From: Verrucomicrobiia bacterium
GTDB lineage: Bacteria; Verrucomicrobiota; Verrucomicrobiia; Limisphaerales; Pedosphaeraceae
Reading direction: 5' to 3'
Length of the DNA stretch: 64,000 nt
NCBI GenBank assembly: GCA_036268055.1
Contig: DATAUW010000021.1
Coordinates: 1 to 64,000, forward strand
Of this stretch, positions 1 through 64,000 are shown one piece after another. The position numbers were made by a program, and so were the translations under genes. The notes beneath the pieces were generated by a model. It had not been told where the DNA came from and searched no databases. It worked only from the letters and a program-made list of their open reading frames with translations. Every line of letters starts with the position of its first letter. Within the stretch, counting starts at the first letter, position 1.

Positions 1-1146
<1,146 letters not shown>

Positions 1147-1193
1147 TTTTTTTTAGCCACGGATGGAACACGGAATAAACACGGATTAACCGC

Positions 1194-1379
1194 ATGAAAG
1201 ATAAACAGGCTGCGATTACCGCGATTAGTAAACTCCCGGAAGATGCGTCTATCGAAGAGATCGCCGAGGAATTGCAAATTTTGGCGGCAATAAAAAAAGG
1301 CAAAGCGGATGTGAAGGCCGGGCGGACGAAATCTCATGCGCAGGTCGAAAAGCTTTTTGAGACATGGATTTCAAAGTAA
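1194..1379 (+). CDS. RelB-like antitoxin of a type II toxin-antitoxin pair
   Basis: A 61-residue acidic/helical protein with the pattern of small RelB-type antitoxins: ISKLPEDASIEEIAEELQ, then an IxKGKADVKAG turn and a C-terminal SHAQVEKLFETW helix that would embrace the toxin. The same 'LPEDA..EEI.. KG..D..AG...SH.EV' plan recurs in antitoxins paired with ParE/RelE toxins. The stop overlaps the toxin start by 16 bases, indicating translational coupling. It should bind and neutralise the downstream toxin and repress the pair. It sits inside the suf gene cluster. Confidence 0.75.
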   Translation: MKDKQAAITAISKLPEDASIEEIAEELQILAAIKKGKADVKAGRTKSHAQVEKLFETWISK

Positions 1380-1663
1380 TCTGGACCGATTCGGCAATCG
1401 CGGACATTAAAGATATTTGTGAATACATTGCGCTTGATAGCAAACCAGCCGCTGAAAGGATCGGGCGGGGAATTCTTGATCATGTAAAAATATTGGAAAC
1501 TTTTCCGTTCATCGGCCCCGCTTATCCCCGCCGTTCCAGCGGTGCCATTCGAGAAATTGTTTTCCGCCATTACAGAATTTTTTATGAAATATCAGACAGG
1601 CGCAAATTGGTTCATATATTGCGTGTTTGGCATGGGGCCAGATCGGAACCGGATTTAAGATAA
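1364..1663 (+). CDS. ParE/RelE-superfamily toxin
   Basis: A 99-residue basic protein with the RelE/ParE fold signature: an N-terminal strand (FKVIWTDSAIADIKDI), two helices (YIALDSKPAAERI, ILDHVKILETFP), the G-P-x-Y-P-R segment and the terminal strands REIVFRHYRIFYEI and VHILRVWHGAR. The RVWHGAR ending resembles ParE-like members more than ribosome-dependent RelE, so a gyrase target is possible but not shown. It overlaps its antitoxin by 16 bases and ends 14 bases before sufC. Confidence 0.8.
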   Translation: MDFKVIWTDSAIADIKDICEYIALDSKPAAERIGRGILDHVKILETFPFIGPAYPRRSSGAIREIVFRHYRIFYEISDRRKLVHILRVWHGARSEPDLR

Positions 1664-1677
1664 TTATTATTTAACTG

Positions 1678-2445
1678 ATGAAACACTTACTCGAAATTAA
1701 GAATCTTCACGCGGGCGTGGAGAATAAACAAATCCTCAAGGGGATTGATCTGACGATTAATCCCGGCGAAGTTCACGCGATCATGGGGCCGAATGGCAGC
1801 GGCAAAAGCACGCTGGCGGCGATTCTCGCGGGCCGCGATGGTTATGATGTCACTGAAGGGCAAGTTATTTATAACGGGCTCGACTTGCTGGAACTCGATC
1901 CCGAGGAGCGCGCGCGCGAAGGCGTGTTTCTTGCATTCCAATATCCGGTGGAGATTCCCGGCGTGAACAGCACTTACTTTCTCAAGGCCGCGTTGAATGA
2001 AATTCGCAAGCACAAGGGCGAGCAGGAATTGGACGCGATGGAATTTCTTGCACTCGTGAAGCAGAAGATGAAGTTGCTCGAACTGCCGGAGGATTTGTTG
2101 AAACGTCCGGTGAACGAAGGTTTTTCCGGCGGCGAAAAAAAGCGCAACGAAATTTTCCAGATGGCGGTGCTGGAACCCAAGCTGGCGATCCTCGATGAGA
2201 CGGATTCGGGCCTGGACATTGACGCGCTCAAAATCGTCGCAGGTGGCGTGAATAAATTGCGACGGGCGGATGCGGCGCAGTTGGTCATCACACATTACCA
2301 GCGTTTGCTTGATTACATTGTGCCGGATTTCGTGCATGTGCTTTACAACGGGCGCATCGTGCGCACGGGCGGCAAGGAACTCGCGCTCGAACTTGAGAAA
2401 AAAGGCTACGACTGGCTCATTAATCCTGAGGTGGTCACCGCTTGA
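1678..2445 (+). CDS. sufC: Fe-S cluster assembly ATPase SufC
   Basis: Cytosolic ABC-type ATPase that powers the SufBCD scaffold. The 255-residue length is normal. The Walker A motif GPNGSGKST is at residues 37-45, the ABC signature appears in the SufC-specific form FSGGEKKRNEI near 148-158, and Walker B with the catalytic glutamate replaced in the typical SufC manner (ILDETDSGLD) is near 170. No Shine-Dalgarno site is visible before the ATG, as for many genes here. It would normally be co-transcribed with sufB, and the toxin-antitoxin pair now separates them. sufD and sufS are not downstream, since rsmD follows. Confidence 0.95.
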   Translation: MKHLLEIKNLHAGVENKQILKGIDLTINPGEVHAIMGPNGSGKSTLAAILAGRDGYDVTEGQVIYNGLDLLELDPEERAREGVFLAFQYPVEIPGVNSTYFLKAALNEIRKHKGEQELDAMEFLALVKQKMKLLELPEDLLKRPVNEGFSGGEKKRNEIFQMAVLEPKLAILDETDSGLDIDALKIVAGGVNKLRRADAAQLVITHYQRLLDYIVPDFVHVLYNGRIVRTGGKELALELEKKGYDWLINPEVVTA

Positions 2446-2501
2446 TCGGAGTTGCGGCGAGCGAAATCTTTTCGCATCCCCGTGGTTCAAATCGCTGACT
2501 C

Positions 2502-3101
2502 ATGCGCATCACCGGCGGACAAGCTTCGGGCCGGCACTTGAAAGTGCCAAAGGGTTTGGCCGTGCGGCCGACGCCGGACATGGTCAAGCAGGCCGTGTTC
2601 AACAGCCTTGGGGAACGCATCGTCAGTGCGCGCGTGCTGGAGTTGTTTGCAGGCACGGGGGCGTTGAGCCTGGAGAGTTTGAGTCGCGGCGCGGCGTTTG
2701 CGATGTGCATCGAGAAGGCGCAACGCCACGCGCAGGCGATTCGACACAATTTAATGGCGGCATCGCTTCCGGTTGGCAGTCTCGAGGTGCGCGTGCAGGA
2801 TGTGTTCGTCGCGCTGGCGCAACTGGCCGCGCACAAAACGCAATTCGACCTCATCCTCGCCGATCCGCCATATGGGGATAAAAATGTCGGCCACCGTTCG
2901 CGTTCGCTCGCGCAAAAGTTGCTCGACGATCCGAACCTCGCGGAAGTCCTGAAACCCGGCGGCACGTTCGTGCTCGGCCACACCAAGCGCGACACGCTGG
3001 AGATTCCCGGCATTTGGCACGAACCCAAACTTCTCAAGCACGGTGACAGTATCATGCGCATTCTGGTGCGCGAGAGTGCAGCCAACGAAAGTGCTAATTA
3101 G
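2502..3101 (+). CDS. rsmD: 16S rRNA (guanine(966)-N(2))-methyltransferase RsmD
   Basis: Methylates G966 of 16S rRNA in the 30S subunit using S-adenosylmethionine. The 199-residue protein starts with the family's MRITGGQASGRHLKVP and VRPTPDMVKQAVFNSL. The SAM-binding motif I (ELFAGTGAL) is at residues 47-55 and the catalytic DPPY motif at 121-124. It lies 56 bases downstream of sufC on the same strand, a housekeeping neighbour not functionally tied to Fe-S assembly. Confidence 0.92.
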   Translation: MRITGGQASGRHLKVPKGLAVRPTPDMVKQAVFNSLGERIVSARVLELFAGTGALSLESLSRGAAFAMCIEKAQRHAQAIRHNLMAASLPVGSLEVRVQDVFVALAQLAAHKTQFDLILADPPYGDKNVGHRSRSLAQKLLDDPNLAEVLKPGGTFVLGHTKRDTLEIPGIWHEPKLLKHGDSIMRILVRESAANESAN

Positions 3102-3215
3102 AATTGCGTTTCAGTTTGGTTACAATCGGAGCGCGAACAGTTTTCAAGTTGTTCTGATGCTCATCGTGGTTTAGAGTGCAAAAGTTGGAACGGCAATCAC
3201 GCCATCCCTCAATAT

Positions 3216-4208
3216 ATGAAAGCTCGAATCTTCGCAGTCATCGCCAGTCTCATTTTGCTGACCCATCTGCCATCAGCTCGCGGGCAGGGGACGAGTTTCA
3301 CCTATCAAGGCCATTTGAATTCCAACGGCGCGTCTGCCGCGGGGAATTTTGATTTTCAATTCGGCCTCTACACGAACGTGGCGACGGGAAATCTCGTTAC
3401 TTCACTCGTCACCAATTCAGACATCATCGTCTCGAACGGTTTGTTCACGACGGCGCTGAGTTTCGGCAATGTTTTTAACGGCGCGAGCTGTTGGCTGGAA
3501 ATCGGGGTGCGCACGAATGGTTCGACCGGTGCGTTCATGATTTTGACGCCGCGGCAGATGATCACGCCCGCGCCTTATGCGATCATGGCGAACAGCGCGA
3601 GCAATCTGCTGGGCACGCTGCCCGCGACGCAATTAAGTGGCGCGTTGCCGGCGTCGGCAGTGGCGGGCGCGTTTTCCAATGCGGTGACTTTCATCAATGC
3701 CACGAATATTTTTGTCGGCAACGGGTTCGGATTGACGACGCTTTTACAGACGAATTATTTATACGTCACGGACAGCAGCGTGCAAGAAATTGGCACCGCG
3801 AATACATTCCAGAACATCACCACCAGCACGCAATTAGGAAATACGGGCTGGGGTTTTTCGAGTACGGGAGTTTTTACCGCGCAACAGAATGGCATCTACC
3901 TAGTGCAATATCAGATTGAGGTGCAAAATGGCCAATCAACCGCTTCGGGAGTCAATATCGCTTTTGGCGCGCGAGCATTATTGAATTCCGCCACTGAAAT
4001 TACTGGCAGCGAATCGTTCATTAATATTCCACCAGCGTTCGGCGAGGGAATTTTGACAAAGAGTTTTCTCGTGGCCGTGATTGCCGGGCAGACCGTCTCC
4101 CTGCAAATAGCCTCTAATGCGACCGGAACTTTTGCTTACATCGCGTCGGGAACCTTCGCCGGAGAAAATTATCCGGGCGTCACGCTTACTATTCTACGGA
4201 TACAATAG
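3216..4208 (+). CDS. Secreted protein with C1q/BclA-like C-terminal domain
   Basis: Unknown function. The 330-residue protein has a Sec signal peptide (about residues 1-23, ending SARGQ). Next comes a domain beginning TSFTYQGHLNSNGASAAGNF, a module frequent in verrucomicrobial secreted proteins. The C-terminal ~130 residues resemble the jelly-roll C1q/TNF-like domain of BclA-type proteins (GIYLVQYQIEVQNG, LTKSFLVAVIAGQTVSLQI). The family suggests a trimeric extracellular or surface protein. It ends 8 bases from the convergent oxidoreductase gene. No operon partner is evident. Confidence 0.7.
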   Translation: MKARIFAVIASLILLTHLPSARGQGTSFTYQGHLNSNGASAAGNFDFQFGLYTNVATGNLVTSLVTNSDIIVSNGLFTTALSFGNVFNGASCWLEIGVRTNGSTGAFMILTPRQMITPAPYAIMANSASNLLGTLPATQLSGALPASAVAGAFSNAVTFINATNIFVGNGFGLTTLLQTNYLYVTDSSVQEIGTANTFQNITTSTQLGNTGWGFSSTGVFTAQQNGIYLVQYQIEVQNGQSTASGVNIAFGARALLNSATEITGSESFINIPPAFGEGILTKSFLVAVIAGQTVSLQIASNATGTFAYIASGTFAGENYPGVTLTILRIQ

Positions 4209-4215
4209 AACTAGC

Positions 4216-5334
4216 TTACGCGGGAGTTGCCCACGCGCCGGTCTTCGCTCCTTTATAAGCGGCTTCCATCACGCTCACGCGCGCGGCGGCTTCGGCGGGG
4301 GTTACCAGCGGCTGCCCGGTTTTGCCGAGCAGCGTGTCGAGATATTGAACCATCGGCGGTGGCGAAGCGGGGGGCAGATCTTTCCAGGGCGCGCGGCCAT
4401 CGGCGCCAGGCACGTTGCTGCTCGCGAAAATCAAGCGTCCCTGGTCCACATACGCGAAACCTTCCGTGCCACTAATCATGAGGGTCACTGGGTTGGCGAT
4501 GTCCACCCAGCCGGCCGCGAGCGTGCCGGTGATGCCGTTCTTAAATTTAATTAAGCTTTCGCCAGATTCATCGCAATCGCCATAATTGCCGGTGACCACT
4601 TTGATGTCCGCCGTGATGGATTCGACGTCGCCGAACATCCACATCAAAATATCCAGCGAGTGCGTTCCCAAATCTCCGAACGCGCCGACGCCCGCGATCT
4701 TCGGGTCGGCCATCCAGCGATAATCCGTATCGAACCAATGGTTGAGCGAGCCGCTGTGGCAGTTGGAGCCGCGCACCCGTGTGATCTTGCCGAAGCTTTT
4801 TTTGGCGACTTGGTCCTTGAGAAAAAGTAGCACTGGATCCGCTCGCAGGAAATAACCAGTCGTGAAAATCAGCTTCGCTTTTTCAATCGCCGAAGCCATG
4901 GCGTAGCTGTCGGTCGAGGTGAAGCCCAGCGGTTTTTCGACGAACATGTTTTTGCCCGCGGCGGCGGCGGCGAGAACGAGGTCTTTGTGGCGGTCCGTCT
5001 CCGAGCAGATGACCACGCCTTTGATTTCCGCGTCCGACCAAATTTTCGTGAGGTCATCCACCGTGGGACAGCCGAGTTCGGTTCCCCAATGCGCCGCGCG
5101 AGCCGCGTCGTGATCCCAAACGTATTTCACCTTCACATCCTTGCGGCTCTTGAGAATATTCACATAGGTCGGCGTGTGGATGTGCGCGCCGCCAACGAGC
5201 GCGACCATGACAGACGCCACATCTTCCGCCAGCGCGGACATCGCCGGGGACAAAACTGCCGTCGCCGCGGCCGCCGTGCTAACTTGTTTGATGAAATCGC
5301 GCCGTCCAATGGATGTATCCGAGGATGAATTCAT
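4216..5334 (-). CDS. Tat-exported Gfo/Idh/MocA family oxidoreductase
   Basis: Predicted NAD(P)-dependent sugar or sugar-derivative dehydrogenase acting outside the cytoplasm. The 372 residues begin with a twin-arginine signal (RRDFIK at 11-16, then an alanine-rich hydrophobic stretch to about residue 37). A Rossmann domain with the family's EKP motif follows at 133-135, then the C-terminal substrate domain with DLGTHSLDILMW at 221-232, supplying the usual D/H pair. The substrate cannot be read from sequence. Exported members of this family are very common in Verrucomicrobia and Planctomycetes, where cofactor may be carried through Tat pre-bound. Confidence 0.85.
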   Translation of the reverse strand: MNSSSDTSIGRRDFIKQVSTAAAATAVLSPAMSALAEDVASVMVALVGGAHIHTPTYVNILKSRKDVKVKYVWDHDAARAAHWGTELGCPTVDDLTKIWSDAEIKGVVICSETDRHKDLVLAAAAAGKNMFVEKPLGFTSTDSYAMASAIEKAKLIFTTGYFLRADPVLLFLKDQVAKKSFGKITRVRGSNCHSGSLNHWFDTDYRWMADPKIAGVGAFGDLGTHSLDILMWMFGDVESITADIKVVTGNYGDCDESGESLIKFKNGITGTLAAGWVDIANPVTLMISGTEGFAYVDQGRLIFASSNVPGADGRAPWKDLPPASPPPMVQYLDTLLGKTGQPLVTPAEAAARVSVMEAAYKGAKTGAWATPA

Positions 5335-5404
5335 AAATTTTGGGATGAGACGATTGACGGACGGACGCTAACAGCCACAGTAAATGCGCGCAAGAAAACT
5401 CCAA

Positions 5405-7291
5405 TCAAGGCTGCGAAATGCGATAGAAAGTCTGGGCATTCGTGGCCGAAATGTCCGTGAAAACATTCGTTCCCGTTGGATTTGGAATCGTGCCGAGGAA
5501 TTGCCACGTTGCGAGATTTGTCGAAGCGTGAACCGTGAAAGTTTTTCCCGTTTGTCCTGCAAGCGCGATCTTAAATTCTCCTTCGTTGAACGCCGGAGCG
5601 CTGACAATTTCCGGGGCACGCACCAATCCGGCGCTTCCGGCGAGATAGATTGAATGAATTTCTGCCGCACTCAGCGCGCGTTTGAAAACGAGCATTTCGT
5701 CGAGGCTGCCGAGCATGTAATCCACGAACTTGCCGGAGCTGGCCACCCAACCCGCGCCGATATAACCGAGCGGGAGCGGAAACGAACCCGTGATCGTTCC
5801 TTCCAGTGTGCCATTTGCATAGAGCGATACGCCACCGCTTGTGCCCACGAAAGCCAGATGAGTCCAGGTGTTGAGTGGGACAATATAATTATAGGGGAAA
5901 TCGTTATTGCCGAACTGGGTGTAACCCACCTGGCGCGTTCCGTTGTATTGCTCGAGCTTGATTTCATTCGTTCCATCGCCGGTGATCGCCGCGCCCGTGC
6001 TCGGAGCATTTTGGCGATTCACCCATACGCTGAACGTCCACGGCACGGGCAAGCTCAACACGCTATTGCTTAAAAAGGTCGCGTTGCCGTCGAAATGAAA
6101 GGCCTTTCCCTGCTCGCCGGAGACGTAGGTCACGTTATTGAACGGCGTGAAATGGTTTGTGCCAAAAATATCGTTGGGATTTGAATCGGCGGTAAACCAA
6201 TCGGCCATCGTCGTGGGCGCGAGAATCGCCCCGGTGGCATTGGTGAGCGGTGCTGAAACTCCGAGAGATGCCGTTGCCGTGAAGAACGGCGCGTCCGACT
6301 TTTTTACAACTACAGAGTAAGGTCCGGCGTAAGCAAGTTGCGTGTTAGTTACTGTATAACTCGTGCCCGTCGCTCCCGGAATGTTGACCTGATTGGACTG
6401 CCATTGATAAGTCAGCGAAGTTCCCCCCGCCGTGACTCTAAACGTCGCGTTGGAACCGGGATTGACCACGACATTTGAGGGCGCGACGTTGCCAATGACG
6501 AATGCCGTCAGCAGAGTGTTGGTGGTGCCATTCAGCACGTCCACATCGCAATCGCCAGTGATGCCGGAGACATGACTGGTCGAGCCGTATTGCCAGAAGG
6601 CCCAGCCTGACCACGGACTGAGACTGCTGGGCGCGCCGGTTGTGAAGTTTGGCGTCGTGGGATACTGTGCCATCCACAAAGGCCATTTAGTAACGCTGGC
6701 ATCAAAGCCGGGACCGTAACTTGCCGTGCCCGTCGCGTACGATACAAAAGTATAAACCACTGGCGTGACCGCAACACCGATAGCCTTGCCGTCATTTACA
6801 ATCTGCTGGCACCACTCATTAACCCACGCGGACAAGGTCGCCTGGGTATAATGCGGGCTGGCGTTGGTGACTTCCTGTTCGATGTCGAGCATGGGCATCA
6901 CGTAAGTGCCGCCGCCGGTAATATAGCTTTTTACCACGCTCCAAAAGTGCGCGGCTTCTTCATCGGCGCCGGCAGTACCGATGTGCAGTTCAGGATGCGC
7001 AAAATGATAAGCGCCGATCAATACACCGGCCCCGCGCGCGTTCACGATATTGTAACTAAAGTCGGCATCGTTGACCGTCAGCCCTTCGGTGGCCTTGGCC
7101 CAGGCGAATGAGATGCCCGCGCTTTTCACTTGCGGCCAATTAATATTGGTCGCCGGGGTTTGCGCCGAACCTTGAAAGCTGGAGACATCAATGCCCAATG
7201 GTCGTTGGGCCAAAGCGAAGGGCGATGACAGAAGAAGCAGTGAAATGGGCGCAAGAGGTAACGCGCGGAACAAAACGCGGGAACAGTTCAT
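5405..7291 (-). CDS. Secreted GH25 lysozyme-like protein with Ig-like, LamG and C-terminal domains
   Basis: Likely cell-wall hydrolase (N-acetylmuramidase fold) acting outside the cell. The 628 residues comprise a signal peptide (1-29, ending FALAQ), then a GH25 domain of about 200 residues starting GIDVSSFQG (Asp35), with WAKATEG and the DIE motif at 136-138 that carries the family's catalytic acids. An Ig-like module (about 265-345), a LamG/concanavalin-like domain (about 360-550) and a C-terminal module ending TFYRISQP follow. That ending matches the shared F-[FY]-R domain of other secreted proteins in this window. The peptidoglycan or other glycan target is unproven. Confidence 0.85.
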   Translation of the reverse strand: MNCSRVLFRALPLAPISLLLLSSPFALAQRPLGIDVSSFQGSAQTPATNINWPQVKSAGISFAWAKATEGLTVNDADFSYNIVNARGAGVLIGAYHFAHPELHIGTAGADEEAAHFWSVVKSYITGGGTYVMPMLDIEQEVTNASPHYTQATLSAWVNEWCQQIVNDGKAIGVAVTPVVYTFVSYATGTASYGPGFDASVTKWPLWMAQYPTTPNFTTGAPSSLSPWSGWAFWQYGSTSHVSGITGDCDVDVLNGTTNTLLTAFVIGNVAPSNVVVNPGSNATFRVTAGGTSLTYQWQSNQVNIPGATGTSYTVTNTQLAYAGPYSVVVKKSDAPFFTATASLGVSAPLTNATGAILAPTTMADWFTADSNPNDIFGTNHFTPFNNVTYVSGEQGKAFHFDGNATFLSNSVLSLPVPWTFSVWVNRQNAPSTGAAITGDGTNEIKLEQYNGTRQVGYTQFGNNDFPYNYIVPLNTWTHLAFVGTSGGVSLYANGTLEGTITGSFPLPLGYIGAGWVASSGKFVDYMLGSLDEMLVFKRALSAAEIHSIYLAGSAGLVRAPEIVSAPAFNEGEFKIALAGQTGKTFTVHASTNLATWQFLGTIPNPTGTNVFTDISATNAQTFYRISQP

Positions 7292-7452
7292 ATCTTAGAT
7301 GCGATTCCAATCAGCAGCCGGTAAGTCGCCGTGATTAGAGTTGCGCGGGAGTTATACCAGTTACTGAGTAATTGGCAAACTTAAAGACTCAATGGCGCGC
7401 TGCGGGATGCCTTCGCTCGTAAATTTCTACCGGGTGGCAACCGATTGGCGGA

Positions 7453-7821
7453 TTATTCGCGAAGAAATTTTTGCAGCCGCCGCCATTCGGGCTGAGTGGT
7501 CTTGAGGCATTTCGCATTCATGGATTGATACAAGGCGAGCACTTCGCGGCCAGCATCCGTAAGGACAGCGCCACCGCCGCCTTTGCTGCCGCCGCGCACC
7601 GCGACGACGAGCGGTTCCTTGAAACAGCGATTGACCGTGCGAATCAGCGTCCACGCGCGCATGTAAGACATGCCGAGGGAGGCGGCGGCGCGAGTGATGG
7701 AACCGGTGTGCTCCAATTCTTCCAGCAGCGCGATCTTGCCTGGTCCGAGCGCAATATCTTCCCCACGCCGGACGCGCAAACGCGGCTGCAAAACGAGCGG
7801 GCGATTCGCTTTGGTTTTCAT
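7453..7821 (-). CDS. ModE-like winged-helix transcriptional regulator (DNA-binding domain only)
   Basis: A 122-residue protein equivalent to the N-terminal domain of ModE. It carries GPGKIALLEELEHTGSITRA and AASLGMSYMRAWTLI as the helix-turn-helix, then the LVVAVRGGSKGGGGAVLTDAG wing and a dimerisation helix. It lacks the C-terminal molybdate-binding MOP domains of full ModE, so whether it senses molybdate is uncertain. The frame stays open upstream to an ATG at 7917, but the family alignment begins near the ATG at 7821, which is chosen here. Neither start has a clear ribosome site. It is divergent from the desaturase gene. Confidence 0.75.
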   Translation of the reverse strand: MKTKANRPLVLQPRLRVRRGEDIALGPGKIALLEELEHTGSITRAAASLGMSYMRAWTLIRTVNRCFKEPLVVAVRGGSKGGGGAVLTDAGREVLALYQSMNAKCLKTTQPEWRRLQKFLRE

Positions 7822-7960
7822 CGCGGCAGCAGGATACTTCGGCAAGGTGTTTTGCGAAATGCAATTCTCGCACTTCCACTTTGACTGACACGCTGTCAGC
7901 GGATTTTTCCTTTTCATTCGAGAGGGGTAATGCCAGCCTGTCAGTTGAGATTACAAAAGC

Positions 7961-8962
7961 ATGAACCGTAGCCTCTCACCCAACGAACCGACTCAACCGG
8001 CCAAACTCGCGTGGCTGGTCAAGCCGACTTATGGCCATGTCGGCCCCTCGCCCAAACGCCCGACGACGAAGGAAGTCATCGTGGAGTGGTTTGATGCCGT
8101 CAGTTTCTGGAAGGATTCGACGCGATTGCTGCCGGCGTTTTATCTTTTGTATCACTTCGCGACGTTCGCGGTATTCGTTTATTTCCTAGTGCATTATTTT
8201 TCCATTCTCGCGGTAGTGAGCGTGGCGTTGATCGGGTCTTTCATCGGCACGGTTTATAACACCGTGTGGTATCATCGTTATTGTTCACATCAGGCATTTC
8301 GTTTTCGGAGCGTATGGTTTGCGCGGCTGTTTTTGTGGACGAATCCGATTTCGTTTCGCGAGGAGAGTTATGTGATTCCCCACCGCGTGCATCACTCGAA
8401 GTCCGATGAACCGGGCGATCCGTATGGGCCGCACCTCGGCTGGCTTGGCAGTTATCTGGCCACGGAAACCCAGCAGAAGATGAACCGCAACATCACCAGC
8501 GCGGAATATGATCGTTTGGCCAGCAGCCTGGGGCATATCGGGCTCATCAAAAATTCCTACGCGCAATTCCAGCGCACTGGTTCGGTGGAAAATGTCGGGT
8601 GCTATTTTGCGCGCGTGCTGGTCGCGAATATATTCTGGTCGGCGATTGGTTACGCCGTAGCGGGTGTGCCGGGAGTGCTGGCGTTTATCGCGGGAAATTT
8701 TCTATTCGCTTTCGTGGTCCGGGATTTCAATTATCGCGGGCACGCGAGCATGTTTGGCACGGACAAGGAAGGCGCGCCGGTGAACCAAGTCATCTACGGA
8801 ATCATTGCCGGTGAATGGCACGAGAATCATCATGACCATCCACGGCTCGCGCGCAGCGGACTGGTGTGGTGGCAGGTGGACGTGCCGTATTACATTATTC
8901 TCGCGATGAGAAGCTGCGGCGTCGTCACGCAATATAATAAAGAGATCGTCGAGCGCGGTTGA
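7961..8962 (+). CDS. Membrane-bound fatty acid desaturase (acyl-CoA desaturase family)
   Basis: Integral membrane di-iron enzyme expected to introduce a double bond into an acyl chain, adjusting membrane fluidity. The 333 residues contain all three histidine boxes: HRYCSH at 105-110, HRVHH at 141-145 and HENHH at 287-291. The second box sits in the typical HSKSDEPGDPYGPH context of delta-9-type desaturases. Hydrophobic segments lie around 57-100 and 205-245. The gene is divergent from the ModE-like regulator, 139 bases away, which might control it, although that is only a positional inference. Confidence 0.88.
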   Translation: MNRSLSPNEPTQPAKLAWLVKPTYGHVGPSPKRPTTKEVIVEWFDAVSFWKDSTRLLPAFYLLYHFATFAVFVYFLVHYFSILAVVSVALIGSFIGTVYNTVWYHRYCSHQAFRFRSVWFARLFLWTNPISFREESYVIPHRVHHSKSDEPGDPYGPHLGWLGSYLATETQQKMNRNITSAEYDRLASSLGHIGLIKNSYAQFQRTGSVENVGCYFARVLVANIFWSAIGYAVAGVPGVLAFIAGNFLFAFVVRDFNYRGHASMFGTDKEGAPVNQVIYGIIAGEWHENHHDHPRLARSGLVWWQVDVPYYIILAMRSCGVVTQYNKEIVERG

Positions 8963-9163
8963 ATTTGACTCGGAGCGTTTGCAATTCGTCCGGCGCGGAC
9001 TCAGTCCGGAAAATTATCGCGAACGGAATTGCGGGATAAAACCATCAGCGTGAAAATTCCCAGCGCCGTGCCAAAAGGGATTTGGATGCGCCTACCTTGC
9101 GTGACGCTTGCGGGGAAACGAACATACCGAGAGCGGTATCAACACTCAGCGAAAGAAAAAATT

Positions 9164-9249
9164 ATGGGCGATAAATCCCCAAAGCAAATCAGAAAAAATC
9201 CTCACAGAACGCGATGAAAACCAGCGCGGCGAACCAAAAGAAAAAATAG
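9164..9249 (+). pseudogene. Frameshifted tiny gene of the MGDKSPK type
   Basis: The ATG at 9164 opens with MGDKSPK, the start I remember for very small Lys/Gln-rich proteins widespread in Verrucomicrobia and relatives. In the present frame it ends after 17 residues. If the run of four C at 9177-9180 were five, the frame would continue as ANQKKSSQNAMKTSAANQ and then KKK to a TAG at 9247-9249, the expected composition. So the gene either lost one base in a homopolymer or the assembly did. No function is known to me. The rest of the 8963-9356 gap shows nothing supportable. Confidence 0.5.
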
Positions 9250-9356
9250 AACACCGCGGCATCGTCGGCGAAGCCGAAGAAGTAAGACGTTTCAAGTGTC
9301 TACGCCGCGCTCGCGAGGTGCGCGAGTTTCCGGCGGATATAAGCAAAGATGCTTTT

Positions 9357-12308
9357 CTAGGGTTTGCTTAGGCGAAAGAACTGGCTGGAGTTCGTGGGGC
9401 TGATGGAGATGGCGTTGGTACCGGTTGAAAAAGTTGCCCAGTTCGGTGACAAAAGCGATGGTGAGCTTTGCACGGCATAACCAGTGTAATTAGTGGCGTA
9501 GATCAGCGCAGAGTTAGCGCCGGAGTTGGAGAGGAAAAGGCGCGGAGGAACGTGGACGGCGGTCAGACGCACCGCCTGTAATCCATCGGGACGCGTCACG
9601 ACCTGGCCGGAGAAGAACAGGCCATCGCCCCAAATATTACCCTGCAATTTAATCGTATCCACAAGGATGTTGCTGGCCACCAGCACATCAAAGGTAGCGC
9701 CTACTGCTGGTTGAAAAATACCCGCTTGATTGGTCTGATCGTTGGGATTGAATAAGCCGACGGCGATCGTGCCGCCAACGAGATTGGCCGTGCCGGAGAC
9801 GGCGAGTTGATCGTATTGTTGCGAGCCGTCAACGAGCGTGTCCGGCCCGGCGATGCCGATGAACAAGGTTCCGGCGTATTGGTTATAGTTGCCGTTGATG
9901 ACCATTTGTTTCGTGAATGCGGGCGCGCCGGGCGACAATGGCGACGGGACTGAAATTTTTGTGCGTTGCGGATGAACCAGCGCTGCGAATGCACTTGTGC
10001 TATCCGAAGGAAAATAGATCGTTTCCGAGTTGGCCGAATTTCCACCGCCATTCACTTCGATGTTACCACCGCCTTGGGCCACAATATTTCCGCCGCCTTG
10101 CGCGACGATGTTCCCGCCTCCCTGGGCAACGATATTACCACCGCCCTGAGCTACGATGTTCCCGCCCCCTTGTGCTACAATCTGACTCATGCTGATATCG
10201 TCTGAAGCAAAATTTCCACCGCCTTGCGCAACAATATTTCCACCTCCCTGGGCGACAATATTTCCGCCGCCTTGCGCTACGATAGAGCTTCCGATGGCAA
10301 CATCGCCATCAATGGCGCCTTTGAGAAGCACGGTCGTGTTGGGGCCGGCGTTGATGGCGGGAATCGTCATTATTTGGCCGATACCAACGGTCAATTCCGC
10401 CCGGGCATATTGTTGGGCAGCCATTGTCAGGGTCGCAACGAATTGCTGGACGTTGCCGGAAAAGACGAGAGCTATGCTTGCGTCAAGGACGGTGGCATCA
10501 TACGTGACTTCCGCCGAATCCATCATATCTGGAACCGATTCGAGCGAGTAAGTTCCGCCGCCGGACGCGGACGATTCATTAATGGGTGGCAGCGGCGGAG
10601 CGATATTGAATGGCCCGATCGGGCTGGAAATGTGGTCGAAATAATTTTGCGCCGAAGCGACCACGCGGAAAGAAATGTTTCCTCCGGGCACGTTGGTTGT
10701 GACGAGTGTCCATGAGTGGTTGGTCATTTGCGCTCCGCCCGGGAGGTCGCTCCAACTGGCTATATCGTCCGGCGTCCTGCTGGACTGGACGCGCAGGTTC
10801 AATCCCGCAATCGCCGATGGTTCGACAATGGTGAATACCCAAAGCGAATTATAGCGGAATGGAACGGCCGTTTCCCAGGTGAATTGGCCAAAGGGTTCGA
10901 TGCCCTGCGTTACGGTTTCGGGGCCGACCCCTGCGGACTTGCTATCAAAATAACCCGGCGCCGAAGCCACAACGCGGAAGTAACGCGTTCCCGTCGGAAT
11001 GTCCGTGGTGTTAAGCGTCCAAACTCCATCGCTGTCGGTCATCGAAGAATTTCCGGGCAGGTCAGCCCAACTGCCTTCGCTGGCGTTGTTGGTGGTGGAT
11101 TGAACGCGAAGGCGCAAATCCGAAACGGTATTGGTGTAGGTCGCTGTAAAATGCCAAGGGTTGCTGGATTGCACGGGTGAGCCGCCGGTCGAGTATTCAA
11201 ACGAACCGATCGGAGTCAAAGCCGGCGGCACGCAACGGAGGACGATATCTGCTCCCGCGTCAGAAACGTAAACATTGCGTGACGCGTCCACGCCGATGCC
11301 GAGTGCATTGGAAAAGCGCGCGCTGGAACCGACGCCATCATCGGAAGCTGTGGAAAAATGTCCCGCGAGTCCGGCAACAGTGGATACCACACCCATCGAG
11401 GAGACGTAGCGGATGGTATCGCCATCGGTGACGTACGCGCCGCCCGTGCCATCCAGCGCAATCTTCATGGCCGAAGTGCCGCCGAAGCCCGCGTTGGTTC
11501 GCAAGCCATCCTGCTCTTTAAAAATATTCGGATTGCCTACCCAGGTGCTCACTTCTCCGGAAGGCGATATGAGGCGTATTCCCCAACCGTCCGCCACATA
11601 AACCGTTCCGCTGCGGTCCACGGCGAGACCGTTCGCATAACGGAACTGGGCATTCGTGCCGTGGCCATCACTGGTCCCAAATACGCCGCTTCCGGCAAAA
11701 GTGGTCACAACGCCGGCCGGGGTGATTTTTCGGATGCGCGGCCCGGCAGGATAATTATCGCCGTCGGCAACATACAGATTGCCGGTGGCATCCACCGCGA
11801 TGGCGTGAGGGTCAAAAAACTCGGCGGCTGTGCCGATGCCATCCATGTGACCCAGATTATCAAATTGTCCGGCGACGGTCGTGACGATTCCGTTTGAAAT
11901 TTTTCGGACGTCATAGTTGCCGCCGGATTCGGCGACGTAAACCGTGCCGGCCGTGTCCACGGCGATGTCTCCAAAAGTCGTGGGCTCAAGATCGAACAAT
12001 GCATTAGTGCCCGCCAAATCAGAATGTCCGCCTGTTAACGGCTTGCCTGCGAATGCGGAGACGGAAAGGTTCGTGCCGACTTTGCGTACGCTGTCCCCTT
12101 CGAGTATGTAAAAGTTTCCCGAGAGGTCGGCAGACAACAGGTCGGGATAACCCAGGAACGACGCGCTGGTGCCAGTGCCGTTGACGTATGCGGAATTTCC
12201 ATATTGTCCGGCAATCGTGGTGACGGTGAGCGGTTGCGCCCAGGAAGATGTGAGTGCAATGAAAGAAAAAGCCAGCGAGAGGAGTACGCAATGTACGCGA
12301 TATTTCAT
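9357..12308 (-). CDS. Secreted NHL-repeat protein with IVAQGGGN tandem repeat and C-terminal F-F-R domain
   Basis: A 983-residue extracellular protein of unknown role. The start used is the ATG at 12308, giving a signal peptide MKYRVHCVLLSLAFSFIALT and cleavage after SSWAQ; 50 open codons upstream look non-coding. Residues ~30-370 are NHL beta-propeller repeats (VTTIAGQ, AIAVDATGNLYVAD, LAVDRSGTVYVAD). Two similar ~100-residue beta modules follow (FEYSTGGSPVQSSNPW, FTWETAVPFRYNSLW), then the glycine-rich repeat block, a beta-rich region resembling the end of filamentous/autotransporter passengers (GSQQYDQLAVSGTANLVGG), and the terminal module ending QFFRLSKP. Propellers of this type often bind proteins or glycans. 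Confidence 0.8.
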   Translation of the reverse strand: MKYRVHCVLLSLAFSFIALTSSWAQPLTVTTIAGQYGNSAYVNGTGTSASFLGYPDLLSADLSGNFYILEGDSVRKVGTNLSVSAFAGKPLTGGHSDLAGTNALFDLEPTTFGDIAVDTAGTVYVAESGGNYDVRKISNGIVTTVAGQFDNLGHMDGIGTAAEFFDPHAIAVDATGNLYVADGDNYPAGPRIRKITPAGVVTTFAGSGVFGTSDGHGTNAQFRYANGLAVDRSGTVYVADGWGIRLISPSGEVSTWVGNPNIFKEQDGLRTNAGFGGTSAMKIALDGTGGAYVTDGDTIRYVSSMGVVSTVAGLAGHFSTASDDGVGSSARFSNALGIGVDASRNVYVSDAGADIVLRCVPPALTPIGSFEYSTGGSPVQSSNPWHFTATYTNTVSDLRLRVQSTTNNASEGSWADLPGNSSMTDSDGVWTLNTTDIPTGTRYFRVVASAPGYFDSKSAGVGPETVTQGIEPFGQFTWETAVPFRYNSLWVFTIVEPSAIAGLNLRVQSSRTPDDIASWSDLPGGAQMTNHSWTLVTTNVPGGNISFRVVASAQNYFDHISSPIGPFNIAPPLPPINESSASGGGTYSLESVPDMMDSAEVTYDATVLDASIALVFSGNVQQFVATLTMAAQQYARAELTVGIGQIMTIPAINAGPNTTVLLKGAIDGDVAIGSSIVAQGGGNIVAQGGGNIVAQGGGNFASDDISMSQIVAQGGGNIVAQGGGNIVAQGGGNIVAQGGGNIVAQGGGNIEVNGGGNSANSETIYFPSDSTSAFAALVHPQRTKISVPSPLSPGAPAFTKQMVINGNYNQYAGTLFIGIAGPDTLVDGSQQYDQLAVSGTANLVGGTIAVGLFNPNDQTNQAGIFQPAVGATFDVLVASNILVDTIKLQGNIWGDGLFFSGQVVTRPDGLQAVRLTAVHVPPRLFLSNSGANSALIYATNYTGYAVQSSPSLLSPNWATFSTGTNAISISPTNSSQFFRLSKP
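10038..10283 (-). repeat. 24-bp coding tandem repeat encoding IVAQGGGN
   Basis: Inside the NHL protein, read on the minus strand: three units encoding IVAQGGGN (10212-10283), a 30-base spacer encoding FASDDISMSQ (10182-10211), five more exact units (10062-10181) and a degenerate unit IEVNGGGN (10038-10061). All eight full units are identical as protein, but their codons vary at third positions (GGC/GGT/GGA/GGG, ATC/ATT, GTT/GTC/GTA/GTG). They are therefore not a fresh slippage product, and selection appears to hold the amino acids. The period-8 beta/glycine pattern suggests a narrow beta-solenoid. Confidence 0.9.
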
Positions 12309-12587
12309 ATAGTAGTTGATTCGAGTAAAAGTGGTGAAGGATACTACGGGTCTTCCTTCACAGCAGAACGATTCCAATACATCTCCGAATCGCTGGCCAA
12401 CCCAGTTACGCATGCGCACTGGCAGGGCGAGAATGCCCTGGCGCGAAGTGCGCTCCAAACGAGAAACTGGACTCGGAATGGCTGTTACTTAGCGGTGATT
12501 GCGCAAAATGTCAAGGCGATCGGTTTTACCAAGTGTGAGAAAATCGTAGTCCGGCACGTCAAAAGTTGCGTTTTGCGAGAAGACAAT

Positions 12588-15488
12588 TTATTGGGGCGGC
12601 ATCAGGACGACTCGATAAAATTGTTGCGATGCGGTTCCGATCGGCTCAGATGCGCTCATCATATTATTATTGCTGGCGGTGATGGGAATGGAGACATTCG
12701 TCCAATTCAAACTGCCCAAGCTGGCAACCGACTGGATTTGATAAGAGGCGTTCGCGATGCCGCGCCAAGTGAGCGTGATGTTGCCCGGCGTCATGGCGAC
12801 GGATTGAAACATCGGGGGAGGAATTGGTTCCACGGTGATGTCATCCAATCCAAACGCACCGGGAACATTACTGAAATCATATTCGAGCGTCGTTCTTGAG
12901 GTCGTGGCGGGAACGGCGAATTGCAGGTTGGTCCAGCCGAAGGCGTCGAGATTCGTTTGCGCAAAGAGCGTCGAGCCGTTCCACTTCGCGGTGAAATCGT
13001 TTGGCGTGGTTTCTCCCTGATAAGGAACGCAGGTCAGCCAAAAAGAGACTACGTATGATTGGCCAGCGGTGGTGACCACGGTTTGCGAGAGCGAGCCTTC
13101 ATCGGGATACTCGCCGAGATACGCGCCATAAATTCCCGAATGCACGAATAGAATATCGGCTTCACCATCCAACGCATTCGTGCCGGCCACGTCCACGTCG
13201 TCGGATGCCAGGGCAAAAATCAGATTGGTGTCGCCAGCATAATTCCAATCGGTGAGGTCGCCGGTTTCAAAGCCGCCATTGCCGACGTATAAATCAAATT
13301 GCCGGTTTTGGGTCGTGCCGTCGGTCAAATTGTTGATCGAGATATTTCCGCTTTGACGCGTGATCAAAAAACTATTCGCTGCCGAATTAATGCTGACCGT
13401 GACGATCGTAACTCCGCCGGGATTCAGCGTGCCGGACGTGGCGGAAGCCGTGAGCCAGCGAGAGGTATTGGCCAGACTCCAATTCAATGGCGCCGTGCCG
13501 ATATTGGTCAGGGTGTAGGTTTGAGTCGTTACGGAGAACGGTCCGCCGCCCGGTCCGATGGAGGTAAAACCAAACGGCGGTGTCACGACCAGTTTTTCCG
13601 CGGGCGGATTCAAAAGGGCTTGCAGTAAATTTTCGCTGATCGTGCCGAGACCGGTGCACAGGTCGTAGCCCGTGGTCGCGCTGTATTTGCTGGGGTTATT
13701 GGCGCTGAAATTATTTCCCTTGATGATGTCGTGAAAGCAGGACGAATAGCTGGAGCTTTTTGCGATGGCATAGAGCGCCGGGTTGACGAAGCCAATCGGC
13801 GGGTGGCCGGTGGCCGCCGCCTGCTGATTCACCATGGCCATGAAACCCGCCCACAGCGGAGCCGCCACGCTCGTGCCCGCTTCCGGCAAATCAAACGATT
13901 CAAAAATAAAATCGTTGCCCCAAACGACGTCCACGTTATTGGCAACGAGAGCGACGTCCGGCAAATTGCGCATGGTCGTTGAGCCTTGGTTGGCCGTCAT
14001 GCTGATGCCTTGTTGCCAAACCGGGATCGGGTAAACAAGACTGACGCCACCACCGGAAGCTTCCTCGGGCATATTTCCGAAAAGAGGATCTTCGGAAGCC
14101 GGCGTGAGCCACACTACCTCGGAACTCCATGCGCCCGTAGAACGGGATGTCGTCAGCGTGGTCCCTCCCACTACCGTAATGTAAGGATCATCCGACGGTT
14201 CATCAATCGCGCCGGGAAACGCTCCAAAATCTCCGCTGGCTTGAAAAAAGCTTTGGCCTTGCGCGGCGAACTGCTCGAAAATTTGCACCGTCGAAAGATT
14301 AATGTCCATCTGGTAGGAGCAGCTTAATTGATGGGCGAGATCGTCCGTGGCCATGCGATTGAGCACGTCGTTAATCTGCGCGGTGGTATATTCATATTGA
14401 ATGGCGTTGGTTCCGTCGGGGGCGTCATACAAGGGCGTTGGGCCTTCGTAAACCAGAACGCTGTCCAATCCCGGCGCCATCGAAATAGCCATTTCGATGT
14501 CCGCAGTGGCTTCGATCGAATAATCCAGGTTGGTGTCATCGCCATCGAAATTATCAATCAAAACATTTTGCAACGGTACCGCGTTCAAACCGGCTTCGCT
14601 TTCGTAATCGGAAATATCGTCCGGGTCGTATCCGGTCAGTTCAAACAAGCCGATGGATTGTCCCGTGCCGTCCTGCAAAAGATCAGGAACGTAAGCCGTG
14701 CGAAAATCGTAACCGATATAACTTCCACCGCTGCCCGTTCCACCGCCTCCACCACCGCCGCCGCCCGCGCCACCACCCAAGGGAGTGGCGAGTGGTTGTA
14801 TCGCAGTTCTCACCGGATGGATTTGCGCGCGCGGAGTCACGTAATTGTCCAGTCCGCTGATCCCGAGGATAGGCGTGGCGATATCCACCGTCGGTTCTAC
14901 ATCGGGAGCAAAAAATGAGCGCGACTCCATCGGATGTTGATACACCTGCATGTGGATGTGAAAGGCCTTCTCAATGTCCGCGACCGAGCCGCTCACATCC
15001 ACAAGCGTGCGGTTGGCGTGGGTTCTTTTGACGGTCAAGCCGTGAGCTTTTGCGAAATCCACGATCGCCTGATAATCCTGCTGGCTGGGGCCGAACGACG
15101 TGGCAAATTCATCCGCGCTTAAATAGTGGCGGAAGCTGGCGCTGGATGGGTCGTAAAGTTCTTGAAGCAAATTGGTGAGTTGATCGTGATTGCGCAATGG
15201 CAAACCGATGGTCAGGTCGAGATGCCGGCCGCCGTCAAGCCGGTGAAGCGGCGTGAGCTTTTTGGTGATGGGCGGCACATGGCGCTGTCTGAGAGCCTGC
15301 GTTTGGGGTTGCGCCGCGCTGGATGGGGATGGTGATGCCAGCGAGCCGATGGTGATCAAAATCAATGTGGCGAAAAAACCACCTCGAAAATTGCCTGACC
15401 CTATATTTCTTATAATGCCCTGCGGACGGGCAGCCAGAAACCGACGCAGCCTGCCCAGCCGCTCAAAAAAACTTCGGTGCATCTCCAA
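12588..15488 (-). CDS. Secreted S53 family (sedolisin/kumamolisin-type) serine protease
   Basis: Exported acid-type serine-carboxyl peptidase of 966 residues. A basic N-terminus with a hydrophobic segment (about 37-58) is followed by a pro-kumamolisin domain (about 70-225) containing YDPSSASFRHYLSADEF. A glycine-rich linker (about 236-256) leads to the catalytic domain. The catalytic set is visible: Glu326 and Asp330 (E-x3-D in IEATAD), the oxyanion Asp420 (QASGDFG) and the nucleophile Ser540 (AGTSVAAP). After it come an Ig-like domain (about 650-745), a jelly-roll module starting NGGFETGDLTDW and a C-terminal module ending QFYRVVLMPPQ. It should self-process and degrade extracellular protein. 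Confidence 0.9.
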   Translation of the reverse strand: MEMHRSFFERLGRLRRFLAARPQGIIRNIGSGNFRGGFFATLILITIGSLASPSPSSAAQPQTQALRQRHVPPITKKLTPLHRLDGGRHLDLTIGLPLRNHDQLTNLLQELYDPSSASFRHYLSADEFATSFGPSQQDYQAIVDFAKAHGLTVKRTHANRTLVDVSGSVADIEKAFHIHMQVYQHPMESRSFFAPDVEPTVDIATPILGISGLDNYVTPRAQIHPVRTAIQPLATPLGGGAGGGGGGGGGTGSGGSYIGYDFRTAYVPDLLQDGTGQSIGLFELTGYDPDDISDYESEAGLNAVPLQNVLIDNFDGDDTNLDYSIEATADIEMAISMAPGLDSVLVYEGPTPLYDAPDGTNAIQYEYTTAQINDVLNRMATDDLAHQLSCSYQMDINLSTVQIFEQFAAQGQSFFQASGDFGAFPGAIDEPSDDPYITVVGGTTLTTSRSTGAWSSEVVWLTPASEDPLFGNMPEEASGGGVSLVYPIPVWQQGISMTANQGSTTMRNLPDVALVANNVDVVWGNDFIFESFDLPEAGTSVAAPLWAGFMAMVNQQAAATGHPPIGFVNPALYAIAKSSSYSSCFHDIIKGNNFSANNPSKYSATTGYDLCTGLGTISENLLQALLNPPAEKLVVTPPFGFTSIGPGGGPFSVTTQTYTLTNIGTAPLNWSLANTSRWLTASATSGTLNPGGVTIVTVSINSAANSFLITRQSGNISINNLTDGTTQNRQFDLYVGNGGFETGDLTDWNYAGDTNLIFALASDDVDVAGTNALDGEADILFVHSGIYGAYLGEYPDEGSLSQTVVTTAGQSYVVSFWLTCVPYQGETTPNDFTAKWNGSTLFAQTNLDAFGWTNLQFAVPATTSRTTLEYDFSNVPGAFGLDDITVEPIPPPMFQSVAMTPGNITLTWRGIANASYQIQSVASLGSLNWTNVSIPITASNNNMMSASEPIGTASQQFYRVVLMPPQ

Positions 15489-15753
15489 CCATAGCAGACA
15501 GTGGGGCGTCCTTCAACTTATTACCCCAAGCGTCTGCATTTTCCCCAATTAAACGTGGCTAAATGAGAGGAATCTTACGGTTACTTAATGCCATTTCTAA
15601 TGTATCTGAGTTAAATGGGAACAGAACAACTTGCAGATTCTTTGGCTGCACTGAAAATGCAGCCGTCAGATTATTCGGCCTATTTTATTATGAATAGGGT
15701 CGTTCGAGGTTGAGTCATTGAATGGATGAAATCATTTCGGCTAAATTGACTTA

Positions 15754-17934
15754 ATGTACAGGTTCTTTTGCATGAAAATAGTTTCCGGGTTGGCGTCGTT
15801 TATTTTTATTGTCTCCGTATCGGCCGGTTGGGCGCAAAACCATCAAGCGCCTGATCCGAAGGCGTTGGCGGATTTTGCGATGGCCAATACTGGCAACGCC
15901 GACAATGGCCGCCGGATTTTTTTGGACGGCAACCGCGTGCTCTGTATCAAGTGTCACACGATTGACGGCACGGGCAAGTTGGCCGGGCCGGATTTGTCGG
16001 CGATCGGTGATAAATTTCCCAGGCGCGAGTTGATCCGATCCATCCTTGAACCGTCCTCGACGATCGCGGTGGGCTACGGCACTTCGATCATCACGACCAA
16101 AGATGGGGAAGAGCACCAGGGAATTCTCAAACAGGCGGAGAATAACTGGGTCGAATTAATGGGCATGGAAGGCAAGACGGAACGCATCGCCACCGGCGAC
16201 ATCAAGGGCGAACGCACGAGTCCGGTTTCGCTGATGCCGGAAGGTTTGGTGGCGACGCTGAAGCCGCAGGAATTTTCCGATCTGGTTGCTTTTCTCGAAT
16301 CGCTGCACATGCGGGTGTCGGGACAAGTTCAATCTCCCGCGATGCCGGAAATCATTCCGCAGGCGAAGCATGACGTGGAACTGAAGCCGTTTTTTTCTGC
16401 GGATGTGCATTTCAAATTGCCGGTTTGGTTCGGAGAAGTGCCGGGATTTACGAACCGGTTTGTCGTGCTCGAACATGCCGGCAAAAGCTGGCTCATCACA
16501 CGAACGGCACAAGGGGATGAGCAGTCGAGTCTTTTGGATTTAAGCAGTGAAGTCCGGTTTGGCGGCGCGACGGGATTACTGGGGCTCGCGTTTCATCCGC
16601 ATTTCTCCGAGAACCATAAATATTATTTGAAGTATCAGGTTTTAAGAAATGACCGGATCGTGACGGTGCTGATGGAGCGCCAATTTCGCCCTGATTTTTC
16701 CGGCGATGCGGGCGTTCCTCCGCGCGAGGTGCTCGCCATTGAGGGCGTTACCCAGGACCACAATGGCGGGTGTATCGCGTTTGGGCCGGACGGATACTTG
16801 TATCTTGGAATGGGAGACACGGGACCGCAACGCGATCCGCAGGGCCACGCGCAGGATTTAAGTTTGTTGCTCGGCAAAATATTGCGCATTGACGTGGAGC
16901 ATCAGGAGAATGGCCGGAACTATGCGATCCCCAAAGACAATCCCTTCGTCGGGCGCGCGAACGTGCGGCCGGAAATTTGGGCGTATGGATTTCGCGAGCC
17001 GTGGCGTTTTACTTTCGATTCAGTGACCGGAGATTTATGGGTGGGCGACGTGGGGCAGGACAGCTTTGAAGAGGTGACGATGCCGCGCGCGGGCGAAAAT
17101 CACGGCTGGAATGTTTACGAAGGCGTGACTCCTTACTCGGACAGTTTTCGCCAGCCGGGTGAAAAGTATATTCCGCCCGTATTTTCTTATTCTCATCACA
17201 AGGGCGTGAGCATCACCGGTGGCTATGTCTATCACGGTGAGCAAGCGCCGCTGATGGCGGGACGATATATCTGCGGAGATTTCCAAACGCAACGCATCTG
17301 GGCGCTGACGCAGACTGATCGCACATTGACCAGTGTGGTGGAGATTGGGCGGTCGCCGTCGCGGTTCGCTGCGTTCGGGCAGGATTCGGCAGGTGAATTA
17401 TATATCGCCGGATACGATTCCGGCTTGATCTATAAATTGGATTTAAGCCAGGTGAACCCCGCGCCGCGCGAAGTCAAAGTCATTGCCCAAACTTCGGAGC
17501 ATGAGCCGGTGCTGTGGCGTTACACCATTCAATCGCCGGCCAGCGGCTGGGAAAATGCCGCGTTCGATGATTCGCCCTGGAAAATTTCATCGGGTGGATT
17601 CGGCACGCAGGGAACGCCGGGCGCGATCGTGCGCTCCGAATGGCGCACGGGCGATATTTGGTTGCGGCGCGAATTCGATTACGCAAATTCTATAAGAGAT
17701 TCAAAACTTGGCTCGTTGATTCTGCGGATTCATCACGATGAAGATGTGGAAGTTTATCTGAACGGTGTGGAGATCGCGCACGAGCCGCATTGGACATCGG
17801 GCTATGTTGAACTGCCGCTCTCCAAAGCCGGGGACGCGTTGCGCAACGGCCGCAATCTTCTCGCGATCCATTGCCACCAGAATACGGGTGGCCAGTACAT
17901 AGACGCTGGATTGTTTGAAGCCGAAGGTGATTGA
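15754..17934 (+). CDS. Secreted cytochrome c / PQQ-type sugar dehydrogenase fusion with C-terminal jelly roll
   Basis: Predicted periplasmic or extracellular oxidase of sugars or related polyols, with its own electron acceptor. The 726 residues begin with a signal peptide (ending SAGWAQ), followed by a small cytochrome c domain with heme site CIKCH at 64-68. A soluble glucose/sorbosone dehydrogenase-like beta-propeller follows at about 215-560 (GLLGLAFHPHF, YLYLGMGDTG, EIWAYGFREPWRF, VGDVGQDSFEEV). The last ~150 residues form a jelly-roll-like domain (WRTGDIWLRREFDY). The order heme, propeller, jelly roll is typical of large verrucomicrobial and planctomycetal dehydrogenases. A second ATG, six codons in, is an equally good start. 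Confidence 0.85.
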   Translation: MYRFFCMKIVSGLASFIFIVSVSAGWAQNHQAPDPKALADFAMANTGNADNGRRIFLDGNRVLCIKCHTIDGTGKLAGPDLSAIGDKFPRRELIRSILEPSSTIAVGYGTSIITTKDGEEHQGILKQAENNWVELMGMEGKTERIATGDIKGERTSPVSLMPEGLVATLKPQEFSDLVAFLESLHMRVSGQVQSPAMPEIIPQAKHDVELKPFFSADVHFKLPVWFGEVPGFTNRFVVLEHAGKSWLITRTAQGDEQSSLLDLSSEVRFGGATGLLGLAFHPHFSENHKYYLKYQVLRNDRIVTVLMERQFRPDFSGDAGVPPREVLAIEGVTQDHNGGCIAFGPDGYLYLGMGDTGPQRDPQGHAQDLSLLLGKILRIDVEHQENGRNYAIPKDNPFVGRANVRPEIWAYGFREPWRFTFDSVTGDLWVGDVGQDSFEEVTMPRAGENHGWNVYEGVTPYSDSFRQPGEKYIPPVFSYSHHKGVSITGGYVYHGEQAPLMAGRYICGDFQTQRIWALTQTDRTLTSVVEIGRSPSRFAAFGQDSAGELYIAGYDSGLIYKLDLSQVNPAPREVKVIAQTSEHEPVLWRYTIQSPASGWENAAFDDSPWKISSGGFGTQGTPGAIVRSEWRTGDIWLRREFDYANSIRDSKLGSLILRIHHDEDVEVYLNGVEIAHEPHWTSGYVELPLSKAGDALRNGRNLLAIHCHQNTGGQYIDAGLFEAEGD

Positions 17935-17982
17935 AAAATAGTTTCGCGTTGACACGGCTTTGCCGCGCCGCAAGATTCGCGC

Positions 17983-18861
17983 ATGAATCCAACGCGCATC
18001 ATTTTCGCCGGTATTCTTTCACTTCTATGTCTGCGCGCCGCGGCTGAGGAACGCGTCGTCCGGCTTTATGACGGTCCCGCGCCGGGTTCCGAAAACTGGA
18101 AGCAAACCGAGCAGGAAAATAATTCCAATTATTGGAAGACGCGCATTGTCTTTAATGTTGCCAATCCTACGCTCACGGTTTTCCAACCCGCCGCCGGCAA
18201 GGCAAACGGCACTGCCGTGGTCATTTGTCCCGGCGGTGGATTTTTTGCACTCTCGATTGACCGCGAAGGCTATGACGTCGCGCGCTGGCTGAATGAAAAG
18301 GGTGTGACGGGTTTTGTGCTGAAATATCGCCTCGTCGAATGCAAAACCGATGATCCGACCAAGGAAATCATGACGCGCGGGCCGTTGGAAGAAGTCGCGG
18401 CGCCGGTGGTCAAACTCGCCGTGGCCGACGGCAATGCGGCGATCGGTTACGTGCGCAAACACGCATCCGAGTTTGGCATCAATCCCGAGCGCATCGGCAT
18501 CATCGGGTTTTCCGCGGGTGGGACCGTGGCGGTTTCCGTGGCGATGAATCACACGGCCGAGACGCGCCCAAATTTTGTCGCGCCGATTTATCCCGCTTAC
18601 AGCATGGCCATCAAAGGTTCGGGTGTGCCGAGTGACGCGCCGCCCGCGTTCATCGTGGCGGCATCGGACGATCCGCTCGGGCTCGCACCGCAAAGCGTCC
18701 AGATTTATCAGGACTGGATCGCCGCCGAAAAAACCGCCGAGTTGCATTTATATTCCAAAGGCGGACACGGCTTCGGCATGGGCGTCCAGCATCTGCCGAG
18801 CGATCATTGGATCGAACGGTTCAATGATTGGCTGGAGGTGCAGGGGTTTATGAAAAAGTAG
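17983..18861 (+). CDS. Exported alpha/beta hydrolase (esterase/lipase-like)
   Basis: A 292-residue alpha/beta hydrolase with a cleavable N-terminal signal (about 1-21). The nucleophile elbow GFSAGG is at 175-180 (Ser177) and the oxyanion segment PGGGFF at 83-88. A plausible acid lies in ASDDPLG, and the catalytic histidine is probably in GGHGFGMG. Members of this group are often annotated as acetyl or xylan esterases, but the substrate is not readable here. The gene starts 48 bases after the sugar dehydrogenase on the same strand, so the two may be co-transcribed and serve extracellular carbohydrate use. Confidence 0.82.
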   Translation: MNPTRIIFAGILSLLCLRAAAEERVVRLYDGPAPGSENWKQTEQENNSNYWKTRIVFNVANPTLTVFQPAAGKANGTAVVICPGGGFFALSIDREGYDVARWLNEKGVTGFVLKYRLVECKTDDPTKEIMTRGPLEEVAAPVVKLAVADGNAAIGYVRKHASEFGINPERIGIIGFSAGGTVAVSVAMNHTAETRPNFVAPIYPAYSMAIKGSGVPSDAPPAFIVAASDDPLGLAPQSVQIYQDWIAAEKTAELHLYSKGGHGFGMGVQHLPSDHWIERFNDWLEVQGFMKK

Positions 18862-18868
18862 TGAGAAA

Positions 18869-18991
18869 AAGTTTTCAGTTTTAAGTTTCAATTTTTCAGT
18901 TCGGAAACTGACGCGGACTCATATTTTAAGGTTCTCGAAGCAGCTTTTTGTCTTTTCAGGCTGAAAACTTGAAACTTGAAACTGAAAACTT
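18869..18991 (+). repeat. Imperfect palindromic intergenic element (two ~31-bp inverted arms)
   Basis: The left arm (18869-18899) and right arm (18961-18991) are near-perfect inverted complements built from AGTTTTCAG / CTGAAAACT and AAGTTTCA / TGAAACTT words, separated by about 60 bases. The element sits just downstream of the hydrolase gene, so it could act as a transcript-end hairpin or be a small non-autonomous repeat. Similar 'gttttcagtttcaag' intergenic repeats occur in many bacterial genomes, as far as I recall. Confidence 0.7.
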
Positions 18992-19067
18992 CCACAAACG
19001 ATTACATCTGTAAACATTCTTCTTGCAGTTCATCTTTGAACGGGCGATAGTCTTTTCGGAGTCGCAC

Positions 19068-20294
19068 ATGAATTGGAGTTTTCAAAAAATCGGCGAAGTG
19101 ACGCTGCAAGTTTTGTCCGTTGGCGTTATTCTTGTCTTCATTGTCATGTGGGCTCGCCGGTTGCGCGACCCCAAAGCGGTGGCTGTGCGTCTCGCGATTT
19201 CGCTCCCGTTATTGGCGATCGTTTATTTTAAAATACTTCCGTTGTTCCAGCACGGTCTCAGCCAGGTAATGATTGCGGGCTTGTTTTTCCTGGTCGCGAT
19301 CGGATGGCTTCTTGCCGGGCTCTGGGTGCCAGCGGTGACGGGTTTCATTGGCAATTTGTTCGGCAACCTTTACGACGGCGGCAACCAGGAAATTGAAGCC
19401 AAACCCTTTTTCTCAGTCTTCAACGCCAAGCGTCTCAAGGGAAAATATTTTGAAGCGCTTGCCGAAATCCGCGCGCAGCTCGCCAAATTTCCGACGAACT
19501 TCGAGGCGCAGATGTTACTTGCGGAATTGCAGGCGGAAAATTTGAACGACCTGCCCGGCGCGGACGTGACGGTGGAGCGCATTTGCAACCAGCCCGAACA
19601 CACGCCGTTGAACATCGCCTTCGCTCTCAATCGCCTGGCGGATTGGCATCTCGGCATCACCAAAGACCGCGAGACCGCGCGACAGAAGCTCGAAAAAATC
19701 CAGCAGTTGTATCCCAATTCGGAACTCGCATTGAACGCGGCGCAAAAGATCGCGCACCTTGCCGATTCGGACATGCTGCTGGCATCGCACGACCGACAAA
19801 AACTCGAAGTGAAAAAGGGTGTGAAATATCTCGGCCTGCATCGCGGCGAGGACGGACGCCTGAAAGCGCCGGAAGTGGACCAGGAAAAGATCGCGGCGGA
19901 ATATGTGGCGCACCTTGAGCAGCATCCGCTGGATACTCACGCGCGTGAAAAATTGGCGGTGCTTTATGCGGAACATTATCACCGGCTCGACCTCGCGGTG
20001 GACCAGCTTGAGCAAATGATCCAGCAACCCAGCGCCGTCGCGAGGCAGGTGGTGGGCTGGCTGAATATCATGGCTGACCTGCAAGTGAAGGAAGGCGCGG
20101 GCGAGGAGGCGGTGCGCGCCACCTTGCAGCGAATCGTGGATGGCTATCCCAGCGTTGCTGCAGCGGAAACTGCGCGCCGCCGGATAGATCATTTGAAATT
20201 GGAAATGAAACGCACGACCACTCGTGCCGGCGTGCAACTCGGCACTTACGAACAGAACCTCGGCCTCAAACGCGGCGCCGGCGGGGCGAAGTAA
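19068..20294 (+). CDS. Membrane-anchored TPR-like protein
   Basis: Unknown function. With the ATG at 19068 (preferred to a TTG at 19023) the protein has 408 residues. The N-terminal ~105 residues contain about three hydrophobic segments (VTLQVLSVGVILVFIVMW, LAISLPLLAIVYFKILPLF, MIAGLFFLVAIGWLLAGLW). The remainder is helical and repeat-like, with tetratricopeptide character (FEALAEIRAQLAKFPTNFEA, ARQKLEKIQQLYPNSELAL, LAVDQLEQMI). It probably faces the cytoplasm or periplasm as a protein-interaction platform. It is followed 43 bases later by the thioesterase gene. Confidence 0.75.
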   Translation: MNWSFQKIGEVTLQVLSVGVILVFIVMWARRLRDPKAVAVRLAISLPLLAIVYFKILPLFQHGLSQVMIAGLFFLVAIGWLLAGLWVPAVTGFIGNLFGNLYDGGNQEIEAKPFFSVFNAKRLKGKYFEALAEIRAQLAKFPTNFEAQMLLAELQAENLNDLPGADVTVERICNQPEHTPLNIAFALNRLADWHLGITKDRETARQKLEKIQQLYPNSELALNAAQKIAHLADSDMLLASHDRQKLEVKKGVKYLGLHRGEDGRLKAPEVDQEKIAAEYVAHLEQHPLDTHAREKLAVLYAEHYHRLDLAVDQLEQMIQQPSAVARQVVGWLNIMADLQVKEGAGEEAVRATLQRIVDGYPSVAAAETARRRIDHLKLEMKRTTTRAGVQLGTYEQNLGLKRGAGGAK

Positions 20295-20337
20295 GTTTTC
20301 CATCGCCAATCAGCGGGCGAGAAATTAAGTTTGCCGC

Positions 20338-20781
20338 ATGGCGTATGAATTCAAAGTCCTCCGTCGCGTGGAATTTTCCGAGACGGACATGGCGGGGATC
20401 GTCCATTACTCCAATTTTTTCCGCTACATGGAAACGGCGGAGCACGGCTTTATCCGATCGCTCGGTTACTCGGTGGTGATGAATCAATTCGATCCGCCGG
20501 TTGGCTGGCCGCGCGTGAAAGCAGAATGTGAATATCGCCAGCCCTTGCGCTTCGAGGATGAAGTGGAAATCCAACTACTCGTCAGCGCGAAGAAATCAAA
20601 ATCGCTAAGCTACGTTTTTAATTTCTGGAAAATAAAAGGCGAAATTCGGGAGCAAGTGGCGCGCGGGACCATCACTGTGGTATGCGTCATCCGGCAAGCG
20701 GACGGAAAATTTTCCGCCGCCAACATTCCCGCCGCGTTCGCGGACAGGATTCAAGTTGCGCCGCCTGAGTTGTTCACTTGA
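20338..20781 (+). CDS. YbgC/FadM-type acyl-CoA thioesterase
   Basis: A 147-residue single hot-dog-fold thioesterase hydrolysing acyl-CoA (or acyl-ACP) thioesters. The family's catalytic-loop motif is intact (VEFSETDMAGIVHYSNFFRY), with the catalytic Asp17 and the following A-G-I-V-H-Y-S-N/F signature. The length matches 4-hydroxybenzoyl-CoA thioesterase-like members. It is unlikely to be the Tol-Pal-linked YbgC in context, because no tol genes are adjacent. Confidence 0.85.
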   Translation: MAYEFKVLRRVEFSETDMAGIVHYSNFFRYMETAEHGFIRSLGYSVVMNQFDPPVGWPRVKAECEYRQPLRFEDEVEIQLLVSAKKSKSLSYVFNFWKIKGEIREQVARGTITVVCVIRQADGKFSAANIPAAFADRIQVAPPELFT

Positions 20782-20797
20782 ACAGGCTTCGCGCACT

Positions 20798-21127
20798 TCA
20801 AAAATCCACTGAGATCAATTTAAAGCCCGTAACCTTGCCCGTGATGATATCGCGGTCGAGGTTTTGATGGCCATCGCCATACTCAGCGGGCGCGAAAGGA
20901 TTGAGCATCTGCAACGGCTGTTTTGCGTGCGCGAACTGCACGAACGCGCCGCTATAAACAACTTTATGCCCGGCCGCAGAACCTGCGGCAGCGGGGCGGT
21001 TGAAGATCACAATGTCCTTGCTGGCCGCTGAAGTATCGGTCTTTAAGTTATGATCAACGGGTTTTTGAGGTTGTGCCGCCAGTGTTCCGGCGGTCAACAC
21101 GCTTAATAGAATGAGTGTAGCTTTCAT
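20798..21127 (-). CDS. Small exported hypothetical protein
   Basis: Not recognised. The ATG at 21127 gives 109 residues with a clear signal peptide (MKATLILLSVLTAGTLAAQ). The mature part is short and beta-prone, including VIFNRPAAAG, HKVVYSGAFVQFAHAKQPLQ and a C-terminal GKVTGFKLISVDF. An upstream in-frame ATG at 21148 would add seven residues before the signal and is less likely. The gene is convergent with the thioesterase gene (16 bases apart) and divergent from moeA. Confidence 0.65.
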   Translation of the reverse strand: MKATLILLSVLTAGTLAAQPQKPVDHNLKTDTSAASKDIVIFNRPAAAGSAAGHKVVYSGAFVQFAHAKQPLQMLNPFAPAEYGDGHQNLDRDIITGKVTGFKLISVDF

Positions 21128-21259
21128 ACATGACGTGTTATCACGCATAGTTAGTCTCCTTCCGAACGGGGCAATGTCAAATCACGCGCCTTTCGTTTTC
21201 CTAAAATGTTGCCGCCCAATCACGCTCGACTTTCCCATTTCACGATTCAAAATAATCTC

Positions 21260-22462
21260 ATGCTCGAATTGGAAGCCGCCCGCGAACGCATACTCAGTTT
21301 GATGCCCCCGCCGCAACCGGAACGCGTGCCGCTGGAGGAGGCGCATCGCCGCATTCTGGCTGAGCCAATTTATTCGCCACACGATCTGCCGCCATTCGAT
21401 AATTCGGCGATGGATGGTTACGCCGTGCGCGCCGAAGATTTGCGCGCACTCCAAGTGGATTCGCCAATCGCCTTGAGATTGATCGGTCGCGCCGCTGCTG
21501 GAGAAATGTTTGATGGCGAAGTCGTCACGGGAACCTGCGTGCGATTGTTCACGGGGTCAGCGATGCCGCGCGGGGCCGACGCTGTCGTGATGCAGGAAGA
21601 CACGCACACGGATGCGGCATCGCCCGAAACGATATTTTTTCTCGATGCGCCGCGGCCCTGGGAAAACGTCCGGTTTCGCGGTGAAGATGTGAAGGCCGGC
21701 GCGCTGCTGGCCGCGGAACGAACGGAAGTTTCCGCGGGCCACATCAGCTTGCTCGCCGCGGCGGGGGTGACCGAAATTTGCGCGGGACGCCGACCCATCA
21801 TCGGCCTGCTGGCCACGGGTTCTGAACTTCTCACGGCAGGTCAGCCACTTGTTCCGGGAAAAATCCACGAGAGCAATCGCCTGACGCTGGCCACGCTGAT
21901 AAGCGACGCGGGAGGAACGCCAAAAATATTTCCGCTCGTGCCAGATTCTCCCGGCGAAACCCGGCGCGCTTTTGAAACGGCTTTTGCCGAGTGCGACCTG
22001 GTGGTGACTTCTGGCGGCGTGTCCGTTGGTGAAATGGACTTTGTCAAAAGCGCCTTTGAAGAAGCAGGCGGTATTTTGGAGTTCTGGAAAATCGCGATGC
22101 GTCCGGGAAAGCCATTTGTTTTTGGACGGCGCGGGGGAAAATTTTTGTTCGGGCTGCCGGGCAATCCCGTGTCCGCGTTCGTCACTTTTTTATTGCTCGT
22201 GAGGCCGGCGTTGCTGCGCTGGCAAGGCGCGTCCTCCGTGGGCTTGCCGATTCATCATGGCATTTTGGCGGAGGCCATTGTCAATCCCGCCGACCGCCGA
22301 CATTTCATGCGCGTGACCGTGGATGGGCAGGGAAAAGTTCGCGGCGCAGGAATGCAAGGCTCGCACGTTTTAAGTTCGCTGGCGGCGGCGAACGGCTTGC
22401 TGGATGTGCCGGCGAAGACGACTTGGCCCGCGGGCGCGGCGGTGGTGGTGATGCGCTGGTGA
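21260..22462 (+). CDS. moeA: Molybdopterin molybdenumtransferase MoeA
   Basis: Inserts molybdate into adenylylated molybdopterin to form the molybdenum cofactor in the cytosol. The start is set at the ATG at 21260, giving 401 residues, because the family begins with the LEAARERIL helix. Motifs present are NSAMDGYAVRAED, GKIHESNRLTLATLI, TSGGVSVGEMDFVK, AMRPGKPFVFG and FGLPGNPVSAF, which together cover the active-site cleft. No other moa/moe gene is nearby. A ModE-like regulator lies 13 kb away. Confidence 0.93.
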   Translation: MLELEAARERILSLMPPPQPERVPLEEAHRRILAEPIYSPHDLPPFDNSAMDGYAVRAEDLRALQVDSPIALRLIGRAAAGEMFDGEVVTGTCVRLFTGSAMPRGADAVVMQEDTHTDAASPETIFFLDAPRPWENVRFRGEDVKAGALLAAERTEVSAGHISLLAAAGVTEICAGRRPIIGLLATGSELLTAGQPLVPGKIHESNRLTLATLISDAGGTPKIFPLVPDSPGETRRAFETAFAECDLVVTSGGVSVGEMDFVKSAFEEAGGILEFWKIAMRPGKPFVFGRRGGKFLFGLPGNPVSAFVTFLLLVRPALLRWQGASSVGLPIHHGILAEAIVNPADRRHFMRVTVDGQGKVRGAGMQGSHVLSSLAAANGLLDVPAKTTWPAGAAVVVMRW

Positions 22463-22482
22463 GGCGTCCGAAAAATCAGCCG

Positions 22483-23661
22483 TCAGAATTTCGGCTTCAA
22501 GACACTGGCACCGAAGGGATCGAGCATTTGCCTGATGGTCTCCGCGGGCTTGGGAGCGGCCACGGCCTTGATCGGATTAGGCATGCCCAGCGCGGTAGCG
22601 GTGGGATCATCAAACACGTGGGAATGCAGTGCTGTCGTGGTCGGATCAATGAGTCCCAAGGTGGGATACAAAGCGCTTCGATGAGATTCACCCGTGTCCT
22701 TCATGGCCTCTTTGTAAAGAGTATCGCCGGTGCTTGAAGACAGGCTTGGAGGGCGCGTGAAATCCTGCAACTCCATTCCCGAACCGGCGATGTGCGGCAG
22801 CTTGGGAGCGGGGAGACTTGGGTCGAGCAATCGTTTGAAATCCTCAAGATTTCTTTGGGCCTGAAGCGCGGTCTGAACTTCCTTCGGCGAAACATTTCGG
22901 ACGCCGAACAGGGAGGTGTTTTTTTCCGAACCGCCGCCGGGCAAAGTGGGCATGAAAACATCCCGGTCCGCATCCGGACGGTTGACGCCATCAGGAAACG
23001 CTTCCGTCACCGGACTAAAAGAGCCTGAGCTTGATCCGCTGAAGGGATCTTTTTGGCCCGTGCCCAGGATGGCCATTTCGGTATTGAGCCGGTTCTGTTT
23101 CTCCACGTTTTTCTGGTTGAGGTTCTCGTAGTATTTCTCGACCACCGAAAGATTCCTCTTTGATGTGCTGTCGGTATCGTAAGTTTCCACACCCAATGCT
23201 TCCTCCACGCCCGCCTCGGAAGTGTCGGGATATAAATCGGACAAATCAGTAAACGCCCAATTCCGTTTGCGGTCCATTTTTTCGCGAGTGCGCCGGTCGG
23301 TGGGCTCCGGTTGAGTTTGCGGGGGCAGGGGAAGGGAGAGGACGCCTTGCATGGAGTCGGGACGAAAACCATTTTTCAGCGGCCCGAAAATATTTTCCTG
23401 CACTTGCCGAAAACCGCTGGGAGTCGGATTCATGCGTTCCAGGGCGGCGCTCAAACTGGAAGTCGAATTTGAAGCAGCAGATGTTACGTCGGGATCGGAA
23501 AATTGAATCGCTTCGCCATGTTCGCCCGCGAGTGCCGACAGGGAAATGCAAGCGGCAACGGTGATGACCGCCAATTTCAAACCAGCTTTCAGATTTAAAC
23601 CCGCCAAGTACATTCGCAAGCGGGAATCGTAGGCTAAATTCATTTTTCCGTCAAAGCGCAT
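22483..23661 (-). CDS. Exported hypothetical protein, low complexity
   Basis: Not recognised. The 392 residues begin with a basic stretch and one hydrophobic segment (LKLAVITVAACISLSALAG), consistent with a signal peptide or anchor. The rest is polar, rich in Pro, Ser, Asp and Asn, and probably largely disordered with short helices (SVVEKYYENLNQKNVEKQNR). Proline-containing patches such as SLPLPPQTQPEPTDRR resemble linkers of envelope proteins. It is convergent with moeA. Starts at codons 7 or 17 are also possible. Confidence 0.6.
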   Translation of the reverse strand: MRFDGKMNLAYDSRLRMYLAGLNLKAGLKLAVITVAACISLSALAGEHGEAIQFSDPDVTSAASNSTSSLSAALERMNPTPSGFRQVQENIFGPLKNGFRPDSMQGVLSLPLPPQTQPEPTDRRTREKMDRKRNWAFTDLSDLYPDTSEAGVEEALGVETYDTDSTSKRNLSVVEKYYENLNQKNVEKQNRLNTEMAILGTGQKDPFSGSSSGSFSPVTEAFPDGVNRPDADRDVFMPTLPGGGSEKNTSLFGVRNVSPKEVQTALQAQRNLEDFKRLLDPSLPAPKLPHIAGSGMELQDFTRPPSLSSSTGDTLYKEAMKDTGESHRSALYPTLGLIDPTTTALHSHVFDDPTATALGMPNPIKAVAAPKPAETIRQMLDPFGASVLKPKF

Positions 23662-23781
23662 TTTCGTTTATCTTCGACTCTTTAAAGTGGGCGGGCGTTC
23701 ATTTTATTGCACGTTGAAATGCGGGCGAGCCACTTGTTTCAACCGGCTCATTATCAAGGGTATCCAAAGTGCCGTTATTGG

Positions 23782-24582
23782 TCATTCCTCCTCGTCACTG
23801 GCGCCGGGCGCGTTTCGGACGTCGGCGCAGAGGCCGCGTTTTGTTCCGGCGACGAAGTCCATGAGGATTTTTGTCGGCGCGCCGGTGAATTCTTTTTGTG
23901 CTTGTGCCAGAGCATCGCGCAATTTTTGTCCGCTGCAAAACAGGTGGCGATACGCGCGCTTCAACTCGAGTCGTTCCCCTGCGGTGAGCCCGGCGCGGCG
24001 CAGGCCAATGATATTCAAACCGCAAATTCCATTATCGCCGCGCGCGATGGTGTAGGGCGGGAGGTCTTTGCTGATGGCCGAACCACCTTGCATCAAGGCA
24101 AGGGTTCCGATGCGGACGAATTGATGCGCGAGACAATTACCGGAGAGAAAGGCGCGGTCGCCAATCGTCACGTGTCCGCCCAGCAAGGCGCCGTTCGCGA
24201 GGATGACGTGATCGCCGAGATGGGAATTGTGGCCGACGTGGCTGTGGGCCATCAGCAGGCAGTTGGAACCGATGATCGTGTCTTCGGTAATTTTGTTGGA
24301 GCGATGCACGGTGACGTGTTCGCGAAAGACATTGTGCCCGCCGATGCGCAGGCGCGTGGGTTCGTCGCGATATTTCAAATCCTGCGGCGCATCGCCGATG
24401 ACGCAACCGGCATGAAAATGATTTTGTTCGCCGATGCTGCTTAACCCGGTCAGATAAACATGCGGCCCGACGACGCATCCCGCTCCGAGTTCCACTCCCG
24501 CGTCAATCACGGCGTAAGGGCCGACGCGCACGGTGGAATCCAATTTCGCTTGTGGATGAATGATGGCGGTTGAATGAATCAT
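23782..24582 (-). CDS. lpxA: Acyl-ACP--UDP-N-acetylglucosamine O-acyltransferase LpxA
   Basis: First enzyme of lipid A synthesis, transferring a hydroxyacyl chain from ACP to UDP-GlcNAc in the cytosol. The start at 24582 gives 266 residues, the normal length. The left-handed beta-helix hexapeptide pattern runs through residues 1-190 (IIHPQAKLDSTVRVGPYAVI). The catalytic histidine region is HSHVGHNSHLGDH (probable His118), and HQFVRIG and a helical C-terminal domain follow. Its presence argues for a Gram-negative outer membrane with lipid A. It stands alone here, not in an lpxD-fabZ-lpxA-lpxB cluster. Confidence 0.93.
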   Translation of the reverse strand: MIHSTAIIHPQAKLDSTVRVGPYAVIDAGVELGAGCVVGPHVYLTGLSSIGEQNHFHAGCVIGDAPQDLKYRDEPTRLRIGGHNVFREHVTVHRSNKITEDTIIGSNCLLMAHSHVGHNSHLGDHVILANGALLGGHVTIGDRAFLSGNCLAHQFVRIGTLALMQGGSAISKDLPPYTIARGDNGICGLNIIGLRRAGLTAGERLELKRAYRHLFCSGQKLRDALAQAQKEFTGAPTKILMDFVAGTKRGLCADVRNAPGASDEEE

Positions 24583-24828
24583 GAAATTAAAATGACTTTG
24601 CGCCATTGTTCAATTTTGCGGGCGTTAGTATAGCAAAATTTCGGCGGCCATGTCTCGCAACTTTGCAAGTTCGATGACGAAACATTAGCCTTTCTCACGC
24701 CTGATAAATTAAAAAAAGTTCATAAGCGCGATTAATCGTGACATTCGTTTTAGCCAATGCCTATATGGTCAAAACTCACGCCGATGCTTTCAAAAATGAG
24801 CATCGAAAATAAAAATTATTCGACCGCT

Positions 24829-25938
24829 ATGAACTCATTTAAAACGCACACCTTTTTTACCGTCCTGGCCGCTGTGGCCCTCTCTGGATCGCATGCGATG
24901 GCGCAGGAAAATGCCGAGGCGCGTCCATACAAAATCGTCAATTCCGCCCAGATGATGGGAGTCGGCGGTGTGGATTATGTTTATGCCGACAATGATCAGC
25001 GGCGTATTTATGTCCCGCGCGGCGGCGAGACGTTGGTGTTCGATCTCGACACGTTGAAATCCGCGGGCGTCATTCACGACACGAAAAGCGCGCACGGCGT
25101 CGCGGTGGATCCGAAGTCGCATCACGGTTTCAGCAGCAGCAGTCCCGTGGTGATGTGGGACAGCAAGACCCTGGAGACGATCAAGAAGATTGACGTGAAA
25201 GGGCGGCCGGATGGAATTGAGTATGAGCCTTTGACGCAGCGCATTTATGTCCTAAGCCACAGCCAGCCCAATGCGACGGTGATTGACGCGAAGGATGGTT
25301 CCATCGTGGGCACGATAGATTTGGGCGGTTCGCCGGAACAGGGCGCGAGTGACGGGCGCGGGCATCTTTATGTGGATCTCGAAAACAAGGACAGCATCGC
25401 CGTGGTGGATGTGAACACGCTCAAGGTCACCGCGCATTATGATCTCGGTGGCAAAGGCGGCGGTCCGGGTGGCCTTGGCCTCGACAGCAAAAATAATATT
25501 CTCTTTGCCTTCTGCCACGAACCGGCGGTGTGTGTCATTTTAAATGCGGAACACGGCGTCATCCTCGACACGCTGCCGATCGGCAAAGGCACGGATGGCG
25601 GCGGTTTCAATCCGAACACGATGGAGGCCTTCAGTTCGCAAGGCGACGGTACGTTGACCATCATCAAGGAAAACAGTCCGACGAGTTTCAAGGTTGAACA
25701 AACTGTGCAGACCAAACCGCGCGCGAAGACCTGCACGCTGGACGAAAAAAATAATCAAATCGTTTTGATCACGCTGGAGCGTCCGCAAACGCCTTCGCCC
25801 GCTGACACTGCCGCTCAACAAGCTTCCGTGCCGCCGCAGGTTCGCGCCGCCGAGACGGCTCCCGGTGATAATCCCGGTGCGCGCCGCGGTCGTTTCAACG
25901 GACCAGCGATGCTGGATATTCTGGTTGTGGGGCGGTGA
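24829..25938 (+). CDS. Exported YncE-like beta-propeller protein
   Basis: A 369-residue secreted or periplasmic propeller of the YVTN/YncE class. The ATG at 24829 places the signal peptide (KTHTFFTVLAAVALSGSHAMAQ) at the N-terminus; upstream ATGs would bury it. Repeats include VYADNDQRRIYVPRGGETL, GSIVGTIDLGGSPEQ and SIAVVDVNTLKVTAHYDLGG. The C-terminal ~45 residues are Pro/Ala/Gln-rich. YncE-type propellers are often surface or periplasmic binding proteins, and no enzymatic motif is visible. Confidence 0.78.
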   Translation: MNSFKTHTFFTVLAAVALSGSHAMAQENAEARPYKIVNSAQMMGVGGVDYVYADNDQRRIYVPRGGETLVFDLDTLKSAGVIHDTKSAHGVAVDPKSHHGFSSSSPVVMWDSKTLETIKKIDVKGRPDGIEYEPLTQRIYVLSHSQPNATVIDAKDGSIVGTIDLGGSPEQGASDGRGHLYVDLENKDSIAVVDVNTLKVTAHYDLGGKGGGPGGLGLDSKNNILFAFCHEPAVCVILNAEHGVILDTLPIGKGTDGGGFNPNTMEAFSSQGDGTLTIIKENSPTSFKVEQTVQTKPRAKTCTLDEKNNQIVLITLERPQTPSPADTAAQQASVPPQVRAAETAPGDNPGARRGRFNGPAMLDILVVGR

Positions 25939-25952
25939 ACGAAGTTGAACCA

Positions 25953-25977
25953 CCTCTCCCCGCAAGCGGCGGAGAGG
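25953..25977. terminator. Candidate bidirectional hairpin between convergent genes
   Basis: A GC-rich inverted repeat (CCTCTCC with GGAGAGG around a CCGCAAGCGG-like apex) lies 15 bases after the YncE-like gene and about 90 bases after the end of radC on the other strand. It lacks a T-run on the plus strand, so termination is a positional guess. Confidence 0.35.
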
Positions 25978-26066
25978 GAGAAGAATCATGCGCGTCGTAA
26001 GCTTACGATGCGTTCGTGAAATCGTGCGCGAGGTTTAGTTTTTTTAGAGAAGTGACCGGTTATCTA

Positions 26067-26777
26067 TTAGGCGCCGCAGTAACCCAGTTCGCGGAGTGAA
26101 ACGAAATCGCGCGGGCGCTCTTTGGTGCGGCGGCCGAGGATGACGTGATCGAGGACTTCAATCTTCAGCAACTGGCCGGCGCGGATGAGATCGCGCGTGA
26201 CTTTGATGTCGGCGTCTGAAGGCGTGGGATCGCCGCTGGGATGATTGTGAACGAGGATGATGGCGGAGGCATTCGCGCTGATGGCGGCCTTGAAAACTTC
26301 GCGCGCGTGAACGAGCAGGGTGTCCAGCGTGCCTTGCGAAACGATGTCCACGCGGATCAATTTCCGGCGCGTGTTGAGCATGACGATTTGAAAATGTTCG
26401 ACTTCGTAATGGCGGTTATCCTCGCGCAAAAGATCGGCGATGCTTTCGGGATTGTCGAGCACGGGCGCTTCCTGGCGAATTTCGAGCACCATGCGGCGCG
26501 CCAGTGTGAACGCGCTTTTCAAAGCGATGGCTTTATCGCGGCCAACACCTTTGATCTTGCGCAAATCCTCGAGCGACGCGCGCGAAAGGCCGTCGAGCGT
26601 GCCGAATTTTTGCAATAACTGTTCGGCGATCTGAATCGCGGAAACGCCTTTCATGCCGGTGCGCAAAAGAATGGCCACCAGCTCGGAATTTTTTAACGCA
26701 TCCGCGCCGTGCGCTACGAGGCGTTCGCGCGGACGTTCGCTGTCGGGCAAATCCTTGATGCGGATGCTTGTGCTCAT
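26067..26777 (-). CDS. radC: RadC family JAB/MPN-domain protein
   Basis: A 236-residue RadC/YeeS-like protein with an N-terminal helix-hairpin-helix part (IKDLPDSERPRERL, LEDLRKIKGVGRDKAIAL). The JAMM metal motif is intact in the C-terminal domain (HNHPSGDPTPSDAD). The family is widespread; a role in DNA repair or processing was proposed but never firmly established. The start at 26777 overlaps the stop of the upstream phosphorylase gene as ATGA, so the two are translationally coupled. The reading frame continues far upstream without a stop, but that stretch is shadow sequence inside the phosphorylase. Confidence 0.9.
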   Translation of the reverse strand: MSTSIRIKDLPDSERPRERLVAHGADALKNSELVAILLRTGMKGVSAIQIAEQLLQKFGTLDGLSRASLEDLRKIKGVGRDKAIALKSAFTLARRMVLEIRQEAPVLDNPESIADLLREDNRHYEVEHFQIVMLNTRRKLIRVDIVSQGTLDTLLVHAREVFKAAISANASAIILVHNHPSGDPTPSDADIKVTRDLIRAGQLLKIEVLDHVILGRRTKERPRDFVSLRELGYCGA

Positions 26778-28078
26778 AGGACTTCGTAAATGAGTTGAGA
26801 TTTGGCGGGCGCGGCATCGGCGATCTGGAAAGCGGTTTTCAAACGCTCCAGCGCGGTTTGTGCCTGAGCTTTTCCGACGGCATGCACGCGGCAGAGCAAT
26901 TCGTCCACTGCGATTTTTTCGCCGACCGCCGCCATTTCGTCCACGCCGACTTCGGGATGAATCACGGTTTCTTTCGTCAAGCGGCCTCCGCCGAGATCGC
27001 GAACGACTTCGCCGATGATGCGCGCGTTGCAGCCGGAAATAAAACCATCGCGCTCGGCTTTTAACTCCATGACGACGGGAGCGGTGGAATCGCGTTGCAA
27101 TTTCTTTTCGGTGGCGTCGGCATCGGCACCCTGGGCGGCAAGCATCTCGTTCCATTTCGCGCGCGGTTTGCCGGAAGCGAGACATTGGAAGGCGAGTTGG
27201 CGGCCAGCTTCGACACTCGCAACCCGTTTCGTCTGCTCCAGCAAATGCGCGGCGAAGGCAATCACCAGTTCGCGCAAATCATCGGGACCGCGGCCTTCAA
27301 GGCATTCGACGCTTTCTTTCACTTCAAGCCAGTTTCCCGCGGTGCGGCCGAGCGGCGTATCCATGCCGGTGATGAGCGCGCGTGTCTTGACGCCGCATTC
27401 ATTCCCGAGCGCCACCATGGCGGCGGCGAGTTGCCCGGCGCGTTCGCGCGTGGGCATGAAAGCGGCCGCCCCGAATTTCACATCGAGCACCAGCGCATGC
27501 AAACTCTCCGCAAGTTTTTTAGAAAGAATGGAGGCGGTGATCAGCGGAATGGACGGGACGGTGCCGCTGACATCGCGCAAGGCATACATCGCTTTGTCCG
27601 CGGGAACCATGCGCGCGGTTTGCCCGCAAATAACGCAGCCGACGGTTTGCACATTTTTCACGATGCGTTCCAAATCCAGCGCGGTCGTGAAGCCGGGAAT
27701 GGATTCGAGTTTGTCGAGCGTTCCACCGGTGATGCCGAGACCGCGGCCGGAAATCATCGGCACGCGCAAGCCGAGGCACGCGAGCAAGGGCGCAAGCGGC
27801 AGCGAAACTTTATCGCCGACGCCACCGGTGGAATGTTTGTCCACGAGCGGGCGCGGGTCGTTGGGAAAGGTAAGGACGTCCCCGGAATCGCGCATCGCGA
27901 GCGTGAGGCCGCTCGTTTCCTGCGTGTTCAATCCGCGAAAAAAAATCGCCATGAGCATGGCGGACATCTGGTAATCGGGAATTTTTCCACCAACGTATTC
28001 GGAAATGATTTCCTTGATCTGCGAAACTTCAAGCGCCTGCCCGTCGCGCTTGGATTCGATGAGGGAGAGAAAGTTCAT
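26774..28078 (-). CDS. Thymidine/pyrimidine-nucleoside phosphorylase
   Basis: Cytosolic phosphorolysis of pyrimidine nucleosides to base and (deoxy)ribose 1-phosphate for salvage. The 434 residues show the family blocks: MSAMLMAIFFRGLNTQET, the phosphate-binding VDKHSTGGVGDKVSLPLAPL, SGRGLGITGGTLDKLESIPG, and the C-terminal domain with a lipoyl/biotin-like fold (RDLGGGRLTKETVIHPEVG). deoA and pdp cannot be separated reliably by eye. The stop overlaps radC (ATGA). Five bases upstream lies the ancestral end of the J-domain gene, suggesting a minus-strand operon. Confidence 0.9.
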   Translation of the reverse strand: MNFLSLIESKRDGQALEVSQIKEIISEYVGGKIPDYQMSAMLMAIFFRGLNTQETSGLTLAMRDSGDVLTFPNDPRPLVDKHSTGGVGDKVSLPLAPLLACLGLRVPMISGRGLGITGGTLDKLESIPGFTTALDLERIVKNVQTVGCVICGQTARMVPADKAMYALRDVSGTVPSIPLITASILSKKLAESLHALVLDVKFGAAAFMPTRERAGQLAAAMVALGNECGVKTRALITGMDTPLGRTAGNWLEVKESVECLEGRGPDDLRELVIAFAAHLLEQTKRVASVEAGRQLAFQCLASGKPRAKWNEMLAAQGADADATEKKLQRDSTAPVVMELKAERDGFISGCNARIIGEVVRDLGGGRLTKETVIHPEVGVDEMAAVGEKIAVDELLCRVHAVGKAQAQTALERLKTAFQIADAAPAKSQLIYEVL

Positions 28079-28082
28079 GCTG

Positions 28083-28170
28083 CTATTTTTGTTCCACCGC
28101 AAAAGATTTCACCGTGACCGTGCTGCCCGCTGGCCCGATTCCCACCGTTCCAGTCAGCGCGTGGTAATCC
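28083..28170 (-). pseudogene. Out-of-frame 3' tail of the J-domain gene
   Basis: Immediately after the stop of the J-domain gene, another frame reads KDYHALTGTVGIGPAGSTVT and then VKSFAVEQK to a TAG at 28083-28085. This aligns with the end of the first repeat of the same protein (NYRRIDGLVGIGGNRDSIAV, KNFSIES). Removing one T from the AATTAAGG junction restores QNKDYHAL and the full second repeat. The present stop therefore looks like a +1 insertion, or a sequencing error, that removed about 28 residues. Confidence 0.65.
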
Positions 28171-29643
28171 TTAATTCTGAAAATGAAGCTGGCCGTCAAT
28201 GAACACCTTCATGCCCTTGTCCCAAATTTCCCACGTCACCTCATGCCATTCGTTCGGATAAATAAGTCCTCGTCCGGCCACAGCCGTCAAGTCTCCGGTG
28301 AATGGATCATGCACTCGCAATTCCGAGGGGTTGCCTCCCCAATTGAAAATCACCCGGCCCGCCGGCCCGGCGTAAAGCCGCAGATCGGTCGAATCCGTTT
28401 TCGCCACGGTGTGAATGATGAAAGGAACATGAAAAACATTTGTGCTCTTCAATAGTGTCATGGCCGCCACGCTCGTGAGGCTGCTGGCATATAAAGAAAT
28501 GCCGTCCGTGCTTCGTGTTATCGTGGGATTACTTATGGAAACCATCGAAGACAAAATATCGTTCGGAATCGGCGCGGGCTTCACCAGATTACCGGATGTC
28601 TTCGGTTCAATTGGCGTCCGGCTTTCGATACTAAAATTTTTCACCGCAATGGAATCACGATTGCCGCCGATCCCAACCAGTCCATCGATGCGCCGATAAT
28701 TTCCTTTGCCCTCGAAAATCGTTTCGCCATCCGAAGTCACCCTCATGGTGTTCGTGGTGATTTCCCAAACCAACTTGTGCCATTCATTCGTGGCGAGAAA
28801 TCCTTTTTTGGCCACGGCAGACATCGCGCTGGTCACGGGATCGTGGACCCGCAGCTCAAACGGATTGTCGGCCCAATTGAAGATAACCATGCCCAATCCG
28901 TAAATCAGCCGGAGATCGGCGAGGTCGGTTTTCACGGTTGCGCGGATAGTAAGCGGCGCGCGATATGGATGAGTAACGCGAAGCATCGCACGATCTCCTT
29001 TTGGAGTTAAAACCAAACCGTCCGCGGTCTTCGCGGCATCCATGTCATTGAAAGGAACCATTTCGGCGAGCAGATCCGTGGAAGAAGTGTTGATCGGCGG
29101 GGGCGCGGGTTCGGTTTCCTTTACGGCGGATGTTTCGGGAACGGTTGCCGGATGGTTCGTAGGTTCGGGCGGTGATGAATCGTTGTTGGTGCCTGGAGCG
29201 ACGGCTGCTGGAGATTCCGTCGGCGCGTTCGGGCGGTTTTGAGATTTCCAATAGAAAAATAATCCGGCGAAAATCACCAGGACGACAACTGCGATAATTC
29301 CGATGGCTCCCGATTTTCGTTCAGGCGCTTCGGGTGAATCGGCAGCAACTTCCTCTTCAACTGGCGATTTTTCTTGAGCGGGCGGCGGCACGACGGGTGG
29401 GGAATCCGTCTCTGGAGCCGCGATTTGAACTTCGTTCTGAAAGGCGTTGGCGATTAGAAAATCATAAGCGGCATTGATTTCCTTGAGTTTTTCCTGCGCC
29501 TTTAACTGCAAGCGTTCGTTGCCCGCAAAACGGTCGGGATGCCAGACCTGAACCAAGTCGCGGTAGATGCTTTTTAGGTCTTCCAAAGACGTGCCCGCAT
29601 CCACGCCAAGAATTTTACGACATCTGGAAATCTCATCCATCAC
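28171..29643 (-). CDS. Membrane-anchored J-domain protein with duplicated LamG/DUF1080-like domains
   Basis: Unusual fusion of 490 residues. An N-terminal J-domain (about 1-65, HPD at 35-37) should stimulate a DnaK-type chaperone in the cytoplasm. An acidic/proline-rich linker and one transmembrane helix (IGIIAVVVLVIFAGLFFYW, about 115-135) then lead to an outside portion with two homologous ~140-residue beta domains. The repeats share VIFNW-x2-NP-x-ELRVHDP and NEWH-x2-WEI, reminiscent of concanavalin-type (LamG or DUF1080) folds. The second repeat is cut short by a frameshift at 28171. The topology implies signalling between cytoplasmic chaperones and an external ligand, but that is inference. 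Confidence 0.75.
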   Translation of the reverse strand: MMDEISRCRKILGVDAGTSLEDLKSIYRDLVQVWHPDRFAGNERLQLKAQEKLKEINAAYDFLIANAFQNEVQIAAPETDSPPVVPPPAQEKSPVEEEVAADSPEAPERKSGAIGIIAVVVLVIFAGLFFYWKSQNRPNAPTESPAAVAPGTNNDSSPPEPTNHPATVPETSAVKETEPAPPPINTSSTDLLAEMVPFNDMDAAKTADGLVLTPKGDRAMLRVTHPYRAPLTIRATVKTDLADLRLIYGLGMVIFNWADNPFELRVHDPVTSAMSAVAKKGFLATNEWHKLVWEITTNTMRVTSDGETIFEGKGNYRRIDGLVGIGGNRDSIAVKNFSIESRTPIEPKTSGNLVKPAPIPNDILSSMVSISNPTITRSTDGISLYASSLTSVAAMTLLKSTNVFHVPFIIHTVAKTDSTDLRLYAGPAGRVIFNWGGNPSELRVHDPFTGDLTAVAGRGLIYPNEWHEVTWEIWDKGMKVFIDGQLHFQN

Positions 29644-29699
29644 GCCAAATTATTGAGATTTCGCGGAGCAATTAGCAAGTCAATCAAGGGACGAAAAAT

Positions 29700-30215
29700 T
29701 TATAACGATAAGAGGCGAAGTTGAGTGAAGTTGCGGACATCTATATTTCTTTTTCCAAGCAGGGCCGCCAACTTAAAATCTGTTGTCAGCACAAAAAATT
29801 TTCCCGCGGCCACCTTGCTAATCGCAGTATCGGTCAAACCAAACTCGGGAAAATATTCCTGCTGAGACAATTCTTTTGAAGGGGAATAATGCTCGTCCGA
29901 TTCCGTGATAAATAATCGGATCACATTGCAAAACTTCCATCGGTCTTTGCCTTTAAGTTTGTCGGAATGATTGCTTACCTCGGTAAGAATGTGTGGAGTT
30001 GTGATGAGATTCTTAAAGCGTGAGATAATTTCACAAAGCAGGTCGAAATCCGATTCGGAAAAACGCTGATTTGAAATGGGCTTGAACCTTTGGATTAAAC
30101 TCCGGTTGGTCAAACCAACCAAATAAAGCATCAGGATATTCGTATCAAGCAGGATGGCCTGCTTGCGATGTTTTCCAAAAATATTTTCCAATATTTCTGA
30201 ATAATCCGCGCTCAT
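29700..30215 (-). CDS. PIN-domain-like putative ribonuclease
   Basis: A 171-residue protein with the acidic set of PIN nucleases: Asp24 in ILLDTNILMLYLVG, Glu79 in TPHILTEVSNHS, Asp129 in GLTDTAI and Asp146 in LTTDFKLA. It is longer than the classic ~130-residue VapC, with an insertion around SRFKNLITT. It starts within the last codons of the small partner gene (ATGA overlap), the usual arrangement of toxin-antitoxin or nuclease-regulator pairs. I recall similar uncharacterised pairs in other phyla. The RNA target is unknown. Confidence 0.72.
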   Translation of the reverse strand: MSADYSEILENIFGKHRKQAILLDTNILMLYLVGLTNRSLIQRFKPISNQRFSESDFDLLCEIISRFKNLITTPHILTEVSNHSDKLKGKDRWKFCNVIRLFITESDEHYSPSKELSQQEYFPEFGLTDTAISKVAAGKFFVLTTDFKLAALLGKRNIDVRNFTQLRLLSL

Positions 30216-30526
30216 TCCATGGCGCGGATTTTCATCGAAACGACTTTTCCCGTTGTCGCATCCACTTTAAAAATCTTATATTTTGCTTTTGGCCCGCCTA
30301 AAAGGAGGCTCTCCAAATTGATATGATTCGATTTGGCCACCTTGGGTTTGCCATTGGGTGTCTCAAATCCTAAAGTAATCAGCCAATATTTTTCATCTTC
30401 AGATAACTCCGCTTCTTCCAGACTGAAATTAATAGCCGTTGGAAAAAGTGCCTGAGAATATTCCATCGCAGATTTGGCCGCTTGCCGCACGTCCAATAAG
30501 TTTGGCTGTGATTTTACCGAAATCAT
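30212..30526 (-). CDS. Small partner protein of the PIN-domain gene
   Basis: A 104-residue protein from the ATG at 30526. It contains the motif AELSEDEKYWLITLGFETP and ends YKIFKVDATTGKVVSMKIRA, a pattern that resembles a PepSY-like strand-turn-strand. It has no DNA-binding motif typical of VapB antitoxins. The 4-base overlap with the PIN gene indicates coupled translation and a joint role, possibly inhibition of the nuclease. It lies 39 bases downstream of fabF. Function is not established. Confidence 0.6.
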   Translation of the reverse strand: MISVKSQPNLLDVRQAAKSAMEYSQALFPTAINFSLEEAELSEDEKYWLITLGFETPNGKPKVAKSNHINLESLLLGGPKAKYKIFKVDATTGKVVSMKIRAME

Positions 30527-30565
30527 AGGACAGTTTAACGCAAAGCCCGCTGTTCTGAAAGCCAA

Positions 30566-31825
30566 TTAACCCAAAAACTTTTTCGCGGCGATGGTCGCGT
30601 TGTGGCCGCCGAAACCGAACGAGTTGTTCAGGATGGCGTTGACCTTCATCTCGCGCGCGGTGTTGGGGACGTAATCCAAATCGCATTCGGGATCGGGATT
30701 TTCGTAATTGATGGTGGGCGGGACGGCATCGGTCTGGATCGCCTTGGCGCAGGCGGCCATTTCAATCGCCCCAGCCGCGCCGAGCATGTGGCCGGTCGCG
30801 CCCTTGGTGGAACTCACCGCGAGCTTGCGGGCGTATTCGCCAAAAACGGTTTTGATGGCCTGCGTCTCGCAGATGTCGCCCTGCGGAGTCGAGGTGCCGT
30901 GGGCGTTGACGTAAGAGATGTCGGAAGGATTCAGGCCGCCATTGCGCAAGGCCATTTTCATGCAGCGCGCCGCGCCTTCGCCTTCGGGCGCGGGGGCGGT
31001 GATGTGGTTGGCGTCGGCGGTGTTGCCGTAGCCGACGATCTCGCAATAAATTTTCGCGCCACGCGCTTTGGCGTGTTCCAATTCTTCAAGCACGAGCACG
31101 CCCGCGCCTTCACCCATGACGAAACCATCGCGTTCCTTGTCGAACGGACGGGAGGCGCGTTGGGGTTCGGCGTTGCGGGTGCTCATGGCGCGCATGGCGC
31201 AAAAGCCGCCGATGCCCATGGGGACAATCGTGGCTTCACTGCCGCCGGCAAAAATGGCATTGGCATCGCCCATCTTGATTGTGCGCCAGGCTTCGCCGAT
31301 GGCATGCACGGAAGTCGCGCAAGCGGAGCAGGTGGCGAAATTTGGCCCGCGCAATTTGTGATACATCGAAAATAATCCCGAGGCCATGTTCGAGATGAGC
31401 ATGGGAATCATGAAGGGCGAAAGCCGGTTCGGCCCGCGCTCGCTTAACACGGTGTGTTGTTCCGAGGTGGTTTTCAGGCCGCCGATGCCGGAGCCGATGA
31501 AGACGCCGATTTCATCGCAATTCAGCTTGGACAAATCCATGCCGGAATCGAGCAGCGCGTGGTAACCGGCGGTGACACCGAATTGCGAGAAACGGTCGGT
31601 GCGCTTGACTTCCTTGGGATTGGGAAAGCCCGGACCGGGAACGAAATCCTTTATCTCAGCGGCGATTTTGCAATCGAATTCCGTGGCGTCAAAGGAAGTG
31701 ATCTCGCTGATGCCGCATTTGGCGTTGAGGAGATTATTCCAGAAGGGTTCGATGTGTTGCCCGAGGGAGGAAACCACGCCAATGCCAGTGACAACGATCC
31801 TGCGCTCGGTCCAATTGCTTACCAT
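30566..31825 (-). CDS. fabF: 3-oxoacyl-ACP synthase II FabF
   Basis: Condensing enzyme that elongates acyl-ACP with malonyl-ACP in type II fatty acid synthesis. The 419 residues carry the Cys-His-His triad: Cys in TCSACATSVHAIGEA, His in VNAHGTSTPQGD and His in KGATGHMLGAAG. The ending FGFGGHNATI is also typical. It is the last gene of a minus-strand fabD-fabG-acpP-fabF run, with 70 bases between acpP and fabF. Confidence 0.95.
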   Translation of the reverse strand: MVSNWTERRIVVTGIGVVSSLGQHIEPFWNNLLNAKCGISEITSFDATEFDCKIAAEIKDFVPGPGFPNPKEVKRTDRFSQFGVTAGYHALLDSGMDLSKLNCDEIGVFIGSGIGGLKTTSEQHTVLSERGPNRLSPFMIPMLISNMASGLFSMYHKLRGPNFATCSACATSVHAIGEAWRTIKMGDANAIFAGGSEATIVPMGIGGFCAMRAMSTRNAEPQRASRPFDKERDGFVMGEGAGVLVLEELEHAKARGAKIYCEIVGYGNTADANHITAPAPEGEGAARCMKMALRNGGLNPSDISYVNAHGTSTPQGDICETQAIKTVFGEYARKLAVSSTKGATGHMLGAAGAIEMAACAKAIQTDAVPPTINYENPDPECDLDYVPNTAREMKVNAILNNSFGFGGHNATIAAKKFLG

Positions 31826-31895
31826 AAAATATAGACGGGGCAGCTTGAGCTGGCGACAGCCAAAACCGCCCCGTGTCAGTTCGTACCGCGGTTAA

Positions 31896-32141
31896 TTATT
31901 TCTGCTCGATGTCTTCGATGTATTTGATGACGTCGCCAACGCTCTGCAATTTCTCGGCCTGTTCGTCGGGGATTTCGTGGCCAAATTCCTCTTCGAGCGC
32001 CATGACCAATTCCACCGTGTCGAGCGAATCCGCGCCGAGATCCTCGATGAACTTGGCATCGGGCGTGACCTGGTCGGCATTGACTCCAAGTTGCTCGACG
32101 ATAATATCTTTTACTCTCTGCTCAATAGTTTTTTCAGCCAT
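31896..32141 (-). CDS. acpP: Acyl carrier protein
   Basis: An 81-residue acidic carrier of growing acyl chains. The phosphopantetheine attachment serine is Ser39 in [19 protein letters not shown] good ribosome site (ACGGAGT) precedes the ATG by about 6 bases, one of the few clear ones in the window and fitting for a very abundant protein. It sits between fabG and fabF. Confidence 0.96.
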
Positions 32142-32309
32142 GGGTTACTCCGTTTCTGTTTATGTAGTGTCTGTCTAAGCCACGTTCCAGAAAGCGTCAA
32201 GCCCTGAATCGTGAAAATCTTTCATTGTCTGTGATGTTTTTGCATCGTTGCGGTTGCAAAGCAACCTCTTTTCTGTAGCCACTTCGCGAGGTCGCGTCCA
32301 GCGTCAATT

Positions 32310-33053
32310 TCACATGACCATGCCGCCGTCCACCGTCAAAACCTGCCCGGTGATATATCTGGCGCCCGGACTCGCCAAGAATAGCGCGGCGTGGGCGATG
32401 TCTTCCGACTGGCCAAGGCAATTCAACGGGATTTTTTTGAGCAATTCAGTTTTGAATTCCTCTTTCAGCCCGGCGGTCATGTCGGTTTCGATAAAACCGG
32501 GCGCGAGCGCGTTCACGGTGATGCCGCGCGAAGCGAACTCGCGCGCGACGGATTGGGTGAGGCCAATGAGGCCGGCTTTGCTTGAGGCGTAGTTGCATTG
32601 CCCGGCGTTTCCAATCAGGCCAATGACGCTGGCGACATTAATAATGCGCCCGGAGCGTTGCTTGATGAAACTGCGCGAAAGCGCGCGGATGAAAAGAAAG
32701 GCGCCTTTGAGATTTGTGTCGAGCACGGTGTCCCAATCTTCGTCGGCCATGCGCATCAGGAGGCCGTCGCGGGTGACGCCTGCATTGTTGACGAGGATGT
32801 CCACGCGGCCGGCGTCGGTGAGAATTTTTTCGGCGGCGGCATTCACGCTGGCGGTGTCGGACACATCCACGGCGTAGGCCCAGGCCTTGCGCCCGAGCGC
32901 GCGCACTTCGGCGGCGACCTTCTCGGAATTTTCCGCCGTGCGCGAGACGCAGGCGATGTCCGCGCCTTCGGCGGCGAATTTCAAGGCAATCGCGCGGCCG
33001 ATTCCCCGGCCCGCGCCCGTCACCACCGCAACTTGATTGGCTAATTGACTCAT
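32310..33053 (-). CDS. fabG: 3-oxoacyl-ACP reductase FabG
   Basis: NADPH-dependent short-chain dehydrogenase reducing 3-oxoacyl-ACP in fatty acid elongation. The 247 residues contain the cofactor loop TGAGRGIG near the N-terminus, NNAGVTRDGLLMRM, and the catalytic Ser-Tyr-Lys set in INVASVIG and YASSKAG. The C-terminal ARYITGQVLTVDGGMVM is family-typical. Position between fabD and acpP makes FabG, rather than another SDR, the likely identity. Confidence 0.94.
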   Translation of the reverse strand: MSQLANQVAVVTGAGRGIGRAIALKFAAEGADIACVSRTAENSEKVAAEVRALGRKAWAYAVDVSDTASVNAAAEKILTDAGRVDILVNNAGVTRDGLLMRMADEDWDTVLDTNLKGAFLFIRALSRSFIKQRSGRIINVASVIGLIGNAGQCNYASSKAGLIGLTQSVAREFASRGITVNALAPGFIETDMTAGLKEEFKTELLKKIPLNCLGQSEDIAHAALFLASPGARYITGQVLTVDGGMVM

Positions 33054-33149
33054 AAGTTCGAGGGCCGATTTTTTGACAGAACGCGGCGAATGAACAGATT
33101 TATTTTTGGATTTATTTTTGCGCGAACGAGAACAAATGTTTTAAGCATT

Positions 33150-34079
33150 TCAATTTTTTAATTGCGCCACCGTCGCCGCGAGACTGGCTGAATCGGAGAC
33201 ATTCAGCATCTGCGCGGTGGGTTCGATGCGTTTCATGAAGCCGCTCAGGGCTTTGCCGGGGCCGAGTTCGATAAAGCGGGTGAAGCCTTGCGCGAGCAGA
33301 TAGCGCATGGATTGTTCCCAGCGCACGGCGGAGGTGACTTGTTCGACGAGCAGTTGGTGGATTTCGGCGGGTGTGCCGTGGGGTTGCGCGCTAATGTTGG
33401 CGATCGTGGTGGTTTTTGGCGCGCGCAGGGGAATGGCGGAGAGTGCGTGTTGCAATTTTGGTTTTGCGCTCGCCATCAAGGCCGAGTGATAGGCGCCGGC
33501 GACGGGCAAGGGAAGCGCGCGTTTTGCGCCTTTCGCCTTGGCGAGTTCGCAGGCGCGTTCGATTTTTTCAGCGACCCCGGAGATGACGAGTTGGCCGGGG
33601 CAATTCAAGTTGGCGAGTTCGACGCCTGCTTCGGCGCACGCTTCGCGGGTGGGGGCTTCGTCGAGTCCGATGATCGCGGCCATGCCGCCGCGCGTGACTT
33701 CGCAGGCTTCCTGCATGAATTGGCCGCGCTGGCGGACGACCCGCAAGGCGTCCGGAAAATCCATCGCGCCCGCGGCGGTGAGCGCGGTGAATTCTCCGAG
33801 GGACAATCCGGCGGTGGCATCGAAAGTGAGGCTCGACACTTGTTCGCGCAGAAGTTGAAATGCAATCCAGCTTACGAGAAAAATTCCCGGCTGCGCATTT
33901 TCTGTCTTGGTCAATTCGGCTTCCGGTCCGGCGAAACAAATCTGCGCAAGATCGTAGCCGAGCGCGGCGTTGGCCTGGTCGAACCATGACCGCGCTGAGG
34001 GAAAGGCTTCGGCTAAATCTTTGCCCATGCCGACGACTTGCGCACCCTGACCCGCGAACAACAATGCTGTTTTGCTCAT
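33150..34079 (-). CDS. fabD: Malonyl-CoA:ACP transacylase FabD
   Basis: Charges ACP with malonate from malonyl-CoA for fatty acid synthesis. The 309 residues include the N-terminal FAGQGAQVVGMGKDL, the nucleophile motif GLSLGEF, the active-site His in GAYHSALM and the C-terminal FIELGPGKALSGFMKR. It is the first gene of the fab run in this window. A 436-base non-coding region containing a palindromic element lies upstream. Confidence 0.95.
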   Translation of the reverse strand: MSKTALLFAGQGAQVVGMGKDLAEAFPSARSWFDQANAALGYDLAQICFAGPEAELTKTENAQPGIFLVSWIAFQLLREQVSSLTFDATAGLSLGEFTALTAAGAMDFPDALRVVRQRGQFMQEACEVTRGGMAAIIGLDEAPTREACAEAGVELANLNCPGQLVISGVAEKIERACELAKAKGAKRALPLPVAGAYHSALMASAKPKLQHALSAIPLRAPKTTTIANISAQPHGTPAEIHQLLVEQVTSAVRWEQSMRYLLAQGFTRFIELGPGKALSGFMKRIEPTAQMLNVSDSASLAATVAQLKN

Positions 34080-34151
34080 AAGTAAAAATCACTAAACCAT
34101 AAAATGGGCGGAGAGCGAAAGCCTGATTTGATGCCGTTGGTGTGATTTGAA

Positions 34152-34289
34152 TTGACGCAGAGGCGCAGAGGTTCTTGCGGACGGCCACTGGGAGAAGAAA
34201 TTACACATTTCTGAATGAGTTTTGATTCGTGTTCAATTCGTGGTTTTAAGTCTTTGTTTTTTCTCTGCGTCTCTGCGCCTCTGCGTTAA
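34152..34289 (+). repeat. Intergenic inverted-repeat element (GACGCAGAGGCGCAGAG type)
   Basis: Arms at 34152-34170 and 34271-34289 are inverted complements with one mismatch in 19. The flanking CTCTGCGT word repeats further. Words of this kind (acgcagaggcgcagag) are familiar as dispersed intergenic repeats in several phyla. It occupies most of the gap between fabD and the PRC-barrel gene. Nothing else is recognised between 34080 and 34515. Confidence 0.7.
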
Positions 34290-34515
34290 ATAAAGTTTTG
34301 AGAAAAGGGGCGAGTTCACAAGAGGCTTTTCCGCAAGTTGCAATCTTCCCGCGGCTGGCCTTAGTGCAAGTTGCGCAAGGCGGGCATTGCAAAGTACCCG
34401 CGCAAAATGCCCAACGTATTGAAGCTCAAGCATATTTCTACCGCGTCATTATGTCGGCATTCTTTCAGCTATTTGAGACGAGCTTGGCAACAACAACCAA
34501 ACCAATAAGCGATTT

Positions 34516-36219
34516 ATGAAAAAACAAATGATTCTAGCCGTGAGCGCCACTACGTTGACGCTCTTTTCCGTCAGTGTTCTGGCCGATAATTTGAACAACA
34601 CAAATTATCCGAATTCAAATTATCCCGACGCCAATCACTATTCCCGCGACACGGATGCCGCGCAGTTCCATCGGCAGCGCCGCAACGGTGAACTTGGCAA
34701 GGCCGACCACCTCATGGGCATGGCCGTAAAAAATGACGCAGGCGAAACCATCGGCAAAGTGAGAGACCTCGCGCTGGATTTACAAAATGGCCGGATTGTT
34801 TCGGTCATCGTCGCAGCGGGCGGCGTGATGGGGGTGGACCGCAAACTCGTCGCGGTTCCGCCTTCGCTGTTCACGATTGATGAAGGGAACAAGACACTCC
34901 GCACCAGCCTGGACAAGAGCCAGTTGGAAAATGCGCCCGAATTCAAAATGAGCGATTGGAAGAACGCCACGCAAGCCAGTCAGATCCGCGAGTCCTATCA
35001 GTATTATGGAGTGCCAACTTATTTCGGCGCATGGTCGGCTTCAAATGAAGACCGCATCAATAATGTCAATAATGTGAATTACACCAGCAGTCCCGTGGGA
35101 AATGGCAAAGCGCGCGACCTTACCGGCCAGCCAAATAATACCGCGGACAGCGTGAATGCCGCCGCTAATGCCGCCGCAGTCGCCGATAATTCCAGCACCA
35201 ATACGGGTTCGCGCGCAGATGCACGGGATTATAGCGGCGCTCCCGCGAACAACTATGCGTCGAACAATTATACAAACAACGCCGGCCTCGGCAATGGCAA
35301 GGCGCGCGACGTCAACGGCAATTACACGACGAATTTACCTGATGGAAATGTGGTGAATACGGGCAGCAGCGCCAGTGTTACGCCTTATGCCAATCCCAGC
35401 CAGGAAGGCAACCTCAAGCCGCGCGAAGCGGCGGGCATGTATGCGCAACAGGGAACGACCTATTATTCATTCCCAAGTCCTACTGGTGGAACCAACGCTT
35501 ATTATCATTCAGCCAGTTATTATGACCGCCAGCATCCGCAAAATATTGGTGAAGTAGTGAGTGGCCGGAAGGTGATCGGCTCGACGGTCTATGACAGCCA
35601 GAACGAAAAAGTCGGCAAGGTGGAGAACTTCGTCATTGATCTGCAATCGGGCCGCATCGTCGAAGTGGTTTTGGAATCCGGCGGGTTCCTGGGCATCCAC
35701 GATCAATATACCGCGGTGCCACCACAATCGGTTCGTTATAACACCGGCGACTCGCGCATCACAATGGATGTGACTCGTGATTCGCTGCAATCGTCGCCGC
35801 ATTTCCGCGACCAGGATTGGGAAACGGCGAACCAGCCGGAGCGGATCAACGACATTTATCGCAGTTATCATGTGGAGCCCTATTTCACGCAGGATGCGGC
35901 AGACAACACTGCCCGCAATGTGCGTGACCGCAGCGGCGATACATTGACGCCCGCGGATCAGGGCAATAGCAAGTCCGACATCCAAACCACTGCGCAAATC
36001 CGCAAGGCAGTACTGCAAATTGACAATCTTTCAGTGGATGCCAAAAACGTGAAGATCATCACCCGCGATGGTCACGTGACCTTGCGCGGCGTGGTGAACA
36101 GCGACCAGGAAAAGCACGAAGTTCTTGAGGCCGCGAAACGCATCAGCAGCACCGGCGAGGTGGACGATCAGTTGGACGTGAAGGGCACCACTCCGATTTC
36201 AACGGACTCAGCCAAATAA
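34516..36219 (+). CDS. Exported protein with two PRC-barrel domains and a BON domain
   Basis: A 567-residue secreted or periplasmic protein. The signal peptide (about 1-23, ending SVSVLA) is followed by PRC-barrel 1 at about 55-140 (GMAVKNDAGETIGKVRDLAL) and a long Asn/Ala-rich low-complexity linker (about 165-335). PRC-barrel 2 is at about 340-435 (GSTVYDSQNEKVGKVENFVI), and a BON domain is at about 485-558 (VKIITRDGHVTLRGVVNSDQ), which in other proteins binds membranes. The combination suggests envelope stress or surface maintenance. A good intrinsic terminator follows at 36265. An mscS gene, also envelope-stress related, is next. Confidence 0.8.
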   Translation: MKKQMILAVSATTLTLFSVSVLADNLNNTNYPNSNYPDANHYSRDTDAAQFHRQRRNGELGKADHLMGMAVKNDAGETIGKVRDLALDLQNGRIVSVIVAAGGVMGVDRKLVAVPPSLFTIDEGNKTLRTSLDKSQLENAPEFKMSDWKNATQASQIRESYQYYGVPTYFGAWSASNEDRINNVNNVNYTSSPVGNGKARDLTGQPNNTADSVNAAANAAAVADNSSTNTGSRADARDYSGAPANNYASNNYTNNAGLGNGKARDVNGNYTTNLPDGNVVNTGSSASVTPYANPSQEGNLKPREAAGMYAQQGTTYYSFPSPTGGTNAYYHSASYYDRQHPQNIGEVVSGRKVIGSTVYDSQNEKVGKVENFVIDLQSGRIVEVVLESGGFLGIHDQYTAVPPQSVRYNTGDSRITMDVTRDSLQSSPHFRDQDWETANQPERINDIYRSYHVEPYFTQDAADNTARNVRDRSGDTLTPADQGNSKSDIQTTAQIRKAVLQIDNLSVDAKNVKIITRDGHVTLRGVVNSDQEKHEVLEAAKRISSTGEVDDQLDVKGTTPISTDSAK

Positions 36220-36264
36220 TTGGCCGGGGCCAGCGAAGCTCAACCGCAAGGCTGAGACTAATAC

Positions 36265-36299
36265 GCCCTCCCAGATCCGAAAGGTGCGGGAGGGCTTTT
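36265..36299 (+). terminator. Rho-independent terminator after the PRC-BON gene
   Basis: An eight-base-pair GC-rich stem (GCCCTCCC at 36265-36272 with GGGAGGGC at 36288-36295) with a 15-base loop is followed directly by TTTT. It is located 46 bases after the stop codon and would separate this gene from mscS. Confidence 0.8.
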
Positions 36300-36323
36300 G
36301 TCTGCCAGATTTAAATGCTCTGA

Positions 36324-37355
36324 ATGAATACCAGCACTAACGCGCCAGACTTTTTTGAAAAGGTGTTAGCCCATACCCCGGTCGAACATTTTTGGCATGA
36401 GACCCCGGTGATCGTACATGCGGGGTTGATTATCATTGTCGCTTTTCTGATCCATCTCTTCGTCAAATTGATTCACGCCATCAGCGAATGGCTCATCAAA
36501 AAAGACCAGGCGAAAAAATCCGCGTTCGGGTTCGTCACGGAAAAGCCGAAGTTTGTGACCATCGTGCAACTCGTGGTGAGCGCGGTGACCTTCGGGGTAT
36601 ATTTTATCGCCGTGGGGCTGGTATTTATCGCGCTGTTTCATTTTAGCGATACTTTCCTGAAAACCTATTTGTCGAGCGCGGCGGTAGTGGGACTGGCGCT
36701 GAGCTTTGGTTTACAGGGGTTGGTGCAGGACGTGGTGACGGGAGTGACGTTGATCCTGTCGAATGTGATGGATGCGGGCGACATCGTGGATTTGTCCGGG
36801 GTGGTAGGTCGTGTGGAGCAAATCGGTTTGCGTTTTACGAAAGTGATCAATTTTTTCAACCAGGAAATTTTCGTGCCGAACCGGAACATCGTGAACGTGG
36901 CGCGTTTTCCCCGTGAGGGCGTGTATGCCTACGCCGATGTCCAAATCTCGCGGCAGGCCGACCAGGAAAAAGCTGCGCAGATGGCAAATGACGTGGCCAA
37001 AGGCATCTGGTCGCAATTCGGCGCGATCGTTTTGGCCGAGCCGAAGCTTGGGACAATTCAAGTGGCCACGCCGGGCGGATGGAATTATCTGCGAGTGCAA
37101 TTCAAGATTTGGCCGGGCCAAACTTTGATCGAGACCGCCTTCCGCCCGCAGATGGTGAGCGCCATGAAAGCCTTTGATCCGAATTACGCCGACTGGATGG
37201 TTCCGGTGACTTACCGCGCGATTTCGGTCACGGGTGTGCAGGACAAAGCAGCCCTTGGACGCGCCATAAAACTTCAACCGCAGCCGGGAGACGAGAGGGC
37301 TCAAGTGAATGTCAGGAACGGCTCGTATTCGGAAGATATGCGGAGGACCCGGTGA
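36324..37355 (+). CDS. MscS-family small-conductance mechanosensitive channel
   Basis: Inner-membrane channel that opens on hypo-osmotic shock. The 343 residues have an N-terminal hydrophobic segment (about 25-50), a second (about 72-105) and the pore-lining third helix region (SSAAVVGLALSFGLQGLVQD). The MscS beta domain follows (DAGDIVDLSGVVGRVEQIGL, FNQEIFVPNRNIVNV), with the usual ordered alpha/beta C-terminal domain. The first ATG is reasonable. It is convergent with tRNA-Leu. Confidence 0.88.
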   Translation: MNTSTNAPDFFEKVLAHTPVEHFWHETPVIVHAGLIIIVAFLIHLFVKLIHAISEWLIKKDQAKKSAFGFVTEKPKFVTIVQLVVSAVTFGVYFIAVGLVFIALFHFSDTFLKTYLSSAAVVGLALSFGLQGLVQDVVTGVTLILSNVMDAGDIVDLSGVVGRVEQIGLRFTKVINFFNQEIFVPNRNIVNVARFPREGVYAYADVQISRQADQEKAAQMANDVAKGIWSQFGAIVLAEPKLGTIQVATPGGWNYLRVQFKIWPGQTLIETAFRPQMVSAMKAFDPNYADWMVPVTYRAISVTGVQDKAALGRAIKLQPQPGDERAQVNVRNGSYSEDMRRTR

Positions 37356-37383
37356 TAGAAGCGAGTCCAAACTTCGAAGAAAA

Positions 37384-37468
37384 TGGTGCCCACGACAGGA
37401 CTTGAACCTGTACGATGTTACTCACTAGAACCTGAATCTAGCGCGTCTGCCAATTCCGCCACGTGGGC
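37384..37468 (-). tRNA. tRNA-Leu (anticodon CAG)
   Basis: Read on the minus strand, a 7-bp acceptor stem GCCCACG/CGTGGGC closes a type II tRNA with D-arm GGCGGAATTGGCAGACGC, and an anticodon stem CTAGA/TCTAG around loop TTCAGGT, giving anticodon CAG (codon CUG). An extended variable region and T-arm ACAGG-TTCAAGT-CCTGT follow. The long variable arm fits leucine, and the 3' CCA is encoded. Confidence 0.95.
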
Positions 37469-37549
37469 ATCTTGATAACCGAACCCTCAAGATCGCCATA
37501 CACCATATCAGAGGAAGGTTCATGAACGCAAGCGGCCAATTCAATGCCC

Positions 37550-37558
37550 TTGGAAATG
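37550..37558. repeat. Left copy of 9-bp target-site duplication (TTGGAAATG)
   Basis: The nine bases TTGGAAATG directly precede the left inverted repeat of the insertion sequence. The same nine follow the right inverted repeat at 38994-39002. An exact duplication indicates a single, fairly recent transposition event with no later deletion at the ends. Confidence 0.85.
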
Positions 37559-37582
37559 GGGTGTGATTAGAAGTGGGTGAGA

Positions 37583-38590
37583 TTAATTCCATAGGGACTG
37601 CCATTGATGGTTGGCTCTGAGGACGCGGAGATGGGCGATTTGGTCGGCGGAGTCTTTGAGCCAGACCGCGCCAGCCTTTTTGAGTCGGGCATGGAGGACA
37701 TGGCGGTGCCCGGACTCGATCATGCCGGAGCCGATCGGCAAACCCAAGTTCAGAGCGCGCGGGTAATCCAAGCAGTCCAGCCGATTGCTCAAATAGCGAT
37801 GACCGTTGCGCACCGGCGCTTCTTCGTCCGGAGTTTCGACCGATTCCAGATGCTCGGCCAGACTTTCAATTACTGGCTCAATGGCTCCCCGCCGCAGCCT
37901 TTTCTGCTGTGTCCGGCGCCATTGATCCGGGTGACTGCCCCGACAGCTTGGGGCCGCTGCTCCCAAATATTCGCTGACATGAAAAAAGTCGCACAAAAAG
38001 TTTCCTTGCGCCCCAAACACCTCCCGGCTTTGCAACCGAATCCAGTCCGCCCCATCTCCTACCGCGTGAATCTGGCTGTTCAATCCCCAACCCGCTTGGC
38101 GTGTGCAGTGCCCCCAGCGCCGCCCGGTTTCTTCCACGCTGCCGAACGTGGCGGCATAAACCGTGGTGGCGCTATCTTTGGCTTGCGCTGCCACCAACCG
38201 CATCTCCCTCCATTCCCGGGGACGTTGGCCTTGTCTGGCTCCTGGTTCCACGGTGCAGATCATCGTTCCATCCGTCTCCGCAATCACATGCTCCGCGCCC
38301 ACAGCCGGCAGCACCCGAAAGGACTGCGCATAGTCCCCTTGCAGTTTTTGCCGCGCCCGCTGGGCGTGTTCCAAAGTGGCCGTCCGCACCGCACTGGCCC
38401 CAATCTCAAAGCCATAATGCTCCTGCACACTTTCCGCTGCCCGCGCGAAGGAATGTTCACAGCCGAAATCCGTCAGCACCCGTTCCAACCGCCGGGATTT
38501 TCCCCGCGGGGTGACGCCCAATCGCACGGGCAAAGCCCGCAAGTAACTCTTGAGCGGACTGCACCAGATCCGTTCACTCACCGCGACCAA
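37583..38590 (-). CDS. ISKra4-like transposase, main frame
   Basis: A DDE-type transposase body. Candidate catalytic acids are Asp in VIAETDGTMICTV, Asp in HAVGDGADWIRL and Glu in LPIGSGMIESGHRHVLH, with the CDFFHVSEYL motif characteristic of ISKra4-type enzymes. The listed 335 residues begin at a TTG, but homology clearly extends upstream in the same frame (KKTLKWWCVFG) up to a run of nine A on the coding strand. Expression of the full enzyme probably therefore needs a frameshift from the upstream frame. The stop is one base inside the left inverted repeat boundary. Confidence 0.8.
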   Translation of the reverse strand: MVAVSERIWCSPLKSYLRALPVRLGVTPRGKSRRLERVLTDFGCEHSFARAAESVQEHYGFEIGASAVRTATLEHAQRARQKLQGDYAQSFRVLPAVGAEHVIAETDGTMICTVEPGARQGQRPREWREMRLVAAQAKDSATTVYAATFGSVEETGRRWGHCTRQAGWGLNSQIHAVGDGADWIRLQSREVFGAQGNFLCDFFHVSEYLGAAAPSCRGSHPDQWRRTQQKRLRRGAIEPVIESLAEHLESVETPDEEAPVRNGHRYLSNRLDCLDYPRALNLGLPIGSGMIESGHRHVLHARLKKAGAVWLKDSADQIAHLRVLRANHQWQSLWN

Positions 38591-38630
38591 TCCAAAAACG
38601 CACCACCATTTCAGCGTTTTTTTTTACGGC

Positions 38631-38903
38631 TCAATACCGTCGCATCCTGACTTTGAGTTCGCGGCTTATACGCTCCTCGGCTCCGACGGCCCATTGGTTC
38701 ATGGTGGCATTGCCCAAACGTCGCATCTCCTGGATTAATAACTCCTCCACCTCGTCCGCTGTTTTCAGCGGACCCTCCATGCTGCTCGCAATTTCCAGAA
38801 TGCTTCGCAGTCGCTCCATCATCTCCGGGCGTTGACGCAGTTGCTCGATGAGCCGCGCTTCTTGCTGGCTCAACACCGCCGAACCATTGCTTTTGTCTTT
38901 CAT
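38631..38903 (-). CDS. ISKra4-like transposase, N-terminal frame
   Basis: A 90-residue helical protein (LSQQEARLIEQLRQRPEMME, TADEVEELLIQEMRRLG, NQWAVGAEERISRELKVR) corresponding to the N-terminal segment of ISKra4-family transposases. It stops with RRY* just before a nine-A run, after which the main transposase frame is open. Going from this frame to the main one needs a net +1 (or -2) shift, so this copy may rely on programmed slippage or may carry an extra indel. Confidence 0.65.
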   Translation of the reverse strand: MKDKSNGSAVLSQQEARLIEQLRQRPEMMERLRSILEIASSMEGPLKTADEVEELLIQEMRRLGNATMNQWAVGAEERISRELKVRMRRY

Positions 38904-38993
38904 CCCAACTGTAATGCACCAAGTGGCTAAATTTGTACATTTTATTCGGCAGAAATCTCAACCTTCTTTTCTCACCCACTTTTAATCGCACCC

Positions 38994-39002
38994 TTGGAAA
39001 TG
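38994..39002. repeat. Right copy of 9-bp target-site duplication (TTGGAAATG)
   Basis: Matches the nine bases at 37550-37558 exactly and abuts the right inverted repeat of the insertion sequence. Confidence 0.85.
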
Positions 39003-39027
39003 GAATGACCGGTATTACGTACATTGA

Positions 39028-39213
39028 AGACCAACAAACCGCGCAAAACGAGTCCGCCGAATTCCACTCGAAGATGCGACAACGCCGGCGCAAGCGAAAC
39101 AAAAGTTGGAAGATGTGGTCGTGGCCCGTCACAAAGACAAACGGCCGGTTCTGAAGCTCGCCTCGAAATTCAGTGAGTACGCCGAAAATATCTACCTGCC
39201 ATCGGGATGCTAA
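39028..39213 (+). pseudogene. Possible remnant of a tyrosine integrase N-terminal region
   Basis: An open stretch of 61 codons with no plausible start reads KRVRRIPLEDATTPAQAKQK, then LEDVVVARHKDKRPVLKL and ASKFSEYAENIYL before a stop. The order (basic strand, helix, then a 'F.[ED]YAE.YL' core-binding helix) resembles the N-terminal arm and SAM-like domain of phage-type integrases. The catalytic half is absent. Position near a tRNA gene and an insertion sequence fits a decayed integrated element. The assignment is by pattern only. Nothing else was recognised between the insertion sequence and 39332. Confidence 0.4.
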
Positions 39214-39332
39214 AGATGCCATGTGCGTCTCGACCATTAAAACCAAAGGTTATTTATGGCCGTGCCCTTGACAGCTAAAATAGGATGGTGAGCGTAACCC
39301 GACTGTTTACCCGGCTTGTCCAATAATATCGC

Positions 39333-41093
39333 ATGATCAAGCGCATCACATTCATTGCCCTGGCTGTGTGGGCAGGATTCGCTTGCGAGCGATTATCCGC
39401 GCAAACGCCGATCACGAACCGATCAAGTGAGATATTCACCGTCCAATCCGTTTACGTGAATGACAAACAGATGCCGTTACGTCGGAATAGCGTGAACCTG
39501 GGAGCGTATCCGGAACACATCAGTTTCTATTTTCCAAGAGGCACCAATTCCTCGCAGCAGCCGATTCGGGTACGGTTCAAATTGGAAGGGTACGATACCA
39601 AATGGCATGATTCGCGAGGGGACATGACCTTGACCATCCGGTATTTCAATCGCGCCGGCGATCAAGTGTCGCAGAATATTTTTAACGTCACCGGCGACAG
39701 CCCGGGATGGACGGGGTCTTTGCAGACATCACAGTTAAATCATCGCCGAGAAACGCTGGTAATGCCGCCGAAGGCAGCGACGCTAAGAGCGGTTATTTCT
39801 TCGGCTGGCCCGGCAACAGCGGTGGGAGTCTATGTAGTGGCCAACTTAACGATTTCTCAAATCACCACAAATTCGCAGCCGGTATTGATATTGGCAACCC
39901 CGTCTGATCTCGATTTGAATGAGGAAACCAATCCGACGTTGTCCGGATGGATTCGTGATGGTCTTCACAAAAGCATGGCTAAAATCGTGACTGTGGGGGA
40001 GAACCCCAAGCACAAAGCGTTTGCGATTTTGGATGATGATCCGACCAGCCATGCCGAATGGCGTAACATCTTTCGGAATGATGAGCATGTGGTGACTCCG
40101 GGAGATCGCCTGGTCGTGGAGTGGGACGAAATGTACAGCATTGGAGACGGAAATGTGACGGCGGCACATTACGATCATCTGCCGGAGGGAAATTATCAGC
40201 TTCATGTCGCGGAGGATGACATTTTCGGGAAGCCCACCGGGCGCGAGGGTTTTTTGAATGTAGTGGTGCCGCCACCGTTTTGGATGACGGCATGGTTTGG
40301 GGTGATTGTTACTGCATCTGTATTTGCGATTGTTTTGGGTAGCGCGCGTTACCGGGTATGGCGCAGGATAAGACGGGAAATGTTGCACTTAAAAAATCAG
40401 GAGGCGCTGCATCGGGAACGGTTGCGGATCGCCCAGGATATTCACGATGATCTGGGCGCGCGCGTGACGCAAATCTCGTTGCTCAGCGCCATGGCTCCGA
40501 ACCGCGCTTCGTTCCCCGAGCAAGCGCGGGCGGATTTTGACAAGATTTCCCGGGTATCCCGGGAATTGATTTTTGCCCTTTATGAAACCGTCTGGGCGGT
40601 GAACCCGGAGAAAGACAACCTGGAAGCTCTGGGCAGTTATCTTTGTCAGCAGTTGGATGAACTGTGCAAGTTGACGCATTTGCGCGGCCGATTTTATGTG
40701 CTCGACCTGCCTTCGGATGTAAATATCTCCAGCCAGGTTCGGCATAATATTTATATGGCGGCCAAGGAAGCGGTCATTAACGTGATGAAACATGCCGGGG
40801 CTTCGGAGGTGACCGTGCACATGGCTTTTGTTAATGGGCTGCTGACTTTATCCATTCATGATGACGGCTGCGGCATTCCAGCGAGCGGGAGCCGGGCGGG
40901 TAATGGGTTGGTAAATATAAAGCGGCGTTTGGAAGACGTGGGGGGAAATTGTGTGATTGAAAGCCGCCCGGGATTTGGAACCACCATCCGCATCGAACTG
41001 GTCATTTCATCGTTCAACTCGAGCAACGACAAAACAATTCGTCTTTCGCCGATCCAGAAAATCGCGGCAGAAAAATCCGTAAATAAATCATGA
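39333..41093 (+). CDS. Sensor histidine kinase (HisKA_3/NarX type)
   Basis: A 586-residue inner-membrane kinase. An N-terminal signal or anchor (about 1-24) is followed by a large extracytoplasmic beta-rich sensor (about 25-310), with an end part resembling Y_Y_Y domains (YDTKWHDSRGDMTLTIRYFN, LPEGNYQLHVAEDD). A transmembrane helix (WFGVIVTASVFAIVLGSA, about 325-345) leads to a DHp helix with the phospho-accepting His371 in RIAQDIHDDLGARVTQISLL. The ATPase domain has AAKEAVINVMKHAG, HDDGCGIP and GNGLVNIKRRL. It overlaps the response regulator start by 4 bases. Confidence 0.9.
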   Translation: MIKRITFIALAVWAGFACERLSAQTPITNRSSEIFTVQSVYVNDKQMPLRRNSVNLGAYPEHISFYFPRGTNSSQQPIRVRFKLEGYDTKWHDSRGDMTLTIRYFNRAGDQVSQNIFNVTGDSPGWTGSLQTSQLNHRRETLVMPPKAATLRAVISSAGPATAVGVYVVANLTISQITTNSQPVLILATPSDLDLNEETNPTLSGWIRDGLHKSMAKIVTVGENPKHKAFAILDDDPTSHAEWRNIFRNDEHVVTPGDRLVVEWDEMYSIGDGNVTAAHYDHLPEGNYQLHVAEDDIFGKPTGREGFLNVVVPPPFWMTAWFGVIVTASVFAIVLGSARYRVWRRIRREMLHLKNQEALHRERLRIAQDIHDDLGARVTQISLLSAMAPNRASFPEQARADFDKISRVSRELIFALYETVWAVNPEKDNLEALGSYLCQQLDELCKLTHLRGRFYVLDLPSDVNISSQVRHNIYMAAKEAVINVMKHAGASEVTVHMAFVNGLLTLSIHDDGCGIPASGSRAGNGLVNIKRRLEDVGGNCVIESRPGFGTTIRIELVISSFNSSNDKTIRLSPIQKIAAEKSVNKS

Positions 41094-41722
41094 AAAAATC
41101 GGTGGTAGTGGTCGAAGATGATCCGGGATTGCGGGAGCAATTAGTGGAGATCCTGGATCAGGCGGCAGACATAAAATGCGTCGGCGCCTTTGAGTCGGCG
41201 GAAGAAGCGCTAAAGATCGTTCCGATTCAAAATCCGGATGTCGTCCTAATGGATATTGGATTGCCGGGTATGTCGGGAATTGAGTGTGTGGTGGAATTAA
41301 AAAAAACGACACCGAGCGTGCAGATTATCATGGTGACGGTTTATGAAGACAGTGAGCGCATCTTCAGGGCATTAAAGGCGGGGGCCAGCGGTTATCTGGT
41401 GAAATCCAGCCACCCTGATGGATTGCTTGATTCAGTCCGGGATTTGTTCGGTGGCGGGGCGCCGATGTCGAGTCATATCGCGCGCAAAGTGGTCATGCAT
41501 TTTCATCTTCTCGGTCCTGCCGAGACGGAAGGGCAAAATCTCTCGCCGCGTGAAGGGCAGGTATTGTCATTGCTGGCATCGGGACTGACCTACCGGGAAA
41601 TCGCAAAAAAATTGGAAATTGGAACTGAGACGGTGCGGAGTCATGTGAAAAATATTTGCCACAAAATGCATGTGCGTAATCGAGTGGAAGCAGTGGCAAA
41701 GCATCGTCCCAATACTGATTGA
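41090..41722 (+). CDS. LuxR/NarL-family response regulator
   Basis: A 210-residue DNA-binding regulator. The receiver domain has acidic pocket EDD at 9-11, phospho-acceptor Asp55 in VVLMDIGLPG, the Thr/Lys positions in IIMVTVYEDS and SGYLVKSS, and a LuxR-type helix-turn-helix at about 147-205 (LSPREGQVLSLLASGLTYRE, TETVRSHVKNICHKM). The ATGA overlap with the kinase gene means they form one pair. The next gene on the same strand, after a 604-base gap, is a giant secreted beta-repeat protein, a candidate target. Confidence 0.93.
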   Translation: MKKSVVVVEDDPGLREQLVEILDQAADIKCVGAFESAEEALKIVPIQNPDVVLMDIGLPGMSGIECVVELKKTTPSVQIIMVTVYEDSERIFRALKAGASGYLVKSSHPDGLLDSVRDLFGGGAPMSSHIARKVVMHFHLLGPAETEGQNLSPREGQVLSLLASGLTYREIAKKLEIGTETVRSHVKNICHKMHVRNRVEAVAKHRPNTD

Positions 41723-42326
41723 AGCTGGGCGCGACCCTCAGGCATCGCTATAAAGAAAGAGTTGGCGATGAGTCTCGAGCGAGTCTTTTTTTAAACTTAA
41801 TTTTTTATCTTTCTGTATCCGAGTTGCCCTAACGGACGGACAACCAGTTTTTAATCCTCGCGCGGTTGCGAAATTTTCGATTTTTGATTTGCCGAAGACG
41901 CAACCACCCTCTCTTCCCCTTCAGGCCCGGTTACCACCACGTGACTTGAATCATTTAAGTGATTGTAGCGCAGTATGTGATGGTTGATTTACGGTTGTAT
42001 TTATTAGCAACCAGGAAGGTGGGCGTATCCCCACTTTCGGGGATGGTCGGGCAAAAAATTCATTCGCAAATGGGGATGGTGGGGCAGAACGAAGCTAAGT
42101 ATTCTCACGTCCAGAACTACCTGAAAGACCCATGCGGCGCATTATTGCGACGATTAATTGTACGAATTGCATAAACACCAAATAACTCGAACTGCGCACC
42201 ACCGTCCAATCAACCACCACTCTTACAACACGCATGAACACACCATCCCACTTAAAACAAAACATACCGCCAGCCGGTGGTCCTGATCAGCCTTCGTTTC
42301 TATTTCTCAAACTTTTTTTGGAACGC
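41723..42326 (+). other. Long intergenic leader before the giant beta-repeat gene
   Basis: About 600 bases without a supportable gene. A 71-codon frame at 41959-42174 lacks any recognisable feature. A small perfect hairpin (ATCCCC at 42027-42032, GGGGAT at 42039-42044) is present. The length suggests promoter and regulatory sequence for the 42327 gene, but no specific site can be assigned. Confidence 0.4.
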
Positions 42327-45300
42327 ATGAAACGACTCAATTATTTTTCTTCAGCCGCATTTTATTTACTGGCGGTGGCCGCACTGTTTTCGACGTTTGA
42401 CGTTTCAGCGGCGCAGTTGACGTGGGATGCGGGAAATACCACTGACGGCGCGGCAATCGAGGCCGGAAGCGGTGCCTGGGACACGAGCACAACCAACTCG
42501 AACTGGAATCTCAGCGGCACGAACACATTTTGGACGCAGACCGCCACGACCACGCCCCTTAATGGCGCGACGTTCGGCGGCGTGGATGGGACGAACGGCA
42601 CCTATCAAATCGTCGTAGATCAAGGGCAGGTAAGCGCCACGAACCTCACCATCAGCGCCAACGGATATGTGTTTTCCGGGTCGCCAATTTTTGTGAATGG
42701 CGCCGGGAGCAAAAATAATTTTGTAATCACCGACGGCAAGAGCGTGGTATTCAGCAACAACATCACCGGAAGCGGCAACTGTGAATATCTTTTGGGAAGC
42801 AACGGCGCTCCGGCATCAGTGACGATCCTGGGCAATGTGACCGGTTTTACGCCGACCTTCAGCAGCACCAATGGAAGTATCCTTTATCTCGCCGGGACCA
42901 ACAGTGCGTCAATCGGAAATATTTTGGCGGACGTTCGGCAGACTAATGGCATTTACAATTCGGGTTCCGCTTTTGTTATTGGAAGAAACGGCGGCAGTCT
43001 AACGCAGCCCTCCAATGCGACCGGCTCGTTCACCATTGATGGCCCGGCGACAGTTTTGAACCATACCAGCGATTTTATTTATCTTGGCCGCCAGTTGGGC
43101 AACGGCAACACACCCTGGAATGCCACGCTCACCATCCAGAACGGGGCGACGGTGAACTATCAGATCAATGCCAACAACAATAACCTGGGTCTCGCCTTGC
43201 CCCGGGTCGGCTCCAGTGGAGCCAACTGCAAGTCTCAGGTATTTATGAATGGCGGCACGTTGAACATGGGACCTGGCACCGAGTCTCCCCAATTAGCGCG
43301 GCCGATTTTTCTCTCGAACGGTGGCTCTGCGGTGGGGCAGAGCGACATTGTGGTCCAGTCAGGTGGTGTGATTAATGCCTGGAGCGGAATCCAGATCGGC
43401 GGCACCGGAACCTACAATGGCGGAACTGCGGCTTACACCAATTCCGGCGGCTTTCTGTATCTTGGCTCGATCGGCGGTGGCGGTGGATTCCGGTATGGCG
43501 CTTTGGTTCCTCCAACCAACTTTGTTTCATTATCCGGCGGCACGCTGGGTGCGTTGCAGAACTGGTTTTCGTCCGTTCCCATGATTCTTGACGGTAATAA
43601 TGGGAATATTACGTTCCAAACCGCGGACTCCTTCGGCGATGCTTTTAATATTTCATTGTCGGGAAATCTGACGGGGCCTGGAGGCTTGAATAAAACCGGC
43701 GCAGGTATCTTGACCTTGACGGGCACGAACAACTATGCCGGTTCGACCGTGGTCAGCAACGGAATTTTGGTGATCCCCACCGCCAACTCTCCCGTCAACG
43801 GCGCAGTGGTCCTGGATGGAAGTTCAGCCGGTTCCGGACTGCCTCTGGTTTCAAACATCGTTTCCAGTGTGGGCCAAACCTGGACCATTACCAACCTGAC
43901 ATTTAGTTCCGGCACGCCGACGCTATCTTTTGAATTTGGCAGTCTCACACCCAGCACGGCCACGGCGGCGATCACGGACAATGGAGATCTCGCGTTCACC
44001 GTCATGCCGAACATCGTGATTGACGGCACCGCGCTCGCGATCGGCGATTATCCGCTCATTCGATATACCGGGACGCTTTCCGGCGAGCCACCGACCGCAC
44101 CCTCGCAAATGCCCGGCAATGTCACGGCAACGATTGTCAATAACACGAGTGCCAGGACGATTGTTCTGCATGTGACCAGCGGACCTGTGCCAAGCCTGCT
44201 TTGGAAAGTGGGCAACGGCTTCTGGGATTTCACGTCGCCTAATTGGCTGCCATCCGGCAGCGTCACTGCCACCGATTATCAAGACGGCGAACCGGTTCAA
44301 TTCGACGACACGGCCTCCGGAACTTCGCCGATTACCGTGACGCTAAATACCACGGTCAATCCTTCAAGCATAACCGCGATCAACGCCACCAAGAGTTACA
44401 TCATCTCCGGCACTGGCGCGATTGGCGGTTCCACCGGCCTGTCTGTATCGGGAACCGGTGGATTGACGCTTGCAACCAGCAATACTTACACCGGCGGCAC
44501 CACAGTCACCGGTCCAGGGCGGCTGAACATCAACTATGGCGGCGACGGCGCGTCGGATTCCGCCATTGGTTCCGGAACGCTGACTCTCAACACCGGCGCG
44601 AAACTCGACAACACCAGCGGTCACTCCGTCGTTTTGAATACGGCGTCTCCGATCGCGATGAATTGGAACGACGACTGGACTTTTTTGGGCACGTCCAACC
44701 TGGATCTTGGTTTCGGAACGGTGACATTGGGCAATGTCAATGTGGTATTGACGGTTGTTTCCAATACCCTGACGGTGAATAACCAGATCGCGGATAACGG
44801 ACAGGGGTTCGCCTTGACCAAGCAGGGCAACGGCGCACTGACACTTTCCAATGCGAACAATTATTTCTCGGGTGGCCTAGACCTTGAAAATGGCACGTTG
44901 AATTTCAATGCGGATTCGGCTGGCCAGGGACCATTGACCATTGGCGGCGGCGTGCTGGACAACACCAGCGGCGGCGACGTCTTACTGACGTCGCCCAGCA
45001 AGCTGGATCTGCAGGCCAACTTCACCTTCAATGGCACCGGGAATTTGAACCTGGGAGGAGAGCAGACGACGATTGGCGGGGCTCCGCAAATAATTACGCT
45101 CAACGGGACCGGCGCTTTGGAAACCGATGGCGCTTTCCTGGGGGGCAATCGCGCCACCACTGTGATGGGCACCGGCCAATGGATCATTGGCGGCACTCAG
45201 AATAACAGCGGCCTTGGGCTGACCATCAATGGTGGCACCGTTTACTTTAACAAATCGGGTGGCAACTCGGTTGGCGGCGGCAATCCGGTAGTGATCAATA

Positions 45301-46412
45301 CCAATGGAAGTGTGGTGATTTTGAACCCCACCTTTACACAGATTGGGACAACCACCCCAATGACTTTGGGCGGCGGCTTATTTGACATAAATGGCGATAC
45401 GGAAACGATCACCACGCTGACTTTTAACGGCGGCATATTTAAGGACAGCGCGGACAACGCCACGGCAGAATTGACCACGAGCACGAGTTTTGTCCTCGGG
45501 GCCAGTAATTGCGTCATCGAAGTGGATGGAACGAACGGTATCCTCGACATTCCCGGAGGAATCAGTGGCACCGGCTCCTTTATCAAAACGGGCCCTGGCC
45601 AGCTCGTGCTTCTGGGAACCAACACCTATACCGGTTCGACCACCATCAGCAACGGCACCATCGCCTTATCAGGCGTGGCGGCTTTCACGGGTTCTTCGAT
45701 TGTGCTGGCGACCACCAACGCGGTCATTGATGTCAGCGCCGCTTACGATACGAACGGCAACGCTACCGACGAACTGGTATTGACAAGTGGCCAGACGTTA
45801 AGCGGTATCGGCAACATCAACGGCAGCCTGACGAACTCACCCGGATCCACAATCCTTCCGGGCACGCCATCGTCGGTCGGCACACTTTTTGTGACGAACG
45901 ATGTCAATGTGGGCGGGGCTTTGACCCTCAATGTCAATCGCACCAACACGCAGACCAGCAGTTCGCTGGTTTCGGTGACGGGAACCGCCAGTTATTCAGG
46001 CGTCCTCAACGTCACCAATGTCGGCCCGACCCTGCATGTGAACGATAAATTCCAGTTGTTCCCCTCAGCGGTCACGACTTTCAGCGGGGTTAATATCGCC
46101 ACCACTGATGCCGGTGGATTGGTTTATACGTGGCAAAACAATGTGGCGATTGACGGCTCCATCAAAGTGCTCACGGTCGTCAATCCGGTGAACACAAATC
46201 CCGCGCCGATCGGCGTGCTTCGGGTTGGAAATACATTGACGCTCTCGTGGCCGACGAACCAACTCGGCTGGCGGTTGGAGTCCCAAACCAATTCGATGGG
46301 TGTGGGAATCACAACCAACTGGCTCACGGTGCCCGGCTCGGCGAGCGTAACTTCCACAAACTTCACCATCGGTACCAGCAGCAATGTGTTTTTCCGGCTG
46401 GTTTACCCATAG
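42327..46412 (+). CDS. Giant secreted protein with autotransporter-associated beta-strand repeats
   Basis: The ATG at 42327 gives 1361 residues with a signal peptide (MKRLNYFSSAAFYLLAVAAL, cleavage near VSAAQ); an in-frame ATG at 42234 would bury it. The body is a Gly/Asn/Thr-rich beta-helix with at least four autotransporter-associated repeats, such as KTGAGILTLTGTNNYAGSTV, KQGNGALTLSNANNYFSGGL and KTGPGQLVLLGTNTYTGSTT. No outer-membrane beta-barrel translocator is seen. Instead the end is a compact module (LSWPTNQLGWRLESQTNS ... VFFRLVYP) shared with other secreted proteins here. A surface adhesin or glycan-binding scaffold is plausible. A terminator follows. Confidence 0.82.
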   Translation: MKRLNYFSSAAFYLLAVAALFSTFDVSAAQLTWDAGNTTDGAAIEAGSGAWDTSTTNSNWNLSGTNTFWTQTATTTPLNGATFGGVDGTNGTYQIVVDQGQVSATNLTISANGYVFSGSPIFVNGAGSKNNFVITDGKSVVFSNNITGSGNCEYLLGSNGAPASVTILGNVTGFTPTFSSTNGSILYLAGTNSASIGNILADVRQTNGIYNSGSAFVIGRNGGSLTQPSNATGSFTIDGPATVLNHTSDFIYLGRQLGNGNTPWNATLTIQNGATVNYQINANNNNLGLALPRVGSSGANCKSQVFMNGGTLNMGPGTESPQLARPIFLSNGGSAVGQSDIVVQSGGVINAWSGIQIGGTGTYNGGTAAYTNSGGFLYLGSIGGGGGFRYGALVPPTNFVSLSGGTLGALQNWFSSVPMILDGNNGNITFQTADSFGDAFNISLSGNLTGPGGLNKTGAGILTLTGTNNYAGSTVVSNGILVIPTANSPVNGAVVLDGSSAGSGLPLVSNIVSSVGQTWTITNLTFSSGTPTLSFEFGSLTPSTATAAITDNGDLAFTVMPNIVIDGTALAIGDYPLIRYTGTLSGEPPTAPSQMPGNVTATIVNNTSARTIVLHVTSGPVPSLLWKVGNGFWDFTSPNWLPSGSVTATDYQDGEPVQFDDTASGTSPITVTLNTTVNPSSITAINATKSYIISGTGAIGGSTGLSVSGTGGLTLATSNTYTGGTTVTGPGRLNINYGGDGASDSAIGSGTLTLNTGAKLDNTSGHSVVLNTASPIAMNWNDDWTFLGTSNLDLGFGTVTLGNVNVVLTVVSNTLTVNNQIADNGQGFALTKQGNGALTLSNANNYFSGGLDLENGTLNFNADSAGQGPLTIGGGVLDNTSGGDVLLTSPSKLDLQANFTFNGTGNLNLGGEQTTIGGAPQIITLNGTGALETDGAFLGGNRATTVMGTGQWIIGGTQNNSGLGLTINGGTVYFNKSGGNSVGGGNPVVINTNGSVVILNPTFTQIGTTTPMTLGGGLFDINGDTETITTLTFNGGIFKDSADNATAELTTSTSFVLGASNCVIEVDGTNGILDIPGGISGTGSFIKTGPGQLVLLGTNTYTGSTTISNGTIALSGVAAFTGSSIVLATTNAVIDVSAAYDTNGNATDELVLTSGQTLSGIGNINGSLTNSPGSTILPGTPSSVGTLFVTNDVNVGGALTLNVNRTNTQTSSSLVSVTGTASYSGVLNVTNVGPTLHVNDKFQLFPSAVTTFSGVNIATTDAGGLVYTWQNNVAIDGSIKVLTVVNPVNTNPAPIGVLRVGNTLTLSWPTNQLGWRLESQTNSMGVGITTNWLTVPGSASVTSTNFTIGTSSNVFFRLVYP

Positions 46413-46423
46413 GAAAAATATTT

Positions 46424-46456
46424 GGCGGCGGTCAGGAAATGATCGCCGCCATTTTG
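46424..46456 (+). terminator. Rho-independent terminator after the giant beta-repeat gene
   Basis: A ten-pair stem GGCGGCGGTC/GATCGCCGCC (one G-T pair) with a 7-base loop AGGAAAT is followed by ATTTTG. It begins 12 bases after the stop codon. Confidence 0.75.
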
Positions 46457-46471
46457 CAGGCTCATGCGGTG

Positions 46472-46504
46472 ACACGGGGATGTTTGGGTTGAGCATCCCC
46501 GTGT
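46472..46504 (+). promoter_or_regulatory. Strong perfect hairpin in the pseudopilin leader
   Basis: An exact 11-bp inverted repeat (ACACGGGGATG at 46472-46482, CATCCCCGTGT at 46494-46504) with an 11-base loop lies between the terminator and the pseudopilin gene. No T-run follows, so it is more likely an RNA-stabilising or regulatory structure than a terminator. An operator for a dimeric repressor is also possible. Confidence 0.5.
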
Positions 46505-46584
46505 AACCATCGCGAAAAAATAAAGATTTAAATTTCAGATTCAACCAGCGGTAAAAATATTTAACCTGATTACGGAGAGGTAAC

Positions 46585-47406
46585 ATGATATTTCAATTGA
46601 ATCGCGGTCACGAAAATCTTCAGACAAACAGGGATTTAAATTTAAATCGGTTGGCAGGCAGGGAACGGGCGAGAGTGGTTGCGGGGGCGTTCACGCTCAT
46701 CGAATTGTTGGTGGTGATTGCCATCATTGCCATCCTTGCGGGACTGCTGCTGCCGGCGCTGGCAAAGGCCAAGCAAAAAGCTCTCAAGACGCAGTGTCTC
46801 AATGACGTGAAGCAGATTTCCCTGGGCTTTCTGCTCTACGTGGATGATTATGCCGGTATCATGCCAGCCGATGCTTCACGCGGCGCCGGCTGGCACACGG
46901 AAGACTGGATTTACTGGAATGGCCAGCCCTTTGCCAACGGCCAGATAGCAAGGGAAATAAGGACGGCAAATTCGACGAACATTTTCCGTTGCCCCATGGA
47001 CAAGGACAATTCGGGACGGAAAGACAACCAGTCAACCTACTATTATAGCTATTCCGTAAATGGACAGGATTCCGGCAGCTCCACAACCAGCGGCATGGCT
47101 TCATCCTGGAATGGCACCACCGGCAACGGTTGGCTTCCTTACCGGTTCTCCAGTGTGGTCAACCCGTCCGCGAAAATCATGCTGGCAGAGGAGCCGACCA
47201 AGACAACCCCGGATGAAGAGCCCGTAGGTTGGACCGCAGACGTCATTGTGGATGGCCGTTGGGAGCCGGGCACTACCGTGGGCGCGAGTGACACTATTAC
47301 AGTGCGACATTCCGGAAAAGGGAATATCGGTTTTGCCGATGGACATTCCGAGACGGAAGATGCGCTTTTTGCGATCCAACAAAGCCACATTGACCCTTCC
47401 TACTAA
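46585..47406 (+). CDS. Type II-secretion-like pseudopilin with prepilin leader
   Basis: A 273-residue protein with an unusually long, basic leader (~35 residues). The prepilin cleavage/methylation motif and hydrophobic helix follow ([20 protein letters not shown]), so a PilD-type peptidase should process it. The globular part contains [18 protein letters not shown] and the C-terminal [10 protein letters not shown], the ADGH motif of the large H-loop pseudopilin class of Verrucomicrobia and Planctomycetes. A strong ribosome site (GGAGAGG) precedes the ATG. It follows the giant beta-repeat gene and precedes a Tat-exported oxidoreductase. Confidence 0.85.
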
Positions 47407-47528
47407 TATATCCAAACGCCCAATCCTTCGGCAGGTTGCTACGGAGCAAAATTTTCTGACCGCAACTTAGCCAAAATTTCTTTTACACAATTAAAATCGT
47501 ATCTCTTGAATCTTAAGTCGTACTTATC

Positions 47529-48968
47529 ATGAAAGCACATTTGAACCGCCGTTCCTTTATCAAACGCACCGCAGTAGCCGCAGGTGCGGCGTCCGCAGCA
47601 GGCATTTTTCCAGTCAACCTCCTTGCCCAAGGCCGCCATGCCGCGGGCGATAAACTGAATTGCGTCCAAATTGGCGCGGGCGAACGCGGCTTTCAGGAGC
47701 ACATTCAAAAACAGGCGATCGGCAGGCTTTCCCAGAACCTTTATGCGGTGGTGGATCCCGATGAAAAAAAACACGCCGCGGTGCGCGCGTGGCTTCAGCG
47801 GAGCCATTTGGACCCGTCGAAGACGCAGTTCTTCACCGATTATCGAGAGATGTTCGACAAGTGCGGCAGCAACCTTGATGCTGCATTCGTCGCCGCGCCG
47901 AATCATCACCATGCCACGGCATCCGCGATGGCGTTGAATCACGGTATCAGTGTCTATTGTGAAAAGCCGCTCTGCCATGATGTCGCCGAGGCGCGGATGT
48001 TGCGCAGGCTGGCCGCCAAATATCCCAAACTCGCGACTCAAATGGGCAACCAGGGCCATTGCGAAGAGGGCTACCGCAAATTGTGTGAGTATGTTTGGGC
48101 GGGCGCGATCGGCAACATCACCGAAACGCATAGCTGGACCGATCGCTCCAACGGTGGGGTCGGGCCGCGTCCGCCGGTTTTGCCGGTGCCGGAAGGCATG
48201 CGGTGGGATTCATGGATCGGCCCCGCGGCCTATCGTGATTATCATTCCGATCTGCATCCGCACGAATGGCATGGATGGTATGATTTTGGGAATGGCTCCA
48301 TTGGCAACATGGGCTGCCATGTCCTGGATGGGGTTTATTGGGCGCTCAAGCTGGAGCATCCCGACAGCATTGAACTGGAGCAGGTGCGCGGGGGCACGGA
48401 TGAACGGTATCCGACCGGCAGCCGGGTGCGGTGGGATTTCCCGGCGCGCGGGGAGATGCCGCCGGTCAAAGTTTATTGGTACGAAGGGCTGAACCCAAAC
48501 ACGACCGCAAATTCAAATGGCATCATGCGCACCGCTGGCGGTTCCGCCCGCAACCTGCCGCCGCTTTATTTTGAATTGCAGAAACAATATCCCGACGAAG
48601 AGTTCGGCAGTAATGGGACCATTTACGTTGGCGAGAAGGGTTATTTGTACACCGGGACTTATGGCGAGCAGATGCACCTCGTTCCGCGGGAAAAAATGGT
48701 TTCGACACCGAGTCCCGCAAAGACACTCGCGCGCCCGAAAGATTCGTTCACGGACTTCATCAATGCGGTCCGTGAAGGCCGCGCGAACACGGCGATACCT
48801 TTTGAATACGGCGCGCAACTGACTGAGTTTGTCCTGCTCGCAAACCTTGCCATGCACGCCGGCTTGCATAATAAAGTCGAGTGGGACGGGCCTGGCATGA
48901 AGGTTAAAAATATTCCGGCCTTGAACGACTGGGTGCAGCGCGATCATCGTAAGGAATGGCGCGTTTGA
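47529..48968 (+). CDS. Tat-exported Gfo/Idh/MocA family oxidoreductase
   Basis: A 479-residue predicted sugar-type dehydrogenase. The twin-arginine signal NRRSFIKRT at 6-14 is followed by an alanine-rich stretch ending near residue 34. The Rossmann fold has the EKP motif at 145-147 (VYCEKPLCHDVAEA), and the substrate domain includes GSIGNMGCHVLDGVYWALKL. It is longer than the 372-residue homologue at 4216-5334 and differs in the C-terminal region, so the two are not recent duplicates. The substrate is unknown. It probably belongs with the preceding secreted proteins in carbohydrate use. Confidence 0.87.
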   Translation: MKAHLNRRSFIKRTAVAAGAASAAGIFPVNLLAQGRHAAGDKLNCVQIGAGERGFQEHIQKQAIGRLSQNLYAVVDPDEKKHAAVRAWLQRSHLDPSKTQFFTDYREMFDKCGSNLDAAFVAAPNHHHATASAMALNHGISVYCEKPLCHDVAEARMLRRLAAKYPKLATQMGNQGHCEEGYRKLCEYVWAGAIGNITETHSWTDRSNGGVGPRPPVLPVPEGMRWDSWIGPAAYRDYHSDLHPHEWHGWYDFGNGSIGNMGCHVLDGVYWALKLEHPDSIELEQVRGGTDERYPTGSRVRWDFPARGEMPPVKVYWYEGLNPNTTANSNGIMRTAGGSARNLPPLYFELQKQYPDEEFGSNGTIYVGEKGYLYTGTYGEQMHLVPREKMVSTPSPAKTLARPKDSFTDFINAVREGRANTAIPFEYGAQLTEFVLLANLAMHAGLHNKVEWDGPGMKVKNIPALNDWVQRDHRKEWRV

Positions 48969-49125
48969 ACGGGGTGGAATGGAGAATGGGCATTGATTTC
49001 GTTGAGGGAATACGTTCTCAATGTTCACAGTGACTTCGGTCGAAGTCGGCGGAGCTGTAAGCGCCTCGCGCTCGTGCTTGCTTCTGAAGCCCGCCGCTAA
49101 TTGGTTTCCTTGGATTAGACGTTCG

Positions 49126-49304
49126 CTTCGCGATTTGTGGTCTCGGCGATGAACGTGACCAAAGGAAGCAAACTCGCCTATGTCAAACTGAACGGTCAAA
49201 CGCCTTGCCAATTCCCCGCTGGTGGCAAATATTGTGTTTGTGCAGAACGGCACAACACGGATGACAACTTTCAAGCAATACGACAACTTGAACCGGCTGA
49301 CTTC
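49126..49304 (+). repeat. First copy of a dispersed RHS-linked segment
   Basis: Nearly the same ~180-base sequence occurs at 49126-49304 and 51003-51179, and a shorter part at about 49992-50082. Shared words include CTTCGCGATTTGTGG, GGAAGCAAA, CCGCTGGTGGCAAATATTGT and GACAACTTTCAAGCAATACG. A weaker trace is at about 51970-52010. Each copy encodes the same stretch of a verrucomicrobial RHS protein and is followed by different sequence, as expected of cassette or tip exchange. Confidence 0.75.
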
Positions 49305-49503
49305 CATCCTCAGTTCCAATGCCTCGTCGGTGATTGACGAGCATAATTACAATTACAATCAGGCGAAGCAGCGCACCAGTGTGACCAATGCGGATGGAAC
49401 GTATTGGGTGTATCAATACGATGCTTTGGGCCAGGTAACCGGGAGTTAAGCATTGGGGAGATGGCAGTGCGGTGGCCGGGCAGCAGTTTGGATATGCGTT
49501 TGA
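49192..49503 (+). pseudogene. RHS-repeat protein fragment
   Basis: Reads LANSPLVANIVFVQNGTTRM, TTFKQYDNLNRLTSI and RTSVTNADGTYWVYQYDALG, a segment typical of verrucomicrobial RHS/YD-repeat proteins. After a stop at 49447, another frame continues with VKHWGDGSAVAGQQFGYAF, the expected next part, so a frameshift is present. There is no start, and the N-terminal shell is missing. Complete RHS proteins encapsulate and deliver C-terminal toxins; this is only a decayed piece directly before an unrelated membrane protein gene. Confidence 0.8.
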
Positions 49504-49517
49504 AATTTGAAGGAAGG

Positions 49518-49898
49518 ATGCTCGATGGGTTCAGTTTGCGATTAAACCGCAAAAAACGGAATGCTATTAAACATAGCTTGCTATATGTTTTTATAACAAT
49601 GTTCACGATTGTAGCTTATATCGGACTTTGGTTTGCTTCTGTTTTTATGATGCTGTTACCTTTTGACATTTTGGCAAACACGCGGATAAGGCCGCACTCA
49701 ATTAGCTATTGGATTTGGGCTATGTTGTTTTTATCGGTTGATTTTATCTGGATCATTTTTTTGACTACTCGTAATGTTTATCTTTTTAAGTATCAGAACA
49801 AAATTAATTTGGATTTCGTTGTGTCCGAATTGGGATCATTAATGGCATTAGCGTGGTTGATATATCTTTTATGGAATGGCGAAACTCCTCTTCAATAA
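49518..49898 (+). CDS. Orphan small membrane protein beside an RHS fragment
   Basis: Not recognised. The ATG at 49518, closely preceded by AGGAAGG, gives 126 residues with about three hydrophobic helices (LLYVFITMFTIVAYIGLWFA, YWIWAMLFLSVDFIWIIFL, LGSLMALAWLIYLLW). It is more AT-rich than the surroundings. Its position immediately after the RHS fragment suggests an immunity protein or cargo of an RHS toxin cassette, but no homology is visible to me. Confidence 0.5.
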   Translation: MLDGFSLRLNRKKRNAIKHSLLYVFITMFTIVAYIGLWFASVFMMLLPFDILANTRIRPHSISYWIWAMLFLSVDFIWIIFLTTRNVYLFKYQNKINLDFVVSELGSLMALAWLIYLLWNGETPLQ

Positions 49899-50017
49899 AA
49901 ATTAGAATTTGATACGCCTGCCTTGGCACGGATGATGCAAATTAAAGAATCGCGTTTGGACGGTTTCTCTACTTCAAACACGGCACAAAGAAGCAAAGCT
50001 CGCCCGCGTCAAACTGA

Positions 50018-50082
50018 ACAGTCAAACGTCTTGCCAATTCCCCGCTGGTGGCAAATATTGTGTTGCGCAAAAGCGGCACTGT
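50018..50082 (+). pseudogene. Short RHS fragment, second copy
   Basis: Encodes TVKRLANSPLVANIVLRKSG, matching the fragment at 49192. It then breaks abruptly into unrelated sequence (VLSFSCWLFV) before the next orphan gene. The junction marks one end of a recombined cassette. Confidence 0.65.
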
Positions 50083-50119
50083 GTTGAGCTTTAGCTGTTG
50101 GCTATTTGTTTCTTCCGCA

Positions 50120-50885
50120 ATGAACATAGAAGATGTTTTAGAAGAAAAATTGAAGGGCGAGACGCGCTTCACTTCAGCCAAGGCCGATCTTGATATTCTG
50201 GCCCCGGAACATTTTGTATCCATGGTGCGGGGTAAGACAGACGTAAAAAATACGGGAATCACGCGAGAGTGCAGAGTAGAAATTTTTACCAGAACTGCGG
50301 CTAAGGTTCTAAGCCTATCCGGCGTGTTTGGATGTCGTGGCGCCGGATGGCTTGACTCGTGCGAAGTCGTCTTACTCAACACGGGAAATCGCACTCTGGT
50401 TTGGAAGCGTAAAGGAAGACAAGGGGATATCTTCATTGATGGAAGAAAGGCAGGAAGAATCGAGTTTGGATGGTCTTTTACGGCACGCATACATAGGTTC
50501 TGCGTCGGTATGGTTAGCAGGACAGCCATTTTGTAGGGTGGTTTTGCCATTTTTCGGCCCCGCGTGTCCCCAACCCCATGACTGCACAGGGCATTTCATA
50601 CTCGCAAATGACCGGCAAACGATAAAGTTTGTGATAAATCCCAAAGACCCAAACGGTTCCAATATCTCGCTGAAATCGGGACTCGCCTGGGGTTTGGCTA
50701 GATTGCGCGGGCACAACTTGCCTGTTCCTTCGCGATCTCAGCCTGGTTTGACGATACCAGATGACGGAACCATTTTTTATTCCTCCGACAAGGGGGTTTT
50801 GGCCCGGCTTTCAGAAGAGCAACGCCTAATACTTCTCAGTTTTGCGGTCTGGCCATGGTCTCTTAACAAGGGGATTGGAATATAG
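50120..50885 (+). pseudogene. Frameshifted orphan gene between RHS fragments
   Basis: Not recognised. The first frame (ATG at 50120) reads MNIEDVLEEKLKGETRF and GDIFIDGRKAGRIEFGW, then degenerates to a stop at 50536. A second frame, open across 50328-50885, looks protein-like from about 50480 on (HFILANDRQTIKFVINPKDP, ARLSEEQRLILLSFAVWPWS). The simplest reading is one protein of about 250 residues with a frameshift between 50470 and 50530. Its placement between RHS fragments suggests a former toxin-tip or immunity gene. Confidence 0.45.
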
Positions 50886-51067
50886 TGTGGTTGTGCGGTT
50901 AGCATCCGCCGGTTGCGTTTTCGAAGTCAGCCTGATCGCAAGCGTCGCCTACTTCGTGCTGGCTCCCTGGGCACTGATTGGTTTGTCTGTACGAGACGAT
51001 CTCTTCGCGATTTGTGGTTTCGGCGATGAAGGCGACACGAGGAAGCAAAGCGCGTCTGCATCAACTA

Positions 51068-51326
51068 ACAGTCAAACGCCTTGCTAATTTTCCGCTGGTG
51101 GCAAATATTGTTTTGCGCAGGGCGGCACGACTGGATGACAACTTTCAAGCAATACGGTAACTTGAACCGGCTGACTTCCCGGTATGGCAATTATTTTAGG
51201 GCGCAGGTTTCCATCACCAACGGCAGCGGCCTGGTCTGGCAGACGCTGAGGAATCTGACGGTCTTAAACGAAGGAACTAATTACACGATCCTGACGAATG
51301 TTGCCGGAGATGTGTATGTGTCGCAT
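51068..51326 (+). pseudogene. RHS-repeat fragment, third copy, joined to a different RHS segment
   Basis: Starts as the other copies (TVKRLANFPLVANIVLR, then TTFKQYGNLNRLTS after a frame change). It then jumps directly to YGNYFRAQVSITNGSGLVWQ and LTNVAGDVYVSH, a part that in intact verrucomicrobial RHS proteins lies further on. An internal deletion or recombination therefore joined two distant RHS segments. There are frameshifts, no start and no C-terminal toxin. Confidence 0.7.
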
Positions 51327-51540
51327 ACAGGAGTGTCCTGTGAACTCGTTCGTCCCTCGAAGGGATCAGGCCAGCAAGACTACTCGTCTCCTATCCCATG
51401 AATAGCCACACTTTGGAAGATCCGATCAAGGTAAATGGGCATTACAAAAATATGCCCGCATCGCTATCATTCTCACGGTTTGTTTTTGACGAGTTGCATC
51501 CCTAGTTGACTGCGCAGTGGCGGTGTCGGCGTGCGATTAT

Positions 51541-51900
51541 ATGTTTAGCTCAAACATCTGTTTGGGGCTCGACGAGGTAAGCCGGTTTATCGCTGGAATC
51601 GAAAAGCTGATCCAATGCAATAGTGGCACGGCGAACCTTTATGGCTACTCTCAGGAGAGCAAGATTTCAATTATGGCGTTGGAAGATGCGCCTGGTGAGA
51701 TGATTGTTGGAGGCGTGATTGCTATCCAACCTGGATGGCCTGATGACGAGATTTATCCAGCTGGCCGCGTTCCAATCGGTCAGAACGCTTCTGGTATGAT
51801 ATTCTCGTTTGGCGGTTTTCAGACAGACCAATCATACCTTCACGACGTCTTGGTGTCGTTCAGATTGCTTGCACGAGACCTCGCGGCGACACGCAAATAG
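51541..51900 (+). CDS. Orphan WapI-like immunity protein candidate
   Basis: A 119-residue soluble protein from the ATG at 51541 (an in-frame GTG lies eight codons upstream). The beta-rich middle (SKISIMALEDAPGEMIVGGV) and the ending SGMIFSFGGFQTDQSYLHDV plus an amphipathic helix (LVSFRLLARDLAA) resemble the plan of WapI-type immunity proteins, which protect against RHS/WapA toxins. It follows an RHS fragment, which agrees. Homology is judged by pattern only. Confidence 0.5.
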   Translation: MFSSNICLGLDEVSRFIAGIEKLIQCNSGTANLYGYSQESKISIMALEDAPGEMIVGGVIAIQPGWPDDEIYPAGRVPIGQNASGMIFSFGGFQTDQSYLHDVLVSFRLLARDLAATRK

Positions 51901-52275
51901 AACTCGTACAAGCAACCAGAGCCCGCGGGGACTAAGGAAAATTAAACGCTGGAACCGTTGGGCTTCCCAAGCCCGCCTGCGTCAAACTGAATGACCAAGC
52001 GTCCTGCACGCCTTGTGGCATTGTGCGGGTTAACTCGGAAGGGCTGGGGAGATGTTTCACTCTGCTCCTTCGGTCCGAACTTCGGTTATGGCTGCGACCG
52101 CTCAGGCAAGCGCCGAAAATTGGGTTGGGTTGTCTTGCCGAGAATGAGTTGTTAAAGCAGCGCGACTTCGCGGCAGGCAAACTGAGCAATCAATATTTTC
52201 AGTGCGCGAATGGGGGATTGCGCGGGATCGTGGTGGCAATGCGCGCGATTGTGGGGTTAATTCGACCGAAAGGCG
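51901..52275 (+). other. Gene-free stretch with traces of the RHS-linked repeat
   Basis: No supportable gene. Around 51970-52010 the words GCCTGCGTCAAACTGAA and CAAGCGTCCTGC recall the dispersed RHS-linked segment seen at 49126, 49992 and 51003. The rest shows nothing recognisable and probably marks the end of the decayed accessory patch. Confidence 0.4.
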
Positions 52276-52650
52276 TCAGTTGGTGACGTCGAAGGTGGTG
52301 CTTTGTTCGCGGATGGGGAGATAAAGTTTGTACCATTCTTTTTGGGCGTCGCTGTCGGTGTAGGCTTTGAGCGCGTCTTCGTCTTTGAATTCCACGGCGA
52401 TGACGTTGGTCTTTTTTACTTTGGCTTCGGCGAGGTTTTGGACTTTGAGCGATTTGGTCCAGACGCGGAGAATGCCCGGGTATTGGCTCGGCAATTTTTG
52501 CGCGCCATCGAGGACGGCCTGGATTTGCGCGGGCGTGGCGTCAGCCTTGAAGCCAACCGTGATGAAGTGAATGACGGATTTGGGGGCGTCGGCAAAAGCG
52601 TTCGTGGCGATCAATCCGAAGGCGAGGGCTAAGGTCAGGAGTGTTTTCAT
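52276..52650 (-). CDS. Exported Dabb (stress-responsive A/B barrel) domain protein
   Basis: The ATG at 52650 gives 124 residues: a signal peptide (MKTLLTLALAFGLIATNAFA) and a ferredoxin-like Dabb domain. The latter shows the typical VIHFITVGFKADATPAQIQA, a central valine-rich strand (NVIAVEFKDEDALKAYTDSD) and QKEWYKLYLPIREQS. The function of exported bacterial Dabb proteins is unclear; cytosolic relatives bind small hydrophobic ligands or act as cyclases. No linked genes. Confidence 0.8.
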   Translation of the reverse strand: MKTLLTLALAFGLIATNAFADAPKSVIHFITVGFKADATPAQIQAVLDGAQKLPSQYPGILRVWTKSLKVQNLAEAKVKKTNVIAVEFKDEDALKAYTDSDAQKEWYKLYLPIREQSTTFDVTN

Positions 52651-52736
52651 GGGCTGAGAAGAATGGGTAAAATGTTTTTGGTGCGTGTTGATTCGGCGAC
52701 GATTATTGGCTGGGCGGGAGGAAGTTGTCAAGGCGG

Positions 52737-53522
52737 TCACCAATAGAGATAATTCGGGTCGGGCAACGGGAAGCCCGCATAGAGCGGCGTAGTGGATGGG
52801 AACGTAAAATATTCCACGTGGCCGTCTGCGTAGAGCATGTTAAACCGGCGCTGGCCTTTGTAGTTGTGCCACCACGAACTTGAATCGGCATTGAGATTGT
52901 ACGATTGATTTTCCCATTCCCAATCTCCCTGGATGACCTTATTGCCCGAGTTGCGCGCGATCTGGCTTGCAGTGATCGGCGTTGCCGTGCCGGCGTAAAA
53001 AGACAGCGTGTCCACGGTGATATGCTGGACGCGCCAAGCATCTACGTCATGCTCCGGGCAATAACTGTTGCCATACTCCAGGAAACAATTTTTTGCCATG
53101 TAATTGGCGTCGCCTTTATCGGCGGGGCATTGCCACGCGTTCACCGCGGGAACATATTTATTCAACGGGCGATTGTTATAATCATTCGTGATGCCGAAGG
53201 ACGCGCCCACCGAAGCATCGAGTGAAAAAGTGCCTTGCTGTCCACCCGCCGCGCCCCAGCCGCGAATGCGCGGGTAAGTGTCCGCGTTGTCGCTCACGTA
53301 CATCGCCCAGCCCAGCCCGATCTGATGTTGGTTGCTGGAACATTGGACCCGCTTGGCGTTGGCCTTCGCGCGCGCCAGGGTAGGCAGGAGCAACCCGGCC
53401 AGAATGGCGATGATGGCGATGACCACGAGTAACTCGATCAACGTGAACGCCGAGTTAGTGTAAGCACGAAGCTGCAGGCGAAGCGTTTCCGCGAAAGATT
53501 TTCGCAAGTAAAGCGTTTTCAT
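52737..53522 (-). CDS. Type II-secretion-like pseudopilin with prepilin leader
   Basis: From the ATG at 53522 the protein has 261 residues: a short basic leader, then [20 protein letters not shown], the cleaved and methylated prepilin helix, [20 protein letters not shown] and the C-terminal [12 protein letters not shown]. Three further in-frame ATGs lie upstream (to 53666), but they lengthen the leader improbably. It is one of three pseudopilins of this class in the window, and lies next to the regulator of the sialic acid locus on the same strand. Confidence 0.82.
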
Positions 53523-53740
53523 CGTGCGACGACCATGGTGGTTCGTTTCAAGCTGCGTTATTCGGAACTTCATCGGCCAAACGTGTTGGTACTGCGGGCG
53601 GCCAATCTTGTACTCCTCCATAAAAAAAATCACTAAAAAACATTCGTGATAATTAAACCCATCCAAGTCCCAGGTAATTACAGTAACTCAGCAAGGACTT
53701 AGTAACTCGCTTTTGACGCTTAGCCCAATATTTGGCCGGT

Positions 53741-54811
53741 CTAAGCGAGCGTCTCGCCGGAGATGAGTTGGGGGATGATGCGGTAATCACGGGCGCGGGC
53801 GTTTCCGCCGGAGACCATTTCGAGGACGACCCGCGACAGCTTGTGCGCGAACAAAAGCGGGTCGGCGTGATAACGCGCCACGGAGGGCACGACATATTCC
53901 AGAAATGAGTCGTGATCGCGGGCGACCAGCGCCGCCGCTTTTGGAAATTGCACTCCGCGGCGCACGAGATGTCCGAGCGCAGTCAGCGCATGAGTGGGCC
54001 GCGAAACCAAAAATGCCGTTGGCCGTCTTTTGCGTTCGAGCAAGCGATCCAGCCGCGTGCAAATTCCCGCGACCGTTCCGTCGTGTTGCGCGACGATGGC
54101 CTCAACGTCATTTCCAGCCGCTGCGCCAGCTTCCAGAAAACCATGTTCGCTTTCGAGGTCGCCACCGGCGATGGATCGAGGATTCAGCAACGCCACGCAT
54201 TTGTGGCCACGTGCGAGAAAACATCCCACCGCATGGCGGCAAGTGGCCCGATAATCCACGTCCACGGAAGGCAGGCCGACATCGGAATAGCGGGAACCGG
54301 GAATGACCGCCGGGAGTCCGTGGGCGGAAAACCACATCTGCATGGCGTGAGTCGAGAGATAAAGCAACCACGCCGCGGGCCGCAGCCGCGTGGTCAATTC
54401 GGACAACCCGCGATCCGGCCGCGCGGAGTAACAGTTGCGCTGGGTGATGAAATCCAGCGTATAATTTTCCTTGTTCAAGGCTTCGCGCAATTCATCAATC
54501 CAAAACAACACCCTCGGATCCACGCCCTGCAAGGGTAGCGGTGAAAGAATCACCACCTGGCGGCTTCGCGCCATCAGGCCGCCCTTTTTTTCCGTCACGA
54601 TCAAATGCCGCCGCCCGCGGCTGCCCGTGATCAAACCTTCATGCGTCAAGCGCGCGAGCGCGGCGCGCAGGGTCATGCGGCTCAAGCCCAGTTGCAGGCA
54701 AAGTTCCCGTTCGCTGGGCAGTTGTTCGCCGCCTGGGCGGGTCGCGATGTGCTCCTTGAGGATCGCGGCGGTTTGCGCGACCAGCGAAAGTCTTTTGGGC
54801 GGGCGGAGCAT
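53741..54811 (-). CDS. GntR-type HTH / LacI-type effector domain transcriptional regulator
   Basis: A 356-residue hybrid regulator. An N-terminal winged helix of the GntR kind (LPSERELCLQLGLSRMTLRA, LTHEGLITGSRGRRHLIV) is followed by a periplasmic-binding-protein-like effector domain (about 85-356; SVDVDYRATCRHAVGCFLAR, GHKCVALLNPRSIAG). Such hybrids usually sense sugars. It is divergent from the LamG gene that opens the sialic acid locus, with 228 bases between, so it most likely controls that locus with a sialic acid or ManNAc-related ligand. The start is chosen at 54811, where the HTH begins, not at 54877. Confidence 0.82.
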   Translation of the reverse strand: MLRPPKRLSLVAQTAAILKEHIATRPGGEQLPSERELCLQLGLSRMTLRAALARLTHEGLITGSRGRRHLIVTEKKGGLMARSRQVVILSPLPLQGVDPRVLFWIDELREALNKENYTLDFITQRNCYSARPDRGLSELTTRLRPAAWLLYLSTHAMQMWFSAHGLPAVIPGSRYSDVGLPSVDVDYRATCRHAVGCFLARGHKCVALLNPRSIAGGDLESEHGFLEAGAAAGNDVEAIVAQHDGTVAGICTRLDRLLERKRRPTAFLVSRPTHALTALGHLVRRGVQFPKAAALVARDHDSFLEYVVPSVARYHADPLLFAHKLSRVVLEMVSGGNARARDYRIIPQLISGETLA

Positions 54812-55039
54812 GGTGTTGGATGAATAACCAAATACGGAGGTGAAGTCACGACGGAACGTGCCAGGGAAAAACATCATTATCTGGACAAGGAGAGAGTGCG
54901 TCGGGTTGGTGGTTGTTCGTGAATGAGAGGCCGCGGGTTGGTTGGAGGCAACTGGTCTAATAAAAAGATACGTTCAAGCCGCTTGTTGTCGTGCGGCTGT
55001 CCATTAACTTTATCGTGACCACAGCAACCAACCAAACGT

Positions 55040-58000
55040 ATGAATACTTCAACTGCCTCCATCGCTCGCGCTGCCGCAAATCTTGGGATGTTCGTAGCGC
55101 GGCGGATTCGGTTGTCTCTCCCGATCACGCGGCTGGCGGCCTTGGCGATTGGTTCGGCCATTTCGGTTCAAGCCCAGGAAATCGGCTATTGGCACTTTGA
55201 TGAAAAAGCGCCGGGCAACACGTGTGATACCAATACGGGCGCGATCATTGATTCCAGCGGGAACGGCCACAACGGCACGGCCGGGGTTGCGATTCCGTAC
55301 GTGACGGGCAGCCCAGGTTACGGCAGCACCTCGGCGCTGACGTTCAATACAAATAGCAATGATCGCATTCTCGTGCCGGACGCCGGCACCAGCGGCGTGT
55401 TCAATTTTGCTTCGAGCCAGAGTGTGACCATGGAGGCGGTCATCCGTTCCGCCAGCACCGGCCAGGGCGGCAGCGCCAATATTATTTCCAAACAAGGCGC
55501 GGTCGTGGGCAGTCCGATTCCCGGCGAATGGTATTTCCGTCTCTTGAACGGTAAACTTCGTTTCTCGGCGAACGACGGCACCGGTTTGCGGACGGCCAAT
55601 GGCGTTACCCTCATCAGCGGCGATGGCAAATGGCATCATGTCGCCGCGGTTTATGACGCCAGCGCGGCGCAGTTGCGGGTCTATTTGGATTATGTGCTCG
55701 AAGGCACGGCCAGCACGACGTTCAGCGCGATCGTGGGGAATACCAACGACCTGTGGCTCGGCCAGCAAAACAATGGCGGCGCCAAGTTCGATGGCGATAT
55801 TGATTTCATCCGCTTTTCCTACGGCGCGCTCGCCCCGACCAATTTTGTCCAGGCCTCCACAACCATCGCCAATTTGTCCCCGACGAATGGTTCGATCTTC
55901 GTTTCGTCCTCCACACCGGCGAGCTTCACGGTCGGATCGTCGGCTGGAGTTCAGGCCAGCAATATCACGGTAACGGTCAATGGCAGCAACATCACGAGCC
56001 AGTTGGTTTTGTCCGGCGATAACAACAGCCGCACCGTGACGCTGCCGCCGCTCACGGCCAATGTGCTTTACAACATCAATATTTCCGCCGTGGACAGCAC
56101 CGGTTTCCAACTCAATCAACCGTGGTCCTTCGACACGTTTGCGAATGATGATTTTTCCTTCGAAGGCGAGGACTACAATTTTGGCGGCGGCCAGTTCATT
56201 GATAATCCCGTGTTGACCAGCGCGGACGGGCCCAACAGTTATCTCGACCAACTCGGCATGGAGGGAATTGATTATCATCAGATCAACACACCAGTGTTGA
56301 CCCAATATCGCATCGGTGATCAGGTGGGCACGGCGGTATGCCCGGACACGTTGCGGCAAGCTTATATTACTGCGCAGGCTTCGGACCCCGGCGTGGCGGA
56401 TTATATGGAGCGCGACAATGCGGACACGGAATGGCTCAATTATACGCGCACGTTTCCGGCGGGCACTTATTATGTATATGCGCGCCTGGCCAACCCGGGA
56501 ACGATTCCTTCGGTGATTCAAATGGACGAAGTCACGTCCGGCAGCACGACCACCACGCAGACCACTTCGCCCATCGGCGCTTTCCGCACGCCGCCTTCCG
56601 GCAGCACGACCGATTATGAATTTTCACAACTCACCGATGCGCTTGGCAATGGAGCGACAGTTTCCCTGAGTGGAGAACGGACTTTGCGGCTGACCTATGT
56701 CACGGCGGGCGCGAATGTTTTCCTGAACTATCTCGTCTTTGTTCCGGTCAATGGTACGGCGGCGCCTTTCATCACGTCGCTTTCGCCTATCGCGGGGGCT
56801 GGCAATGTAACGTCGGGAACGCCGCTGCAAATTTCCCTGCGCAATGCGGACACGACGGTCAATACCGGCACCATTCAACTTAAAGTGGACGCGAACGCGG
56901 TGACGCCATCCGTCACGCCCACGAGCCTGGGCGCGAATATTTCTTATACTCCGGCGAGTCTCGCAGTTGGATTGCACACGGCCACTTTGTTGTTCACCGA
57001 CAGCGCGGCCAACACCGTGAGCAATCAGTGGTCATTCTTCCTCGCAAGCCAACCGGTGATGGCCTACTGGAAATTCAATGAGCAAACTCCCGGCAATCTC
57101 GCGAGCACGAACACTGGCGCAATCCTCGATTCCAGCGGCAATGGCCACAACGGCACGGCGAATGTTCCCATGAGTTATGTCGCGGGGAGTTTCAATTTCG
57201 GCAACAGCCCGGCATTGCGTTTCACGACCAGCAACGATCATGTTTTGGTGCCTGACCTGTCCGGCGTTTTCGTGTTCACGAATTCGTTCACGATGGAGGC
57301 GGTTGTCCGCTCGACCAACAACACCTCGACGATGGGCGCGATTCTCGCCAAGAACGGCACGACGGATGGCGAGGGCGAATATTGGTGGCGGTTTCCGGGC
57401 ACGGCCGGCGGCCAGCAGGAGTTTGGAATGGACGGCGTTTTCCTGGTCGGCACCAACGTGATCAATGACGGCCAATGGCATCATGTGGCGCTGGTCTATA
57501 ACCAGACGAACAACCTCGTGCAGCTTTATGCGGATTATCAGGTTGAAGCGACGGCCACCCATACTTTCACCAATGCGATTGGGCGCCCGACTGATTTGTG
57601 GCTCGGCAGTTTCATCAATGGCGGCAGCGAACTCGATGGCGATGTGGATTTCATCCGCATCAGCAGCGGTGCGTTGACGACGAACCAGTTCGTGCAAAAG
57701 ACTGCTGCGCTTCAGCCGGTCGCGAGTTCGTTTCTCCCGGCCAATGGCGCGAACAATGTTTCGCCGACTCCGTTGATCGAGGCGGTGTTTCAGAATCGCG
57801 ATACTTCCGTGGCGTTGAATACGCTCAAGCTATCGGTTGACGGCAACGATGTGACTTCCGCGGCGACCACATCGTCGTCCGGCACAACCTCGCAAGTGGA
57901 TTACACACCCGCCACGCCGCTGTCCGCCGGCGCGCATACAGTGGTCGTCACATTCAACGACTCCGCCGTTCCCGCGAACATGCTGTCGAATACCTGGAGC

Positions 58001-58951
58001 TTCACGACCATCTCGACCATTCCGGTGCTGGCGTTGTATCAATTCAATGAGAAGCCCGTTGGCAGCATGGCGGACCTTGCGCCGGGAGCGATCGTGGATT
58101 CCAGCGGCAACGGCCACAACGGCTCGATTTTCCTGAACGGCGGCGTTGATCCGACGTATGTGCTCGGTGAAACCAATTACGGCGGCACTCCTGCGTTGAA
58201 CTTCACTTACGAAGCGACAGGCACGAACATCATCATCGTTCCTGACACAGCCAACAAAGCGTTCAACTTCAACCGCAGCCAGAGCATTACGATGGAAGCG
58301 ATCGTGCGCACCAGCGCCAGCAGCCAGTCGGGCGTGGGTTGCATTCTGGCGAAGCAGATCGCGAATCCTGGCGAATGGTATTGGCGTATCGCGGCGACCG
58401 GGTTGCAGCGTTTCTCCGCGAACAACGGTGAGATTCTCAAAACCGTGAACAGCCTCACCTCAGTCTATGACGGCCAATGGCATCACATCGCGGCGGTCTA
58501 TGACGGGTCCACGCAGCTATTAAAAGTCTATCGCGATTACAAATTGGATTGCACTCCCGTGCCGTCAACGTGGACGACGTCCGCGCTGGTGGGCAATACG
58601 AATGAAGATTTGTGGATCGCCGCGCAGCAGAGCGGCAGTTCGCGTTATGATGGAGACATTGATGAAATTCGCGTGACGAGCGCGGCGCTGGATCCATCGT
58701 GGTTTATACAAATGGGAGCGAGTGTTGTATCGTCGCCGGTTTCGCTGGTGGGCATCACGGTTGGAAACGGGAGCTTCTCCTTCGGTTTCAGCACCGTGAA
58801 CAATCACTCGTACGTCGTGCAATCTTCGCCTGCGCTGGGAGCAGGGGCGGTGTGGATGGATGTTCAGACTGTGCCGGGCGATGGGACAGTTAAAACGGTC
58901 AGCTATGACACGACCGGGCCACAACTATTCTATCGCGTGCGCGCGAATTAA
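55040..58951 (+). CDS. Secreted protein with three LamG domains and C-terminal F-Y-R module
   Basis: A 1303-residue extracellular protein with an N-terminal signal (hydrophobic stretch about 31-47, cleavage near VQAQ). It holds three LamG/concanavalin-type domains, each starting with an '[12 protein letters not shown]' segment (first near residue 70, then about 695 and 1020) and containing 'DGQWHH[VI]A.VY'. Big/cadherin-like spacers separate them ([20 protein letters not shown]), and a glycan-binding-like insert lies between the first two. The end, [16 protein letters not shown] ... LFYRVRAN, is the module shared with four other secreted proteins. As first gene opposite the regulator, it may bind sialylated glycans. 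Confidence 0.82.
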
Positions 58952-58971
58952 TCCTGAGCGTTTTTAAGTTT

Positions 58972-59826
58972 ATGAAAATCATTCTTACGAAAATGGCGGA
59001 GCCGAGCGCCCCGGCGGCGCGGCAGCACTGCCCTACCTTGTTGCGTGCTTTTACGTTAATCGAATTGCTGGTGGTGATTGCCATCATCGCGATTCTGGCT
59101 GGACTGTTGTTGCCGGCACTGAGTCGCGCGAAGACGAAAGCGCAGGGAATTCAATGCATGAATAATGTCCGCCAGCTTGGGTTGGGGTGGATCATGTATG
59201 CGGGAGACAACAATGAAGTGCTGGCGTTGAATCTCCAGAGTCAGGCGGGTACGACTGGTTTCACCACCACCTGGGTTTCCGGCGTGCTGGACTTGGCGAA
59301 TAGCACGGACAATACTAACCTTTCGCTGATCCAACACAGTATGTTGTTCCCTTATTGCAACAACGTGGATGCGTGGCATTGTCCGGGCGACAAATCGGTC
59401 TCTGCCAGCGGCGTACCACGCGTGCGCTCGGTTTCGATGAATTCCTGGCTGTCTGAAGGCCGCCTGTCGGAGTCGCCGGGTTATCGCGTCTATAAAAAAA
59501 CCAGCGACCTCACCGTGCCCGGCGCCAGCCAGACGTGGGTCATCATGGACGAACGTGAAGACAGCATTGATGACGATTATTTCGCCGTCAACATGACGGG
59601 CTATCCCGATTCGCCGCGCACGAGTGTGTGGGCCAATTATCCCGGCTTCTATCACGGCGGGTCGGCGGGGCTTACTTTTGCCGATGGCCATTCGGAATTG
59701 AAACACTGGATGGACCCGCGCACCACGCCTCCGCTATCCAAGGGCGTGCGCATTCCTCTCAATGTATCTTCGCCGAACAACCCGGATTTGGTTTGGTTGC
59801 AGGCGCGCAGTTCCGCGCTGGATTGA
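58972..59826 (+). CDS. Type II-secretion-like pseudopilin with prepilin leader
   Basis: A 284-residue protein. A leader of about 25 residues is followed by [20 protein letters not shown], then [20 protein letters not shown] and the C-terminal [14 protein letters not shown]. It starts 20 bases after the triple-LamG gene and ends 7 bases before the lyase gene, so it is clearly part of the sialic acid operon. Its close linkage to a secreted glycan-binding candidate suggests a role in secretion or in a surface fibre used for polymer capture. Confidence 0.87.
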
Positions 59827-59833
59827 TTTGAAA

Positions 59834-60793
59834 ATGTCTATGAAATTGAAATTAAACGGATTGATCGCCGCGCCGTTCACCGCAATGAACGCCGACGGCA
59901 GCCTGAACCTGCCCATGATTGAGCAGCAGGCAAAATTGTTGATCGAAAATAATGTCCAGGGCGCGTTCATCTGTGGAACCACGGGTGAAGGAATGTCGCT
60001 CTCGATGGAGGAGCGGCTGCAGGCCGCGGAACAGTGGATGGCGGCAGCGAAATCGCTGCGCATCATCGTGCATGTGGGCCATCACACGGTTGCCGAAAGC
60101 CGCACGCTGGCGGCGCACGCGGAACGCATCGGCGCACACGCGTTCGCCACGGTCGGCCCGACTTTTTTCCGCGCCTCAAATGTGGAGCAGCTTGTGAATT
60201 ATTGCGCGCAAGTCGCGGCGGGTGCGCCGAACCTGCCCTTTTATTATTATCACATTCCCGTGATGGCAGGGGCCGATCTGCCGATGCACGATTTCCTGAA
60301 ACTTGCCGGCCCGCGCATTCCCAATCTGGCGGGCATCAAGTTCACGCACGAAAATCTGATGGATTACAGCCGCTGCCTTCACCTTGAGGACGGCCGCTAT
60401 AATATTCTATTTGGCCGGGATGAAATTCTGCTTGCGGCCCTGGCGATGGGCGCACCCGGCGCGGTCGGCAGCACTTACAATTATATGGCGCCGGTTTATC
60501 ATCGCGTCATGGAGGCATTTGCCGCGGGCGATATGGAAGCCGCCCGAGGTTTTCAAACGCTGGCAATCAATATCATTGCAGTGATGAGCCGCCGGGGCGG
60601 ACTTGCCGCCGGGAAGGCCATGATGAAAATGATCGGGCATGATTGCGGGCCGGTCCGCGCGCCGCTGCAAAATTTGTCGCCGGAAGCATTGGAGTCGCTC
60701 ACGCGCGAATTGAAGGCCGCCGGCTTTCCGCTCGCTCCGGGCGTGAGCGCGGCACGCGGCGGAAAATCTTTCGCGGGCACGGCATCCGCTTGA
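59834..60793 (+). CDS. nanA: N-acetylneuraminate lyase, eukaryote/Bacteroides type
   Basis: Cytosolic class I aldolase cleaving N-acetylneuraminate to N-acetylmannosamine and pyruvate. The 319 residues show CGTTGEG at 48-54, FYYYHIP at 136-142 supplying the catalytic tyrosine, and the Schiff-base Lys169 in LAGIKFTHENL. FYYYHIP, GIKFT, and GAPGAVGSTYNYM with a FGRDEILL segment match animal NPL and Bacteroides NanL more than E. coli NanA. The next genes encode a sialidase and a NanM-like mutarotase, confirming the pathway. The start at 59834 is preferred; codon 3 is also ATG. Confidence 0.92.
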   Translation: MSMKLKLNGLIAAPFTAMNADGSLNLPMIEQQAKLLIENNVQGAFICGTTGEGMSLSMEERLQAAEQWMAAAKSLRIIVHVGHHTVAESRTLAAHAERIGAHAFATVGPTFFRASNVEQLVNYCAQVAAGAPNLPFYYYHIPVMAGADLPMHDFLKLAGPRIPNLAGIKFTHENLMDYSRCLHLEDGRYNILFGRDEILLAALAMGAPGAVGSTYNYMAPVYHRVMEAFAAGDMEAARGFQTLAINIIAVMSRRGGLAAGKAMMKMIGHDCGPVRAPLQNLSPEALESLTRELKAAGFPLAPGVSAARGGKSFAGTASA

Positions 60794-60823
60794 GGGATTG
60801 TCGCGCGCCTTCAACTGGAATAA

Positions 60824-61774
60824 ATGTTTCCGCTCTCCGCCACCGATATTTCTGGCAACTGGGCCACGGTCATGCTGCCGGTGAATGCGGATGACTTTAT
60901 TGACTGGGCGCGCGTTGAAACGCAGGTGGACGCGCTGATTGAGGCGGGCGTCAATGGCATCTACACCAACGGCACGACGGGTGAATTCTGGTCGCAGACG
61001 GAGGGCGAGTATGACCGATTGAGCCGATTGGTCGCGGAGCGATGCGACCGCGCGGGCATGCCTTTTCAAATCGGCGCCTGCCATGTGAGCCCGCAACTGA
61101 CCATTGAGCGCGTCCGCCGCGCGCGTGATTTGAATCCTGGCGCGATTCAGATCACGCTGCCCGATTGGTGGCAGCCGAACGAAACCGAAAGCATCGCCGC
61201 GCTGAAGCGTTTTGCCGAAGCCGCCGCGCCGGTGGGATTGGTGCTCTACAATCCGCCGCACGCCAAACGAAAATTGACGCCTGCGGATTTTGGCCGGCTG
61301 AAAAATGCGGTGCCGGAAATTGTTGGAGTAAAAGTCGCTGGCGGCGATGCCCAATGGTATGAAGCCATGCGGACGGAGATGACCGGATTATCCGTGTTCG
61401 TTCCCGGCCATCAGCTCGCCACCGGATTGAAACTCGGCGCGCAGGGTTCGTATTCGAACGTCGCTTGCTTGCATCCGCGTGGCGCGCAAGTTTGGTTTGA
61501 GTCCATGCGCATCGCGCCGGATGCGGCACTCGATCTGGAACGCCGCATCCAGGATTTTATGAACCGTCACATCGTTCCCTTTCGGGACGTTCACGGTTTC
61601 AGCAATTTCGCGCTCGATAAATTATTGGCGGCCATCGGTGGATGGACGAATGCTGGAACGCGGGTGCGCTGGCCGTACAGTTCGATTCCCATGTCCGAGG
61701 CGAACCGTCTCCGGCCCATCGCGCTCGAAATGCTACCGGAAATATTGGAACCATCCGCCTGCCGCGCCGTTTAA
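60824..61774 (+). CDS. DHDPS/NAL-family aldolase of unknown substrate
   Basis: A 316-residue class I aldolase or dehydratase of the dihydrodipicolinate synthase superfamily. It has TTGE at 51-54, the catalytic Tyr142 in LVLYNPPHAK and Schiff-base Lys170 in IVGVKVAGGD. It is divergent from the adjacent lyase (no FYYYHIP), so it is not a simple duplicate. Position inside the sialic acid operon, 30 bases after nanA, suggests action on another 2-keto acid, perhaps a sialic acid derivative or downstream sugar acid. True DapA function is less likely in this context. Confidence 0.82.
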   Translation: MFPLSATDISGNWATVMLPVNADDFIDWARVETQVDALIEAGVNGIYTNGTTGEFWSQTEGEYDRLSRLVAERCDRAGMPFQIGACHVSPQLTIERVRRARDLNPGAIQITLPDWWQPNETESIAALKRFAEAAAPVGLVLYNPPHAKRKLTPADFGRLKNAVPEIVGVKVAGGDAQWYEAMRTEMTGLSVFVPGHQLATGLKLGAQGSYSNVACLHPRGAQVWFESMRIAPDAALDLERRIQDFMNRHIVPFRDVHGFSNFALDKLLAAIGGWTNAGTRVRWPYSSIPMSEANRLRPIALEMLPEILEPSACRAV

Positions 61775-61786
61775 TTTTTATATACT

Positions 61787-62962
61787 ATGAAAACATTGAT
61801 TTCGAAAATCCTGCTTGCCGCCTGCCTTGTTGCGGGCGCTTTGACTTTGGTTGTTCACGCTGAAACCGGTCCCGAAACGACGCCGGTTTTTGTTTCGGGA
61901 CAGGATGGTTATCACACGTATCGCATCCCCTCCATCGTCGTCACCACCAACGGCACGGTGCTTGCGTTTTGTGAAGGCCGGAAAAATAGCCGAAGCGACA
62001 CCGGCGACATTGACCTGCTGCTCAAACGCTCCACCGATGGCGGAAAAACCTGGAGCCCGCAGCAACTGATCTGGTCGGACGATGCAAATACTTGCGGCAA
62101 TCCCACTCCGGTCGTGGATCGCGATACCGGAGTTATCTGGCTGCTGGCCTGTTGGAATCGCGGGGTGGACAAGGAGGCTGGAATCAAAACGAATACGGCG
62201 CTCAATACCGAGATTCGCGATCGCCGCCGGATCTTTGTCATGCACAGCGCCGACGATGGAAAAACCTGGAGCGCGCCGGAAGAAATTACCCGCGCCGTGA
62301 AAAAAACCGATTGGGGTTGGTACGCGACGGGACCCGGCAACGGCATTCAGCTCACGCGCGGGCCGCATGCGGGGCGCATTATCATTCCCGCAAACCATTC
62401 CGAGGCGAATAAAGACTCCGCCCATGCCGCCACTCGTTCGCATGTTTTTTTCTCGGATGACCACGGCAAAACCTGGCAGCTTGGCGGCACGGAGGAACCG
62501 GAAACCAACGAGTCCACCGTCGCGGAATTATCCGATGGTTCCGTGATGCAAAATATGCGTTCCTATCACGAAGGACATCGTCGCGCGGTGGCGACCAGCC
62601 AGGACGGCGGCGCGACCTGGTCGCCGCTCCGGCTTGATGACGCGCTGATCGAGCCGATCTGCCAGGGCAGCCTCCTGCGCTGCACGTGGCCGGGCAACGG
62701 CGAAAAAAGCCGGTTGATTTTTTCCAACCCGGCGAGCCTGAAGCGGGAAAAAATTACGGTGCGCGTGAGTTACGACGAAGGCCAAACGTGGCCGGCGAGC
62801 CGCATGCTTTATGACGGTCCGTCCGCGTATTCGTGCCTGACGATGCTGCCGGACAAATCCATCGGCTGCCTGTACGAATGCGGCAAAAAAACCGCGTATG
62901 AAAGTATCGTGCTGGAAAGATTCCCGGTGGCTTGGTTGGATGAGGGTCGCACAACCCAATGA
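61787..62962 (+). CDS. Exported sialidase (neuraminidase, GH33 type)
   Basis: Releases terminal sialic acid from glycoconjugates outside the cytoplasm. The 391 residues have a signal peptide (about 1-25, ending VVHA), the YRIP motif at 45-48 with the first triad arginine (Arg46), and five Asp-box-like repeats: STDGGKTWS, SADDGKTWS, SDDHGKTWQ, SQDGGATWS and SYDEGQTWP. Other active-site candidates are Glu in NESTVAELSDG, Arg258 in NMRSY and Tyr348 in SAYSCL. It begins 12 bases after the aldolase gene and overlaps the mutarotase start (ATGA). Confidence 0.9.
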   Translation: MKTLISKILLAACLVAGALTLVVHAETGPETTPVFVSGQDGYHTYRIPSIVVTTNGTVLAFCEGRKNSRSDTGDIDLLLKRSTDGGKTWSPQQLIWSDDANTCGNPTPVVDRDTGVIWLLACWNRGVDKEAGIKTNTALNTEIRDRRRIFVMHSADDGKTWSAPEEITRAVKKTDWGWYATGPGNGIQLTRGPHAGRIIIPANHSEANKDSAHAATRSHVFFSDDHGKTWQLGGTEEPETNESTVAELSDGSVMQNMRSYHEGHRRAVATSQDGGATWSPLRLDDALIEPICQGSLLRCTWPGNGEKSRLIFSNPASLKREKITVRVSYDEGQTWPASRMLYDGPSAYSCLTMLPDKSIGCLYECGKKTAYESIVLERFPVAWLDEGRTTQ

Positions 62963-64000
62963 AGGAACGCAGCCATCGCCGTTTTTTTGTAAAAATTATT
63001 ACGCTGCTAAGCGTCCTTGTGTGTATGCCTGTTGTTAGTGCCAAATCGGATTCAGCGAAATCGGATTGGAAACAGCTGCCGAATCTCCCCGACCGCGTTG
63101 GTTTTGCCGGAGCATTTGCAGGGGTGAGCCACGGCGCATTGATTGTTGCCGGTGGCGCGAATTTTCCCGGTGCGATGCCTTGGGACGGCGGCCAAAAAGT
63201 TTGGCATGATTCCATTTTTATTTTGCCGAAGCCCGGCGGCCAATGGGCGACCGGTTTTAAGCTGCCGCGCCCGCTAGGTTATGGCGTTTCTGTCACTACG
63301 CCGACCGGTGTGTTGTGTTGTGGCGGCTCGGATGCTCAACAACATTTCCGCGATGTGTTTTTGCTCAGTTGGCGCGATGGAAGAATTGAAATCAAAAATT
63401 TTCCGCCGCTACCGCTACCGCTGGCCAACGGTTGTGGTGCGTTGATGGGCGATGTGCTTTATGTCGCGGGAGGCATTGATACTCCGACCGCCACCAATGC
63501 GTTGAATAATTTCTGGTCGCTCGATTTGTCGCATACTAATGCCGGATGGACGCAACTGGGACCCTGGCCGGGACCGGCGCGGATGCTTTCGGTAGCGGGT
63601 GCGTGGCACGGAAATTTTTATTTATTCAGCGGCGTTTCATTGGCGGGAGACGCGGCGGGCAAACCGGTGCGCCGTTACTTAACCGATGCTTATTGTTTTA
63701 CTCCTGGTCATGGCTGGAAAAAGATTTCGGACTTGCCACGAGCGGCGGTGGCCGCGCCCTCGCCCGCCGCGAACTTTGGGAACGAATTAATTATCGTCAG
63801 CGGCGACGATGGACGACTCGTAAATTTTGAGCCAAAATCCGCGCATCCCGGATTTCCGAAAACGGTGCTTCACTACGAACCGCATGCGGATAAATGGACC
63901 GAGTCCCGCGATTCCCTAATATCACGAGCGACTGCGCCGATGACCGTATGGCATAATCTCGCCGTGATTCCCAACGGCGAAGCGCGACCCGGCTATCGCA
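62959..64000 (+). CDS. nanM: NanM-like kelch-repeat N-acetylneuraminate mutarotase (3' end outside window)
   Basis: Six-bladed kelch propeller expected to convert alpha-sialic acid, as released by sialidases, to the beta anomer. It is open from the ATG at 62959 to the window end (347 codons). A signal peptide (about 1-26; VKIITLLSVLVCMPVVSA) is followed by the hallmark segments LIVAGGANFPGAMPWDGG, KVWHDSIFILP, DVLYVAGGIDTPTATNALN and NEWHN-like WHNLAVIPNGEARPG. The overlap with the sialidase stop (ATGA) shows translational coupling. The missing part should be only the last blade or so. Confidence 0.88.
   Translation, partial: MKERSHRRFFVKIITLLSVLVCMPVVSAKSDSAKSDWKQLPNLPDRVGFAGAFAGVSHGALIVAGGANFPGAMPWDGGQKVWHDSIFILPKPGGQWATGFKLPRPLGYGVSVTTPTGVLCCGGSDAQQHFRDVFLLSWRDGRIEIKNFPPLPLPLANGCGALMGDVLYVAGGIDTPTATNALNNFWSLDLSHTNAGWTQLGPWPGPARMLSVAGAWHGNFYLFSGVSLAGDAAGKPVRRYLTDAYCFTPGHGWKKISDLPRAAVAAPSPAANFGNELIIVSGDDGRLVNFEPKSAHPGFPKTVLHYEPHADKWTESRDSLISRATAPMTVWHNLAVIPNGEARPGYR

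Follow-up and report, generated by a model that had tools for sequence, protein, structure and literature searches.

A sporadically distributed gene pair of a PIN-domain nuclease and a small protein of predicted cystatin/PepSY-like fold, probably a toxin-antitoxin module

The stretch of DNA analyzed here, called the window below, comprises 64,000 nucleotides from a Verrucomicrobiia bacterium of the family Pedosphaeraceae. It carries on its minus strand a pair of adjoining genes, a small partner gene followed downstream by the gene of a PIN-domain nuclease (Table 1). The stop codon of the first overlaps the start codon of the second, as the original prediction had noted from the letters alone, and this arrangement is conserved beyond the window. 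Specifically, a distance of -4 separates partner stop and PIN start in 69 of 91 pairs, with the PIN start set at the start codon nearest to the partner stop and with fragments and three loci lacking a start codon within the allowed distance (L026, L062, and L075) omitted from the count. Four plasmids show the same 4-base overlap in their RefSeq annotation, where the two products are labeled "hypothetical protein" and "PIN domain-containing protein". In the window, fabF lies directly upstream of the partner at a spacing of 39 bases, and a consensus scan found no minus-strand promoter-like site from fabF to the partner, a result that proves little.

Table 1. Features of the gene pair and its immediate neighbors in the window
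Feature	Coordinates	Strand	Remarks
PIN-domain nuclease, predicted toxin	29700..30215	(-)	171 aa; acidic D24, E79, D129, D146
Partner, predicted antitoxin	30212..30526	(-)	104 aa from ATG; cystatin/PepSY-like fold predicted
Partner alternative start	TTG at 30565	(-)	117 aa if used
Stop/start overlap, partner stop and PIN start	30212..30215	(-)	4 bases
fabF (3-oxoacyl-ACP synthase)	30566..31825	(-)	named by eye; context, outside module
DnaJ-domain protein, downstream neighbor	28171..29643	(-)	context, outside module

The catalytic residues of the PIN protein are conserved throughout its relatives. All 80 aligned PINs have D24, E79, and D129, and the D146 position holds D in 79 of them and E in one, which bears out the claim that the protein keeps all four acidic residues. 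(The 80-member alignments of both proteins consist of the window plus 79 of the 91 pairs; the 11 pairs of L001-L011 and L013 were left out.) The structure model of the window PIN (pLDDT 92.7) is predicted to have a VapC/FitB-like fold, its closest structures being PIN proteins: PAE0151 (2fe1; Z 11.9, 2.5 Å over 118), VapC4 (5h4g; Z 11.7), VapBC2 (3zvk; Z 11.4), and FitB (Z 11.1), with a best Foldseek E value of 4.7e-4. At the level of sequence families, the window PIN reaches no cut-off in Pfam, NCBIfam, or PADLOC, and the weak Pfam matches of its relatives fall on PF01850 (11/80, best E 0.0041), DUF188 (9/80, best 0.00017), and PIN_9 (1/80, 0.00076). Searches against PDB sequences gave no match at E 10 for either window protein and, for the 80-member profiles of both, unrelated names only (E 0.06 to 0.97).

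The partner was modeled as a helix-strand-strand-short helix-strand-strand protein (pLDDT 81.8, with residues 60-69 below 50), and its predicted fold is cystatin/PepSY-like and not DNA-binding. The assignment to this fold class derives from a second structural aligner together with weak PepSY profile matches; plain Foldseek on the same model returned no match at E 0.001. The top structure matches are two designed proteins, one at Z 10.4 and the other, titled cystatin fold, at Z 10.1. They are followed by a clostridial lipoprotein (4exr; Z 9.6, 1.9 Å over 62 residues), YpmB (2gu3; Z 8.3, 2.0 Å, 61 aligned), the vibriolysin propeptide (Z 7.8), and, at Z 7.3 each, cystatin C and the colicin M immunity protein, where values below 8 can reflect common arrangements. 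We take 4exr, YpmB, and the vibriolysin propeptide to be PepSY proteins. Interleaved among these matches are NTF2-like chains (3ub1, Z 8.8 at 5.8 Å; 4ec6, 8.1). The PepSY profile scores 12.5 bits on the window partner, below its cut-off of 24, and matches 15 of the 80 members when E values as high as 0.1 are allowed (best 0.0088); an unrelated polymerase segment, DNA_pol3_a_NI, matches five of the 80 (best 0.0053).

Further, the window partner belongs to no family at cut-off in Pfam, NCBIfam, or PADLOC. Its four weak Pfam families include no RHH, AbrB, Phd/YefM, or HTH antitoxin family, and none of RHH, AbrB, Phd, or HTH figures among the 16 weak Pfam families found over the 80 aligned partners. 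The claim that the partner, unlike VapB, has no DNA-binding motif is thus upheld by family searches and by the predicted fold, on which grounds a VapB-like antitoxin was ruled out. The sole PADLOC match, to a reverse-transcriptase family (E 0.022), was judged to be chance. Conservation among partners concentrates in two segments, LEEVELSED..WLITLGF and REYKxFK...TGEVxSMKIR, and two basic residues near the C-terminus, K99 and R101, are conserved as well. Position 81 is A in the window and R in at least 90% of the 80 aligned members.

The original prediction had proposed a survey of neighborhood conservation, which we ran with a partner profile built from nine sequences and a PIN profile built from 11 aligned PINs. 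A scan of GTDB contigs with the PIN profile contributed the best 80 of 174 confirmed relatives, the nearest half, to which two viral contigs were added, and the resulting 93 loci include the window (L001), a near-identical pair of loci (L009/L046), and one frameshifted partner (L062). A partner lies within 1,000 bases upstream on the same strand for 95 of the 96 PIN hits in these loci, where two of the hits are parts of a single broken gene (L013), and the sole hit without an upstream partner is a lone 52-residue fragment (L082). Searched elsewhere in the 93 loci at E 0.001, the partner profile found only the second piece of one frameshifted partner. The first PIN relatives, from five other genomes and five plasmids, had likewise all shown a partner-like open reading frame (ORF) directly upstream. 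The expectation that the pair occurs in other phyla as hypothetical proteins also proved correct, with labeled members in 14 named phyla (the names are those of record titles, many of them bins). Neither protein belongs to a curated family, as would be the case if the two were chance neighbors or if the partner were a mis-called ORF and no real protein. That explanation is refuted by the conservation of sequence and place across the 14 phyla, and the well-predicted core and the dN/dS values of the closest comparisons, 0.07 and 0.19 and so under 1, also speak against it, so that its probability is negligible.

Presence of the pair is sporadic and accessory, and some copies reside on plasmids or on integrase-bearing viral contigs. 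The PIN search was positive in six of 196 genomes, the window's own included, the pair was found in one of eight same-family genomes, and the partner occurred in three of the 387 genomes sampled from the window's phylum, one of them a weak match. Among 72,556 plasmid records, PIN and partner searches returned the identical five, and a second query pair, from a cyanobacterial plasmid, returned the same five again. In two viral contigs, the pair lies close to an integrase, and in one of these a YqaJ recombinase is nearby as well; for phage carriage, we found no match in 50,697 phage records, nor did a second viral scan with the partner as query produce one. Two genomes (G581 and G583) hold two copies of the pair each.

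In a subset of relatives, the pair is associated with BREX-related defense genes, a context that, like the cystatin/PepSY-like fold, goes beyond the original prediction. Homologues of DUF499 and/or DUF1156, found by tblastn with the proteins of L010 (plasmid pMIC7113.06) and confirmed as domains by Pfam for L010 and by RefSeq labels, lie near the pair in 14 of 93 loci, with both present in 12 and only remnants in L038. The DUF1156 gene directly follows the PIN gene in seven of the 14, and a conserved 142-aa gene directly precedes the partner in six loci, either behind DUF499 or replacing it. The 142-aa protein is a RefSeq hypothetical that is encoded, for example, between DUF499 and the partner at L007:5257-5685 and L010:5154-5582. 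On the PIN tree, the BREX-related label changes seven times (13 labeled rows). These observations, together with the backup endoRNases that PMC12839542 proposes, in the part of it consulted here, for BREX-related operons, PIN less commonly among them, would fit an auxiliary effector of the defense system formed by the DUF499 ATPase, the DUF1156 methyltransferase, and an SNF2 helicase. Such an effector would be a suicide RNase that the partner restrains and that is freed when a phage defeats the main system, with the free-standing copies having been cut loose. We consider this account of the whole family quite improbable, given that all 14 loci are cyanobacterial, that the other 79 loci have neither DUF499 nor DUF1156 (though many hold little flanking DNA), and that both domains are absent from the window's whole genome. 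The place of the pair in some BREX-related operons does open a possible suicide-effector role there to direct study. A broader proposal, that a cystatin/PepSY protein directly capping a VapC-like RNase forms a separate class of toxin-antitoxin pair, one that BREX-related anti-phage operons have repeatedly taken up for suicide, the cap acting as a phage sensor, is speculative and strikes us as unlikely. On a Nostoc plasmid (L009, 2112-5486), the genes beside the pair encode a multiubiquitin protein, a ThiF-type enzyme, an HTH regulator, and an ImmA/IrrE protease.

Other copies sit among housekeeping genes (fabF, deoA, ispG, gatB, and purH, as well as the PQQ-like ORFs below, were named by eye). 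The interval between fabF and deoA (window 26774-31825; L002; L167-L172) is a variable slot. It reads fabF-partner-PIN-DnaJ gene-deoA in the window and fabF-partner-PIN-deoA in L002, a genome of another family, and six same-family fabF loci (L167-L172) lack the pair there, their alternatives being small PQQ-repeat-like ORFs, a Barstar gene in L169 (494-1003), or, in L170, next to nothing. The DnaJ protein of the window slot, 490 aa long, has an N-terminal DnaJ domain, a hydrophobic stretch visible by eye, and at its C-terminus a weak lectin-like match below cut-off; it has no match in the fabF loci of the six relatives or in L002. In L004-L006, the pair stands behind ispG. Unlike the copies on plasmids and in defense operons, those of Nostocaceae have a fixed position on the chromosome, with gatB nearby in nine loci and purH in six; the Nostocaceae loci are L039, L042, L048, L050, L052, L053, L066, L067, L073, and L080.

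The PIN tree, computed from 90 of the 91 pairs, tracks the phyla, with 14 changes against a minimum of 13 over 75 labeled rows, 15 unlabeled rows (the window among them) being uncounted. The window's order occupies three places in it (L001-L002, L003, and L004-L006), and the join of L001 with L002 carries a long-branch warning. Because the tree follows phyla, recent spread or transfer between phyla is unsupported, and this pattern together with the fixed place in Nostocaceae marks the pair as less mobile than many toxin-antitoxin pairs. As for co-evolution within the pair, the top mutual-information score between PIN and partner (z 4.96) does not reach the average of the maxima from 30 shuffles (5.56), with about 66 effective sequences and hence low power. 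A distance correlation of 0.81 is what linked genes would show in any case, and we give it no weight as a sign of contact.

The housekeeping surroundings (fabF in the window and L002, ispG in L004-L006, gatB and purH in Nostocaceae) and a PIN tree that tracks phyla would suit a module for RNA processing or turnover, in which the partner would serve a housekeeping PIN endoribonuclease as a subunit or substrate adaptor, guiding or activating it, so that the two act together and neither protein is a toxin; linkage and overlap fit such a complex equally well. This explanation is, in our judgment, unlikely. It is at odds with the very patchy presence (six of 196 genomes for the PIN, three of 387 for the partner), with the occurrence of some copies on plasmids, on viral contigs, or in BREX-related contexts, and with a partner that outlives loss of the PIN, which a two-subunit enzyme does not predict.

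That last pattern emerged when both profiles were run on 860 genomes in three samples: the 387 of the window's phylum, 176 of the cyanobacterial order of a Nostoc genome, and 297 of the phylum of a Desulfonema bin. The E limits varied by sample, being 0.01 or 0.001 in the partner searches and 1e-8 or 1e-6 in the PIN searches, and several genomes of the cyanobacterial-order sample are also among the 93 loci with the same contigs, so the counts overlap. In 20 loci with a full-length PIN, the partner is open in 18, frameshifted in two (G591 and G641), and missing in none; lone PIN pieces in the three samples are fragments (G718 and G702). It is therefore firm that a full-length PIN gene without a partner gene was not found in these searches. 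Viewed from the other side, the 32 loci with an open partner divide into 18 with an intact PIN, one at a contig end (G747), five with a broken PIN, and eight in which no PIN was recognized. The broken genes comprise, by profile, an internal deletion (G690), a truncation (G732), a frameshift (G758), and a split by an insert (G610) and, by eye, a further internal deletion (G501), where two sub-threshold profile pieces lie in order. The PIN gene of G610 (L183 3012-4854) is split by about 1.3 kb of DNA, which holds an opposite-strand ORF with a DAPG-hydrolase match. The loci without a PIN by profile are G713, in which a short N-terminal PIN piece can be made out by eye, G721, two loci of G685, G596, G602, G702, and G927. 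Two further loci with partner remnants (G652 and G629) and a weak match in G243 (21 bits, within a 1,096-aa frame) were left uncounted.

One-sided losses thus number 13 for the PIN and two for the partner (p = 0.007 at even odds, 0.048 when weighted by gene length), or 11 and two (p = 0.092) once the two most divergent partner loci (the second of G685 and that of G702) are set aside. The bias is in the direction expected of a toxin and its antitoxin, and it is marginal once gene length is allowed for. The original prediction had named frequent occurrence of either gene alone as evidence against a functional pair. That outcome is half borne out: the PIN stands alone only as three fragments (L082, G718, and G702), but in 13 of the 32 loci with an open partner gene, the partner is found either alone or with what remains of a PIN gene.

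Taken together, we read the pair as a type II-like toxin-antitoxin module with a new antitoxin fold, and we put the probability of this reading at about 0.65. It is favored by the intact catalytic residues and VapC/FitB-like fold of the PIN, the linkage and overlap of PIN and partner, the PIN-biased decay, the sporadic presence, the plasmid and viral copies, the genomes with two copies, and the inhibitor-like fold predicted for the partner; it is opposed by an open PIN beside a damaged partner in three cases, namely the two frameshifted loci (G591 and G641) and L017, where a full PIN adjoins a partner that lacks its last residues. Also weighing against it are the weaker loss bias once the two most divergent partner loci are set aside, the NTF2-like chains among the fold matches, the lack of a co-variation signal above shuffles, the phylum-following PIN tree with the fixed place in Nostocaceae, and the missing DNA-binding antitoxin. 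The original prediction had left the choice between a distinct toxin-antitoxin module and an RNA-processing module, and of these the former is favored by the genetics while the latter has gained no separate support. PIN toxins rank among the most frequent toxins in bacteria and archaea, and the partners described for them in the literature consulted here are antitoxins that bind DNA.

Under the toxin-antitoxin reading, the downstream gene would encode a putative VapC-like PIN endoribonuclease and the upstream, overlapping gene a small cystatin/PepSY-fold protein that is probably cytosolic and made first. The overlap would couple translation of the nuclease to that of its partner. PepSY and cystatin domains often inhibit enzymes, and several do so by binding and blocking them; these inhibitors are mostly extracytoplasmic and mostly directed against proteases. 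By analogy with the way cystatins and protease propeptides cap enzymes, the partner probably binds the PIN protein and blocks its active site. K99 and R101, the conserved basic residues close to the C-terminus of the partner, may extend into the acidic pocket of the PIN protein, in analogy to VapB and FitA. When the partner is lost or degraded (e.g., upon plasmid loss or infection), the freed PIN would cut RNA and growth would stop, toxicity, direct inhibition, and trigger being putative steps of this scheme. Because no DNA-binding antitoxin is present, the usual autoregulation would be missing, and the pair, if read correctly, would represent a non-transcriptional route to toxin control. It would also mean that the enzyme-capping cystatin/PepSY fold works inside the cell and on nucleases, and it would explain why both genes have stayed without a family in annotation pipelines.

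Compared with known systems, the pair most resembles VapBC and FitAB, with which it shares a VapC/FitB-like PIN fold, the acidic residues, an antitoxin-like gene placed first, a short overlap, and a patchy distribution. It differs from them in that its partner, of predicted cystatin/PepSY-like fold, has no match to an RHH, AbrB, Phd, or HTH family, and in that its PIN falls below every Pfam cut-off. Given that a DNA-binding antitoxin defines VapBC in the portion of PMC3834315 consulted, and that none was found here, we do not file the pair as VapBC, although it may work like one. Makarova et al. (2009; PMC2701414), in the sections consulted, predicted PIN partners bioinformatically, some of them common in cyanobacteria, and paired PIN proteins with COG2442 (DUF433), COG2880, COG2886, COG1753, and MerR antitoxins, described there as DNA- or nucleic-acid-binding folds; the present partner matches none of the nucleic-acid-binding folds described in those sections. 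Several PIN-hypothetical pairs are also listed for Synechocystis 6803 in the corresponding part of PMC4963859. With the PepSY/cystatin inhibitors (M4 protease propeptides, YpmB, cystatins, and the colicin M immunity protein), the partner shares its predicted fold, whereas its PepSY sequence match lies below cut-off. The main text of PMC12839542, as far as its consulted parts go, names PIN endoRNases and no cystatin-fold partner, and the term "PepSY" is absent from it. Among the papers listed by searches of open-licence PubMed Central literature, none announced a PepSY/cystatin antitoxin of a PIN toxin. The novelty would accordingly lie in the predicted antitoxin fold within a toxin-antitoxin pair, the rest being of a known kind.

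Finally, the 13 partners that stand alone or with a PIN remnant have the appearance of solitary antitoxins. In a comparison of PIN-less partners (L122 vs L126), dN/dS is 0.19, most of which divergence may predate PIN loss. Some PIN-less partners are divergent (L176 2578-3250 on the minus strand and L174 2868-3444 on the plus strand): G702 has two tandem copies, and the divergent partner of G685 is followed by an 88-aa ORF without a Pfam family. Possibly, these represent the same fold paired with another toxin.
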